Positions 1 through 42,991 of a DNA stretch of 42,991 nucleotides are shown here, in pieces. Numbering within the stretch: position 1 is the first letter of the stretch; each line of letters begins with the position of its first letter. Made by a program: the position numbers and the translations under genes. The stretch comes from Kordia jejudonensis. Lineage in GTDB: Bacteria; Bacteroidota; Bacteroidia; Flavobacteriales; Flavobacteriaceae. The notes beneath the pieces were generated by a model. It did not search any database. It worked only from the letters and a program-made list of their open reading frames with translations, and had not been told where the DNA came from. The DNA is taken from contig NZ_LBMG01000047.1 of the NCBI RefSeq assembly GCF_001005315.1, forward strand, positions 1-42,991, given 5' to 3'.

Positions 1-522
1 CAACCAAAGACCCAAGACCCAAGACCCAAGACCCAAGACCCAAGACCCAAGAGAATAGAAAAGAGAAGATAGAGCCAAGAAAATAGAGTGTAAAAGGTAG
101 TTTTGAACCTAGAACCCAAAACCCAAAACCCAAGACCGAACTCAGAAATGCTAAATTTTAAATGTTGAATGTTGAAACGATTAGTTGCAATCAAATGAAG
201 AACAACTAATGAAGTTTATTAGTTTACATTTCAATTTGAAATTAGAAGAAATATTTTTGAACCCAAAGCCCAAAACCCAAAACCCAAGACCGAACTCAGA
301 AATGCTAAATGTTAAATGTTGAATGTTGAATGTTGAAACGATTAGTTGCAATCAAATGAAGAACAACTAACGAAGTTTATTAGTTTACATTTCAATTTGA
401 AATTAGAAGAAATATTTTTGAACCTAGAACCTAGAACCTAGAACCTAGAACCTAGAACCTAGAACCTAGAACCTTGAACCTTGAACCCAAAACCTTGAAC
501 CTTGAACCCAAAACCCAACCCA
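1..522. repeat. Intergenic heptamer-repeat block with a duplicated ~150-bp unit
   Basis: No gene is visible here. Positions 9-50 hold six exact copies of the 7-mer GACCCAA. Positions 420-517 hold about fourteen 7-mers, first GAACCTA, then GAACCTT, GAACCCA and AAACCCA. Between them lie two direct copies of a ~150-bp unit (about 113-260 and 268-421). Each copy has an ACCCAAA-type stretch, then AATGTTG heptamers, then a unique-looking segment containing AAACGATTAGTTGCAATC, and ends in AATATTTTTGAACC. The copies differ at only a few bases and in the number of AATGTTG units. Related modules recur at 38950-39300 and 42770-42960. Confidence 0.9.
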
Positions 523-1257
523 TTAAACCTCTTTATAAGTTGTTTCAAACGGAACTCGAAATTGTGGTCCGTAAATTCCTTTTTCAGAACGAACGCCACA
601 ACCAATAATCATATTAATTTCAGCAGCACGAGGAAGTTTTAAAATCTTTTTTACTAATAAAGTATCGCTTCCTTCCATTGGGCAAGTATCATACTCAATA
701 GCAGCCATACTAATCATGAAGTTTTGTGCGGCCAATCCGGCACTTTTGTGTGCTACAATGCGTAAATCGCTCAGTCGAACTTGTCTGTAAATAGGTCTAA
801 ACAATCCAACAATATTGAAAAAAGCATATTTTAACCAACCATAAATACCTAAAAAATCTGGGTAAATAGCAGGAATAAGCTTTTTATAGTAATTAATGGC
901 AAACTTTTCTCTTTTAGAATATTCTTCTTTGGATTTATTACCAAACAGTTTTTCGTAAAATCCAATATTTGCTTTGGCGCGTTGTTTCCATAAATCTTTT
1001 CGAGCTACGACAACAACCAATTGTTTGGCAGTTTTTGCAGCATTTTGATCCAAACAAGCTTTTGTGAGTTGTTGCAATACCTCTTCATCGGTTACATGAT
1101 AAAACTCCCATAATTGTAAATTACTGCTAGTAGGTGCTAATACAGCATTTTTAAGGCAGTTTTTAACTTTTTCTGTATCAATTTCAATGTCTTTATCAAA
1201 AACGCGTACAGAGCGTCTGTATTGAATAGCTTCGGTTACTGTTTTTTCTGAGGTCAT
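523..1257 (-). CDS. Nitroreductase-family oxidoreductase
   Basis: This is an FMN-dependent nitroreductase-like protein of about 244 residues. The N-terminus carries the family's typical opening (AIQYRRSVRVFD), followed by APTSSNLQLWEF, which matches the flavin-binding PSS.N.Q.W pattern. The C-terminal half has AAQNFMISMAA and a cysteine-containing CPMEGSD segment, as in NAD(P)H-dependent nitroreductases. I chose the ATG at 1257 because the longer reading begins with a TTG at 1287 inside the terminator hairpin of the upstream peptide gene. The physiological substrate cannot be told from sequence; flavin-dependent reduction of quinones, nitro compounds or enones is the family norm. Downstream lies only repeat DNA. 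Confidence 0.85.
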   Translation of the reverse strand: MTSEKTVTEAIQYRRSVRVFDKDIEIDTEKVKNCLKNAVLAPTSSNLQLWEFYHVTDEEVLQQLTKACLDQNAAKTAKQLVVVVARKDLWKQRAKANIGFYEKLFGNKSKEEYSKREKFAINYYKKLIPAIYPDFLGIYGWLKYAFFNIVGLFRPIYRQVRLSDLRIVAHKSAGLAAQNFMISMAAIEYDTCPMEGSDTLLVKKILKLPRAAEINMIIGCGVRSEKGIYGPQFRVPFETTYKEV

Positions 1258-1284
1258 GTACAAACTTAACAATCTTATAGCGAA

Positions 1285-1317
1285 CAAAAAAACCAGAGAA
1301 ATGAACTTCTCTGGTTG
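1285..1317 (-). terminator. Rho-independent terminator after the 1359-1493 peptide gene
   Basis: Read on the minus strand, AACCAGAGAA and TTCTCTGGTT form a 10-bp stem with a 6-nt loop, followed by seven T. It ends the short transcript of the leader peptide and overlaps the false upstream TTG start of the nitroreductase. Confidence 0.8.
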
Positions 1318-1358
1318 TCAAATATTTTAGTATACTACTAAATACGTTTGTAACTTTT

Positions 1359-1493
1359 TTAGCAATTGTTTTTGGTGCCAAAATCAACAGTAGATCTAGA
1401 GTCACCACCTAAAATTAATTTTACAGTTTCAGTACTTAATTTTGATACATTTACTTTGTTTAATTTGATGCTCTTGTTTGGTGATTTTTTCAT
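1359..1493 (-). CDS. Small GG-leader (lanthipeptide-type) precursor peptide, 44 aa
   Basis: The frame encodes 44 residues starting MKKSPNKSIKLNKVNVSKL, which fits the Bacteroidetes class I lanthipeptide leader pattern (basic start, then KLxKxxxSKL). A Gly-Gly at residues 29-30 follows, then a 14-residue tail with three Ser/Thr (SRST region and one Thr) and a single Cys as the last residue. One Cys with upstream Ser/Thr could allow one (methyl)lanthionine ring; this is inference. It is the last of three leader peptides on the minus strand downstream of a TPR-AraC regulator and has its own terminator. The product is unknown. Confidence 0.75.
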   Translation of the reverse strand: MKKSPNKSIKLNKVNVSKLSTETVKLILGGDSRSTVDFGTKNNC

Positions 1494-1622
1494 AAGATTT
1501 TTGTTTTAATGTTAATGTTATGCACTTTGAGATGTATCAAAGTTTCTATGTGAAAATGCATCAAAAATGACGCCAAAATCTATCAAATTATGCTTTTCAA
1601 CGCATCTCCATATGAATTACAT

Positions 1623-1657
1623 AAAAAAAGAGAACACATGTTACTGCATTCTCTTTT
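1623..1657 (-). terminator. Terminator after the 1690-1974 peptide gene
   Basis: On the minus strand AAAAGAGAATGC pairs with the segment ending TGTGTTCTCTTTT, and a run of seven T follows. It lies 33 bp after the stop codon of the peptide gene. Confidence 0.75.
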
Positions 1658-1689
1658 ACGTTTAACCTAAAATATATAAATCATGAAAA

Positions 1690-1974
1690 TTAATTTGGAG
1701 GACATGTATTACTTCCTCCGCCAGGATCACAAATTGGACCACAAGTATAATTACAACTCTGATTTGTAGGACAACCATTTGAACCAGGAGGAGGAGTTGT
1801 TCCCGTACCTGGACAGATATACGTTGGATCTTCTGGCGGCTCCGTAAAGCTAACGCATGGCGGTGCAAATGTAAAACAGTCATATGTTCCTGTTCCTCCA
1901 CTTAAATTTGATGCTTCTAAAGAGGAAACCGTATTTTTTCTTAATGATAATTTTGTGATTTTTTGTTTTTTCAT
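1690..1974 (-). CDS. Cys/Pro-rich GG-leader precursor peptide, 94 aa
   Basis: The leader reads MKKQKITKLSLRKNTVSSL, which fits the KLxLxKxxxSSL lanthipeptide-type signature, and ends at SGG (residues 25-27). The tail of about 67 residues is rich in Cys (eight), Pro, Gly and Thr, with spaced motifs such as PPEDPTYICPG and NQSCNYTCGPICDPGGG. That density of Cys and Ser/Thr would allow several lanthionine or disulfide bridges. Whether it is cyclised is unknown, because no dehydratase is encoded nearby. It is the middle peptide of a three-gene row downstream of the TPR-AraC gene. A second long frame over the same DNA (1662-1901) is a shadow. Confidence 0.8.
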   Translation of the reverse strand: MKKQKITKLSLRKNTVSSLEASNLSGGTGTYDCFTFAPPCVSFTEPPEDPTYICPGTGTTPPPGSNGCPTNQSCNYTCGPICDPGGGSNTCPPN

Positions 1975-2155
1975 AATAAAAGTTAATGTTAATGTAATGC
2001 CTACTATTTAGGGTTTCGGCTTTCCCAGTATGTGATCGATCTGAGAACAATATTAACAGGCTTTTTTATAGAAAAAAAATAGTTGAAACCCAATTTAAAC
2101 GAAATGGGACTTCAAATCACAGCTAGCAAAATCGTATTGTCCGAAACATTATTAC

Positions 2156-2203
2156 ATAAAAAAACTGCATGCGATAAATAATAGTTACCATGCATGCAGT
2201 TGT
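2156..2203 (-). terminator. Terminator after the 2224-2382 peptide gene
   Basis: On the minus strand AACTGCATGC and GCATGCAGTT form a perfect 10-bp stem around a long AT-rich loop, followed by a run of T. Confidence 0.75.
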
Positions 2204-2223
2204 GTAAAATGTACTTTTAAAAG

Positions 2224-2382
2224 TTAGAATAAAACACACGTGTGTTCGCCTTCGTTGGTCTGTCCGTCACCTGAAGCTGTAGAACGTGTACCACCTTTAA
2301 TATTTGCTAAACTTTTACTGTCAATTTTAGCAATGTTTACCTTTTTTAATGTAAGCCCTTTTCTTTGAATAACTTTTTTCAT
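2224..2382 (-). CDS. GG-leader precursor peptide, 52 aa
   Basis: The peptide starts MKKVIQRKGLTLKKVNIAKI, a variant of the KxLxLKKxxxxKI leader, and carries Gly-Gly at residues 30-31. The tail of about 21 residues begins TRSTASGDG, is rich in Ser/Thr, and has a single Cys four residues from the end (HTCVLF). It lies 120 bp downstream of the TPR-AraC gene on the same strand, which makes it the nearest candidate target. Its tail resembles that of the 1359-1493 peptide in placing an RST motif just after GG. No function is known. Confidence 0.75.
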   Translation of the reverse strand: MKKVIQRKGLTLKKVNIAKIDSKSLANIKGGTRSTASGDGQTNEGEHTCVLF

Positions 2383-2502
2383 ACGAATTTGATTTTAATG
2401 ATTAATTAATGATTTTTTGTGAATTATGATGCATCAAACATAAATATATCAACGCAAATTTTATAATTTACGCAACCTAAACTAAACAAAATAGGGTTGT
2501 AA

Positions 2503-4266
2503 TTAGATGTTCTTTTTTAAGTTCTTGATGTAGTAAGAAGGATAGAGCTTTGTGTAGTTTTTAAAGTGCTTCGTAAAGGAATCGGCGCTTTTGTAACCTA
2601 CTTCTTGCGCAATCGATTTTACCGAATATGCTCTAAATAACGGATCGGTTTGTAAACGTTTCAACGTGTATTGAATTCGCAAGTCCGTAATGTACTCATT
2701 AAAGCTCATTCCTTTATCAGTATTGATGATTTTAGACAAATAAGTCGCGTTTGTTTTTACTTTTTTGGCAACAAAACGCAAATTGCAATTGGTATCCAAA
2801 TAATGTTCTTGTTGTTCAAACTTTTTCAACGCTTCCAAGATAGCTGTGACTTTTTTATCAGTAATAACCACTTCTTTTTTAGGAAGCGAAGCATCTTCCT
2901 CCTGTGCTGGTTGGGTTTGTTTTGTACTTTGTAAACGTTGTTCGTATTTCAATGCCGCAATTTTCATGTTTAATTCACGGAAACGCACCTTTTTTGTTCG
3001 TTGATTTCTGTAAAAAAGGAAAAATCCTGCGCCAAGAATACCGATTACAATGAAAAATGCAAATTTAAATCTCTTGTTTTGTTGAATAGAGGTTTGCTGT
3101 TCAGAAACTATTTTTTCAAATTTATTGACTTCTGCATCTGTTAAAAAATTATAGAGTTCATTACGGATTTGCGCATCTTTTTTCGCTACTTGCTCTTCAA
3201 TTTTTAGAAATTCTTTGGTATAACGCGCTAATTCATCAGTATTGTTGAGTTGATCATGATTTTTGATGAGTAATTTCAAAATATCAACGTAATTGTATGG
3301 AATGAACGCTTTTTCTTTGGCTCGCGCTTTATTTTCTTCGTTAATGATTGCAATGGCTTTGTCAATAGCAACGATAGATTGTTCATACGCATCCAAATCA
3401 TAGTAACATTTTGCCATGTAATAATACACTTCAATGAGCCGTTTTTCATTGGTAAAATTTTTAATGATTTCTTCAGCATTTTCCAGATATTGTAGTGCTC
3501 TTGCATATCGCTTTTTCAATAAATATGCAATGCCATAATCAACATAAAAGTAGCTGACGCCTTCTAAATCGCCATAATCACGACTTCTTTTAATGCCATT
3601 GTCAATATAAATTAGTGCAGAATCAGGTTGCTTGAGTCGTAAATACGTGCCGCCAAGTCCCATAATGATGTTAATTCTAGCAATTTCCTTCTCATAATTA
3701 GGTTTCATGGCAATTTCATGCGCCGTTTTATAATGCGCTAAGGCTTGTTGGTATTCATTGGCTTTTCGTCGCAATTTTCCAAAATTTGCAATCGCAATCG
3801 ATTTTCCAAAATCATTATCATATTTATTTGAAATGTCTAAAGAAGTTCTAAAATCCATTAAAGCTAATGAGTCGTTACCAAATTGTTCATGCGCTTTTCC
3901 TCGAAGTGAATATACTCTGAGTAAAAACTCCGTTTCTTCGAGATTCAAATCTATTTTGAGTGCTTTGTAAATGTAATCTAAGGTTTTTTGATAATTGCCT
4001 TCCACATCTGCCGCATACGCGTAATAAAAATAGCTTTTTACACTATTTAAATTGTTCAATTCCTTTGAAGCACGTTCATGCAAAATGTCAATATAATGCT
4101 TTGTTGTTTCGATATCCGATCGGAGACATATATCTATTTGCTTGATAAGTTCAGTGTTTGTAAGCGACTGTAAATCATTAGATTCTTGAAAATTGCTTGC
4201 CGCTAGAGTATTGTAATTACAAATCGCACATAGTGTAACTACTATAAATAATAGTTTTTTCTTCAA
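2503..4266 (-). CDS. TPR-repeat membrane sensor with C-terminal AraC-type HTH
   Basis: The 587-residue protein has an N-terminal signal-like segment (residues 1-22), tetratricopeptide repeats over about 40-370, one transmembrane segment near 405-422, a short basic/coiled stretch, and an AraC/XylS DNA-binding domain over about 480-585 (VKSIAQEVGYKSADSFTKHFK is the second helix-turn-helix). This architecture is common in Flavobacteriaceae and suggests a one-component regulator with a periplasmic TPR sensor. The start codon is TTG at 4266; no in-frame ATG lies before the TPR region that would keep the signal segment. It is followed on the same strand by three leader-peptide genes, and a paralogue at 40279 is followed by two, which suggests a role in controlling them. 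Confidence 0.85.
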   Translation of the reverse strand: MKKKLLFIVVTLCAICNYNTLAASNFQESNDLQSLTNTELIKQIDICLRSDIETTKHYIDILHERASKELNNLNSVKSYFYYAYAADVEGNYQKTLDYIYKALKIDLNLEETEFLLRVYSLRGKAHEQFGNDSLALMDFRTSLDISNKYDNDFGKSIAIANFGKLRRKANEYQQALAHYKTAHEIAMKPNYEKEIARINIIMGLGGTYLRLKQPDSALIYIDNGIKRSRDYGDLEGVSYFYVDYGIAYLLKKRYARALQYLENAEEIIKNFTNEKRLIEVYYYMAKCYYDLDAYEQSIVAIDKAIAIINEENKARAKEKAFIPYNYVDILKLLIKNHDQLNNTDELARYTKEFLKIEEQVAKKDAQIRNELYNFLTDAEVNKFEKIVSEQQTSIQQNKRFKFAFFIVIGILGAGFFLFYRNQRTKKVRFRELNMKIAALKYEQRLQSTKQTQPAQEEDASLPKKEVVITDKKVTAILEALKKFEQQEHYLDTNCNLRFVAKKVKTNATYLSKIINTDKGMSFNEYITDLRIQYTLKRLQTDPLFRAYSVKSIAQEVGYKSADSFTKHFKNYTKLYPSYYIKNLKKNI

Positions 4267-4352
4267 TGAAAATTTTGTTTAGTTAAATATGAATTTTTCT
4301 CAAATAGAAATTATAGTACGTGGGAAATACCGTAAATTTTGATGAAAAAATA

Positions 4353-5732
4353 CTAAAAATACTTTAGAAAAAACTTTAAAAGTTTCATTTTTCCTTTGTA
4401 GGGCGCATATCGAAGTGGAATATCTAACCAATTTGCCTTTTTGATGACTGATTTTTTATGAGAAAAAGTATCAAAACTATGTTTCCCGTGATATGCACCT
4501 ATACCACTTTCGCCAACACCACCAAAAGGAAGTCTATGATTTCCAAAGTGCATTACGGTGTCATTGATAGCGCCGCCACCAAATGAATGACTTGTGATCA
4601 TTCGGTTTGCAAATTTGTCATCATTTGAAAACACATATAAAGCTAGTGGTTTTTCATAATTTGCAATCATATTGCTAATATCTTCCAACGAATTATATAC
4701 TTGAATTGGCAAGATAGGTCCGAAAATTTCGTCTTTCATTGCTTCACTGTCCAACGCTGGCTCGTCAAGTATCGTAGGCGCAATGTACAAATCGTCTTCA
4801 TCGGTTTCGCCACCAATCAATACTTCGTCAGCTTTAATCATAGAAGCCAAACGATCAAAATGTTTTTTACTAACAATTCTTGCAAAATCGGATGATTCTT
4901 GTGGATTTTCGCCAAAAGCTGCTTTAATTTCTTCATTGAGCGCTTTTGTAAAGTCAAACTTTGCTTGCGCTTGTACAATTAAATAATCAGGCGCAATACA
5001 GGTTTGTCCCGCGTTTAAAAATTTTCCCCAAACAATGCGTTTTGCGGCTAACTTAAAATCTGAATGAATGTCAACAATACACGGATTTTTTCCACCAAGT
5101 TCTAAAGTTACAGGTGTTAAATTTGGCGCGGCTGCTTTGGCTACAATTTTTCCAACATGCACACTTCCTGTAAAGAAAATATAATCCCAACGTTCGGCAA
5201 GTAGTTTTTCAGAAACAGGAACGCCACCTTGTACAGCTGTGACATGATTTTCATCAAATACCTCAGAGATGATTTCTGCTAAAATAGCTGATGTGTTTGG
5301 GGTTACTTCAGAAGGTTTTAAAACGACGGTATTTCCTGCTGCGACAGCACCAATTAGTGGTGCTATAGCCAATTGATACGGATAATTCCAAGGAGAAATG
5401 ATTAAAGTAGTTCCGTAAGGTTCTGAGTGAATTCTATCTTTTGATGGGAAATTTAAGATGGACGGAAATACACGTTTTGCTTTTGCCCATGATGTTAATT
5501 TGCGGATTGTTAATCGTAATTCGGAAATAATAATGCCTGTTTCCGTCATAACTGCTTCAAATTTAGGTTTCTTGAAATCAGCATACAACGCATCACAAAT
5601 ATCGTTTTCACGTTTTTGTACTTCTTTTAGTAACTTTTTCAAGACAGTTTTTCGAAAATGAACGTTTTTAGTGCGTCCTGTAGCAAAAAACTTTTGTTGA
5701 TTTAGTACGATTTCGGAGCAGTTGTATTCCAT
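4353..5732 (-). CDS. Aldehyde dehydrogenase, ALDH3-like
   Basis: This 459-residue NAD(P)-dependent aldehyde dehydrogenase oxidises aldehydes to acids. Visible family motifs are IISPWNYPYQLAIAPL (about 111-126), FTGSVHVGK (187-195), VTLELGGKNPCIV with the general-base Glu near 211, and FLNAGQTCIAPDYL with the catalytic Cys near 245. The length, the APDYL after the Cys and the hydrophobic/basic C-terminus are typical of the class 3 group that acts on fatty or aromatic aldehydes. Its start overlaps the end of the upstream lipoprotein gene by about 31 bp, so the two are probably co-transcribed. The exact substrate is not deducible. Confidence 0.93.
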   Translation of the reverse strand: MEYNCSEIVLNQQKFFATGRTKNVHFRKTVLKKLLKEVQKRENDICDALYADFKKPKFEAVMTETGIIISELRLTIRKLTSWAKAKRVFPSILNFPSKDRIHSEPYGTTLIISPWNYPYQLAIAPLIGAVAAGNTVVLKPSEVTPNTSAILAEIISEVFDENHVTAVQGGVPVSEKLLAERWDYIFFTGSVHVGKIVAKAAAPNLTPVTLELGGKNPCIVDIHSDFKLAAKRIVWGKFLNAGQTCIAPDYLIVQAQAKFDFTKALNEEIKAAFGENPQESSDFARIVSKKHFDRLASMIKADEVLIGGETDEDDLYIAPTILDEPALDSEAMKDEIFGPILPIQVYNSLEDISNMIANYEKPLALYVFSNDDKFANRMITSHSFGGGAINDTVMHFGNHRLPFGGVGESGIGAYHGKHSFDTFSHKKSVIKKANWLDIPLRYAPYKGKMKLLKFFLKYF

Positions 5733-6226
5733 AAATATTGTTGTGTAATCGATTGTGTTAAGTTGTCAAATTTACCAGTTTCGGCGTAATCGCGAATGGT
5801 TGTCGGATTGAAATTTCCATTTAAATATAAAACGGTGTGTTTTCCACCTGAAGTTTTATGAACAATGACTTCTTTGATGGAACTTCCAACTTCACGCACG
5901 GAAACGAGCGTACGTTTGTATTCGTCATTTTTTCTAAAAATATCTGTAAAACGTTCGTTGGTCAGTTGATTTATTTCTCCTTGAATTGTCTTTTCATCCG
6001 ATTGGTTTAGCGGTTGCAATTGTATGAAACGTAAATCGTTGACATTTCCTAAAACTGAATTCATTTCTGGCGAAAGTCCTTTTAATACGGCAAACATAAA
6101 ACGAGGTACTTGTACGGCAGTTACCTTGTCATCATTCTTATGTGCATTGTAAAAGTTAGCCATTTTGTAATAGCTTCCGCAAGAAAAGAAGAGTAAAAAG
6201 CTCAATATCAGTATCGTTTTCTTCAT
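5702..6226 (-). CDS. Putative DUF4252-type lipoprotein
   Basis: The 174-residue protein has a lipoprotein signal peptide (ILSFLLFFSCG, with the lipobox Cys at about residue 16). The rest is a small globular domain resembling DUF4252 in length and in its VPRFMFAVLKG opening with a later VLYLNGNF strand. This assignment rests on pattern memory and is moderate. It probably faces the periplasm or the outer-membrane inner leaflet. It sits 37 bp after the penicillin-acylase-family gene and overlaps the dehydrogenase gene, forming a likely three-gene minus-strand operon. Function unknown. Confidence 0.6.
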   Translation of the reverse strand: MKKTILILSFLLFFSCGSYYKMANFYNAHKNDDKVTAVQVPRFMFAVLKGLSPEMNSVLGNVNDLRFIQLQPLNQSDEKTIQGEINQLTNERFTDIFRKNDEYKRTLVSVREVGSSIKEVIVHKTSGGKHTVLYLNGNFNPTTIRDYAETGKFDNLTQSITQQYLWNTTAPKSY

Positions 6227-6263
6227 TGGTACTATTTTAGAATACGATTGTAAATTACTACTT

Positions 6264-8645
6264 TTATTTTAATGTAAGTGTGTTTTTTGCGTTCTGTTTG
6301 ATTTCTTCTGTATTTAGCATCATTTTACGAAAACGTCCTTCGGCGTACATTTTTGCTTGGTCTTGATAATGAGGACTGAACAGGTTTCCTGATTGTCCTG
6401 TAGGTAAAATACTCATGCTATTTTCAACATCTGAAAAATCAATGATTCGTCGTGTAGAAGGTCCAAAATAGATGTTGTATTCTCCTGAGCCTTCATAGTG
6501 AAATCCTAAGTTATTGATCACTTCTCGTGTTCCTGAAGCTTCAAAAGGTCCCACATTGAAATACGGACGCAAGGTTTCTACTTTGCCCATCGGATGTGGA
6601 TGTTCCATGGTGTGTACTTTATTCCAAGTCCATTCATTTGTGTTACTTCCCAATTGATTTTCAAGCAACGAAACAGCTTCTTTGAACGATTTTAGCAAAA
6701 TGTCTTTCCGAGTTTCTTCTACGGAAGTGGTATTGACATCATCGTACCAAATTGATTCTTGATAGAGTAGTGGCGTTTCAAAACGCTTGGCAATGTGTGT
6801 TTTAATGAGTTGTGCGTACGCTTCTTTGCTCAACTCATCCGACAAGGTATTTTTTAGATATTGATTCATGAAGCGGTGAAATATGGTTGGCGCGATATCC
6901 GTTAAACGATTTTCGCCATTCCATGTGCGTAAAGTGTTGATAGCTTCCGTTTCAAGAGTTGAGAATTCGTTTTTGCCAATGGTATTTAGTACTTCTTGCA
7001 TTGCCGCAACATTGATATTTGACTTGGTATCTAAGGTCATGTTCATTATATCTTGCTTGCTCCAGTTGTTTTTTTCTTCTAATAATTCTTTGATGCGTTG
7101 CGCTCTGTTTTCAGGCAAGTAATAGCCTGGATATAAGTTTCCTGCAATGCTATCTGGTTGATTGTTTGCAGAATAGACATAATTCCAAGGTGGATTCGCA
7201 GCACTTGGATTTTCATTGGCTTCCATGAAACGAATTGGTTCATCTTTTCCAGAAGATCCGTTTAGAATTAACTTTGAGTTTACATGTGCAGGACGTTCAA
7301 ATAGTTTTCCGACTGCGTACCAACCAATATTGTCTTTGGCATCTCCATACATGAGATTTAAACCTGGCGCGTGAATTTTAGATAAACTTTTTTCAAATTC
7401 AGCTTGACTGTTTGCATGCGACATGAGATAACAGGCTTCTAAGAGTTGATTTTTTTGTTGCAAGTAAATCCACGACATGGAAACAGGTTGTTGAAAGTTG
7501 ATTCCGTCTGCAATTCCATTTAAAATAGGTCCATGTTGCGACGCTTTGAAGGTTTCTGTAATTGCTTCTCCATCTTTTATATTGATGGTTTTGGTGCGTG
7601 TTGTGTAGGTTTTCCAACCGTTTGCTGTTTTGTACGAATTGGCATCATTCGGATTGTTTTCTTCCCAATAGAAATCTATGTCATCATTTTCAAACATGGT
7701 CATTCCGTAGGCGTAATTTCGGTTGTGACCTAACATGGGAAACGGCGTTCCAGCCAAGTAATAACCGTACATTTCGTAATTTGGTGTATGTATATGCGCT
7801 TCATACCAAACTGAAGGTTGGGAGAATCCAATATGTGGATCGTTGGCAAATAGTACTTTTCCTGTCGCTGTTTTTTTGGGTGCAACAACCCAACTATTGC
7901 TTCCGATAAATTGTGGAACTGGCAATGGATCTAAGGCTTTGTAAACTGAAGAAACAAGTGTACTTTTTAGTTGCGTAGTATCTTTTTCTTTTTCAGGATA
8001 GTTATGTAATAGTGTAGTTTTCGGATCAACATGCAAACCTAAATCGGCTAAGTATTCGTTGCCAAGTTTTTGTTGAATTTCTGTTAATAGCGGATCTGTT
8101 TTGTGTGCCATTGCGAAGCTAAACGCCATGTATCCAAACACATTATGAATGTCTTTTAGTGTAAATTCTGTTTTGTCGATTCCTGTGAGATAGAATTCTA
8201 TGGGCGTTGCTCCATTAGCAACAAATTCGTTAATTCCGTTGAGATATGCTTGTGCGAGTTGGTAGCTTTTTGTGTTTTTATCAAGATTTTCAACTGTGTT
8301 TTGGGAAGCTTCATCAATTCCTAAAGCGACAAAAAAGCGATCGGTTTCAATTAAATTCTCTCCAAATAATTCCGATAAGCGTCCTGGAGCAATTCTGCGA
8401 ATGAGTTCCATTTGCCACAATCGATCTTGTGCATGCGCATAGCCTAAAGCAGTAAACGCATCAGTTTCGTTGTTGGCGTAAATATGCGGAATTCCGTACG
8501 TGTCGTAATGAATCGTAACTTCTTCTTGAAGATTATCAATATCAAGTGTTCCGTCGTACGTTGGGAGTAATGATCTGTAAAAGAAGAATCCTATAATAAT
8601 GATAACAACTAAAAGGATTCCGATGATTTTGGCGACTTTCTTCAC
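6264..8645 (-). CDS. Penicillin acylase-family N-terminal nucleophile hydrolase
   Basis: The 793-residue protein has an N-terminal membrane anchor or signal (residues 5-24). An alpha-chain region follows with the classic HIYANNETDAFTALGYAHAQDR motif region (about 54-75, quoted in part). The spacer ends at GSNSWVV, where Ser249 would be the N-terminal nucleophile after self-cleavage. The beta-chain carries NDPHIG and the GTPFPMLGHNRNYAYG segment. Substrates of this Ntn family include beta-lactam side chains, acyl-homoserine lactones and other amides, so quorum quenching is possible but not shown. The start is GTG at 8645. It appears to be the first gene of the operon with the lipoprotein and ALDH. 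Confidence 0.9.
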   Translation of the reverse strand: MKKVAKIIGILLVVIIIIGFFFYRSLLPTYDGTLDIDNLQEEVTIHYDTYGIPHIYANNETDAFTALGYAHAQDRLWQMELIRRIAPGRLSELFGENLIETDRFFVALGIDEASQNTVENLDKNTKSYQLAQAYLNGINEFVANGATPIEFYLTGIDKTEFTLKDIHNVFGYMAFSFAMAHKTDPLLTEIQQKLGNEYLADLGLHVDPKTTLLHNYPEKEKDTTQLKSTLVSSVYKALDPLPVPQFIGSNSWVVAPKKTATGKVLFANDPHIGFSQPSVWYEAHIHTPNYEMYGYYLAGTPFPMLGHNRNYAYGMTMFENDDIDFYWEENNPNDANSYKTANGWKTYTTRTKTINIKDGEAITETFKASQHGPILNGIADGINFQQPVSMSWIYLQQKNQLLEACYLMSHANSQAEFEKSLSKIHAPGLNLMYGDAKDNIGWYAVGKLFERPAHVNSKLILNGSSGKDEPIRFMEANENPSAANPPWNYVYSANNQPDSIAGNLYPGYYLPENRAQRIKELLEEKNNWSKQDIMNMTLDTKSNINVAAMQEVLNTIGKNEFSTLETEAINTLRTWNGENRLTDIAPTIFHRFMNQYLKNTLSDELSKEAYAQLIKTHIAKRFETPLLYQESIWYDDVNTTSVEETRKDILLKSFKEAVSLLENQLGSNTNEWTWNKVHTMEHPHPMGKVETLRPYFNVGPFEASGTREVINNLGFHYEGSGEYNIYFGPSTRRIIDFSDVENSMSILPTGQSGNLFSPHYQDQAKMYAEGRFRKMMLNTEEIKQNAKNTLTLK

Positions 8646-8742
8646 AGTTTTGAGTTTTGCTTAAAACTACGAAAAAATGTTTAGAGTTTTTCAAATTCAA
8701 AACCTACACAAAAATGTTACGAAATAAGTTTTTTCTTTCTTT

Positions 8743-8757
8743 TATGGTAAAACCGTA
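8743..8757 (+). promoter_or_regulatory. Inverted-repeat putative operator TATGGTAAAACCGTA
   Basis: The 15-mer has half-sites TATGGT and ACCGTA (reverse complement TACGGT) separated by three A. It occurs identically at 24863-24877. In both places a TAWWTTTA box (8780-8787 here, TAATTTTA) begins 22 bp after the repeat, and a leader-peptide gene follows. This suggests a shared transcription-factor site; the factor is unknown. Confidence 0.55.
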
Positions 8758-8815
8758 GTCTTTTTCTTTAAAATATGATTAATTTTAAGATATTACTAAT
8801 CATAAAAAAAAATGT

Positions 8816-9028
8816 ATGTTAAAGAAAATTAGGAATTTACAAGGAACAAAACATCTTTCTAAGAAAGAACAACAAAAGTTAAAAGGAGGAAATGTCGATG
8901 GTTATACTTGTCCAACTGGACCATACTTAGTGTTTGGGAATGGTTGTAATGGGAATGATCATTTACATCCACAAGGTCACTGTTTGTGTTGTGAAGCGCC
9001 ATGGCAAGGTCCGATTCGAGAGCTCTAA
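8816..9028 (+). CDS. Bacteriocin-type GG-leader peptide, 70 aa
   Basis: The leader MLKKIRNLQGTKHLSKKEQQKLKGG is of the other Bacteroidetes type (MLKxIxNLxGxxxLSKxEQKxIxGG), which resembles double-glycine leaders cleaved by C39 peptidase-ABC exporters. The 45-residue tail has five Cys, including HCLCCEAPW near the end, plus several Gly, Asn and His. The start is the ATG at 8816; the overlapping ATG at 8812 is out of frame and stops after six codons. An inverted-repeat operator and a promoter-like box lie 30-75 bp upstream, and a terminator follows. No exporter is encoded in the window; function (bacteriocin, signal or redox peptide) is unknown. Confidence 0.8.
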   Translation: MLKKIRNLQGTKHLSKKEQQKLKGGNVDGYTCPTGPYLVFGNGCNGNDHLHPQGHCLCCEAPWQGPIREL

Positions 9029-9046
9029 GAGTTTATTAAATGTTTT

Positions 9047-9074
9047 GAAGCGAGCTTTTGGGTTCGCTTTTTTA
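9047..9074 (+). terminator. Terminator after the 8816-9028 peptide gene
   Basis: AAGCGA (9048-9053) pairs with TCGCTT (9064-9069), followed by a T run. Confidence 0.7.
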
Positions 9075-9083
9075 TTTACTATA

Positions 9084-9125
9084 CTTCCCATATTTAGGTA
9101 AGAATTTTAATTCTTATCTTGGAAG
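9084..9125. promoter_or_regulatory. Extended imperfect palindrome upstream of the 9153 peptide
   Basis: CTTCC at 9084 is matched by GGAAG at 9121-9125. Inside, GGTAAGAATT and AATTCTTATC face each other around two T. It ends 27 bp before the start codon, so it could be an operator or a 5' UTR hairpin. No T run follows, so it is not a plain terminator. Confidence 0.4.
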
Positions 9126-9152
9126 TAATTGTTAACCATAACTTTTATCAGC

Positions 9153-9326
9153 ATGAAAAAAAGAAGTATTAAATCGTTAAAATTAAGAAAAAAGACTGTT
9201 TCAAACTTACACAAGCATTCAGTTTCAGGAGCAGCAGCAGGAACAAATTCTTGGGTTGGTTTGTGCGGATCATCTTGGGATGTACCATGTAAATGGACAG
9301 ATTTTTTATGTGATATTTTTGATTAA
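9153..9326 (+). CDS. Lanthipeptide-type leader peptide without a Gly-Gly site, 57 aa
   Basis: The start MKKRSIKSLKLRKKTVSNL fits the KSLxLxKxxVSNL leader well. The usual GG is replaced by SGAAAG (about residues 26-31). The tail is about 26 residues, Trp-rich (three Trp) and has three Cys (GLCGSS, VPCKW, FLCDIFD). I chose the ATG at 9153 over the upstream TTG at 9129 because it gives the canonical MKKR leader start. It lies between two terminators and is probably monocistronic. Loss of GG may mean a different leader peptidase site or a decaying paralogue. Confidence 0.7.
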   Translation: MKKRSIKSLKLRKKTVSNLHKHSVSGAAAGTNSWVGLCGSSWDVPCKWTDFLCDIFD

Positions 9327-9348
9327 TCAAAGTATTTCAAAATAAGAT

Positions 9349-9373
9349 AGCGAACTTTCGGGTTCGCTTTTTT
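9349..9373 (+). terminator. Terminator after the 9153-9326 peptide gene
   Basis: AGCGAAC (9349-9355) and GTTCGCT (9362-9368) form a perfect 7-bp stem with a 6-nt loop, followed by a T run. Confidence 0.8.
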
Positions 9374-9440
9374 ATTGAATTCATTCTTCAGCTACCACAA
9401 GTATGATACTTTTAGAAAATTATCAAAAGTAATTTCTTAT

Positions 9441-9487
9441 CTAAGCACTTTCCACAGCAATCATAGAAATTTCCACATTGCCAAATT
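9441..9487 (-). pseudogene. 3'-terminal remnant of a second ridA-like gene
   Basis: The 46 bases at 9442-9487 match 15106-15151, the 3' end of the intact ridA gene, with three mismatches. Read on the minus strand the remnant encodes FGNVEISMIAVESA and a stop, against FVNVEISMIAVEGA in ridA. The stop codon is TAG here and TAA there. Upstream similarity is lost at once, so only the last ~15 codons survive. The 68-aa frame at 9412-9618 runs in another frame over this DNA and is not a gene. The rest of the 9374-9689 gap shows no other gene. Confidence 0.7.
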
Positions 9488-9689
9488 ATAATACGTTTTA
9501 TCACTTTTATAGACTTCATGTTGCCATTTTCAGACATATAATAAAAAACGAAAAACAGGTCTTTCTGTCTGGTTTCAAAAATAGCATAAGTATATCTGCC
9601 TGTTTTACAGTGACTCATGACTTTTGAGTAGGAATTTATTTTATATTCGTTTCAGAATTAATCTAAATAACTAATTAAAAACTACTACC

Positions 9690-10427
9690 ATGAAAAAAAA
9701 ATATTTTAAATCAATTGGGCTTGTTGTTCTAGGAGGAATATTATCAGCCTTTATTTTTTCTTTTTCTCCAAAAATGTTACCATCTAATCAAACTACATCG
9801 ATATCCAATCCTTCTGAGCCTAAATTATCTAATAAGGTTTGTCTTGAAGAAGCTCAGCATGAAATAGCAGCGTATCAAATGTGGTTAAAATATTTACCTA
9901 AAACAGTTTCATTTGATACTTCAAATTCCAAAAAAGTTAAAATTAATTTCCATCCTAGAGAAATAGATGCGGAAGATTGGAAAATTCTAAATGGGTATAT
10001 TGCCCCTTTTTTAGGAAATAAACCAAAAGACATTAACTCTAAAGAATACTCATACTGTTATTTTCCATTTCATAGCAGATTAAATACATCATATTTCATC
10101 AGTAGAGAAGATATTAGAGAATCATTTGAGTCATTACCAAACGCTGATGGTATTAATGTTTATATAGGAATAAGAGGTCTTAAAGAGCTAAATTTAGATT
10201 CTATGGAATCTCATTTATTTGTAGTGCCAACTAATAAAGTATATAACGAAATTTTGAAAGACTCTGTTTTAAAAGATCATTTAATTGATCACAACCTTGT
10301 AAAGAACGCCTTGGACTTGACACATCCATGTCCTAAATTATGTGATAAAGACTCTGAGTTGTACTATCCACCTCTGAAATCAAGATATGAATCAATATCT
10401 ATATCATGTTTAACTAAAAAAGATTAA
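9690..10427 (+). CDS. Exported PCPxxC-family protein of unknown function
   Basis: The 245-residue protein starts with a hydrophobic export or anchor segment (about residues 8-28). Past a linker it has an IR..F.SLPNADGINVYIGIRGLKE stretch (about 142-166) and a DLTHPCPKLC motif (209-218). Together these match a family I know from Bacteroidetes genomes with a GIRxYxGL...D(L/M)(S/T)xPCPxxC signature and no assigned function. A second divergent member lies at 12689-13627. It is the first gene of a run with the membrane protein, histidine kinase and regulator, 21 bp upstream of the next start, so it may feed the signal those proteins sense; that is inference. Confidence 0.65.
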   Translation: MKKKYFKSIGLVVLGGILSAFIFSFSPKMLPSNQTTSISNPSEPKLSNKVCLEEAQHEIAAYQMWLKYLPKTVSFDTSNSKKVKINFHPREIDAEDWKILNGYIAPFLGNKPKDINSKEYSYCYFPFHSRLNTSYFISREDIRESFESLPNADGINVYIGIRGLKELNLDSMESHLFVVPTNKVYNEILKDSVLKDHLIDHNLVKNALDLTHPCPKLCDKDSELYYPPLKSRYESISISCLTKKD

Positions 10428-10448
10428 TGGTATTTCAGACTAAATCAA

Positions 10449-11096
10449 ATGGATTATAAAGACATAGTTTTTTTGTATACAAACTTCTCATTATTTATTG
10501 CCTTTGTAATAGTTCTCAGAAATTACCTTCAATTCCCAAAAGAATTGAAGGTAATTTCATGGTATGTCTTTTTATCAGTTATAATTCAATCTAGTTCTCA
10601 GTATTTGGCTTTTCAAAAAGTAAATAATTTATACTTATTACACTTTTTTGTTCCTATTAGTTTCATATGTTTTTCTATTTTCTATCAAAAAGTATTTGAA
10701 AGCTTTTTAAACCGTTATGTGTTGTGGTTGATTATGTGTTTGTTTGTGGTGTTTAGCTTGCTAAATTCACTGTATTGGCAAACTATTGAAACGTTCAATT
10801 CATATGCGCTTTCGCTGGAGAGTGTATTGCTTATTATTTACTCGTTGTCACTTTTTGCGTTGCTTTTAAATGAATCTGTTCGAATAGAGAAAAAAGAAAT
10901 TTTGTCGAGTTTACGATGGATCAACGCTGGGATTTTAATCTATTATACGTCTGGATTGCTCATTTTTTACTTTGGCGATTTGCTGACTCGTTTTTCAAAA
11001 GTGCGGTTTGAAATCAGTTGGCTTTTTCACTCATTTATTTACATTGTTCAATTTATCTGTATTAGTATTGGCTTATGGAAACATCCGAAGAACTAA
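10449..11096 (+). CDS. Multi-pass membrane protein, probable sensor partner of the kinase
   Basis: The 215-residue protein is almost wholly hydrophobic, with about six to seven predicted membrane segments (for example residues 9-23, 37-53, 65-82, 92-106, 122-140, 157-175 and 188-208). I recognise no enzyme motif. Its last 22 bp overlap the start of the histidine kinase gene, so the two are translated together. The kinase itself has only one short membrane segment, so this protein likely supplies the input module that is fused to the kinase in other bacteria. Confidence 0.7.
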   Translation: MDYKDIVFLYTNFSLFIAFVIVLRNYLQFPKELKVISWYVFLSVIIQSSSQYLAFQKVNNLYLLHFFVPISFICFSIFYQKVFESFLNRYVLWLIMCLFVVFSLLNSLYWQTIETFNSYALSLESVLLIIYSLSLFALLLNESVRIEKKEILSSLRWINAGILIYYTSGLLIFYFGDLLTRFSKVRFEISWLFHSFIYIVQFICISIGLWKHPKN

Positions 11097-11869
11097 ATTT
11101 TTTAAACATATTATTGCCCTTGGCGGGAATCATCTTTTTGATTGTTTTGGGTGTGATTTTTATGTACCAGCAATTTCGAAAAAACATCATTCGCCAACAA
11201 TTGGAGCGTGAAGAAATTAAAAATCAATATCAAAAAGAATTGTTACACACTACCATACGCGTTCAGGAAGATGAACGCAAACGTATTGCAAGCGATTTGC
11301 ATGACGAGTTAGCCGCAGCGTTGTCTATTGGTTATATGCAATTGACACAATTAGAAGATGAAAAAGAGTTCAATCCACAAAAAATAGCACAAGTACGTGA
11401 GTTGTTGCAGACCACATTGGCTTCCACACGACGTATTAGTCACGAATTAATGCCTTTGCAATTATCACGATTAGGGTTTGAAAAAGCGTTGCTGAGTTTA
11501 TTAGAAAAAGCGGAAAGCGTTCAACCCATACAAACAAATATGGCGATGAGTAGTAACTGTGATGAGTTGCCGTGGATTATTGAAGTTACGCTGTATCGAA
11601 TGTATTCAGAACTCATTAACAACACCTTAAAACATGCAGGAGCTACCACAATTGACATTAGTATTTTGCGCAAATCTGACCAACTATTTTGTCGCTATGC
11701 AGATGATGGAAAAGGAATTCCTGAAAAACTACTTCATAAAGGTCTTGGTTTAAAAAATATAGAAAGTAGAGTACAAACATTAGACGGAAAATTAGAATTT
11801 GGAAACAGTGATGAAGGCGGATTTTACTGTAAAATCATAGTTCCCATAGAAACAAATAATCAAAAATAA
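11075..11869 (+). CDS. NarL/DesK-type sensor histidine kinase
   Basis: The 264-residue kinase has one transmembrane helix (about 10-31), a coiled linker, a HisKA_3 dimerisation domain with the phospho-accepting His76 in ERKRIASDLHDEL, and a HATPase_c domain with the N box ELINNTLKHA (about 179-188), G1 box ADDGKGIP (209-216) and G2 GLGLKNI. The lack of a periplasmic sensing domain, and the overlap with the upstream membrane-protein gene, suggest a split receptor. The response regulator gene follows 18 bp downstream, giving a complete two-component system. Confidence 0.93.
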   Translation: METSEELNFLNILLPLAGIIFLIVLGVIFMYQQFRKNIIRQQLEREEIKNQYQKELLHTTIRVQEDERKRIASDLHDELAAALSIGYMQLTQLEDEKEFNPQKIAQVRELLQTTLASTRRISHELMPLQLSRLGFEKALLSLLEKAESVQPIQTNMAMSSNCDELPWIIEVTLYRMYSELINNTLKHAGATTIDISILRKSDQLFCRYADDGKGIPEKLLHKGLGLKNIESRVQTLDGKLEFGNSDEGGFYCKIIVPIETNNQK

Positions 11870-11887
11870 TTTTAAAATAAAACTACC

Positions 11888-12559
11888 ATGCAAGAAATAA
11901 TTAAAGTAGGAATCGTAGAAGATCAAGTGTTATTTAGAGAAGGAATTAAATCAATATTAGAAGCTTGGGAGCGGATAAATTTTGTATTCGAATCTCCAGA
12001 TGGTTTTTCCATGCTCGATCGTTTACAAAATAGTCAACAAGTGCCCGATGTGATGTTGGTAGATTTGACATTACCTAAACATGGTAATGAAGAATTTAAC
12101 GGTTGGACAGTTGTTCAGGTCTTAAAAGAGTACTATCCAGAAATGAAAATACTCATTCTCTCAGCACATGATGAACGTTATCTCATAGCCAAATTAATAG
12201 AAGAAGGCGCCAACGGATATCTTGTAAAAGAAAGTACGCCACAAGAAGTATATGATGCTATTGTTGCTGTATTTGAAAGAGGATCTTACTTTAATGAAAG
12301 ATCATTAAAAGCGATACAAAGCAAATTGACAGGAAAACTAAAAACGCCAAAAACACACGAAGCTTTGACGCGCAGAGAAATAGAAGTATTACAACTAATT
12401 TGTCAACAGAAAACGGCAGAAGAGATTGGAAATGAACTATTTATCAGCACCAAAACAGTCAATGGACATCGCAATAATTTATTGCAAAAAACGGGCGCAC
12501 GTAATATTAGCGGATTGGTAATGTATGCCATAAAACACAATATTGTAGAAGCTATATAA
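11888..12559 (+). CDS. LuxR/NarL-family response regulator
   Basis: The 223-residue regulator has a receiver domain with acidic residues E11-D12, the phosphorylation site Asp59 in MLVDLTLP, a later SAHD motif and the KEST lysine. A LuxR-type helix-turn-helix follows over about 160-215 (LTRREIEVLQLICQQKTAEEIG then STKTVNGHRNNLLQKTGA, quoted in parts). It is the last gene of the operon and should receive phosphate from the kinase just upstream. Its targets are not evident; neighbouring peptide genes are candidates only by position. Confidence 0.94.
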   Translation: MQEIIKVGIVEDQVLFREGIKSILEAWERINFVFESPDGFSMLDRLQNSQQVPDVMLVDLTLPKHGNEEFNGWTVVQVLKEYYPEMKILILSAHDERYLIAKLIEEGANGYLVKESTPQEVYDAIVAVFERGSYFNERSLKAIQSKLTGKLKTPKTHEALTRREIEVLQLICQQKTAEEIGNELFISTKTVNGHRNNLLQKTGARNISGLVMYAIKHNIVEAI

Positions 12560-12590
12560 CTTTTAAGAATAGTATATAACTAATCAGAAA

Positions 12591-12623
12591 AGTAAAGCAG
12601 GTCAGAAGATCTGCTTTACTTTT
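12591..12623. terminator. Bidirectional hairpin between convergent genes
   Basis: AGTAAAGCAG (12591-12600) pairs with CTGCTTTACT (12611-12620), with GTC/GAT partly extending the stem. It resembles the hairpins at 13791, 14434 and 15051 (GCAGGTC/GACCTGC-type). Confidence 0.7.
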
Positions 12624-12688
12624 AATTCATTTAACACTTATTGTACTTATTTCTTTATTCCAAATTACAATAAGAATATAAGATTGTA

Positions 12689-13627
12689 TTATGCAAATAA
12701 ATTAGAATACTCATATTGATCAAACAAATTGTGTAAAGTATCTTTTAGAGCATCCAAAGCCTTGTCGTATTGTTTATTTTTCAATAATAGTTTAAAAGGA
12801 ATAATTTCATTTTTATAAAAATTATTCAGCGCAATTTCGTCATTTCCTGTATTACTGTTAGAAATAATTTTAGCGACTACTGGAGAAACAAAATAGTACA
12901 TTTCAAACAATCGTGCTCCACCTTCTATATCTAGCATGAGATAATCTCTAAAAGCTCGATAAACATTTAATTCATCCTCATGATCTGCAAATTTTTCTAC
13001 GGCAAGAGTTGTAATACAAATTTCTGAACCACCACACATATTAGGGCAAGGATCTGTCAAATCCATATAGATTTCATTAACAGGGACGTAACTTATATCT
13101 AAAGCTTTAATGACAGGGCTTATATGATCTCCATTATAACCTAAATCATATTGAACAAATTTAGAATTATCAACTAATATACTTTTCAAACTATCTTTTC
13201 CATAAAAATTACCTCTAGTTATTTCTTTATAGATAAATTCTGGATGATCTTTTGATACATTTATTATGTATTGGGACATAAATAATAAAACTTCTTGAAA
13301 GGTATAGAAATTTCCTTCATGGTCTTGATAACCTTCTTTTCTTAACATGGATTCTGTTGAAAGATTTTTAGACAAACTAGAGCATGGAATTAAAAATAAA
13401 ACTTTAGAATTTGGATTTAAAGAATCTTTTAATCCATACATAAATCGAATTCCTACTACATCTTTATGAAAGTTTAAATTTTTCTCAACAAGAGCTTTGG
13501 GAATTATAAAGCTAGTCTCATCGTTATAAACTTTCTTGTAATTATTTTTTAAAAGGTTATAATCATTTTTTGTAATTGCTTGACCAATATTTCTAGGATT
13601 AGTAACTGTTTTTCTTTGTGTTTCCAT
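12689..13627 (-). CDS. Second PCPxxC-family protein, cytoplasmic form
   Basis: The 312-residue protein shares the layout of the 9690 product: SFIIPKALVEKNL followed by VVGIRFMYGLKDS (about 39-69), a LFLIPCSS strand (78-84) and MDLTDPCPNMC (188-198). Unlike that protein it lacks a signal peptide, has a longer middle region, and adds a mostly helical C-terminal ~110 residues. It is transcribed toward the response regulator, with a shared hairpin between. Its upstream side (13628-13790) is AT-rich with no other gene. Function unknown; the family signature is remembered, not searched. Confidence 0.65.
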   Translation of the reverse strand: METQRKTVTNPRNIGQAITKNDYNLLKNNYKKVYNDETSFIIPKALVEKNLNFHKDVVGIRFMYGLKDSLNPNSKVLFLIPCSSLSKNLSTESMLRKEGYQDHEGNFYTFQEVLLFMSQYIINVSKDHPEFIYKEITRGNFYGKDSLKSILVDNSKFVQYDLGYNGDHISPVIKALDISYVPVNEIYMDLTDPCPNMCGGSEICITTLAVEKFADHEDELNVYRAFRDYLMLDIEGGARLFEMYYFVSPVVAKIISNSNTGNDEIALNNFYKNEIIPFKLLLKNKQYDKALDALKDTLHNLFDQYEYSNLFA

Positions 13628-13789
13628 AATTTTTAAATGATAATTAAATTTAATTTAGTGAGCCTTATATACATAATAAGCCTCTTAAATTCATAATTTA
13701 GTGAAAAATATAAAAATATGAAAGTAAATTGTATGTATTTTTATTGCTTATTCATACGTTAAATAATGAAAAATCTTGTTAATTTTAAA

Positions 13790-13816
13790 AAGTAGGTCAT
13801 TTGACCTACTTTTTTT
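13790..13816 (+). terminator. Hairpin with T-tract, no plus-strand gene upstream
   Basis: AGTAGGTCA (13791-13799) pairs with TGACCTACT (13802-13810), then seven T. The only gene to its left runs on the other strand, so there is no plus-strand transcript to end unless one starts inside 13628-13790. It may be an attenuator or the relic border of a lost cassette. Confidence 0.65.
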
Positions 13817-13870
13817 ATGGAACAGATTCTTTACACTGAATTTGTAAACCCTTCTTTCTGCGCTTACTAG
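13817..13870 (+). CDS. Possible 17-aa upstream ORF, copy 1
   Basis: ATG follows the T-tract of the hairpin immediately, and the frame reads MEQILYTEFVNPSFCAY before TAG. The copy at 14461 reads MKQILYTVFINPSFCAY with the same length. Three residues and one silent position differ. Translation is unproven. Confidence 0.35.
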   Translation: MEQILYTEFVNPSFCAY

Positions 13871-14022
13871 ACGTATTCATTCTTCGCACCTTTACACCAT
13901 CGATAGCTAACGATAGTGAAGCAGCACTCACTTTAAAAAACGATCTTTTTATCAAGAGGAATGATAAAGGCGGAATCTGAAAAGCCTTATGAGTAGGAAC
14001 AATCAATTTAAAAATTAAAATT
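13817..14022 (+). repeat. Leader module copy 1 (duplicated 5' region with 17-aa ORF)
   Basis: This ~206-bp region is about 85% identical by eye to 14461-14665, and both end at the ATGGA of a small gene. It opens with a 17-codon ORF directly after the T-tract (13817-13870: MEQILYTEFVNPSFCAY). Next is a conserved hairpin (CACCATCG with CGATAGTG, about 13910-13933). The 3' part contains a GGCGGAATCTGAAAAGCC segment whose GGC/GCC ends could pair. The least conserved part is the ~30 bases at about 13940-13970. It could be a 5' UTR control RNA or a recombination/cassette border. Confidence 0.75.
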
Positions 14023-14406
14023 ATGGAATATTCAGTACAAGCAAAAGAAAACAGTGTAACTGATGGAACAGGTAAAGAAGCAGGAACTTATCAAAGAGGA
14101 AGTTTAGTTATTATTACAAGTAATCCTGAAGACCAATGGTATTTGGCTGATAATCAAGGATTAGATTGTAACGCTGATGGATTAAGCGTAAGCGATTATA
14201 CGCACGCTAGATACACCAAAGATGGCACAACTATAAACCTAGGAACTATGGTAGGTAGTATAGATGATGGAAACAGCTTTTTTCCTGTGGGAACAATCTG
14301 TGAATTAAGCATTACAAGTGATAATACGCAATTGAAACTGTATTGTTGGGATTCAGATAAAGTAAACAATAGTGGTGCTATTAATGCTTATGTGCAATCT
14401 CGTTAA
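14023..14406 (+). CDS. Small beta-rich protein, possibly LecA-like lectin
   Basis: The 127-residue protein has no signal peptide. By eye it resembles PA-IL/LecA: GTYQRGSLVIITSNPEDQW would match the GQVTSIIYNPGDVITI region, and LKLYCWDSDKVNNSG matches the Ca2+/galactose-binding loop (IYND...NNSG) except that the loop is two residues shorter. Length and the late Asn-Asn-Ser-Gly also fit. This is a pattern-based suggestion, not a confirmed family call. It sits directly behind leader module 1 and ahead of a hairpin terminator, so it is probably transcribed alone. Confidence 0.6.
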   Translation: MEYSVQAKENSVTDGTGKEAGTYQRGSLVIITSNPEDQWYLADNQGLDCNADGLSVSDYTHARYTKDGTTINLGTMVGSIDDGNSFFPVGTICELSITSDNTQLKLYCWDSDKVNNSGAINAYVQSR

Positions 14407-14433
14407 TTGTCTTTATAATTTAGGTTATAAGTA

Positions 14434-14460
14434 AAGCAGGTCTTTTGACCTGCTTTTTTT
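14434..14460 (+). terminator. Terminator after the lectin-like gene
   Basis: AAGCAGGTC (14434-14442) pairs perfectly with GACCTGCTT (14447-14455), followed by a T run that leads straight into the ATG of the second small ORF. Confidence 0.8.
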
Positions 14461-14514
14461 ATGAAACAGATTCTTTACACTGTATTTATAAATCCTTCTT
14501 TCTGCGCTTACTAG
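14461..14514 (+). CDS. Possible 17-aa upstream ORF, copy 2
   Basis: The frame reads MKQILYTVFINPSFCAY then TAG, in the same position relative to the hairpin and the downstream gene as the ORF at 13817. Translation is unproven. Confidence 0.35.
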   Translation: MKQILYTVFINPSFCAY

Positions 14515-14665
14515 GCATGCTCATTCTTTGCACCTTTACACTATCGATAGCTAAAGATAGTGAAGCAGCATTCACTTAAAAAAACGGTCTTTCTGTTAAG
14601 ATTAATAATAGAGGTGGAATCCGAAAAGCCTTATGAGTAGGAAAACCAATTAAAAATTTAAAATT
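14461..14665 (+). repeat. Leader module copy 2
   Basis: This is the second copy of the region at 13817-14022, at nearly the same length (one base shorter). The hairpin is CACTATC/GATAGTG here (7 bp, perfect), where copy 1 has CACCATCG/CGATAGTG. The 3' segment is GGTGGAATCCGAAAAGCC, which keeps potential G-U pairing at the changed base. The downstream coding sequences are not visibly related, so the leader is conserved better than the genes it precedes. Confidence 0.75.
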
Positions 14666-15013
14666 ATGGAAACAATAAATTATTCAAAATCAATAGTCCT
14701 AAAAGTAACAACTGTAGATAATGAATTAACTGTTAGTTTAAATCAAGATGTTCCAGGCGGATCAAAATTTGCTGAAATATACAATCGTTCTGTTTCAGGT
14801 TTTGCTACTGGAGTAAATGATACTATAGATTTTACTAAAACGATGGCTGGTTTAGGTGATTCTGCTGTTCTTACTGCAGTAGCAAGTAATTTTGCTGGAG
14901 GCGGCCAAGTTACATTTGATGTAATAGCAGATGGTAAATCAGCCTTTAAAAAAGATCAAAATTTCAAAGAATATTCTTCTCAACAATGGGCAGTTGCTAT
15001 TGAAAAAATATAG
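14666..15013 (+). CDS. Small hypothetical protein behind leader module 2
   Basis: This 115-residue protein has alternating hydrophobic residues that suggest a beta-sandwich (SIVLKVTTVDNELTVSL, VTFDVIADG) and a Gly-rich middle (SNFAGGGQ). There is no signal peptide and only weak resemblance to the upstream lectin-like protein beyond the initial Met-Glu. I do not recognise a family. It shares the same upstream module and terminator layout as that gene, so the two are probably controlled alike. Confidence 0.6.
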   Translation: METINYSKSIVLKVTTVDNELTVSLNQDVPGGSKFAEIYNRSVSGFATGVNDTIDFTKTMAGLGDSAVLTAVASNFAGGGQVTFDVIADGKSAFKKDQNFKEYSSQQWAVAIEKI

Positions 15014-15050
15014 CACATACATTTTGAATTATAAGTTAGTATTATGTGAA

Positions 15051-15080
15051 AAAGCAGGTTCGTTTTGAACCTGCTTTTTT
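15051..15080. terminator. Bidirectional terminator between the small gene and ridA
   Basis: AAAGCAGGTTC (15051-15061) pairs with GAACCTGCTTT (15067-15077) with T-tracts on both sides, which would serve both the plus-strand small gene and the minus-strand ridA. Confidence 0.8.
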
Positions 15081-15104
15081 AATATTGTATTTTTTATATA
15101 AATT

Positions 15105-15494
15105 TTAAGCACCTTCCACAGCAATCATAGAAATTTCCACGTTGACAAATTTTGGCAAGTTGGCAACTTCTACCGTTTCCCGTGCTGGTGCGGTTGCATC
15201 ATCAAAATACTGACTGTATACTGCATTTATTTCATTAAAGTTATGCATGTCACTGATAAAAATCGACGTTTTTACCACATTTTCAAAAGTCATATTGGCA
15301 GCAGTCAATACCGCTTTCATATTTTCCATTACGAGTGTCGTTTCTTCTTTGATAGAACCTTTGAGAAGTTCTCCCGTTTTTGGATCAATCGCAATTTGAC
15401 CAGAAGTGTATAATGTTCCGTTGATGAGTACTGCTTGATTGTACGGACCAATTGGCGCTGGCGCGTTTGGAGTTGTGATAATTTGTTTTGCCAT
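15105..15494 (-). CDS. ridA: RidA family reactive-intermediate (enamine/imine) deaminase
   Basis: The 129-residue protein matches RidA/YjgF along its whole length: TPNAPAPIGPYNQAV at the start, YTSGQIAIDPKTGEL, a middle QxMxNMxAVL helix, the TSIFISDM strand, and the C-terminal PARETVEVANLPK with the conserved Arg followed by VNVEISMIAVEGA. RidA hydrolyses 2-aminoacrylate and related enamines released by PLP enzymes. The longer upstream reading (to 15647) has no family residues and runs into lptD, so I use ATG 15494. It lies 82 bp after lptD on the same strand. A 3' remnant of a paralogue is at 9441. Confidence 0.94.
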   Translation of the reverse strand: MAKQIITTPNAPAPIGPYNQAVLINGTLYTSGQIAIDPKTGELLKGSIKEETTLVMENMKAVLTAANMTFENVVKTSIFISDMHNFNEINAVYSQYFDDATAPARETVEVANLPKFVNVEISMIAVEGA

Positions 15495-15576
15495 GGTTGG
15501 TTGTTGGTTTATTAAGCTGTTTTTTGTGGATTCGTTAGTTGTTAAATAACCAGTTGATTTATCTAATACCAAAAGT

Positions 15577-18297
15577 CTACAAACTTCTATCAGGTTCACT
15601 TCGTTTTTCCCACTTGATATCTTGCAGTACAGAAGCTTTGATTCCAATAAAGAAATACCAAGAAGCTCGTGTACTAAACGGAACCCAGTTAAAGTTGATT
15701 CGCCAACTTTTCAAATCACGTTCAAAACGCATTTGTGTATAGGTAAATCCTTTATTTTTAAAGTCGTATCCAGAGGAAACTCCAACTTTCCATTGCGGCG
15801 TCAATTCTATATTTCCAGAAAACATCAGCGAGTTGTTCGATATTTCATTCTGCCGGTTGTTATTGGAATAGGTGACGGAGTAGGCGAGACGCAAATCCCA
15901 GGGAATCTTGGCTCGATATGCTTCTACATCTTCTTTTTCTTCATCATCTTCTTCATCAGTGCCAAATGGACTACTACTATCGCTGAAATCTTGTGCTTTT
16001 CCGAATAAATCGTCATCACGTCCTCCACTACGCGTATTGTCAATATTACCATTATCGGTTTTTCCTTCTAAACTTTTACTAGAGAATGAATAGTTTAAAT
16101 TCATGTTTGCGCTCGTCATACGAAATAAACTTCCTCCGTTGTTAATATTGAATTTATTAATACGTCTTCCGCTATTGTCTATCGCATACGGATCAAAAGT
16201 AGCTCCGAAGTTAATGTTCATTTTTTTGTTTAAAATCTGCGTACTTCCTGTCATACGTATCGGATTCCAAGGTAACGAATCAGCCGCTATATTATATGTA
16301 GTCGAAAAGTTAAAACTATTTAAAAGCATTACTTTTTCAGCTTTTTCGGCGGTAGAATCTCTCGGACGTACTTTTGCTTCTACTGTATTGGCAACATTGA
16401 TTCCTATAGAGCTGGCAAAGGTTCTACTTGGTGTCCCGAACAATCCATCTTCGAAACGTGTATAATCTTCTGTAGTTCCGCCATCTGCATCTACAATGTA
16501 CGTATCGTAATATTGATCAAAAGCAGGATTGTAACTATAACTTATAGAAGGTCGTAACGTATGTCGTATGGCTTGTATTTGCTTGTCTTCTCCAAAGTTA
16601 AAAGTACCATAAATGGTGGTTCCTAAGTTTGCACTAAAATTATATTGACGGAACGAATCGAAACCATTCACAGTCTGTTTTTCAGAATCAATTTGTGTTG
16701 TTGGATCTTCTGGATTTTCTACAGCATCCGTTCTGTTGGTGGTTCTTAACGTCCAAATTTCATCAAAGTTTCCACCTAAACTTACACTTAAATAATCAAA
16801 TAATTTAAAGTTCGTATTGATAGGAATACTATGTCTCATACCAATTTTGGCATCGTCAAACATTTCTCTTTTTAAAAACAAGGAATCTGTAGTCGTAATT
16901 CTGTTTTCTCCTCTTAAATTGTATTGAAAGTTAATGTTCTGAATGATTCCTTTTTTTGTGCCATCGCGTTTGGCAAACGGATAAATACGTTCCATACTCG
17001 CTTGAAGCGTTGGTAAGGTAAGATTGATACTTTCCGTATTAGTATTTTGTTGATGCGTTGCCGTTACCGATACATTTACCGAAGGATATTCAGGAAATGT
17101 TCTTGAATATGAAACCGATGAATTTAAGGTGTTATTTAAAAAGTTTGGTGTATTTAATTGGTTGATAGACGCCTGATAAAACTGACTACTTCCCAAGTTA
17201 ACAGAAGCTGAAAATCGTGAGTTAGGATTTGCTTTCTGATCTTGTGTGTGCGTCCATCGAATGTTGTAAATATTCGATTTGCTATAATCAGGAAAACCAC
17301 GTTGACTGTTGATTAACGCTTCAAAACGGAAACTTAAATTTCCTCTAAATCGATAACGCAAAGCATAATTGGTTTCGCCACGAAAGGCATAACTTCCATT
17401 CGTATAGTAATCTCCCAAAAGAGCTAAATCGAAATAATCACTTATGGCAAAATAATATCCACCATTTTGAAAAAAGTATCCACGACTGTTGTTTTCTCCA
17501 AACGTTGGAAAAATAAATCCTGAAGCTCTGTCATCCGTTAGTGGGAAATAGGCAAAAGGAATTCCAATTGGTGTTGGAACATCAGCAATGTACATATTGG
17601 TAAAACCCGAAACAATTTTCTTATTTGGCACCAATTTTATCTTTCGAGCTAAAAAGTAATATTCAGGATTGTCTAAATCTTTTGAAGTGGTAAACTTTGC
17701 ATTTCTGATAAAAACGACAGAATCATTTTCCTTTTTGGTCAACTCTCCAGCAATTTTAGTTCCGTTTTGTTCGGTTCTGGAATTCCAAATTAATGCTTTT
17801 TCTGTATCAAAATTAAATCGGATAGAATCAGGTTCCACAATACTTGCGCCTTGTTTAAAATAAGGAGCTTGTGAATATACACCAGCAGTATCTTTTAAAC
17901 GACCAGCATATACTTCATTTTTTTCATAATCTAAAATAATAATTCCGGCTTTCAGTTCTGTATCCTGATAATACAATTCTGCTTCATTATATAAATAGAT
18001 TTTTTTGGTACGTTGACTAATTTTTACATAATCTTTGGATTTATACTTTACCAAATCGAGTAAAACAGGTGCTTTCTCTGGAACAGAATCGTTTTTAATG
18101 GAATCATTCTCAATAGGATCTTTCTGTGTACGCGTTCCAATTTTAATAGAATCGCCAACGGAAACCTTTAACGTATCCATTTCCTGTTTTGGCTTTATAG
18201 GGAGCTTTTTCCTCTCTGGAAGTTCTTGTGAAATAGCAAACGAACTAATCAATAGCAGTAATAGCTGTATAAATATGTAAAATTTTTTTGTTTGCAA
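15577..18297 (-). CDS. lptD: Outer-membrane LPS-assembly protein LptD-like
   Basis: The 906-residue protein has a signal peptide (about 1-23), an N-terminal OstA-like periplasmic region (KKIYLYNEAELYYQDTELKAG onward, quoted in part), and a long beta-barrel region rich in alternating aromatic and polar residues, ending in WYFFIGIK and a short tail. The barrel includes IGIPFAYFPLTDDRASGFIFPTFGEN-type motifs seen in Bacteroidetes LptD. An acidic EEDDEEKED loop sits near 770. It inserts lipopolysaccharide in the outer membrane. The start is TTG at 18297, the only one that keeps the signal peptide. It is divergent from the amidase gene. Confidence 0.85.
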   Translation of the reverse strand: MQTKKFYIFIQLLLLLISSFAISQELPERKKLPIKPKQEMDTLKVSVGDSIKIGTRTQKDPIENDSIKNDSVPEKAPVLLDLVKYKSKDYVKISQRTKKIYLYNEAELYYQDTELKAGIIILDYEKNEVYAGRLKDTAGVYSQAPYFKQGASIVEPDSIRFNFDTEKALIWNSRTEQNGTKIAGELTKKENDSVVFIRNAKFTTSKDLDNPEYYFLARKIKLVPNKKIVSGFTNMYIADVPTPIGIPFAYFPLTDDRASGFIFPTFGENNSRGYFFQNGGYYFAISDYFDLALLGDYYTNGSYAFRGETNYALRYRFRGNLSFRFEALINSQRGFPDYSKSNIYNIRWTHTQDQKANPNSRFSASVNLGSSQFYQASINQLNTPNFLNNTLNSSVSYSRTFPEYPSVNVSVTATHQQNTNTESINLTLPTLQASMERIYPFAKRDGTKKGIIQNINFQYNLRGENRITTTDSLFLKREMFDDAKIGMRHSIPINTNFKLFDYLSVSLGGNFDEIWTLRTTNRTDAVENPEDPTTQIDSEKQTVNGFDSFRQYNFSANLGTTIYGTFNFGEDKQIQAIRHTLRPSISYSYNPAFDQYYDTYIVDADGGTTEDYTRFEDGLFGTPSRTFASSIGINVANTVEAKVRPRDSTAEKAEKVMLLNSFNFSTTYNIAADSLPWNPIRMTGSTQILNKKMNINFGATFDPYAIDNSGRRINKFNINNGGSLFRMTSANMNLNYSFSSKSLEGKTDNGNIDNTRSGGRDDDLFGKAQDFSDSSSPFGTDEEDDEEKEDVEAYRAKIPWDLRLAYSVTYSNNNRQNEISNNSLMFSGNIELTPQWKVGVSSGYDFKNKGFTYTQMRFERDLKSWRINFNWVPFSTRASWYFFIGIKASVLQDIKWEKRSEPDRSL

Positions 18298-18531
18298 AGG
18301 TCTAATCCAAATTCGTTATAAAACACAAAAGAAAGATTTCTTTTATGAATAGTCAAGTAACTTTTATATTTTCGTTTCAAATATCAGGTGGTAAAAGTAT
18401 GGCTCAATATTTGAAGTGCCAAACCTGAAAGTGTATTTTTATCATACTTTTATGATAATTTAATCATAATTAACACAATAAGAAACACTCAAAAAACATT
18501 ATTAGTGTATAAAATGACGAAAATCGGATAT

Positions 18532-19653
18532 ATGAAGAACTATTTTTCAATTTTATTGATTATTTGTGTGGTAAATTTTCTCAGTGCATCTGAGGATACG
18601 AAGACTAAAAACGATCCGCCAACAAAGAAAAAAGCATTTGTAGTTATGATTGATCCTGGACACGGTGGACGCGATACAGGAACACCTGGCACAGGACGCT
18701 ACAAAACAACCGAAAAAGACATTGCACTTGATGTTTCGTTGGCGTTGGGCAAAATGCTGAAGAAGATTCCGAATGTAAAAGTTATCTACACGCGTACAAA
18801 AGATACGTATCCAACCTTACAAAACAGAGCTATTGTTACCAATAAGAAAAAAGCCGATTTATTCATCTCTATACATTGTAATGCACAACCTGGTAAAAAA
18901 GGAACTGCTTACGGATCGGAAACATTTGTATTGGGTTTAAGTAAAAACAAAGCCAATTTAGAAGTTGCCAAGCGTGAAAACTCGGTAATTTTGATGGAAG
19001 ATAATTATGAAGAAACCTATGGAGGATTTGATCCAAGTTCGCCAGAATCCTTAATTAGCCTAATTATCATGCAAGAAGAATACTTAGATCAAAGTATTGA
19101 AATTGCATCGTACATTCAAAAAGAATTCAAAACCACAGGAAAACGCAAAGATAGAGGCGTAAAGCAAGCTGGATTTTGGGTATTGTCTAAAACATACATG
19201 CCAAGCGTTTTGGTTGAACTTGGTTTTTTAACTCATAAAAAAGAAGAAGACTTTCTAAATTCTAAAAAAGGAAAGTCTGTCATGACCAAATCGTTATACA
19301 ATGCTGTAAAGAAGTATATTTCTTTGCACATGGATACGTCTAATGAGGAAGAAATTACAGAAGAAGAAACCGAAGAAGTGAAGACTTCAAAAGTATACAA
19401 AGGCATTACCTTTAAAGTACAATTAGCGGCAAGCTCTAAAAAAATGGCGACAAAATCATACAATTTTAAAGGCTTAGATCAGATTTCTAGAGAAAAAGTC
19501 AATAAAATCTATCGATATTTCTACGGGAAAACGTCTGATTACGAAGAAATAAAACGCATGAAAGAAGAAGCCGTTCGCAAAGGATACAAAGACTGTTACA
19601 TAGTAGCCTATAAAAAAGGAACAAAAATATCATTAGCTGAAGCACTAAAATAG
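18532..19653 (+). CDS. N-acetylmuramoyl-L-alanine amidase (Amidase_3)
   Basis: This 373-residue zinc amidase cleaves the lactyl-amide bond between MurNAc and L-Ala in peptidoglycan. A signal peptide (MKNYFSILLIICVVNFLSA) precedes the catalytic domain. Zinc ligands are visible in IDPGHGG, the Glu of TTEKDIAL, and ISIHCNA; the catalytic Glu lies in SVLVELGFLTHK. A C-terminal ~90 residues with KVQLAASSKK resembles a SPOR-like peptidoglycan-binding module. I prefer ATG 18532 because it begins the signal peptide; an in-frame ATG exists nine codons earlier. It is divergent from lptD and 160 bp upstream of the MlaD-like gene. Confidence 0.92.
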   Translation: MKNYFSILLIICVVNFLSASEDTKTKNDPPTKKKAFVVMIDPGHGGRDTGTPGTGRYKTTEKDIALDVSLALGKMLKKIPNVKVIYTRTKDTYPTLQNRAIVTNKKKADLFISIHCNAQPGKKGTAYGSETFVLGLSKNKANLEVAKRENSVILMEDNYEETYGGFDPSSPESLISLIIMQEEYLDQSIEIASYIQKEFKTTGKRKDRGVKQAGFWVLSKTYMPSVLVELGFLTHKKEEDFLNSKKGKSVMTKSLYNAVKKYISLHMDTSNEEEITEEETEEVKTSKVYKGITFKVQLAASSKKMATKSYNFKGLDQISREKVNKIYRYFYGKTSDYEEIKRMKEEAVRKGYKDCYIVAYKKGTKISLAEALK

Positions 19654-19782
19654 GAACGAATTTGTGCAAGAAAACGCCAAGAGATATTTAATCAAAATCC
19701 ATATAAAACACCAAAGCTGACCTCGGAGTATTTTAAATCTCGATTATCGAGTAAATTAGACGCGTTCTAACGAATTTTTTTT

Positions 19783-19790
19783 TAATTTTG
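19783..19790 (+). promoter_or_regulatory. Possible -7 box TAATTTTG before the MlaD-like gene
   Basis: It matches the Bacteroidetes TAnnTTTG box exactly, 24 bp upstream of the TTG start at 19815. No clear -33 TTG is seen at the right distance. The longer TTG reading from 19788 would start inside this box. Confidence 0.35.
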
Positions 19791-19814
19791 TTCAGTTCAC
19801 AAATTCCAAAAAAA

Positions 19815-20777
19815 TTGAAAATATCCAGAGAAATTAAAACAGCATTATTAGTTATCACTTCATCCATACTATTATATGTCGGAATCAGCTATTTAATGTC
19901 CAAATCGCTTCTTTCCACTGATCGTATATTTTATACAGAATACAATGATGTTGGTGGCTTAGTTCCTTCCACAAAAGTCTCAATTAATGGAAATGCCGTT
20001 GGTAAAATCCAAGACATTCAATTACAACCTTCTGGAAAATCCATTGTCACGCTTTCGCTAGAACATGATTTTCAATTTTCAAAAAACAGTATTGTACAAT
20101 TGCAAGAAAATGGTTTCATTGGAGGAAAATCGTTGGCAATACTTCTAAAAAAAGACAATGCAGCCATTGCAGTTTCAGGAGATACGCTTCCATCTGTAGT
20201 GCAAGTAGGAATGATTGACGGCTTCAAAAATCAATTTACACCATTACAAGCCAAAATGGAACGTATGATTGTAAGTGCCGATTCATTACTTACGGCAGTA
20301 AATACAATTTTAGATGTAGAAACTCGAAACAACATCAAAAATAGTATCAGTGAACTCAATACTACAATTACTAGCTTCAAAAGAGCTTCTAACACCTTAA
20401 ATTCTATCTTAGACACCAACAAAGAAAAGCTAGACAATACATTTGCAAATGTCGATAATATAACGGCAAATCTTTCAAAAGTGTCCGATTCGCTCGCGAG
20501 TTTAGAATTAAACAAAACCATAAAAAAATTACAAGCTACCATCAGTGATTTTGATGCGATTGTTATTGGAATAGAAAATGGAGAAGGTTCTGTTGGAAAA
20601 CTACTGAAAGACGAAGCCTTATACAATAATCTTACAGGTGCATCCTTACAGTTAGAAGAATTACTGCAAGACATGAAACTAAACCCGAAACGATATGTAC
20701 ATTTCTCATTATTCGGTAAAAGAGCGAAACAATACGAGAAACCGAAAGAAGAGGACAATACACCAAATAAAAACTAA
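19815..20777 (+). CDS. MlaD/MCE-domain lipid-transport substrate-binding protein
   Basis: This 320-residue protein begins KISREIKTALLVITSSILL, the standard opening of Bacteroidetes MlaD proteins, with one N-terminal membrane anchor. An MCE domain follows (about 40-115: YTEYNDVGGLVPSTKVSING then ENGFIGGKSLAI, quoted in parts), and then a long helical region (150-290) that would form the periplasmic hexamer tube. It moves phospholipids between membranes. I place the start at the TTG that precedes KISRE. It follows the amidase gene and precedes the Fe-S genes by 31 bp. No Mla permease or ATPase is nearby. Confidence 0.88.
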   Translation: MKISREIKTALLVITSSILLYVGISYLMSKSLLSTDRIFYTEYNDVGGLVPSTKVSINGNAVGKIQDIQLQPSGKSIVTLSLEHDFQFSKNSIVQLQENGFIGGKSLAILLKKDNAAIAVSGDTLPSVVQVGMIDGFKNQFTPLQAKMERMIVSADSLLTAVNTILDVETRNNIKNSISELNTTITSFKRASNTLNSILDTNKEKLDNTFANVDNITANLSKVSDSLASLELNKTIKKLQATISDFDAIVIGIENGEGSVGKLLKDEALYNNLTGASLQLEELLQDMKLNPKRYVHFSLFGKRAKQYEKPKEEDNTPNKN

Positions 20778-20808
20778 ACGCTTAACCATTTAAAAAGATA
20801 CATTACTC

Positions 20809-22122
20809 ATGGAGTACATTCCAAACATCTTATTTGCCTTACTACTCATTGCTGGCGTAGGTTACTTTACAAGAAATGTTAAAAAACTATCTCGAAACAT
20901 CAAGTTAGGAAAAGATGTAGATCGATCTGACAACAAATCACAGCGCTGGAAAAACATGGGAATGATTGCGTTGGGACAATCAAAAATGGTCAAAAGACCG
21001 ATCGCAGGTTTTTTACACATTGTTGTTTATGTCGGATTTGTCATCATTAACATAGAAGTACTAGAAATCATCATTGATGGTTTATTTGGTACACACAGAA
21101 TTTTTAAAGACGTATTAGGAAATGCCATTTATGGTTTCTTAATTGGAACATTTGAAATCTTAGCTGTAGCAGTCTTAATTACGGTAATCATCTTTTGGTT
21201 GCGTAGAAATGTTATCAAACTAAAACGTTTCCTTAGTGCCGAAATGAAAGGTTGGCCAAAAAGCGATGGAAACATTATTCTATACTTTGAAGTAGTTTTA
21301 ATGACGTTGTTTTTAGTCATGAATGCGTCTGATTTAAAATTTCAAGACGCAGAAATCGGAAACGTAATCAGTCAATACTTACATCCAATATTTGAAGGAA
21401 ATATAGAAATGGCACATATTGTAGAAAGAGCGGCATGGTGGATTCACATTGCAGGAATCTTAATCTTCCTTAATTATTTATATTATTCAAAACATTTACA
21501 CATTTTATTAGCGTTTCCAAACACATGGTATGCAAATTTAAACCCGAAAGGTCAATTTGTAAATGATGCAAGTGTGACGAAAGAAGTAAAACTTATGATG
21601 GATCCAAATGCAGATCCGTTTGCGGCGCCACCAGAAGGAGAAGAGGAAGAAGAGCCAGCAAAGTTTGGAGCTTCGGATGTGCAAGACTTAAATTGGGTTC
21701 AACTCTTAAATTCATACACCTGTACAGAATGTGGACGTTGTACAAGTGAATGTCCAGCAAATCTAACAGGAAAAAAGTTATCGCCACGTAAAATAATGAT
21801 GGACACCAGAGATCGTTTAGAAGAAGTTGGTAAAAATATTGATGCCAACAACGGAACCTTTGTTGACGATGGAAAATCATTACTAAACGATTACATTACT
21901 ACGGAAGAATTATGGGCATGTACGTCATGTAACGCTTGTGTAGAAGCGTGTCCTGTAAGTATTGATCCATTATCCATAATCATGGAAATGCGTAAATACC
22001 TAGTTATGGAACAATCGGCGGCTCCAACAGAACTAAACGTAATGATGGGGAATATTGAAAACAATGGAGCGCCATGGCCGTACAACCAAATGGACAGACT
22101 CAACTGGAAAGACGAAAACTAA
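20809..22122 (+). CDS. Membrane-bound dicluster 4Fe-4S oxidoreductase subunit
   Basis: The 437-residue protein has five or so N-terminal transmembrane helices (first ~245 residues; His residues such as FLHIVVYVG and WIHIAGIL could bind haem). Two 4Fe-4S motifs follow, CTECGRCTSECPA and CTSCNACVEACPVS. This is the layout of HdrD/GlpC-related quinone-linked oxidoreductase subunits (NarI-like membrane part plus ferredoxin domain). Its partner is the CCG-domain protein encoded 25 bp downstream. The electron donor is unknown; the pair is widespread and syntenic in Flavobacteriaceae. Confidence 0.88.
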   Translation: MEYIPNILFALLLIAGVGYFTRNVKKLSRNIKLGKDVDRSDNKSQRWKNMGMIALGQSKMVKRPIAGFLHIVVYVGFVIINIEVLEIIIDGLFGTHRIFKDVLGNAIYGFLIGTFEILAVAVLITVIIFWLRRNVIKLKRFLSAEMKGWPKSDGNIILYFEVVLMTLFLVMNASDLKFQDAEIGNVISQYLHPIFEGNIEMAHIVERAAWWIHIAGILIFLNYLYYSKHLHILLAFPNTWYANLNPKGQFVNDASVTKEVKLMMDPNADPFAAPPEGEEEEEPAKFGASDVQDLNWVQLLNSYTCTECGRCTSECPANLTGKKLSPRKIMMDTRDRLEEVGKNIDANNGTFVDDGKSLLNDYITTEELWACTSCNACVEACPVSIDPLSIIMEMRKYLVMEQSAAPTELNVMMGNIENNGAPWPYNQMDRLNWKDEN

Positions 22123-22147
22123 AAGACAACTTAAAAAATATACGAAG

Positions 22148-22927
22148 ATGAAAGTACCTACAATGGCAGAATACATGGCAGAAGGGAAACAACCAGAAAT
22201 ATTATTTTGGGTTGGTTCTGCTGGAAGTTATGATGATAGAGCAAAAAAAATAACCAAAGCTTTTGTAAAGATTTTAAACAAAGCAAATGTAGATTTTGCG
22301 GTTTTAGGTCAAGAAGAAAGTTCTACTGGAGATGTAGCAAAGCGTGCAGGAAATGAATTTCTATTTCAAATGCAAGCTATGATGAATATTGAAATCCTCA
22401 ATGCATACGAAGTAAAACGAATTGTAACTTGTGATCCACATTCTTTTAACTGCTTAAAAAACGAATATCCTTCTTTGGGAGGAACGTACGAAGTAGTACA
22501 CCATACACAATTTATAAAAGAACTGATTGATAGTGGACGTTTGCAAAATGTAGGCGATACCTACAAAGGAAAACGCATTACATTTCACGATCCATGTTAC
22601 TTAGGAAGAGCAAACAAAGTATACGATGCACCGCGTGATGTATTAAACATATTAAATGCGAACTTAACAGAAATGAAGCGTTACAAATCAACAGCACTTT
22701 GTTGTGGAGCAGGCGGCGCGCAAATGTTTAAAGAACCTGAAAAAGGCGATAAAGATATCAATATATTACGTACGGAAGATGCTTTAGAAACCAATCCAGA
22801 TATCATTGCGACAGGTTGTCCATATTGCAATACGATGATGACGGACGGAATTAAGTTCAAAGAAAAAGAAGATAGTATTATCGTACAAGACATTGCAGAG
22901 CTGATTGCGAATGCACAAAACTTATAA
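22148..22927 (+). CDS. CCG-domain (Fe-S)-binding subunit, HdrB/GlpC-like
   Basis: This 259-residue protein has two cysteine-rich CCG-type modules: HDPCYLGRANKVYDAPRDVL with the later ALCCGAGGAQMF, and earlier TCDPHSFNCLKNEY, followed by ATGCPYCNTMMTDG. Such domains bind a noncubane or 4Fe-4S cluster in heterodisulfide-reductase-like and lactate/glycerol-3-phosphate oxidoreductases. The start at ATG 22148 (MKVPTMAEYM) lies after the upstream gene's stop; the longer frame overlaps that gene and shows no family residues. It works with the membrane subunit immediately upstream. Confidence 0.9.
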   Translation: MKVPTMAEYMAEGKQPEILFWVGSAGSYDDRAKKITKAFVKILNKANVDFAVLGQEESSTGDVAKRAGNEFLFQMQAMMNIEILNAYEVKRIVTCDPHSFNCLKNEYPSLGGTYEVVHHTQFIKELIDSGRLQNVGDTYKGKRITFHDPCYLGRANKVYDAPRDVLNILNANLTEMKRYKSTALCCGAGGAQMFKEPEKGDKDINILRTEDALETNPDIIATGCPYCNTMMTDGIKFKEKEDSIIVQDIAELIANAQNL

Positions 22928-22947
22928 AAATTACAGAAAGAAAGACT

Positions 22948-23433
22948 ATGCTTGTAGAATTTAATGAATTATCAGATGAAGCCAGAGTTTGGATCTACCA
23001 AGCGAATCGTTCATTTAGCGAAACGGAATTGGAAGAACTCAATGCTAAATTGGCAAATTTCATCACCCAATGGACTGCACACGGAAGCGACTTGCAGGCG
23101 TCTTTTCAAATAAAATACAAGCGTTTCATAATCCTTTCGGTAGATCAAACGCAGCAAGTTGCCACAGGATGCTCTATTGATGCGTCAGTGCATTTCATTC
23201 AACAACTTGAAAAAGAGTACAATGTCGATCTATTAGACAAAATGAATGTTTCGTACAAGCAAGGAGAATACATTGCATATAAAGACTTAAAAGCATTCCG
23301 AAAAATGGCAAAAGACAAAGCTGTTACCGGAAAAACAATCGTTTTTAACAACTTGGTAGCTACTAAAGCGGAATTCTTAGAAAATTGGGAAGTTCCTGCC
23401 AAAGAAAGCTGGCACGGACGTTTCTTAAACTAA
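22948..23433 (+). CDS. Conserved 161-aa Flavobacteriaceae protein
   Basis: The protein begins MLVEFNELSDEARVWIYQANR and ends ESWHGRFLN, features I know from a conserved Flavobacteriaceae protein often labelled ABC transporter ATPase. It has no Walker A, Walker B or ABC signature motif, so that label is not supported. Its GCSIDASVHFIQQLEKEYNVDLLDK region looks like a compact alpha/beta fold. It follows the Fe-S gene by 20 bp and ends before a strong terminator, so it is likely the last gene of that operon. Function unknown. Confidence 0.8.
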   Translation: MLVEFNELSDEARVWIYQANRSFSETELEELNAKLANFITQWTAHGSDLQASFQIKYKRFIILSVDQTQQVATGCSIDASVHFIQQLEKEYNVDLLDKMNVSYKQGEYIAYKDLKAFRKMAKDKAVTGKTIVFNNLVATKAEFLENWEVPAKESWHGRFLN

Positions 23434-23451
23434 AACAATTAACATATATAT

Positions 23452-23484
23452 AAAAGGTGTACTTTAATGAGTACGCCTTTTTTT
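23452..23484 (+). terminator. Terminator of the Fe-S operon
   Basis: AAAGGTGTACT (23453-23463) pairs with AGTACGCCTTT (23470-23480), one G-T wobble, followed by a T run. Confidence 0.8.
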
Positions 23485-23558
23485 GTTGCTAGTATTAATA
23501 AATTTTTCAGGTATTCGTTTTTTCCGTAACTTCAATTCAAACCAAAACAAAATATCTC

Positions 23559-23720
23559 ATGAAAAAAAGAACACTACAAAAAATCAAACTACGAAAAACG
23601 ATCATTTCAAAACTTACCGAAACAACCAACGTACAAATGCTATTTGGCGGATTTGGAACGTCTCCAAAATGCGCGTATAGCGAATGGGAATCCTGTGAAA
23701 GTGCTTGTGAACAGCAATAA
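23559..23720 (+). CDS. Lanthipeptide-type leader peptide, 53 aa
   Basis: The leader MKKRTLQKIKLRKTIISKL fits the KIxLxKxxISKL signature, and FGG (residues 29-31) marks the likely cleavage site. The 22-residue tail has three Cys (KCAYS, ESCES, SACEQQ) with six Ser/Thr. The segment CESAC offers Ser and Cys spacing suited to small rings. It is the first of three such peptides on the plus strand before the LanC gene. It is too short to stand out in an ORF scan and is supported by the leader match. Confidence 0.75.
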   Translation: MKKRTLQKIKLRKTIISKLTETTNVQMLFGGFGTSPKCAYSEWESCESACEQQ

Positions 23721-23819
23721 TAATACAGAATTGGGACTAAAAAATTAAAGTTACATATACAATGGGTAACAAAACTAAAGTAATGAGACTTCTATGCATA
23801 ATCACAAAACTTTAGTACA

Positions 23820-24026
23820 ATGAAAAAAAGAAACTTAAACAAAAAGTTGAACTTACAAAAAGATTTAGTCTCTAATCTAGAAACAGAAAATCTTAAAGGT
23901 GGACTTAGAACAGACATTTGTACAGGATTACAAGACACTTGTTCTAACTGTCAAGGACCTACGAAACAATGGCCGTGTCCAACACCAACACGAGGCGATT
24001 GGACGTGTAATTGTCCACAACTCTAA
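23820..24026 (+). CDS. Lanthipeptide-type leader peptide, 68 aa
   Basis: The leader MKKRNLNKKLNLQKDLVSNL contains the KLxLxKxxVSNL signature and ends at LKGG (residues 25-28). The 40-residue tail carries six Cys (DICTG, DTCSNCQG, WPCPT, WTCNCPQL), several Thr, and two Trp. A repetitive element follows 10 bp after the stop in place of a simple terminator. Product unknown; with Thr/Cys pairs it is a plausible LanBC substrate. Confidence 0.8.
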   Translation: MKKRNLNKKLNLQKDLVSNLETENLKGGLRTDICTGLQDTCSNCQGPTKQWPCPTPTRGDWTCNCPQL

Positions 24027-24033
24027 AAAATTA

Positions 24034-24172
24034 GAAAAGGCTGTCTGAAAAGCTAAATTTTCGTCAAATCGAACTTGATTCGGTTTCTCATCATCATTGA
24101 AAATCAGTGTAATGAGATTTTGAATTGAACTCAGAATGACGCGTTCTTATACTTTTCAGATAGCTTCTTTTT
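24034..24172. repeat. MITE-like long imperfect hairpin element
   Basis: The outer ends AGAAAAGGCTGTCTGAAAAGC (24033-24053) and the reverse complement of CTTTTCAGATAGCTTCTTTTT (24152-24172) match closely. The inner arms, starting CGTCAAATCGAACTTGATTC and ending TGAACTCAGAATGACG, also face each other imperfectly. So the whole ~140 bp could fold as one hairpin, as in nonautonomous elements or long intergenic palindromes of Flavobacteriaceae. No target-site duplication is evident. It may double as the terminator for the peptide gene. Confidence 0.6.
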
Positions 24173-24281
24173 CATACAAGAACACTTCTTTGTCGTTATT
24201 TTTCAGTATATTCAGTGTGTATTTTCCTCAAAACTATCTTAACCTTAATTCATTGTTGCTAATTCACTTATCTAAGTAAAC

Positions 24282-24821
24282 ATGAATACACACGTAGAAA
24301 AAAAGCAAAAACAAACTTCACAAACACCTGTTGCACAAGCAAAAAATAATTCAACACTTCAACTGGTTGACAATAGACCTCAATCTGTAATACAACAACA
24401 AATGATTCAACAGATGAATCAAAGCAGTTCAGAAGTTGCCCAACTTTCAGGAAAAGGAACTGGTAAAAACAACAAAAAGCAACAAAAAAAGAAAAGGGCA
24501 GCAGCTACAGCAAAAAAATCAAAACAAAGTAGGGCGGATAGAAATGCTTTTAGATCTATACAATATGAAACAACTTCTAAAAAAGATGCATCCGCGAAGC
24601 AACAAGCAGCTAGAAAAGTTAAAACGAATATAGCACACGGTTTCGGAGACAAAAGTAAAGGCAAACAAGGCAAAACCAAACAGGAGTTAGCTAAAATTAA
24701 TGCGGAATTAAAATTAAAAAAACGACAAGCAAAAGCTGATAAGAAAAAGCAAGATTGGCTCGATCGTCGTGATAGACACGATAGAGGTGGCGCTGGCGGA
24801 GGACATGGTGTTTTAGTTTAA
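24282..24821 (+). CDS. Basic low-complexity protein with DNRP-type N-terminal motif
   Basis: The 179-residue protein is rich in Lys, Gln and Ala. Residues 25-55 contain LQLVDNRPQSVIQQQMIQQM followed by a SSEVAQL stretch. I recall the pattern DNRP...Q..Q...N.S....QL at the N-terminus of Bacteroidetes proteins tied to extracellular contractile injection systems and DUF4157 toxins. Here no DUF4157 metalloprotease motif follows; instead come Lys-rich stretches (possible nucleic-acid or delivery segment) and a short C-terminus RHDRGGAGGGHGVLV. Without a recognisable toxin domain the role is open. No injection-system genes are in the window. Confidence 0.6.
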   Translation: MNTHVEKKQKQTSQTPVAQAKNNSTLQLVDNRPQSVIQQQMIQQMNQSSSEVAQLSGKGTGKNNKKQQKKKRAAATAKKSKQSRADRNAFRSIQYETTSKKDASAKQQAARKVKTNIAHGFGDKSKGKQGKTKQELAKINAELKLKKRQAKADKKKQDWLDRRDRHDRGGAGGGHGVLV

Positions 24822-24862
24822 CCCGTTTAACATAACGAAAACCCTTTTACAATTACCATTCC

Positions 24863-24877
24863 TATGGTAAAACCGTA
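24863..24877 (+). promoter_or_regulatory. Inverted-repeat putative operator TATGGTAAAACCGTA, copy 2
   Basis: It is identical to 8743-8757. A TATATTTA box begins at 24900, 22 bp after its end, as in the first copy. A second inverted repeat TTACCAT/ATGGTAA (24853-24870) overlaps it here only. Confidence 0.55.
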
Positions 24878-24923
24878 ACAGTTTGATTATCATATCATTT
24901 ATATTTATGTAAAAATTTTAACT

Positions 24924-25082
24924 ATGAAAAAAAGAAATCTTAAAAACTTAGTCTTAAACAAAAAGTCAATCTCAAATTTTGATGAAGAATATGAAAAAGT
25001 AAAAGGTGGACGTACGATTAATCAAACTTGTGCCGCAGTTGGAACTTGGCATAATGGGTGTCGCGTTTGCCACGAAGTATAA
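24924..25082 (+). CDS. Lanthipeptide-type leader peptide, 52 aa
   Basis: The leader MKKRNLKNLVLNKKSISNF matches KNLxLxKxSISN closely, and VKGG (residues 26-29) is the likely cleavage site. The 23-residue tail has three Cys (QTCAAV, NGCRVC) and three Thr, with His near the end. It lies next to the convergent LanC gene and is the best local candidate substrate. The gene has an inverted-repeat operator-like site upstream shared with the 8816 peptide, and an inverted repeat (TTTGATACC/GGTATCAAA, 25126-25153) plus a terminator downstream. Confidence 0.8.
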   Translation: MKKRNLKNLVLNKKSISNFDEEYEKVKGGRTINQTCAAVGTWHNGCRVCHEV

Positions 25083-25189
25083 TTTTATCCCACTCAATAT
25101 GTTTATAAGGAAAGCTATCTATGCGTTTGATACCATTTAGGGTGGGTATCAAAGTATTTATAGTATTTACTGCTAGTTGGATAAAAGTT

Positions 25190-25221
25190 AAGCCTTGCTA
25201 TCTTTTAGTAAGGCTTTTTTA
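25190..25221. terminator. Terminator between the peptide gene and lanC
   Basis: AAGCCTTGCTA (25190-25200) pairs with TAGTAAGGCTT (25206-25216) with one mismatch, followed by T. It lies between convergent genes and could serve both. Confidence 0.7.
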
Positions 25222-25244
25222 ATGTAAAATATACAGATAGATTG

Positions 25245-26417
25245 TTATGACATCAGTATCATTTCATCCCAATCCATACCATCTGTTTGTAATGCACTCA
25301 ATAAGGCAAGTCCTAATCCTGCATAACCACTCAAGAAACCAGTCAAGTCTTTCCGAGCATAGCTTCCTATTTGAGTGTAATTTTGTGTAATTTCTGAGGA
25401 ACCAAGATCTAATTGTTCCAATGTTTTTAGATACCAATAATTTGAAGCGAATTTGAAATCAGGAATTTGAGTCTTTTTATACAAGCGTTGAAAAATATAT
25501 GCCGCTCCAGATGTACCGTGACAGATCCAAAAATCATTCATCATGGTTGTTTGCAAATCCTTTCTGTGTGTTGTATTTATGAGTAGTTTAAGTATATTTT
25601 CTTCTAGTTTTAGATCTTTCAAAACAATACTTGTGTTAAGTAATACGGTTAGTATACCCAAATCTCCATAACACCATGCCAATCTATTAAATGTACTTTC
25701 GGTAATTCCATTTCCAATTCTATTGGGAAAAAAAGTACCATGTGTTGTAAAATCTTTTTGATGTAAAAAAGTAAAATTGATAACCAATCTCATGATAGCT
25801 TCACACTTTGTGCAATTAATTCCTTTTGCATATAATTTATTCAATACGGCAATAAAACCGTAAATTCCATGTGAAACACCCAAATTAATACTGGGAAATT
25901 TATGCCTTACGTCTGTATGCTCAAAAAATGAAATAGGATTTTCTAATTGAAAAATCTCTGTATGTGCCGCATCAACAAAGGAAGAAAGGAGCGAATCGGC
26001 TGTACTTTCTTTATTTAATAAATACAATAAAATACCACTAAAACCATTTAGAAATTCATAATTACGTCTCTTCAATTCATTAGTAGCTATTTTGAAAAAA
26101 ACAGTATCAAACTCAGGCGTATCAAAATCATTGTCTAACGTTATAAAACGTTGAATATAATTTAAAAACCATCCAATTCCTGCCAATCCTTGTGAATACA
26201 AATATGAATTTGGCATCTTGGTTTCAAGTTGATTGTATAAAATTTCCAAATACTGAACAGCGATGTCATACTGTTGCTCATCTTTAGTAACCTGATGCAA
26301 TTGAAAATAGAAAATAATAATTCCAGGCAAACCACCATTTATCGTAACTGATTCATTACGATATGATTGTATGAAAAAAGAGATGTTTTCTAAATGTTGA
26401 TAAATTTTTTCTTTCAT
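25245..26417 (-). CDS. LanC-like lanthionine synthetase cyclase
   Basis: The 390-residue protein has the repeating alpha-toroid motifs of LanC: GLPGII (29-34), SQGLAGIGWF (75-84), GFSGILLYLL (125-134), GVSHGIYGFI (180-189), AWCYGDLGI (247-255), CHGTSGAAYIF (299-309) and SGYAGLGLALL (363-373). Cys249, Cys299 and His300 are the expected zinc ligands. LanC adds Cys thiols to dehydrated Ser/Thr to make lanthionine rings. It is about 170 bp from a leader peptide on the opposite strand, and it follows a nucleotidyltransferase gene and a second peptide on its own strand. No LanB dehydratase is encoded in the window. Confidence 0.92.
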   Translation of the reverse strand: MKEKIYQHLENISFFIQSYRNESVTINGGLPGIIIFYFQLHQVTKDEQQYDIAVQYLEILYNQLETKMPNSYLYSQGLAGIGWFLNYIQRFITLDNDFDTPEFDTVFFKIATNELKRRNYEFLNGFSGILLYLLNKESTADSLLSSFVDAAHTEIFQLENPISFFEHTDVRHKFPSINLGVSHGIYGFIAVLNKLYAKGINCTKCEAIMRLVINFTFLHQKDFTTHGTFFPNRIGNGITESTFNRLAWCYGDLGILTVLLNTSIVLKDLKLEENILKLLINTTHRKDLQTTMMNDFWICHGTSGAAYIFQRLYKKTQIPDFKFASNYWYLKTLEQLDLGSSEITQNYTQIGSYARKDLTGFLSGYAGLGLALLSALQTDGMDWDEMILMS

Positions 26418-26467
26418 ATATAAAAAGGCACAATATATATCGCGACTACATAATTTAGGTGTTACAT

Positions 26468-26596
26468 TTAATTACGAACAGTCTTACCATCCGATTTATC
26501 CAAAGCTTTCATTGATATAACCATCGTTTCCATCAACATTTTTTTTACGTCGCTCGCTGAGGAAGCAACCGTTTTTTGTTCAACACAAGTGAACGA
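26468..26596 (-). pseudogene. Possible 3' gene fragment upstream of lanC
   Basis: The 42-codon open stretch lacks a start and follows a TAG. It reads like protein (SASDVKKMLMETMVISM then KALDKSDGKTVRN) and ends with TAA 50 bp before lanC starts. It might be the end of a decayed gene, or an internal ATG at 26539 could give a 23-aa peptide. The composition is the only support. Confidence 0.25.
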
Positions 26597-26646
26597 CTAA
26601 ACTTCTATTTATGGAAATTTAGATATAATGGTTAAAAATAAATTCA

Positions 26647-27408
26647 CTAATTAGCAATCTCAAATTCTTCAAAATTCATGTCTAACTTGGCTTCAATACT
26701 ACCAAAAAGGTAAATTACTGTATGTGCTATATCCGTTTTAGTGGTCTGTGTAATTCCTTTTTGGAAAGCTTTTAAAAATACTTTATCTGGAAATTCAGGA
26801 ATATCGTACGCGGCTCTAAAAGTTGCATCAGAAATATACTGTTCCATCTTAAAAAAGGGATACTGAAACACACATTCTATACCCAAAAGTTTTGCATACA
26901 AAATCAGTATTTTATCCAAAAACACATGAAATTCTTTTAAAGTAAATCGTTTCAAAAACGTGTGTGTCAACGCATCTTTATATTTCCATAGATTATACGC
27001 TTCCAATTGCAATGTTGTATTGGCTTGTGGAATAAAATCGAGCTGCATTACAAGTGTGGCTTCATTTTGCAAATGTTTCATTTCTCCTGTAGCATCATGC
27101 AAAATCTTTCCTTGTGAGAGCATACGTGCTTGAAACTTTGAATATGTACGTAATTGTGTGTAAAAATGATTATACGCATCCATTACAGAATAACTTGTAT
27201 ATGAAATATGAAAACCATTGCTAATTTCAACACCTTTCACTCTTTTTTGAACACACGGACTAAGGATAATTTTAAGATCAATATCTGAAGTTTCCGTAAA
27301 CTGACCTGTCGCATAACTACCGACTAAAAAAATACCAATCACAGTACTTTCTTTAGTCTGTTTCGCAACAAAATTAGTAATTGTTTCGTGTACTTTTTTT
27401 GGAATCAT
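26647..27408 (-). CDS. Minimal nucleotidyltransferase-domain protein
   Basis: This protein of about 253 residues has the pol-beta-type motif GIFLVGSYATGQFTETSDIDLKIIL near its start (GSYA...SDID with the two metal-binding Asp; quoted here as separate pieces GSYATG and SDIDLKI). A third carboxylate probably lies in the strand around residues 60-75. The C-terminal ~150 residues are helical, as in adenylyl/nucleotidyltransferases of the aminoglycoside or MNT type. The ATG at 27408 is preferred; the longer reading adds 19 residues with no family match. It lies between a leader peptide and lanC on the same strand, but with gaps of 115-230 bp. Substrate unknown. Confidence 0.75.
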   Translation of the reverse strand: MIPKKVHETITNFVAKQTKESTVIGIFLVGSYATGQFTETSDIDLKIILSPCVQKRVKGVEISNGFHISYTSYSVMDAYNHFYTQLRTYSKFQARMLSQGKILHDATGEMKHLQNEATLVMQLDFIPQANTTLQLEAYNLWKYKDALTHTFLKRFTLKEFHVFLDKILILYAKLLGIECVFQYPFFKMEQYISDATFRAAYDIPEFPDKVFLKAFQKGITQTTKTDIAHTVIYLFGSIEAKLDMNFEEFEIAN

Positions 27409-27522
27409 GGTCGTTTTCAAAACAGTAAATAATATTTGTAATTCATAACAGCACATAATTAACATTCGTAGCTAACTTCTTAAAGCCTTTACAGCATATA
27501 CGATGATTGTTTTCATAATTAT

Positions 27523-27556
27523 AAAAAATAGACGCAACGGTTTATTGCGTCTATTC
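27523..27556 (-). terminator. Terminator after the 27577 peptide gene
   Basis: AATAGACGCAA and TTGCGTCTATT form a perfect 11-bp stem; on the minus strand a run of T follows. Confidence 0.85.
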
Positions 27557-27576
27557 TATTTGCAATTAGCACTCTT

Positions 27577-27831
27577 TTAAGAGCAATAACCCCAACCTCG
27601 ATCTCCATCTGAGTAGCAAAAGCTTCCAGTACAATTACAATCGGTATGACATGTGTCTCCGCATGTAGGATACTCGGTTTCGGGAATACAGTTAATTTCA
27701 CAAGTTTCACAAATGGTATCATTACGTGTATCATTATTGTTTCCTCCAATAATACGGTTACTGGCATTGTTTACTAATGAAGCTACTGACTTTTTGTTCA
27801 ACGATAATGAACGTGAGAATTTCTTTTTCAT
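27577..27831 (-). CDS. Cys-rich lanthipeptide-type leader peptide, 84 aa
   Basis: The leader MKKKFSRSLSLNKKSVASL matches the SLxLxKxSVASL signature, and IIGG (residues 27-30) precedes the tail. The 54-residue tail has ten Cys and many Thr/Asp, with repeated spacing such as ICETCEINC, PTCGDTCHTDCNC and GSFCYS. This is the most ring-rich candidate of the window if dehydrated Thr/Ser are joined to Cys; disulfides are an alternative. It lies upstream of the nucleotidyltransferase and lanC genes on the same strand but has its own strong terminator. Confidence 0.82.
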   Translation of the reverse strand: MKKKFSRSLSLNKKSVASLVNNASNRIIGGNNNDTRNDTICETCEINCIPETEYPTCGDTCHTDCNCTGSFCYSDGDRGWGYCS

Positions 27832-28009
27832 TTTAATTTATTTTTATGTTAATAATGATACGAAGCAACGCATAAATATTGGTATTAAAAACACAAGCTA
27901 CCCGAAATTAAAGGATTTAGGTCATTCAAAAAAGGTGTTTATTTAGTATATACAATGATTTGAATAGCTTACATTTTGCATGAACAATACTTTTATTTAA
28001 GAAGGAAAA

Positions 28010-29593
28010 ATGATACATTTAGTTCCCATTAAAAAAGTAGGTATGAAGTATAGTGAGATTGAAAGAATAAGCACAAAGGCAGAAAAATGTATTAAAATCA
28101 ATGAATTTGACAAGGCAATTGAGTTAGTACAACCAATTATTGAGCATGATAAGTTGAATAATCCATATGCTTTTATGTTACAGTTGTTAGCAGAATCTAA
28201 GGGAGATTATGAAGAAGTTTTAAAAAAATGTGGTTCGTTGATTGAAACCGAAAAAGAGCAATATTTTTATTTTACTATAAAGGGATATGTTTATAATGAA
28301 TTAATAGATTATGATGAAGAATTACAATGTTATGATAAAGCTATTGAATTAGATTCTGAATATGTTCATGCTTATAATGGAAAAGGTATTGTTTATCATA
28401 CTTTAAAAGAATATGATAAAGCATTAGAATGGTATGATAAAGCTCTAGCATTAGATTCAGAATATTTGCATGTATATTATAACAAAGGAAATACTTATGG
28501 TAATTTAAAAGAGTATGACAAAGCATTAGAATGGTATGATAAGGCTATAGTTTTAGATAAAAATTATGTAAAAGCGTATAATAATAGAGGACTTACTTTT
28601 TATAGATTAGAAGAATACGATAACGCAATTAAAGACTATAAAAAAGCTATTGAACTAGAACCTGATTATAAAGAAGATTTAGAATATTGGATTGAAATAG
28701 CAGAAACCGAACTAGAGGAACAAAAGAAAAATGAACAAAATCAAAAACGTTCTGAAATTGCGCAGGTTATTGAAGACATTAAAGAACTTCTAGAATATAA
28801 AGAAGAACAAGTCTGTCATTACACTAAAATAGAGGTGTTTAGAGCTTTGTGTAACGGAAGTAAATTGCGCTTTTCACATTCAAACTTAGTAAATGACCCA
28901 ACAGAAGGAAAAACATTGTATAGTTTTCTAAACATGCCTGATATTGAACGAAAAGGATTGTCAGGCTTCATAGGAAGTTTTGTAGAAAGTCATAATAACA
29001 ATGCTTTACCGTTATGGAGAGCTTATGGACTTGATGGAAAAGGTCTTTCTTTTTGTTTGGAAACGAAAGCTTTAACAGATATTTACACGCAGAATGAAGT
29101 CAATGACAACAGTAGCGAAACTTCCGATAGTAAAAAAAATATACGTAAACTTTATAGAATTGCTTATGTAGATGATAATAAAAATATTTTGTTAGATGGA
29201 GTAGTAAGGGAAGATTTAAAAAAGAAACTTGATGAACTTAAAAATTTATTAGAACCTTTAATTGATAATGAAGAAATTGAAAACGAAGAAGCCTTAGAAC
29301 CTGTAGTAGAAATTCAATACTTATTTAAGAATGCTATTTATAAAGGAGAACGTGAAGTTCGTTATTACGAATTGTTAAAAGATGATTATCCATTAATAGA
29401 ATGGGATAATAACCTAGAGCCTCCAACTACCTATATTGAAGTGCAAAATAGTATCTTGAAAAGTATTCGGAATGTAACGGTTGGCCCAAAGGCTGAAAAT
29501 GCAAGTTATTGGGTAGCTTGGTACAAAACCATGCTCGCCAGAGAAGGCAACAAAGACGTTAGCGTTACACAATCTAAAATTCCGTATCGTTAA
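28010..29593 (+). CDS. TPR protein with C-terminal DUF2971 domain
   Basis: The 527-residue protein has tetratricopeptide repeats over about 25-235, with near-identical units around YDKALEWYDKALALDSEY, and then a coiled segment. A DUF2971 domain starts near 267 (VCHYTKIEVF, then LRFSHSNLVNDPTEG, LWRAYGLDGKGLSF and GEREVRYYEL). DUF2971 proteins are common accessory or defence-island genes of unknown activity. No signal peptide is present, so it is cytosolic. A second in-frame ATG at 28043 is possible. It stands alone between the peptide locus and a 360-bp gap. Confidence 0.85.
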   Translation: MIHLVPIKKVGMKYSEIERISTKAEKCIKINEFDKAIELVQPIIEHDKLNNPYAFMLQLLAESKGDYEEVLKKCGSLIETEKEQYFYFTIKGYVYNELIDYDEELQCYDKAIELDSEYVHAYNGKGIVYHTLKEYDKALEWYDKALALDSEYLHVYYNKGNTYGNLKEYDKALEWYDKAIVLDKNYVKAYNNRGLTFYRLEEYDNAIKDYKKAIELEPDYKEDLEYWIEIAETELEEQKKNEQNQKRSEIAQVIEDIKELLEYKEEQVCHYTKIEVFRALCNGSKLRFSHSNLVNDPTEGKTLYSFLNMPDIERKGLSGFIGSFVESHNNNALPLWRAYGLDGKGLSFCLETKALTDIYTQNEVNDNSSETSDSKKNIRKLYRIAYVDDNKNILLDGVVREDLKKKLDELKNLLEPLIDNEEIENEEALEPVVEIQYLFKNAIYKGEREVRYYELLKDDYPLIEWDNNLEPPTTYIEVQNSILKSIRNVTVGPKAENASYWVAWYKTMLAREGNKDVSVTQSKIPYR

Positions 29594-29792
29594 TTTGTGC
29601 ATGTGTGGTTTGTTAAGTTGATACGCCTTCATAAAAAACAAATCCATGACACACAACTAACAACAACTAAATCCACGACACACAATTGTTAACGAATGTT
29701 AAAATCATTCAATCTTTCCTTTTTTAATCTTTTAAATCCAATCAACTCTTTTTTGTATGCGAGAAAGTCTGTACATTTAATCTATATTCGAG

Positions 29793-29930
29793 TTAAGGAT
29801 AGAAACGGCATCCTTTTTGCGTCAGTTCGAGTGAATTTGCAGCGCAAATTTGTATCGAGAACAAGCAAAAAGATACAGTGAATAGCCTGACCGAAGAACA
29901 CCGCGTAGCAAGGTGTTGTTTGGGAACTCC
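29793..29930 (+). ncRNA. Structured repeat/RNA-like element
   Basis: This segment of the 29594-29955 gap can fold extensively. ATCCTTTTTGC (29810-29820) pairs with GCAAAAAGAT (29865-29874), allowing one bulge. Inside, AATTTGC (29834-29840) pairs with GCAAATT (29844-29850) and GTTC (29825) with GAAC (29859). On the 3' side AACACC (29897-29902) pairs with GGTGTT (29912-29917). The phrases GGATAGAAACGGCATCCTTT and AAAAAGATACAGTGAATAGCC recall a motif I have seen repeatedly in Flavobacteriia genomes, possibly the Flavo-1 RNA, but I cannot confirm that name. It lies 26 bp upstream of the GH3 gene. Confidence 0.55.
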
Positions 29931-29955
29931 ATATCAATGAACGTGATTTTACCCT

Positions 29956-32874
29956 ATGAAGAAATACTATACGATAGCGATTGTTTTAATCGTTTCCCTA
30001 TTTATAATAAGCGCACAACAGCAACATCCGTTTTATACACAAAACTACACCGTACAAGAACAATGGATTGATAGTGTGTACAACAATATGACGCCAAAAG
30101 AACGCATTGGTCAACTGTTTAATATTGCAGCATATTCCAATAAAGATTCGGTGCACGTCAACGAAGTAAAAGAAATGATTACGGAATATCATGTTGGAGG
30201 ATTAACGTTTTTTCAAGGAACACCAACGAAACAAGCGAAACTGACAAACGCATATCAGAAACTAGCTAAAATTCCACTTTTGGTCGCTATGGACGCCGAA
30301 TGGGATTTAGGGATGCGACTCGACTCAACCTACAAATATCCTTGGAATATGACGCTTGGCGCGATTCAAAACGACTCTATTATTGAACAAATTGGCAAAC
30401 GCGTTGGCGCACATTGCAAACGCTTGGGCGTACATATCAACTTTGCGCCTGTAGTAGATGTAAATACGAATCCAAACAATCCGATTATTGGAAATCGCTC
30501 GTACGGAGAAGATTATATCAATGTTGCCAACAAAGCGGCAGCATTTACACGTGGAATGCAACAAGAAGGCGTTATTGCGTGTGCAAAGCATTTTCCAGGT
30601 CATGGCGATACGGATTCCGATTCGCACAAAACCTTACCAACAGTAGCGTTTTCGGCACAACGAATTGATAGTATTGAACTTTTTCCATATAAAAAACTCA
30701 TTTCTGACAACATTGGAAGCATTATGGTAGCGCATCTCAATGTGCCAAGTATGGAAGCCAATGACGGATTACCTGCTTCGTTATCATATAATATTGTGAC
30801 AAAAAAGCTTCGACACGAAATGGGCTATAATGGTTTGGTATTTACAGATGCGTTAAATATGGCTGGCGTAGCGAAAGATTCTACAATTGTAAGTGTGGAA
30901 TTAGAAGCATTCTTGGCAGGAAATGATGTATTATTGATGTCGCAAGATGTGCCAAAAGCGGTCGCTTCGTTTGAAGAAGCATTATTACTAGGAACGCTTT
31001 CAGAAGAACGATTGGCATATTCGGTAAAAAATATATTACGCGCTAAATACACACACAATCTCAAAACTTTTGAACCGATAAAGGTAGATTCATTAGTGGC
31101 AGATTTGCACACAGTAGCAGATGATATTTTGCATAGAAACGCTTTGAAACATGCCATCACAGCAGTAAAAGTTACCGATAGTTTATTACCACTCAAAAAT
31201 TTAGAAACACAAAAAGTTGCATATGTATCTATGGGCGATGCAGATGGAAGTACGTTTGTAAACACCTTGCGAAAATATACGTCTGTACGATCTGTAAAAG
31301 GTAAAAACTTAGCAGATTTAATCACAAAATTAAAACCATATACTACGGTAATTGTCGGTTTTCACAAATCGAATGCAAATCCTTGGAAAGGCTACAAATT
31401 TACAGACAAAGAAATTGTTTGGTTGCAAGAAATTGCGCGTACCAATACGGTTATTTTAGATGTATTTACAAGTCCATACAGTCTATTACAAGTCAAAAGC
31501 TTTACCAATATTGACAATATTTTAGTTTCGTATCAAAACAGTGACGAAGCACAGGAAATTTCGGCACAAATTATTTTTGGAGCGTTGAAAGCACAGGGAA
31601 AATTGCCTGTATCAATCAAGGAAGAATTTTCAGTAGGAACAGGCATTGAAACGACTGTGTTACCACGTTTGGGATATGATTTACCAGAATCGGTTGGCAT
31701 CAGTTCGCAAAAATTACAAAGAATTGATTCGTTAGCCCAATTGGTTGTTTCTCAGAAAATGGCGCCAGGTGTACAACTTTTAGTCGCGCGCAGAGGAAAA
31801 ATCATCTACAATAAAAATTTTGGTTATCATACTTACAATCGAAAACGCCGTGTAAAAGATCGAGATATCTATGATGTAGCGTCTATGACTAAAATACTCG
31901 CTACGTTGCCATTGGTCATGAAATTGGAAGAAGACAAAAAAATTACATTACAAACGGAATTAGCAGAGATACTACCCAAATTCAAAGGCACAAACAAAGA
32001 TACACTTTCCATCATAGAAGTATTGTCGCATTATGGACGTTTAAAACCTTGGATTCCTTTCTATGTAAATACTTTGGATAGTGTTACCAAAAAACCGTCA
32101 CCTAAATGGTACAGTGATTCGCTAACGAAAGAATATTCGATAAAAGTGGCAAACAATATGTTTATGAATGTAGAATACAAAGATTCTATCATGCAACGTA
32201 TTATTGATAGTGATTTGCTACAAAGGCATCGCTACAAATACAGTGACTTGCCATATTACATCTTAAAAGACTATTTAGAGGGCGAATACAAATCGGATTT
32301 AAACAAACTTACACAACATTTTTTCTACAAATCGTTGGGTGCGCATTACACGACGTACAATCCGTTAGAAAAATTTGGAAAGTGGATGATAGTTCCGTCG
32401 GAAGAAGACGACTATTACAGAAATCAAAAATTGCAAGGTTACGTTCATGACATGGGCGCTGCTATGCAAGGTGGAATAGGAGGACATGCAGGATTGTTTA
32501 GCAATGCCAATGATGTTGCCAAAATGATGCAAATGTACTTACAAGGTGGAACTTATGGCGATCAGAAATATTTTGATCCAAGTACGATAGCGAAGTTCAA
32601 CACCTGTTATTTTTGTGCTGATGACAACAGACGTGGCGTAGGTTTTGACAAACCGCAACTCGGCGATGTCGGACCAACTTGTGGTTGTGTTTCCATGACA
32701 AGTTTTGGACACTCAGGATTTACAGGAACGTACACATGGGCAGATCCTGACGAAGAAATAGTATATGTATTCCTATCCAACAGAACCTATCCGACCATGT
32801 CGAATAGAAAACTTATAAAAACTGATATACGAACCAAAATTCAAAAGCTCATATACGAAGCTATTGAAGAGTAA
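29956..32874 (+). CDS. GH3 beta-N-acetylhexosaminidase fused to a serine beta-lactamase domain
   Basis: The 972-residue protein has a signal peptide (about 1-20). A GH3/NagZ-like domain spans about 30-370, with ACAKHFPGHGDTDSDSH (general acid His) and VFTDALNMAGV (nucleophile Asp). A GH3 C-terminal-like region follows (about 395-570), then a beta-lactamase/transpeptidase-like domain over about 580-970, with SMTK (Ser-x-x-Lys), YSDL (tyrosine motif) and GHSGFTGT (third motif). In Bacteroidetes this fusion is presumed to act on peptidoglycan fragments, removing GlcNAc and cutting peptides or esters. A structured RNA-like element precedes it and bshA follows 11 bp later. Confidence 0.92.
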   Translation: MKKYYTIAIVLIVSLFIISAQQQHPFYTQNYTVQEQWIDSVYNNMTPKERIGQLFNIAAYSNKDSVHVNEVKEMITEYHVGGLTFFQGTPTKQAKLTNAYQKLAKIPLLVAMDAEWDLGMRLDSTYKYPWNMTLGAIQNDSIIEQIGKRVGAHCKRLGVHINFAPVVDVNTNPNNPIIGNRSYGEDYINVANKAAAFTRGMQQEGVIACAKHFPGHGDTDSDSHKTLPTVAFSAQRIDSIELFPYKKLISDNIGSIMVAHLNVPSMEANDGLPASLSYNIVTKKLRHEMGYNGLVFTDALNMAGVAKDSTIVSVELEAFLAGNDVLLMSQDVPKAVASFEEALLLGTLSEERLAYSVKNILRAKYTHNLKTFEPIKVDSLVADLHTVADDILHRNALKHAITAVKVTDSLLPLKNLETQKVAYVSMGDADGSTFVNTLRKYTSVRSVKGKNLADLITKLKPYTTVIVGFHKSNANPWKGYKFTDKEIVWLQEIARTNTVILDVFTSPYSLLQVKSFTNIDNILVSYQNSDEAQEISAQIIFGALKAQGKLPVSIKEEFSVGTGIETTVLPRLGYDLPESVGISSQKLQRIDSLAQLVVSQKMAPGVQLLVARRGKIIYNKNFGYHTYNRKRRVKDRDIYDVASMTKILATLPLVMKLEEDKKITLQTELAEILPKFKGTNKDTLSIIEVLSHYGRLKPWIPFYVNTLDSVTKKPSPKWYSDSLTKEYSIKVANNMFMNVEYKDSIMQRIIDSDLLQRHRYKYSDLPYYILKDYLEGEYKSDLNKLTQHFFYKSLGAHYTTYNPLEKFGKWMIVPSEEDDYYRNQKLQGYVHDMGAAMQGGIGGHAGLFSNANDVAKMMQMYLQGGTYGDQKYFDPSTIAKFNTCYFCADDNRRGVGFDKPQLGDVGPTCGCVSMTSFGHSGFTGTYTWADPDEEIVYVFLSNRTYPTMSNRKLIKTDIRTKIQKLIYEAIEE

Positions 32875-32885
32875 ACCTAACTGAT

Positions 32886-34013
32886 TTGAAAATAGCCATA
32901 GTATGTTATCCAACATTTGGCGGTAGTGGTGTAGTAGCTACCGAACTCGGAATTGCCTTAGCAAATCGAGGACACGAAGTACATTTTATTACCTACAAAC
33001 AGCCTGTTCGTTTGGCATTATTAGGCGAAAACATTCACTTTCACGAAGTATTTGTACCCGAATATCCATTATTTCATTACCAACCATATGAATTGGCACT
33101 ATCAAGTAAGTTAGTTGATATGGTAAAACTATATGGAATAGAATTGTTACACGTACATTATGCCATTCCGCATGCGTATGCAGGATATATGGCAAAAAAA
33201 ATGTTGGCAGAAGAAGGCATTACGATTCCTATGGTAACTACGTTGCACGGAACCGACATTACCCTTGTGGGAAGTCATCCGTTTTACAAATCGGCAGTAA
33301 CGTTTAGCATTAACAAATCGGATGTGGTAACCTCAGTTTCTGAAAGCTTAAAGCAAGATACACTTCGTTTATTCGATATCAAACGTGAAATAGATGTAGT
33401 ACCCAATTTTATAGATGCTTCAAAATACGATCATGGTTTTACGGACTGTCAACGAAGTTTGATGGCCACTGAAAACGAGAAAATCGTCACGCATATCAGT
33501 AACTTTAGACAAGTAAAACGAATCAGTGATGTGGTTAAAATTTTTAATGAAATACAAAAAGAAATTCCTGCAAAGTTAATGATGGTTGGAGAAGGACCAG
33601 AAAAAGAATCCGCAGAATTGCTGTGTGAAGAATTAGGAATTTCGAACAAAGTCATCTTCTTTGGAAATAGTAACGAAATTGATAAAATTTTGTGTTTCTC
33701 TGATTTATTTTTATTGCCATCAGAAACGGAAAGTTTTGGTTTGGCGGCTTTGGAAGCAATGATTTCATCAGTTCCAGTTATATCGAGCAATACGGGAGGA
33801 ATTCCAGAAGTAAATGTGCATGGCGTTTCGGGATACTTAAGTGATGTGGGAGACGTGCAAGACATGTCGCAAAACGCATTAAAAATTCTAAAAGACGCTG
33901 CTGAATTAGAAAAATTTAAAAAAGGAGCAAAGGAGCAAGCATTACAGTTTGACATCAATAAAATTGTGCCTGTGTATGAGTTTATCTATCAGAAGGCTTT
34001 TGAAATGGCGTAA
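32886..34013 (+). CDS. bshA: N-acetyl-alpha-D-glucosaminyl L-malate synthase BshA
   Basis: This 375-residue GT4 glycosyltransferase joins UDP-GlcNAc and L-malate in the first step of bacillithiol synthesis. Its start MKIAIVCYPTFGGSGVVATEL is diagnostic of BshA (quoted in part: CYPTFGGSGVVATE). ITYKQPVRL, TTLHGTDITLVG, the C-terminal SETESFGLAALEAM sugar-nucleotide motif and the SSNTGGIPEV segment agree. The start codon is TTG at 32886; the family start falls exactly there. It is 11 bp after the GH3 fusion gene, so they are probably co-transcribed. bshB and bshC are not in the window. Confidence 0.95.
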   Translation: MKIAIVCYPTFGGSGVVATELGIALANRGHEVHFITYKQPVRLALLGENIHFHEVFVPEYPLFHYQPYELALSSKLVDMVKLYGIELLHVHYAIPHAYAGYMAKKMLAEEGITIPMVTTLHGTDITLVGSHPFYKSAVTFSINKSDVVTSVSESLKQDTLRLFDIKREIDVVPNFIDASKYDHGFTDCQRSLMATENEKIVTHISNFRQVKRISDVVKIFNEIQKEIPAKLMMVGEGPEKESAELLCEELGISNKVIFFGNSNEIDKILCFSDLFLLPSETESFGLAALEAMISSVPVISSNTGGIPEVNVHGVSGYLSDVGDVQDMSQNALKILKDAAELEKFKKGAKEQALQFDINKIVPVYEFIYQKAFEMA

Positions 34014-34069
34014 TTTTTCGCTTCGCTCAATTTAAAGATTCAAAAATTAAATGATTTGAGGTTGTTTTT

Positions 34070-34213
34070 GGGTCGCTTCTCTTTTGGGTCGCTTCTCTTT
34101 TGGGTCGCTTCTCTTTTGGGTCGCTTCTCTTTTGGGTCGCTTCTCTTTTGGGTCGCTTCGCTTTTGGGTCGCTTCGCTTTTGGGTCGCTTCGCTTTTGGG
34201 TCGCTTCGCTTAG
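34070..34213 (+). repeat. Nine tandem copies of a 16-bp repeat
   Basis: The unit is GGGTCGCTTCTCTTTT (copies 1-5) or GGGTCGCTTCGCTTTT (copies 6-9), nine units in perfect 16-bp register. Open frames over it (34040-34324 and overlapping ones) only reflect the repetition, and 16 is not a multiple of three, so the frames rotate. A degenerate version of the unit precedes the second composite repeat at 38204-38252. Confidence 0.95.
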
Positions 34214-34257
34214 GTTATTATATACACTTTTGTCATTCCTGCGTAAGCAGGAATCCA
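34202..34257. repeat. REP-like palindromic repeat, copy 1
   Basis: A 56-bp segment, CGCTTCGCTTAGG... through TGTCATTCCTGCGTAAGCAGGAATCCA at 34231-34257 (quoted in parts: TGTCATTCCTGCG, GCAGGAATCCA), matches 38242-38297 with three mismatches. The core ATTCCTGC/GCAGGAAT is palindromic. The motif is widespread in bacterial genomes as an intergenic palindrome. Confidence 0.85.
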
Positions 34258-34314
34258 CCTTCGCTTTTTGGAAATATAAACTTTGATGTATCAACTTAAA
34301 ACTAAAATATACAC

Positions 34315-34356
34315 AAAACCTCAATCATCTTATAGGCTTTTGTGATTGAGGTTTTA
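34315..34356 (-). terminator. Terminator after the caspase-like gene
   Basis: AAAACCTCAATCA (34315-34327) and TGATTGAGGTTTT (34343-34355) form a 13-bp perfect stem with a 15-nt loop. The T/A tracts on both sides would let it work in either direction. Confidence 0.75.
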
Positions 34357-34374
34357 AAGTTTTTGGAAGGTGAT

Positions 34375-35508
34375 TTATGTGAATAGTTTGCGGTTCAAAG
34401 AGTTTTCATCATATGGATAAACTAATATGCGTTGCTTTTTAGTAGTATCAAATAATTCATTATCACTAATAGTTTTATTTACTATTTCAACAATTTCTTT
34501 ATACGTACTATCTTTCTTTTTCATTATAGCTTTTGTTGTATAATAACTGAAAATGCCATAATGATTTCCATCTTCAAAAAGTCTTTCATATGCTTGATAT
34601 GATGCATCTTCAACAGCCAACATAAAAGTAATATTTGAATTTTCATCTGTAATATCTTTTATTTCTTTAAATTTCTCTTGAATACGATTTTTATCAATCT
34701 GCATTTTTTCTTGAGATAATAAAGTCGGTGACTTTATAGTTGGAGAAAAATAACTTGTATTACCAATAACTCCTAATGATGATTTTTGCACCTCTTTAAC
34801 AACGTTAATAATTTCTGAACTTTTCCTTTGTATATTTATTGTATGGAAATTTACAATTTCTTCGTACGCAAGATAAGGCAATAGAGTCTTTTCGTCTGAT
34901 AATTCTCTTATCGATTCGTCTATATATCCTAATGATGTAAGATGTTCTTTTGGAGAATAAACAATAATGGCATCTAATATTTGAGCTTTGGATTCTCTTG
35001 CTTTTGTAATATTGTAATCAGCAACTTTTTTATATAAATGATAAGGAAGCAAAATGTTTTCATCAGGTAATTTTTTAGTCATTTCTTCTGAATAGCCTAG
35101 AAGTTGCATATATGGTCTAGTTGCGTACGGTACACCTGCAGCATAACAACTATCTAATATAATTGTCATTTTTGTTGATTCGTTTAAACGTTTTAGTTCT
35201 CCCAAAATATGATAATCATATATTTCCTTGTCAGAGAATATCAATCCTTCTTCCCCAGCGAGAGAAAATCCATGCCCTGAAAATACAATGACACCAGTAT
35301 CTACATTGTTGTCATTTAGTTCTTTTATGAATGTTCTTACTTCATTTAATGCTTGAAATACCGTTAAATCCCTTTTTATATTGGTTTCGAATTGAAAATC
35401 AATTAGAACTTTTTCCCATTCACGGGTATCATTATGGCAACCTTCTAAGTGATGACTGATAGGCTGACTACCATAAGATTCTACAGATAATAAAATAGCT
35501 TTTTTCAT
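34375..35508 (-). CDS. Caspase-family (C14-like) cysteine protease
   Basis: The 377-residue protein starts KKAILLSVESYG and has the caspase p20 layout: NDTREWEKVL helix, VIVFSGHGFS with catalytic His79, and MTIILDSCYAAG with catalytic Cys121 (the C14 His-Cys dyad). A later AVEDASYQAYERLFEDG with GIFSYYTTKAIMKK (about residue 305-335) matches the p10-like part. It is cytosolic by sequence (no signal peptide). ATG 35508 is preferred over an upstream start seven codons earlier. It is divergent from a gene pair encoding a protein of unknown function and a histidine kinase, with 120 bp between. Substrates are unknown. Confidence 0.88.
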   Translation of the reverse strand: MKKAILLSVESYGSQPISHHLEGCHNDTREWEKVLIDFQFETNIKRDLTVFQALNEVRTFIKELNDNNVDTGVIVFSGHGFSLAGEEGLIFSDKEIYDYHILGELKRLNESTKMTIILDSCYAAGVPYATRPYMQLLGYSEEMTKKLPDENILLPYHLYKKVADYNITKARESKAQILDAIIVYSPKEHLTSLGYIDESIRELSDEKTLLPYLAYEEIVNFHTINIQRKSSEIINVVKEVQKSSLGVIGNTSYFSPTIKSPTLLSQEKMQIDKNRIQEKFKEIKDITDENSNITFMLAVEDASYQAYERLFEDGNHYGIFSYYTTKAIMKKKDSTYKEIVEIVNKTISDNELFDTTKKQRILVYPYDENSLNRKLFT

Positions 35509-35630
35509 TATAATAATATTTTTAATCAAAACTATGGAAGCTATCCAATATAAAAAATACCCATTAAAGAGGATTTTATTGAAATATTGTCAAACATATA
35601 TTTGTTACTACAAACAAAAAAATAAATATT

Positions 35631-36299
35631 ATGAACGAATTAAGTATTTCGAGTACAGTTACTTTTAAGCCCGAATCAAAAATACGCTGGCAAACTATAT
35701 ATTCAAGCGTTTTATATGGGACATTTTTTCAAATATATGGGAGATTCGATTTTGATTCAACAACTAATATGTTAATGCACGTTGAGTTTAAGATATTCAA
35801 TTATAAAGGAGCAATTGATTTGGGCCTAGTAAATGTTAAATTGAACTACACCAGGGAATATGCAAGTATTTATGATGTCCCATTTGGCTTCAAAACTATT
35901 AGAGTACTTTCTTTTGATGTAGAAATAAAAGCTTTACATACAAACGATACTATAAAGCTAGATATAAATCCTACTTACAATCTTAAAGAAACTGATAAAA
36001 AAAGTATCTATCTTGAAATTGATAGGAAACTAGTATCTTTAGCTAATAGAGGAATTAATTTTGGAGATAAGGGAGTTTTTGATACAGAGTTTTATTATCG
36101 TGATGGATTAAGAGCACCTCATAAATTTGATGGAGAACATAAACAATATAGAAGTGCAGAAAAATTAAATCCAACTGTAAATTCACAAGGTCAATTATTA
36201 GATGTAAACGGAAATATTATAGCAATGAATAGTGCAGAACCTATTAAAAGATCCCCAGGAGCCGTATGTCCAAAAGGGTATAGTAAAATTATATTTTAA
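35631..36299 (+). CDS. Hypothetical beta-rich protein coupled to a histidine kinase
   Basis: The 222-residue protein is not recognised. It looks like a beta-sandwich over about 1-125 (alternating hydrophobic strands such as LMHVEFKIFNY and IRVLSFDVEIKAL), followed by a charged, less ordered region and a C-terminal tail SPGAVCPKGYSKIIF with the only Cys. There is no signal peptide. The stop codon overlaps the kinase start (TAATG), so the two are translationally coupled. It diverges from the caspase-like gene. Its neighbours suggest a regulated or proteolysed partner, but nothing in the sequence proves it. Confidence 0.7.
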   Translation: MNELSISSTVTFKPESKIRWQTIYSSVLYGTFFQIYGRFDFDSTTNMLMHVEFKIFNYKGAIDLGLVNVKLNYTREYASIYDVPFGFKTIRVLSFDVEIKALHTNDTIKLDINPTYNLKETDKKSIYLEIDRKLVSLANRGINFGDKGVFDTEFYYRDGLRAPHKFDGEHKQYRSAEKLNPTVNSQGQLLDVNGNIIAMNSAEPIKRSPGAVCPKGYSKIIF

Positions 36300-38164
36300 T
36301 GCATAAAAACATGGTATTTCTTGTGTTTTGGTGTTGTATACAAACAGCAATTGGACAAGATCAAAAAATTATCAAAACATATGTTGACGAAGTGTTCAAT
36401 TTAGAATACAAGTCAGCATATGCTTTTGCTTCAAACTTTGATGATCCTCAACTCGTACAAGAATTTCAATCGCTTGCAAATACACTTTATTATGCAGGAC
36501 AAGAAGAAATATATACACCATATACAACTACATTAGAAGCGTCAGAGTCAGTAGTCTATTGTATAGCAATGCTTCATAAAGGATTTGATGAATTGTATCA
36601 CAATCCGAATAGGGTAGATTCTTATAAATACTTTTTTAAAGCATACAATACTTCAAAGCAGGTTCAAAATGAATCACTTCAAAAGTTATGTTTGTACGGC
36701 ATGCTTGAGTTTTTTCACTTTCAATATTCATTAACACAAGATCAATTTGAACCCTATCTAAACGAATTTGGCAAACTGGCAGACACTACTATTGAAACTT
36801 GTTGGTACTTATGGTATTGTACATATTTTAAGCTGGAAAACGTATTTCCAAAAGAACGAAGAGTACACGTGTTGATAAATGACTTAGAAAAAGCCACAAA
36901 TTTGTTAAAAAAAGGACATAATTTTTACGTCATTTTCTATTCAATAAAAGCTAGTTATCTCGAAAACGAAAAATTGATAGCAAAAGCAAAACCGTATCAT
37001 CTAAAGGTTTTAAAGGAAACAAAACAAGTTCCCACAAACAAATATTTATTTTTCAGAACCTACATTCACTTAGTTTCCATCAGTCATAATGAAAAGAAAT
37101 TTGCAGAAGGACTTAAGTACTTAGAAACGGCTAAAGAGTATATCGATATATCCGATTCAATAAAAAGTTGGATGCATATAAGAAATTATGGATCAAAACT
37201 TTATGAAGGTTTGGGAGATGCAGAAAAAGCGTACCGCGACTTGTTAGCAGCAAATGATTTAAAAAATAAATCTGGCGTTAGTGAAGTTAGTTTGACAAAT
37301 TTTCAATTGCGATCAGAAATAGAAGAAGAACAACGAAAGCTTGTCATTTCAGATCAAAAAACAAAACAACAATCGCTTGCCATTATCATATTGATTGTCA
37401 TGCTAAGTCTTGGTGGGATTATTGTTTTCTTATACTATAGAAACACAAAACGCAAACAACGAATCATAGCACAACAATTGGAAATAGAAGGGCAGAAGCT
37501 TGAAAAAGTCCAAAAAGAGCAAGAACTCGCCGCTATTGATGCCATGATTTTAGGGCAAGAAAAAGAACGAGAAGCCATTGCCAGCGATTTACACGACAAT
37601 GTTTGTGCACTGTTGTCAGCGGCAAAAATGCAGTTTGAACACCTTACAGAACGTTTAGAAAGTGAAGACAAGAAAAAAGTTGAAGAACTATTTGTCAAAA
37701 CTAAAAATCTATTGGACAATGCCTATGATGAAGTATATTCGATGGCATATCAGAAGAACAGTGGCATTATGGCAAAAAAAGCACTATTACCTGCCATTGA
37801 AAATCTCATTAAAAACAACAATGGAATCAATGGCATCCAAATTGAGTTGCAACATTTTGGCTTGGATCAGCGCCTAGAAGCTTCAAAGGAAATCTTTATA
37901 TTCAGAATCATTCAAGAACTAATGGCAAATATCATCAAGCATGCCAAAGCGAAAGCCGCGAATGTTTCTATTACAGTACACAAAACAACGATTTCCATCA
38001 TCGTTGAAGACAATGGCATTGGCATATCGGAAGAAGTATTCTTAAAAGACAAAGGCTTGGGCATTCGAAATATAAAAAAGAGAATTGAGTCCATACATGG
38101 CACGATGAATTTTGACAGTTACAAAAACAAAGGAACTTCCATTATTATTGAGATTCCTAGGTAG
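36299..38164 (+). CDS. TPR-containing sensor histidine kinase (HisKA_3)
   Basis: The 621-residue kinase has a signal peptide (about 1-19), TPR-like helical repeats over about 40-350, a transmembrane helix at about 358-380, a coiled linker, and a HisKA_3 domain with His432 in EREAIASDLHDNVC. The HATPase_c domain follows with QELMANIIKHAKAKAA (N box), VEDNGIGIS (G1) and KGLGIRNIKKR (G2). No response regulator is nearby. The kinase gene overlaps the preceding 222-aa gene at TAATG. The periplasmic TPR sensor mirrors the two TPR-AraC regulators in the window. Confidence 0.9.
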   Translation: MHKNMVFLVFWCCIQTAIGQDQKIIKTYVDEVFNLEYKSAYAFASNFDDPQLVQEFQSLANTLYYAGQEEIYTPYTTTLEASESVVYCIAMLHKGFDELYHNPNRVDSYKYFFKAYNTSKQVQNESLQKLCLYGMLEFFHFQYSLTQDQFEPYLNEFGKLADTTIETCWYLWYCTYFKLENVFPKERRVHVLINDLEKATNLLKKGHNFYVIFYSIKASYLENEKLIAKAKPYHLKVLKETKQVPTNKYLFFRTYIHLVSISHNEKKFAEGLKYLETAKEYIDISDSIKSWMHIRNYGSKLYEGLGDAEKAYRDLLAANDLKNKSGVSEVSLTNFQLRSEIEEEQRKLVISDQKTKQQSLAIIILIVMLSLGGIIVFLYYRNTKRKQRIIAQQLEIEGQKLEKVQKEQELAAIDAMILGQEKEREAIASDLHDNVCALLSAAKMQFEHLTERLESEDKKKVEELFVKTKNLLDNAYDEVYSMAYQKNSGIMAKKALLPAIENLIKNNNGINGIQIELQHFGLDQRLEASKEIFIFRIIQELMANIIKHAKAKAANVSITVHKTTISIIVEDNGIGISEEVFLKDKGLGIRNIKKRIESIHGTMNFDSYKNKGTSIIIEIPR

Positions 38165-38241
38165 TTGTTTTTGGGCCTGTTCTCGCGAAGGCGGGAATCT
38201 CTCTTGGGTCGCTTTGCTTTTTGCTCGTTTTACTTTTTGCT

Positions 38242-38297
38242 CGCTTCGCTTTGGTTATCATATACACTTTTGTCATTCCTGCGTAGGCAGGAATCCA
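38242..38297. repeat. REP-like palindromic repeat, copy 2
   Basis: This is the second copy of the 34202-34257 segment, again preceded by degenerate GGGTCGCTT-type units (38204-38252). A further related palindrome (TTCTCGCGAAGGCGGGAA, about 38177-38194) lies just upstream. The rest of the 38165-38449 gap has no visible gene. Confidence 0.85.
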
Positions 38298-38449
38298 TGC
38301 TTATTATACCTATTGAATAATAAATTGACAAATAAACAAATCAACAACTCATTAAAGTGTTAGTTCGAATGATTTATGTCACAAGAGTATTGACAAAATC
38401 TAATAATCAAAAACTTACGTGCGTCTAAAGATCTAAGACGTCCAGTCTT

Positions 38450-38893
38450 CTATTCCTCCAACACCAACGATTCCGAATTGATACAAAAACGCAAACCACT
38501 TGGCTCTGGTCCGTCAGGAAATACGTGTCCTAAATGGGCATCACAGGTACTACAAGTCACTTCTACGCGCACCATTCCGTAAGATGTATCTTTGATGTAA
38601 TCGATGACATTATCTTTCACAGGTTCTGTAAAACTTGGCCATCCGCTACTTGAATTAAACTTCAAATTCGAATCAAACAAAGGAGTATTGCAACAGACAC
38701 ATGCGTACACTCCAGGATCGTAGCGACTGCAATGTTCGCCAGAAAACGCACGTTCGGTACCTTTTAAACGTGTAATTCGGTATTGTTCAGGTGTTAACTG
38801 TGCAATCCATTCTTCTTCAGTTTTTTCTACACGTGTATCAGGTTTTTTATTTCCGTGTGTGGCATAATGTATAATATCTTTCCAAGTAAGCAT
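38450..38893 (-). CDS. msrB: Peptide-methionine (R)-S-oxide reductase
   Basis: The 147-residue MsrB reduces methionine-R-sulfoxide in proteins. It has the zinc-binding CVCC and [16 protein letters not shown] pairs, the active-site SSSGWPSF, and the resolving/catalytic RFCINS with Cys137. The start [14 protein letters not shown] is typical of Flavobacteriaceae MsrB. It is divergent from the Bax-inhibitor-1 gene across a 480-bp repeat-filled gap that must contain both promoters. Confidence 0.96.
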
Positions 38894-39376
38894 ATTTCTT
38901 TATATTTCTTTCTGTAAAGATACGGAGAATGTCGTTAACGTCGCAATTGCGTTTATGATGTATTTGATTGTTGAATGTTGAATGTAAAACGATCAGCTTC
39001 AACTACACAAAGAACAAAGAGCCAAGAGCCAAGACCTAAGACCCAAGACCCAAGACCCAAGACCCGAATTTTAAATTTTAAATTATAAATGTTGAATGTA
39101 AAAAGATTAGTTTCAACTAAACAAAGAACAAAGAACAAAGAACAAAGAACAAAGAACAAAGAACAAAGACCCAAATTTTAATCATAAATGTAAAATGCTA
39201 AATAAAAAATGTAAAAGTAAAACGATCAATTTCAACTAAACAAAGACCCAAAACCCAAAAACCCAAGACCCAAGACCAGACACCCAATGCCCAATGCCCA
39301 AAACCAAACACCCACATATAAATTGCAAAAACAAAAACTAAGTAGTACATTTGAATTTATTAAAAACCGAAAACAC
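38894..39376. repeat. Intergenic heptamer-repeat block between msrB and the BI-1 gene
   Basis: Six exact copies of GAACAAA (39126-39167) run directly, in register, into GACCCAA (39168-39174). Other stretches have ACCCAAG heptamers (about 39040-39066 and 39245-39275). The module TGAATGTAAAACGATCAGCTTCAACTA and variants recur three times here (about 38976, 39090 and 39214) and resemble the duplicated unit at 150-215 and 310-375. A GTG/ATG-start frame at 39287 runs through the repeat into the BI-1 gene and is not used. Confidence 0.85.
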
Positions 39377-40078
39377 ATGGAAGAATTTAAACCAGCAGTT
39401 CCTGTAAGTGCTTTAAATCAGGACAGCAGAGTAGCTTTTTACAAAAAGACATATACCAACCTAGCGTTCGCAATTTTACTTTTTATTGTCGTAGAATATT
39501 TATTACTGCAAGTAGATTTTATTGTAAATCTAGGAATACAGCTTATACAAAGTTGGGCATGGTTACTAGTTTTAGGAGGATTCATGTTTGCAAGTAACTT
39601 CGTGGAACGAATGGCAGCAACATCTAAAGACAAAAGCACGCAATACCTAGCATTGTTCGTCTATGTGGTTTTTGAAGCCTTGATATTTGTACCCTTAATT
39701 TACATTGCAATTCAATACTCAGAAGCAACGACCCAAAATGTATTATGGCAAGCGGCTATAATAACATTATCTTTATTTACGGGAATTTCTGTCGTAGGAT
39801 TCATTACCAAAAAAGACTTTTCATTCTTAAAATCAATTATTACTATTGGCGGTTTTATTGCTATCGGACTTATTTTAGCAGCCTATATTGGTGGTATTCA
39901 CTTAGGATTCTGGTTTTGCGCTGGAATGGTCGTATTAGCGGCAGCTTCTATACTATATCAAACTTCAAACATGATTCATAAGTATGAAGAAGATCAATAC
40001 GTAGCAGCATCTTTAGGATTGTTTGCTTCGTTAATGTTACTATTCTGGTACATTGTAAGTATGTTTTTAAGCGAATAA
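39377..40078 (+). CDS. Bax inhibitor-1/YccA family membrane protein
   Basis: This 233-residue protein starts MEEFKPAVPVSALNQDSRV and then has seven hydrophobic segments (for example residues 26-41, 53-69, 86-106, 115-134, 142-163, 172-190 and 207-227), as in BI-1/YccA proteins that act as pH-sensitive calcium-leak channels or protease modulators. The helix-7 region YEEDQYVAASLGLFASLMLLFWYIVS fits the family (quoted in part: QYVAASLGLF). The ATG at 39377 is the family start. Upstream lies repeat DNA; a terminator follows at 40101. Confidence 0.9.
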   Translation: MEEFKPAVPVSALNQDSRVAFYKKTYTNLAFAILLFIVVEYLLLQVDFIVNLGIQLIQSWAWLLVLGGFMFASNFVERMAATSKDKSTQYLALFVYVVFEALIFVPLIYIAIQYSEATTQNVLWQAAIITLSLFTGISVVGFITKKDFSFLKSIITIGGFIAIGLILAAYIGGIHLGFWFCAGMVVLAAASILYQTSNMIHKYEEDQYVAASLGLFASLMLLFWYIVSMFLSE

Positions 40079-40100
40079 TCATACAACAAATAATATATTT

Positions 40101-40135
40101 AAAACCGTTTTGCAACCATGTAAAGCGGTTTTTTT
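40101..40135 (+). terminator. Terminator of the BI-1 gene
   Basis: AAAACCGTTT (40101-40110) pairs with AAAGCGGTTTT (40122-40132) around a short loop with one mismatch, and T continues after it. Confidence 0.75.
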
Positions 40136-40278
40136 ATGCATCCTTTTCCAAAAAAAAATCTTTATGAAAGGGATATTACAATAGTCAATTGTTTTAATAC
40201 TATGAAAAACAAACGTTCAAGTAGATGTGTTCTAATGAAAACTGTATATTTAATGCGTTTCTTAAAAAGAATCTATTC

Positions 40279-41961
40279 ATGAAATCAATATTGATCCTTT
40301 TTCTTTCGTGTTTTGTTAGTATTGCCGTGTGTCAAACAGATGCTTCCGCAGAAAAATCATATGACGAATTACTATCTCTCTATAAAAAATATCAGTACAA
40401 AGACACTTCCAAAGCGTTGACATACATACAGGAAGCTAAAGAAGTTGCTACGATTAAAAATAATCAAAAACAATTGACAACGGCATATTATTATATTGCT
40501 AAGTCGAACAGCCGATTAGGAGCGTATAAAAAAGCACTCACGGAAGTAGAAATTGCAATTTCAAAAAGTGTATTACTCCGCGACACGGTTACCGCGTATA
40601 ATAGCTATTTTTTAAAAGCCAGTATCCATTCTGACTTAGGAGACGATTCCACAGCACTTGTATGGTTTTTAAAATCGATGGAATATGCAAAAATGCTACA
40701 AAATCCAATTTATGAATTGCCTGTATTGTCTAGAATTGCCTTCATCAAAAAAGTACATAAAGATTTTCAGGAAGCTATAGCATTGAACAAAGAAATTCTA
40801 CAAAAGCTTGAAACAGTTCCCAATGACGAGAATACAAAGATTTACAAGTTGTCAGCGCTCATGAATATTGCAGATGCGTATTTATGGTTAAAAAATACCG
40901 AGCAAGCTGCCCTATACAATAACAGCGCATTGGAACTATGTCCAGACAAACAACCTGCTTGGATGTATTACCCAATACTCATGAATAGCGCAATTATTCA
41001 CTATCAAAATGAAGTCTACGATGCTTGTGAATCAATTACAAACGACGTAAAAACATACGCAGAAACCAATCATAAAACCAGCTTATACCTAACGACTTTA
41101 TTCTATTTGGGTAAAAGTGCTTACAAACAACAAAGCTATCAACAATCGATTCAATATCTTGAAAAAGCAATTGACAGCATCAACGTTTCCGAACAGGTTG
41201 ATGTCAATGAAAAAGAACTACACGAATATTTGGCTTTAGGTTACAATAAACTCGGAAATGCGGAAAAATCATTTCTTCACTTTAAAAAATATGCCGCCTT
41301 GGAGAAAAAACAAAGTGAAGAAGATTTAAAAATAAACAATCAAACCCATGAATTGGTAGACATAGTTCCATTGCAATCAGAAATTGATACATTGGGAAAA
41401 GAACTTACCAAAGAAACCAGCAATCGGAATACTTTTATCATTGCTTCCTTGGCGTTATTGATATTATTTATAAGTAGTATTGTTTATTATAGAATTCGTG
41501 AAAAACGCACCCGAGAAAAGTTCAAAATACTATTACAAAAAGTCAACACCTTAGAACAACAAAAAGATGAAAAGAAAACGGTTGTAAAGAAGCAAAACGT
41601 ATCGGACGATCAAATGAAAATCTTATTAGAGAAAATCAATGAGTTTGAAAAACAGGAATACTTTTTACAGCAAGAATGTAGTTTGGGATATATGGCAGAA
41701 CAACTAGGGACAAATACTTCTTACTTATCTAAAACGATCAATCGATACAAAGGAAAATCGTTTACGACCTACATCACAGAATTACGCATCAATACGGCAT
41801 TGGTAACAATTAAGAATGATACAACCATACAATCATACACAATTCAAGCCATTGCAGAAGAATTTGGGTTCAAACGACAAGAAACATTTTCAAAAGCTTT
41901 TAAAGCATACACAGGAATTTATCCTTCTCAATATGTGAAAAACCTTAAAAAAGAACCCTAA
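40279..41961 (+). CDS. Second TPR-AraC membrane regulator
   Basis: The 560-residue protein parallels the 2503-4266 product: signal peptide (about 1-18), TPR-like repeats over about 30-340, one transmembrane helix near 394-413, a coiled stretch, and a C-terminal AraC-type domain (about 450-555) ending in IQAIAEEFGFKRQETFSKAF and KAYTGIYPSQYVKNLKK. I start at ATG 40279, the signal-peptide start; the longer frame adds 18 residues. Two paralogous leader-peptide genes follow 95 bp downstream on the same strand. That matches the arrangement at 1359-4266 and suggests a regulator-target pairing. Confidence 0.85.
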   Translation: MKSILILFLSCFVSIAVCQTDASAEKSYDELLSLYKKYQYKDTSKALTYIQEAKEVATIKNNQKQLTTAYYYIAKSNSRLGAYKKALTEVEIAISKSVLLRDTVTAYNSYFLKASIHSDLGDDSTALVWFLKSMEYAKMLQNPIYELPVLSRIAFIKKVHKDFQEAIALNKEILQKLETVPNDENTKIYKLSALMNIADAYLWLKNTEQAALYNNSALELCPDKQPAWMYYPILMNSAIIHYQNEVYDACESITNDVKTYAETNHKTSLYLTTLFYLGKSAYKQQSYQQSIQYLEKAIDSINVSEQVDVNEKELHEYLALGYNKLGNAEKSFLHFKKYAALEKKQSEEDLKINNQTHELVDIVPLQSEIDTLGKELTKETSNRNTFIIASLALLILFISSIVYYRIREKRTREKFKILLQKVNTLEQQKDEKKTVVKKQNVSDDQMKILLEKINEFEKQEYFLQQECSLGYMAEQLGTNTSYLSKTINRYKGKSFTTYITELRINTALVTIKNDTTIQSYTIQAIAEEFGFKRQETFSKAFKAYTGIYPSQYVKNLKKEP

Positions 41962-42056
41962 AATGTTGATGATTCATAAAGCATCAATACACAAACTTTT
42001 ATTTTAGCGCTATATGTTGTTGTTTCATGGTCATTAACATTTAATATAAAATTAGT

Positions 42057-42332
42057 ATGAAAAAAAAGAAGCTAAAATCATTAAAATTGCACACTTATAA
42101 AATTTCCAACTTGGCGTTATTGCATCAAAAAGTAGGAGGTATATTTACAACAGACACAGAAACGGCTAGCGAAACAAATCCAGGAACCATATCAATCGTT
42201 ATCGATTGTTCAAATACAACATCTGAAGCTCCGTCTGAAATTCCAGAAAACTGTGGTACCAATGGCGGATCGTACAGAACGGAACCACCAACGGAGTACG
42301 AAGGCTGTCATATAAATAGTATTGGTGGATAG
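42057..42332 (+). CDS. Lanthipeptide-type leader peptide, 91 aa
   Basis: The leader MKKKKLKSLKLHTYKISNL fits KSLxLxxxxISNL, and VGG (residues 26-28) marks the cleavage site. The ~63-residue tail is rich in Thr/Ser/Glu and has three Cys. Its C-terminal part, NCGTNGGSYRTEPPTEYEGC, shares CxTNGG(x)4TxPPTEYExC with the next gene's product, while the middle differs. It is the first of a tandem pair after the TPR-AraC gene. Confidence 0.8.
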   Translation: MKKKKLKSLKLHTYKISNLALLHQKVGGIFTTDTETASETNPGTISIVIDCSNTTSEAPSEIPENCGTNGGSYRTEPPTEYEGCHINSIGG

Positions 42333-42402
42333 GAAGTAGCAATATAGTATCTCCTCAAAATATTCATGTTTTATAATTAACTCAATTTTAAACAACATCA
42401 TT

Positions 42403-42687
42403 ATGAAAAAAAAGCACCTAAAAAATCTAGTATTGCATACCAGCCGAATTTCCAATTTATCACTGCTACACAGTACAAAAGGAGGTACGGAGACTCTTGG
42501 AACACAAGTGGACAACAATGTTGGACTTCCCAATACAATAGATGCCACAAACTGTCCAACAAACATTTTACAATGCATCTCTCAAAACTTTACGGATTGT
42601 AGTACCAATGGAGGAGTAACAAGCACCCAACCACCTACCGAATATGAAAGTTGCAGACCCAAAAACGGAAATATCATTTTTAGATAA
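42403..42687 (+). CDS. Lanthipeptide-type leader peptide, 94 aa
   Basis: The leader MKKKHLKNLVLHTSRISNL is a paralogue of the preceding one (LHTxxISNLxLLH shared), with KGG at residues 27-29. The tail has four Cys, with the shared CSTNGGVTSTQPPTEYESC near the end. It lies 70 bp after its neighbour with no visible terminator between, so the two are probably one transcript. A terminator follows at 42703. Confidence 0.8.
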   Translation: MKKKHLKNLVLHTSRISNLSLLHSTKGGTETLGTQVDNNVGLPNTIDATNCPTNILQCISQNFTDCSTNGGVTSTQPPTEYESCRPKNGNIIFR

Positions 42688-42702
42688 AATAAGCTTACAT
42701 AT

Positions 42703-42745
42703 AAAAAAAGTATTGATACGTGTTCATGTGTCAATGCTTTTTTTG
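42703..42745 (+). terminator. Terminator of the tandem peptide genes
   Basis: AAAAAAGTATTGATAC pairs with GTGTCAATGCTTTTTT (with wobble/mismatch) around a short loop, and T continues. Confidence 0.75.
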
Positions 42746-42991
42746 TTTTTAGTAGTTTGAAGTGTGAAGTTAGTATTGAGTATTGAGAAGTGAGTATTGA
42801 GAAATAAGCAAACAACTAACTCCACAATTCCACAAAGAACAAATTAAAAATGTAACATATTAAATGTAAAAGTATTTTTGAATAACGAATAACGAATAAC
42901 GAATAACGAATAACGAAATTAAAATGTTGAATGCTATATGTTGAATTTTAAATTGGAAATATGTACGTCCCTGATATGTGTTGACCACTTT
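42746..42991. repeat. Right-edge heptamer-repeat block
   Basis: No gene is visible. GTATTGA units at 42773-42786 and 42794-42800 keep a 7-bp period with an interposed GAAGTGA. GAATAAC occurs five times exactly at 42880-42914. AATGTTG-type sequence follows (about 42923-42945). It belongs to the same class as the blocks at 1-520 and 38950-39300. Confidence 0.85.

Follow-up and report, generated by a model that had tools for sequence, protein, structure and literature searches.

Two units of the same order, a hairpin, a leader and a small gene, follow each other at 13791-14433 and 14434-15050 of the 42,991-nt stretch of Kordia jejudonensis DNA analysed here (the window). Their leaders are nearly alike and their genes are not, and this raises the question of what the leader is and how different genes came to lie behind it. 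The original prediction, made from the letters alone, offered two answers: either the leader is a mobile or recombinogenic promoter or 5' untranslated region that captures small genes, or it is a shared regulatory RNA that controls a set of secreted-like, beta-rich proteins.

The results showed that the tandem layout is real, with the open reading frames as predicted (Table 1). The sequence at 13789-13999 is repeated at 14433-14643 with 88% identity over 211 nt, and the repeat goes on from 14001-14028 to 14644-14671 (28 nt, 89%). When the two leaders were compared, the identity was 87% (E = 4.9e-66), and the stretch from nt 28 to nt 118 of the leader has 81 identical positions out of 91 (89%). 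Identity is 0.86 over the last 22 nt before the ATG and 0.53-0.60 past the start codon, which is the level of unrelated control pairs. The similarity therefore ends at the start codon, and the leader is better conserved than the genes, as had been claimed. Each hairpin at a unit boundary resembles a terminator of the gene before it; the terminator scan matched at 14433, at 15047 and at 12588, past the response regulator gene, and gave no match at 13791, the first hairpin of unit 1. Unit 1 is separated from the response regulator by a gene at 12689-13627 (-), whose protein matches no Pfam family above the cut-off and nothing in the stretch taken from the congener G001. By eye, this protein has a short stretch in common with the protein encoded at 9690-10427 (+) (DLTHPCPKLC / DLTDPCPNMC).

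Table 1. Coordinates of the tandem units and of the elements within them (positions in the window)
Feature	Position	Strand	Basis
Terminator-like hairpin past the response regulator gene, resembling the unit-bounding hairpins	12588..12623	+	Terminator scan; repeat families D4/I1
Hairpin and T-tract opening unit 1	13791..13816	+	Terminator-like by eye; absent from scan
Unit 1 leader, 206 nt	13817..14022	+	87% to 14461-14665; 83% to congener G001 over 233 nt that include the hairpin
5' hairpin H2 of unit 1 (AGTGA/TCACT), resembling the first DUF805 RNA hairpin	13915..13932	+	Pairs kept in 5/5 long leaders; L181 aligned to RF03081
Possible inserted hairpin H3 of unit 1 (TCTT/AAGA)	13944..13957	+	All 4 pairs in 3/5 long leaders, aligned register
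DUF805b RNA (RF02914) of unit 1; pseudoknot helix 13976-13978 with 13996-13998	13967..13999	+	37.9 bits, cut-off 35.6
Unit 1 gene, 127 aa	14023..14406	+	ORF list; without Pfam match
Terminator-like hairpin separating the units	14433..14456	+	Terminator scan
Unit 2 leader, 205 nt	14461..14665	+	Repeat comparison with unit 1 leader
5' hairpin H2 of unit 2	14559..14576	+	Pairs in long-leader alignment
Possible inserted hairpin H3 of unit 2	14588..14601	+	Same reservation as unit 1 H3
DUF805b-like RNA of unit 2; pseudoknot helix 14620-14622 with 14640-14642	14611..14643	+	32.3 bits, E = 7.6e-7, under cut-off 35.6
Unit 2 gene, 115 aa, predicted all-beta	14666..15013	+	ORF list; structure model
Terminator-like hairpin past unit 2	15047..15081	+	Terminator scan

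The two small proteins show as little relation to each other as had been supposed. No BLASTP alignment between them was obtained at E<=100, a profile comparison with one homologue each gave a probability of 0.3%, and nothing significant connected them in BLASTP, Pfam, PDB sequence or profile searches. By sequence, the genes are thus not the homologues that an ordinary tandem duplication leaves behind, and the model of the 127-aa protein is too poor for a comparison of folds. AlphaFold2 with a two-row alignment gave a poor model for the 127-aa protein (pLDDT 45.4) and an all-beta model for the 115-aa protein (pLDDT 84.7); the best PDB match of the latter was DUF4425 (E = 7.6e-3, TM 0.49), and none was found at E<=0.001. 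Both genes are rare. The 127-aa gene occurs in 2 of 11 genus genomes, its own and G003, where the one homologue found (about 40% identical) likewise lies behind a DUF805b-like element. The 115-aa gene occurs in 1 of 11 genus genomes, its own, and a homologue (61%) was found in one genome of another genus. That homologue lies behind a DUF805b element of its own, which scores 42.7 bits, and no more than 11 nt of the window leader could be matched to the locus. Among 249 genomes of the family, in which congeners are thinly sampled, the 127-aa gene was found in no other and the 115-aa gene in one other. The 127-aa protein had no match in viral contigs, and the 115-aa protein had none in the genome-contig set searched. 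Next to the 115-aa homologue in the other genus (L150), its 3' part can be made out by eye a second time in degraded form, along with an ORF that resembles an IS1-type transposase.

The 3' end of the leader is DUF805b RNA, a cis-regulatory family of Rfam (RF02914, clan CL00115). In cmscan, the curated cut-off was reached by the element of unit 1 and was not reached by that of unit 2, which is named DUF805b-like because it is related yet below the cut-off; the copy in G001 (34.3 bits) is also below it. The element ends shortly before the start codon in both units (13999 to 14023 and 14643 to 14666). Rfam holds both DUF805b and DUF805 as cis-regulatory families, names without a function, so the earlier statement that no such system had been described is not correct as to the RNA. 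No functional study of either RNA was found in the literature searched, as judged by titles and the first parts of abstracts, and the main text of PMC9723704 has no word starting with DUF. STnc430, the L20 leader, RefA9 and AS-pc01 were rejected as candidates for the locus, with cmscan scores far under their cut-offs. Elsewhere in the window, Flavo-1 RNA (RF01705) was matched above its cut-off at 29787-29896 (+) with 49.9 bits; matches to this family in F. psychrophilum have been reported without a clear function, according to PMC9723704.

In its 5' part the leader has a counterpart of the hairpin with which the sister family DUF805 (RF03081) begins, and an inserted stretch in addition. The DUF805-type 5' hairpin followed by AAAAAACG is present in the five long leaders, and the alignment of the locus L181 agrees with this. 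All five pairs of this hairpin (H2) form in 5/5 long leaders, and one pair occurs as A-U, G-U and G-C. The inserted stretch may form a further hairpin (H3), of which, in the aligned register, two of the four pairs fail in G008 and one or two in G029, where a shifted register pairs by eye. The cut-off of RF03081 (a 68-position two-hairpin model, 51.1 bits) was reached neither in the window nor in the long-form loci L061, L062 and L181-L184, and L181 gave the one RF03081 match listed for the long form (34.2 bits). Of 14 loci scanned, six matched RF03081 and two RF02914 above the cut-offs, and these long-form loci matched neither. When a long-form model was searched against 397 genomes of the family, 74 matched at E<=0.01. 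The strongest matches besides the two copies in the window were in G029, G195, G280 and G160 (108 to 75 bits), and weaker ones grade into ordinary DUF805 and DUF805b. We read the window leader as a probable third architecture of clan CL00115, a reading that rests on few sequences. The minimum-energy folds of the three full leaders disagree with one another. In another genus, the locus L210 (G160:C21:385000-401500) has three matches to the long-leader model within about 10 kb, and the two that were read lie ahead of ORFs of 519 and 135 aa.

We found that DUF805b is an H-type pseudoknot, in which the loop of a hairpin of about 4 bp pairs with a downstream tail about 20 nt before the start codon. 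The loop nCC within GGAAnCCGAAAA can pair with the tail GGn' of GAGTAGGn'. This pairing was first spotted by eye on elements of the genus and was then tested on 59 elements, 30 from the own genome and 29 from other genomes of the phylum, which Infernal had located using a model free of any pseudoknot pair. The hairpin cells were paired in 91.5% and the pseudoknot cells in 98.3%, and changes on both sides occurred in all 7 pairs. The covariation score of the pseudoknot was 0.493, compared with 0.144 for shuffled alignments; it was reached by 0 of 500 shuffles, and slid registers gave at most 0.063. Of the 29 elements from other genomes of the phylum, 27 have a Watson-Crick outer pseudoknot pair (G-C 17, U-A 7, C-G 2, A-U 1), and the two inner pairs are invariant in them, so that the changes in the inner pairs stem from the own genome. 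Among 26 further, mostly DUF805-type, matches, 23 were readable by the pattern; their innermost pair was C-G in 12, U-A in 7, A-U in 1 and U-G in 3, and the outer pair was Watson-Crick in just 9 of the 23. Covariation, which had been suggested as a check on the leader, thus appears in both the hairpin and the pseudoknot helix of DUF805b elements. The covarying 3-bp helix, which is strongly supported, is an addition to the Rfam structure printed by cmscan, which has the 4-bp hairpin only.

We then have to consider whether the gene behind one leader differs between species. At the window locus, which is flanked by the response regulator and RidA, the own genome (G000) carries two units with genes of 127 and 115 aa, and G001 carries one unit with a gene of 230 aa. 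The G001 leader is 83% identical to that of unit 1 (194/233) and 82% to that of unit 2 (190/232). Because fourfold-degenerate sites of five flanking genes agree at just 249 of 532 positions (47%) between these genomes, the identity of the leaders indicates constraint, and the leader is better conserved than the genes between species too. The 230-aa protein shows 27-29% identity to a family that other congeners carry behind DUF805b. Nothing in the window matches it, and the 127-aa and 115-aa genes have no match anywhere in G001. The other nine congeners had no close response regulator match inside the stretch taken around RidA. Of the 24 differences private to G001, 19 fall in leader nt 28-118 (shuffle p = 0.0009), and this clustering may reflect recombination or mere weaker constraint there.

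A second locus gave a similar picture. Genes of 65-66 aa, with a signal peptide by eye, lie behind the leader in three species, and genes for GG-type peptides of 52-54 aa lie there in three others. Its orthology rests on the upstream flank, which is the same in both groups (about 70-72% over about 900 nt), and on the leaders, which are 71-85% identical over 171-264 nt between the groups, with the agreement ending about 6 nt into the ORF. The stretches retrieved for each group gave no match to the gene type of the other. In the GG-peptide group, a following ORF starts like an ATP-grasp ligase. At a third locus, two species have the order leader, 88-aa gene, 220-aa gene, and another has the leader directly ahead of the 220-aa gene, which is a gain or loss of the first gene and no swap. 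In G006, a tandem pair of leaders is 93% identical over 267 nt, and the 217-aa and 92-aa proteins behind them have no BLASTP match to each other.

These results indicate that the gene behind an orthologous leader differs between species, with the change at the start codon, at two loci, which supports the original prediction in so far as it placed one leader before different genes. Such a change is the minority outcome. When only leader pairs with an alignment of 150 nt or more were counted, 64 in all, the genes behind them were homologous in 50 and not so at E<1e-3 in 14 (one of them borderline, 0.003; non-homology of very short peptides was judged by BLAST), so leaders are mostly inherited along with their genes. 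By our reading, the 14 pairs fall into seven groups, namely the window locus, the second locus, the G006 pair, the 88/220-aa locus, L085/L227, L072/L086 and L065/L070. A wider tally of 173 elements with a readable ATG ORF lowered the limit to 80 nt and gave 167 leader pairs, of which 76 precede genes for homologous proteins and 91 do not; it was set aside, as many pairs of 80-110 nt share merely the DUF805 motif and some ORFs are cut short.

DUF805b is a multi-copy family. At E<=1e-4, it has 37 matches in the own genome, 11-46 in each of 11 genus genomes and at least one in 106 of 395 phylum genomes (own included), compared with 0 of 14 control genomes in the genus and phylum searches alike. 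The full-length leader is found in the own genome in only these two places, and across that genome and a set of 60 genomes (at most 13 candidates scored per genome) three copies were found, at one locus in two species. The last 35 nt or so, on the other hand, are part of the multi-copy family, whose members typically stand some 20 nt ahead of the start codons of very different genes. Same-strand pairs of elements within 1 kb number at least 5 in this genome and at least 11 in other congeners (by eye, among roughly the 150 best matches).

The spacing to the start codon was measured in a non-redundant set of 94 elements with an ATG ORF within 60 nt, nearly all of them from the genus; in 93 it is 16-28 nt, counted from the end of the motif. 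In the own genome, 2 of 37 elements have no ATG ORF (one of them is cut by a contig end), and in two more the first ATG is just 4 and 6 nt off. Promoter-like matches are a weak signal, found in 20 of the 94 (12.75 in shuffles) and, where present, 7-112 nt upstream. The TAnnTTTG box, the flavobacterial -7 element according to PMC9723704, occurs 19 times upstream of the 94 (11.6 expected), 11 of these in the bins 20-39 nt upstream.

The genes behind the element are diverse. In the own genome, a heuristic count over 37 of the 38 matches with E<1e-3 (one at a contig end left out) gave 12 GG-type short peptides, 13 proteins with a hydrophobic N-terminus, 10 with neither and 2 elements for which no ATG ORF could be read. 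Inspection by eye casts doubt on L049 as a GG-type peptide and on L040 and L046 as secreted proteins. The description of the controlled proteins as secreted-like therefore fits part of the set and does not fit the two window proteins, which have no signal peptide by eye. In Pfam at E<=0.001, the 94 proteins included DUF4214 (4), M12-type metallopeptidase (3), DUF1842 (3), PixA (2) and Bacteroid_pep (2), with others at 1-2 each. The total of the matches listed is 34, which leaves at least 60 of the 94 proteins with none. In NCBIfam, the class I lanthipeptide leader was matched by 6 proteins, CCPGW by 2 and two other families by 1 each. Elsewhere in the phylum, the genes behind the element were, by eye, those of a DUF805 protein, a rhodopsin and more GG-type peptides; in L162, the rhodopsin-like gene lies right behind it. 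In the window, two short RiPP-like peptides are encoded by eye at 8816-9028 and 9129-9326 (+), one with a GG motif. Because no DUF805b match at the gathering threshold lies ahead of these ORFs, the element is not on all such peptide genes.

Taken with the variety of the genes, the narrow spacing to the start codon and the position by the initiation region suggest that the genes are controlled in common after transcription, and translation initiation is the simplest step for this. We consider it fairly probable that the element controls an accessory regulon at the level of translation and that the genes of this regulon are replaced over time while the element stays. Each small gene would have in its leader, for the most part, a 5' untranslated region, with the DUF805-clan pseudoknot at the 3' end; the window form carries the first DUF805 hairpin and the inserted stretch as well. 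The element would act on translation initiation, or on mRNA stability, through a common trans-acting reader; this is suggested by its place just upstream of ribosome loading and by the start-codon distance, which is narrow, while the nearest promoter-like sites stand at variable distances. RiPP-like precursors, secreted proteins and small signal-less proteins would in this way be put under one control. Selection would hold the leader and its spacing, and the genes below could disappear, arrive or be swapped, either through recombination or because tandem arrays lose different members in different species. More tentatively, and with more doubt than belief, we propose that DUF805-clan pseudoknot leaders are fixed expression platforms of this regulon. 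The RNA, read at translation initiation by a single trans-acting factor, would be held in place by strong selection, and the genes for bacteriocin-like and other GG-type peptides and for inclusion-body and other small proteins would be exchanged at the start codon, each newcomer falling at once under the shared control.

How the genes came to differ can be explained in other ways. An ancestral array of small genes may have stood behind one or more leaders, with each species losing different members, and we regard this as a real possibility that we would nevertheless not bet on. It would account for the leader-88aa-220aa and leader-220aa arrangements at one locus and agrees with the frequency of tandem elements and repeated genes; it sits less well with the second locus, where neither gene was found in the stretch fetched from the other group. 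Because the 127-aa and 115-aa genes are so sparsely distributed in the genus and beyond, transfer fits better than an ancestral array, and we lean towards it on their known occurrence. It is very unlikely that a whole unit was duplicated in tandem and the genes diverged beyond recognition: the same order, the similar terminator-like ends and the 81 of 91 agreement would follow from this, but the genes fall to the unrelated-control level right past the ATG even though the units keep 89% identity where the leader is less constrained, homologues of the two genes occur elsewhere separately, and G001 carries a third, unrelated gene. The mobile leader that moves and captures genes, one form of the first answer of the original prediction, would explain near-identical leaders ahead of unrelated genes, but with full-length copies found at just one locus in two species among the genomes searched and with most similar leaders ahead of homologous genes we hold it to be highly improbable.

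The second answer, a shared regulatory RNA ahead of a set of genes, agrees with the DUF805b content of the leader and with the many copies before various genes. Two other readings of the element itself have to be weighed. The conserved block might work as DNA, as an operator or alternative promoter, and the high sequence conservation of GAAAA and GAGTAGG would suit that; several pair types, however, covary in both helices, and the distance from hairpin to tail varies by more than 10 nt, so that a DNA function seems to us hardly credible. A small-molecule riboswitch, read neither by a protein nor by the ribosome, would be in keeping with a compact pseudoknot and its strongly conserved unpaired bases, and we rate it as unlikely though worth keeping in mind, given that the scan of the window found no terminator between the element and the gene and that the gene families behind the element have no evident common pathway.

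Several points make the element of interest. Flavobacterial ribosomes have been described as working without Shine-Dalgarno pairing, according to PMC6847099 and PMC9976891, and an element just upstream of the start codon is notable where that pairing is skipped. The covarying pseudoknot offers a testable fold for DUF805 and DUF805b, and the list of genes in the genus suggests a role in the control of accessory and competition genes. A gene change at the start codon below a conserved leader would, if true, give new small genes an easy way into a regulon.

Among the systems to which the window leader can be compared, DUF805b RNA (RF02914) is matched by 33 nt near the 3' end of each leader with the ORF close behind, and the window leader differs in having extra 5' structure. 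DUF805 RNA (RF03081) has a 5' hairpin AGTGnAGcAG..., then AAAAAACG, then the pseudoknot hairpin and ATGAGTAGG, in all of which the window form resembles it, but about 30 nt are inserted between the parts (in L181, 47 rather than 18 alignment positions). The small H-type pseudoknot riboswitches of the preQ1-I type are similar in that a hairpin loop pairs with a 3' tail within about 35 nt upstream of a gene; here, in contrast, the tail lies about 20 nt before the start codon, the copy number is high and the genes are unrelated. Gene-cassette systems with a constant expression platform likewise have a constant upstream region with changing genes behind it, whereas the constant part at this locus contains a structured RNA that is found at many loci.
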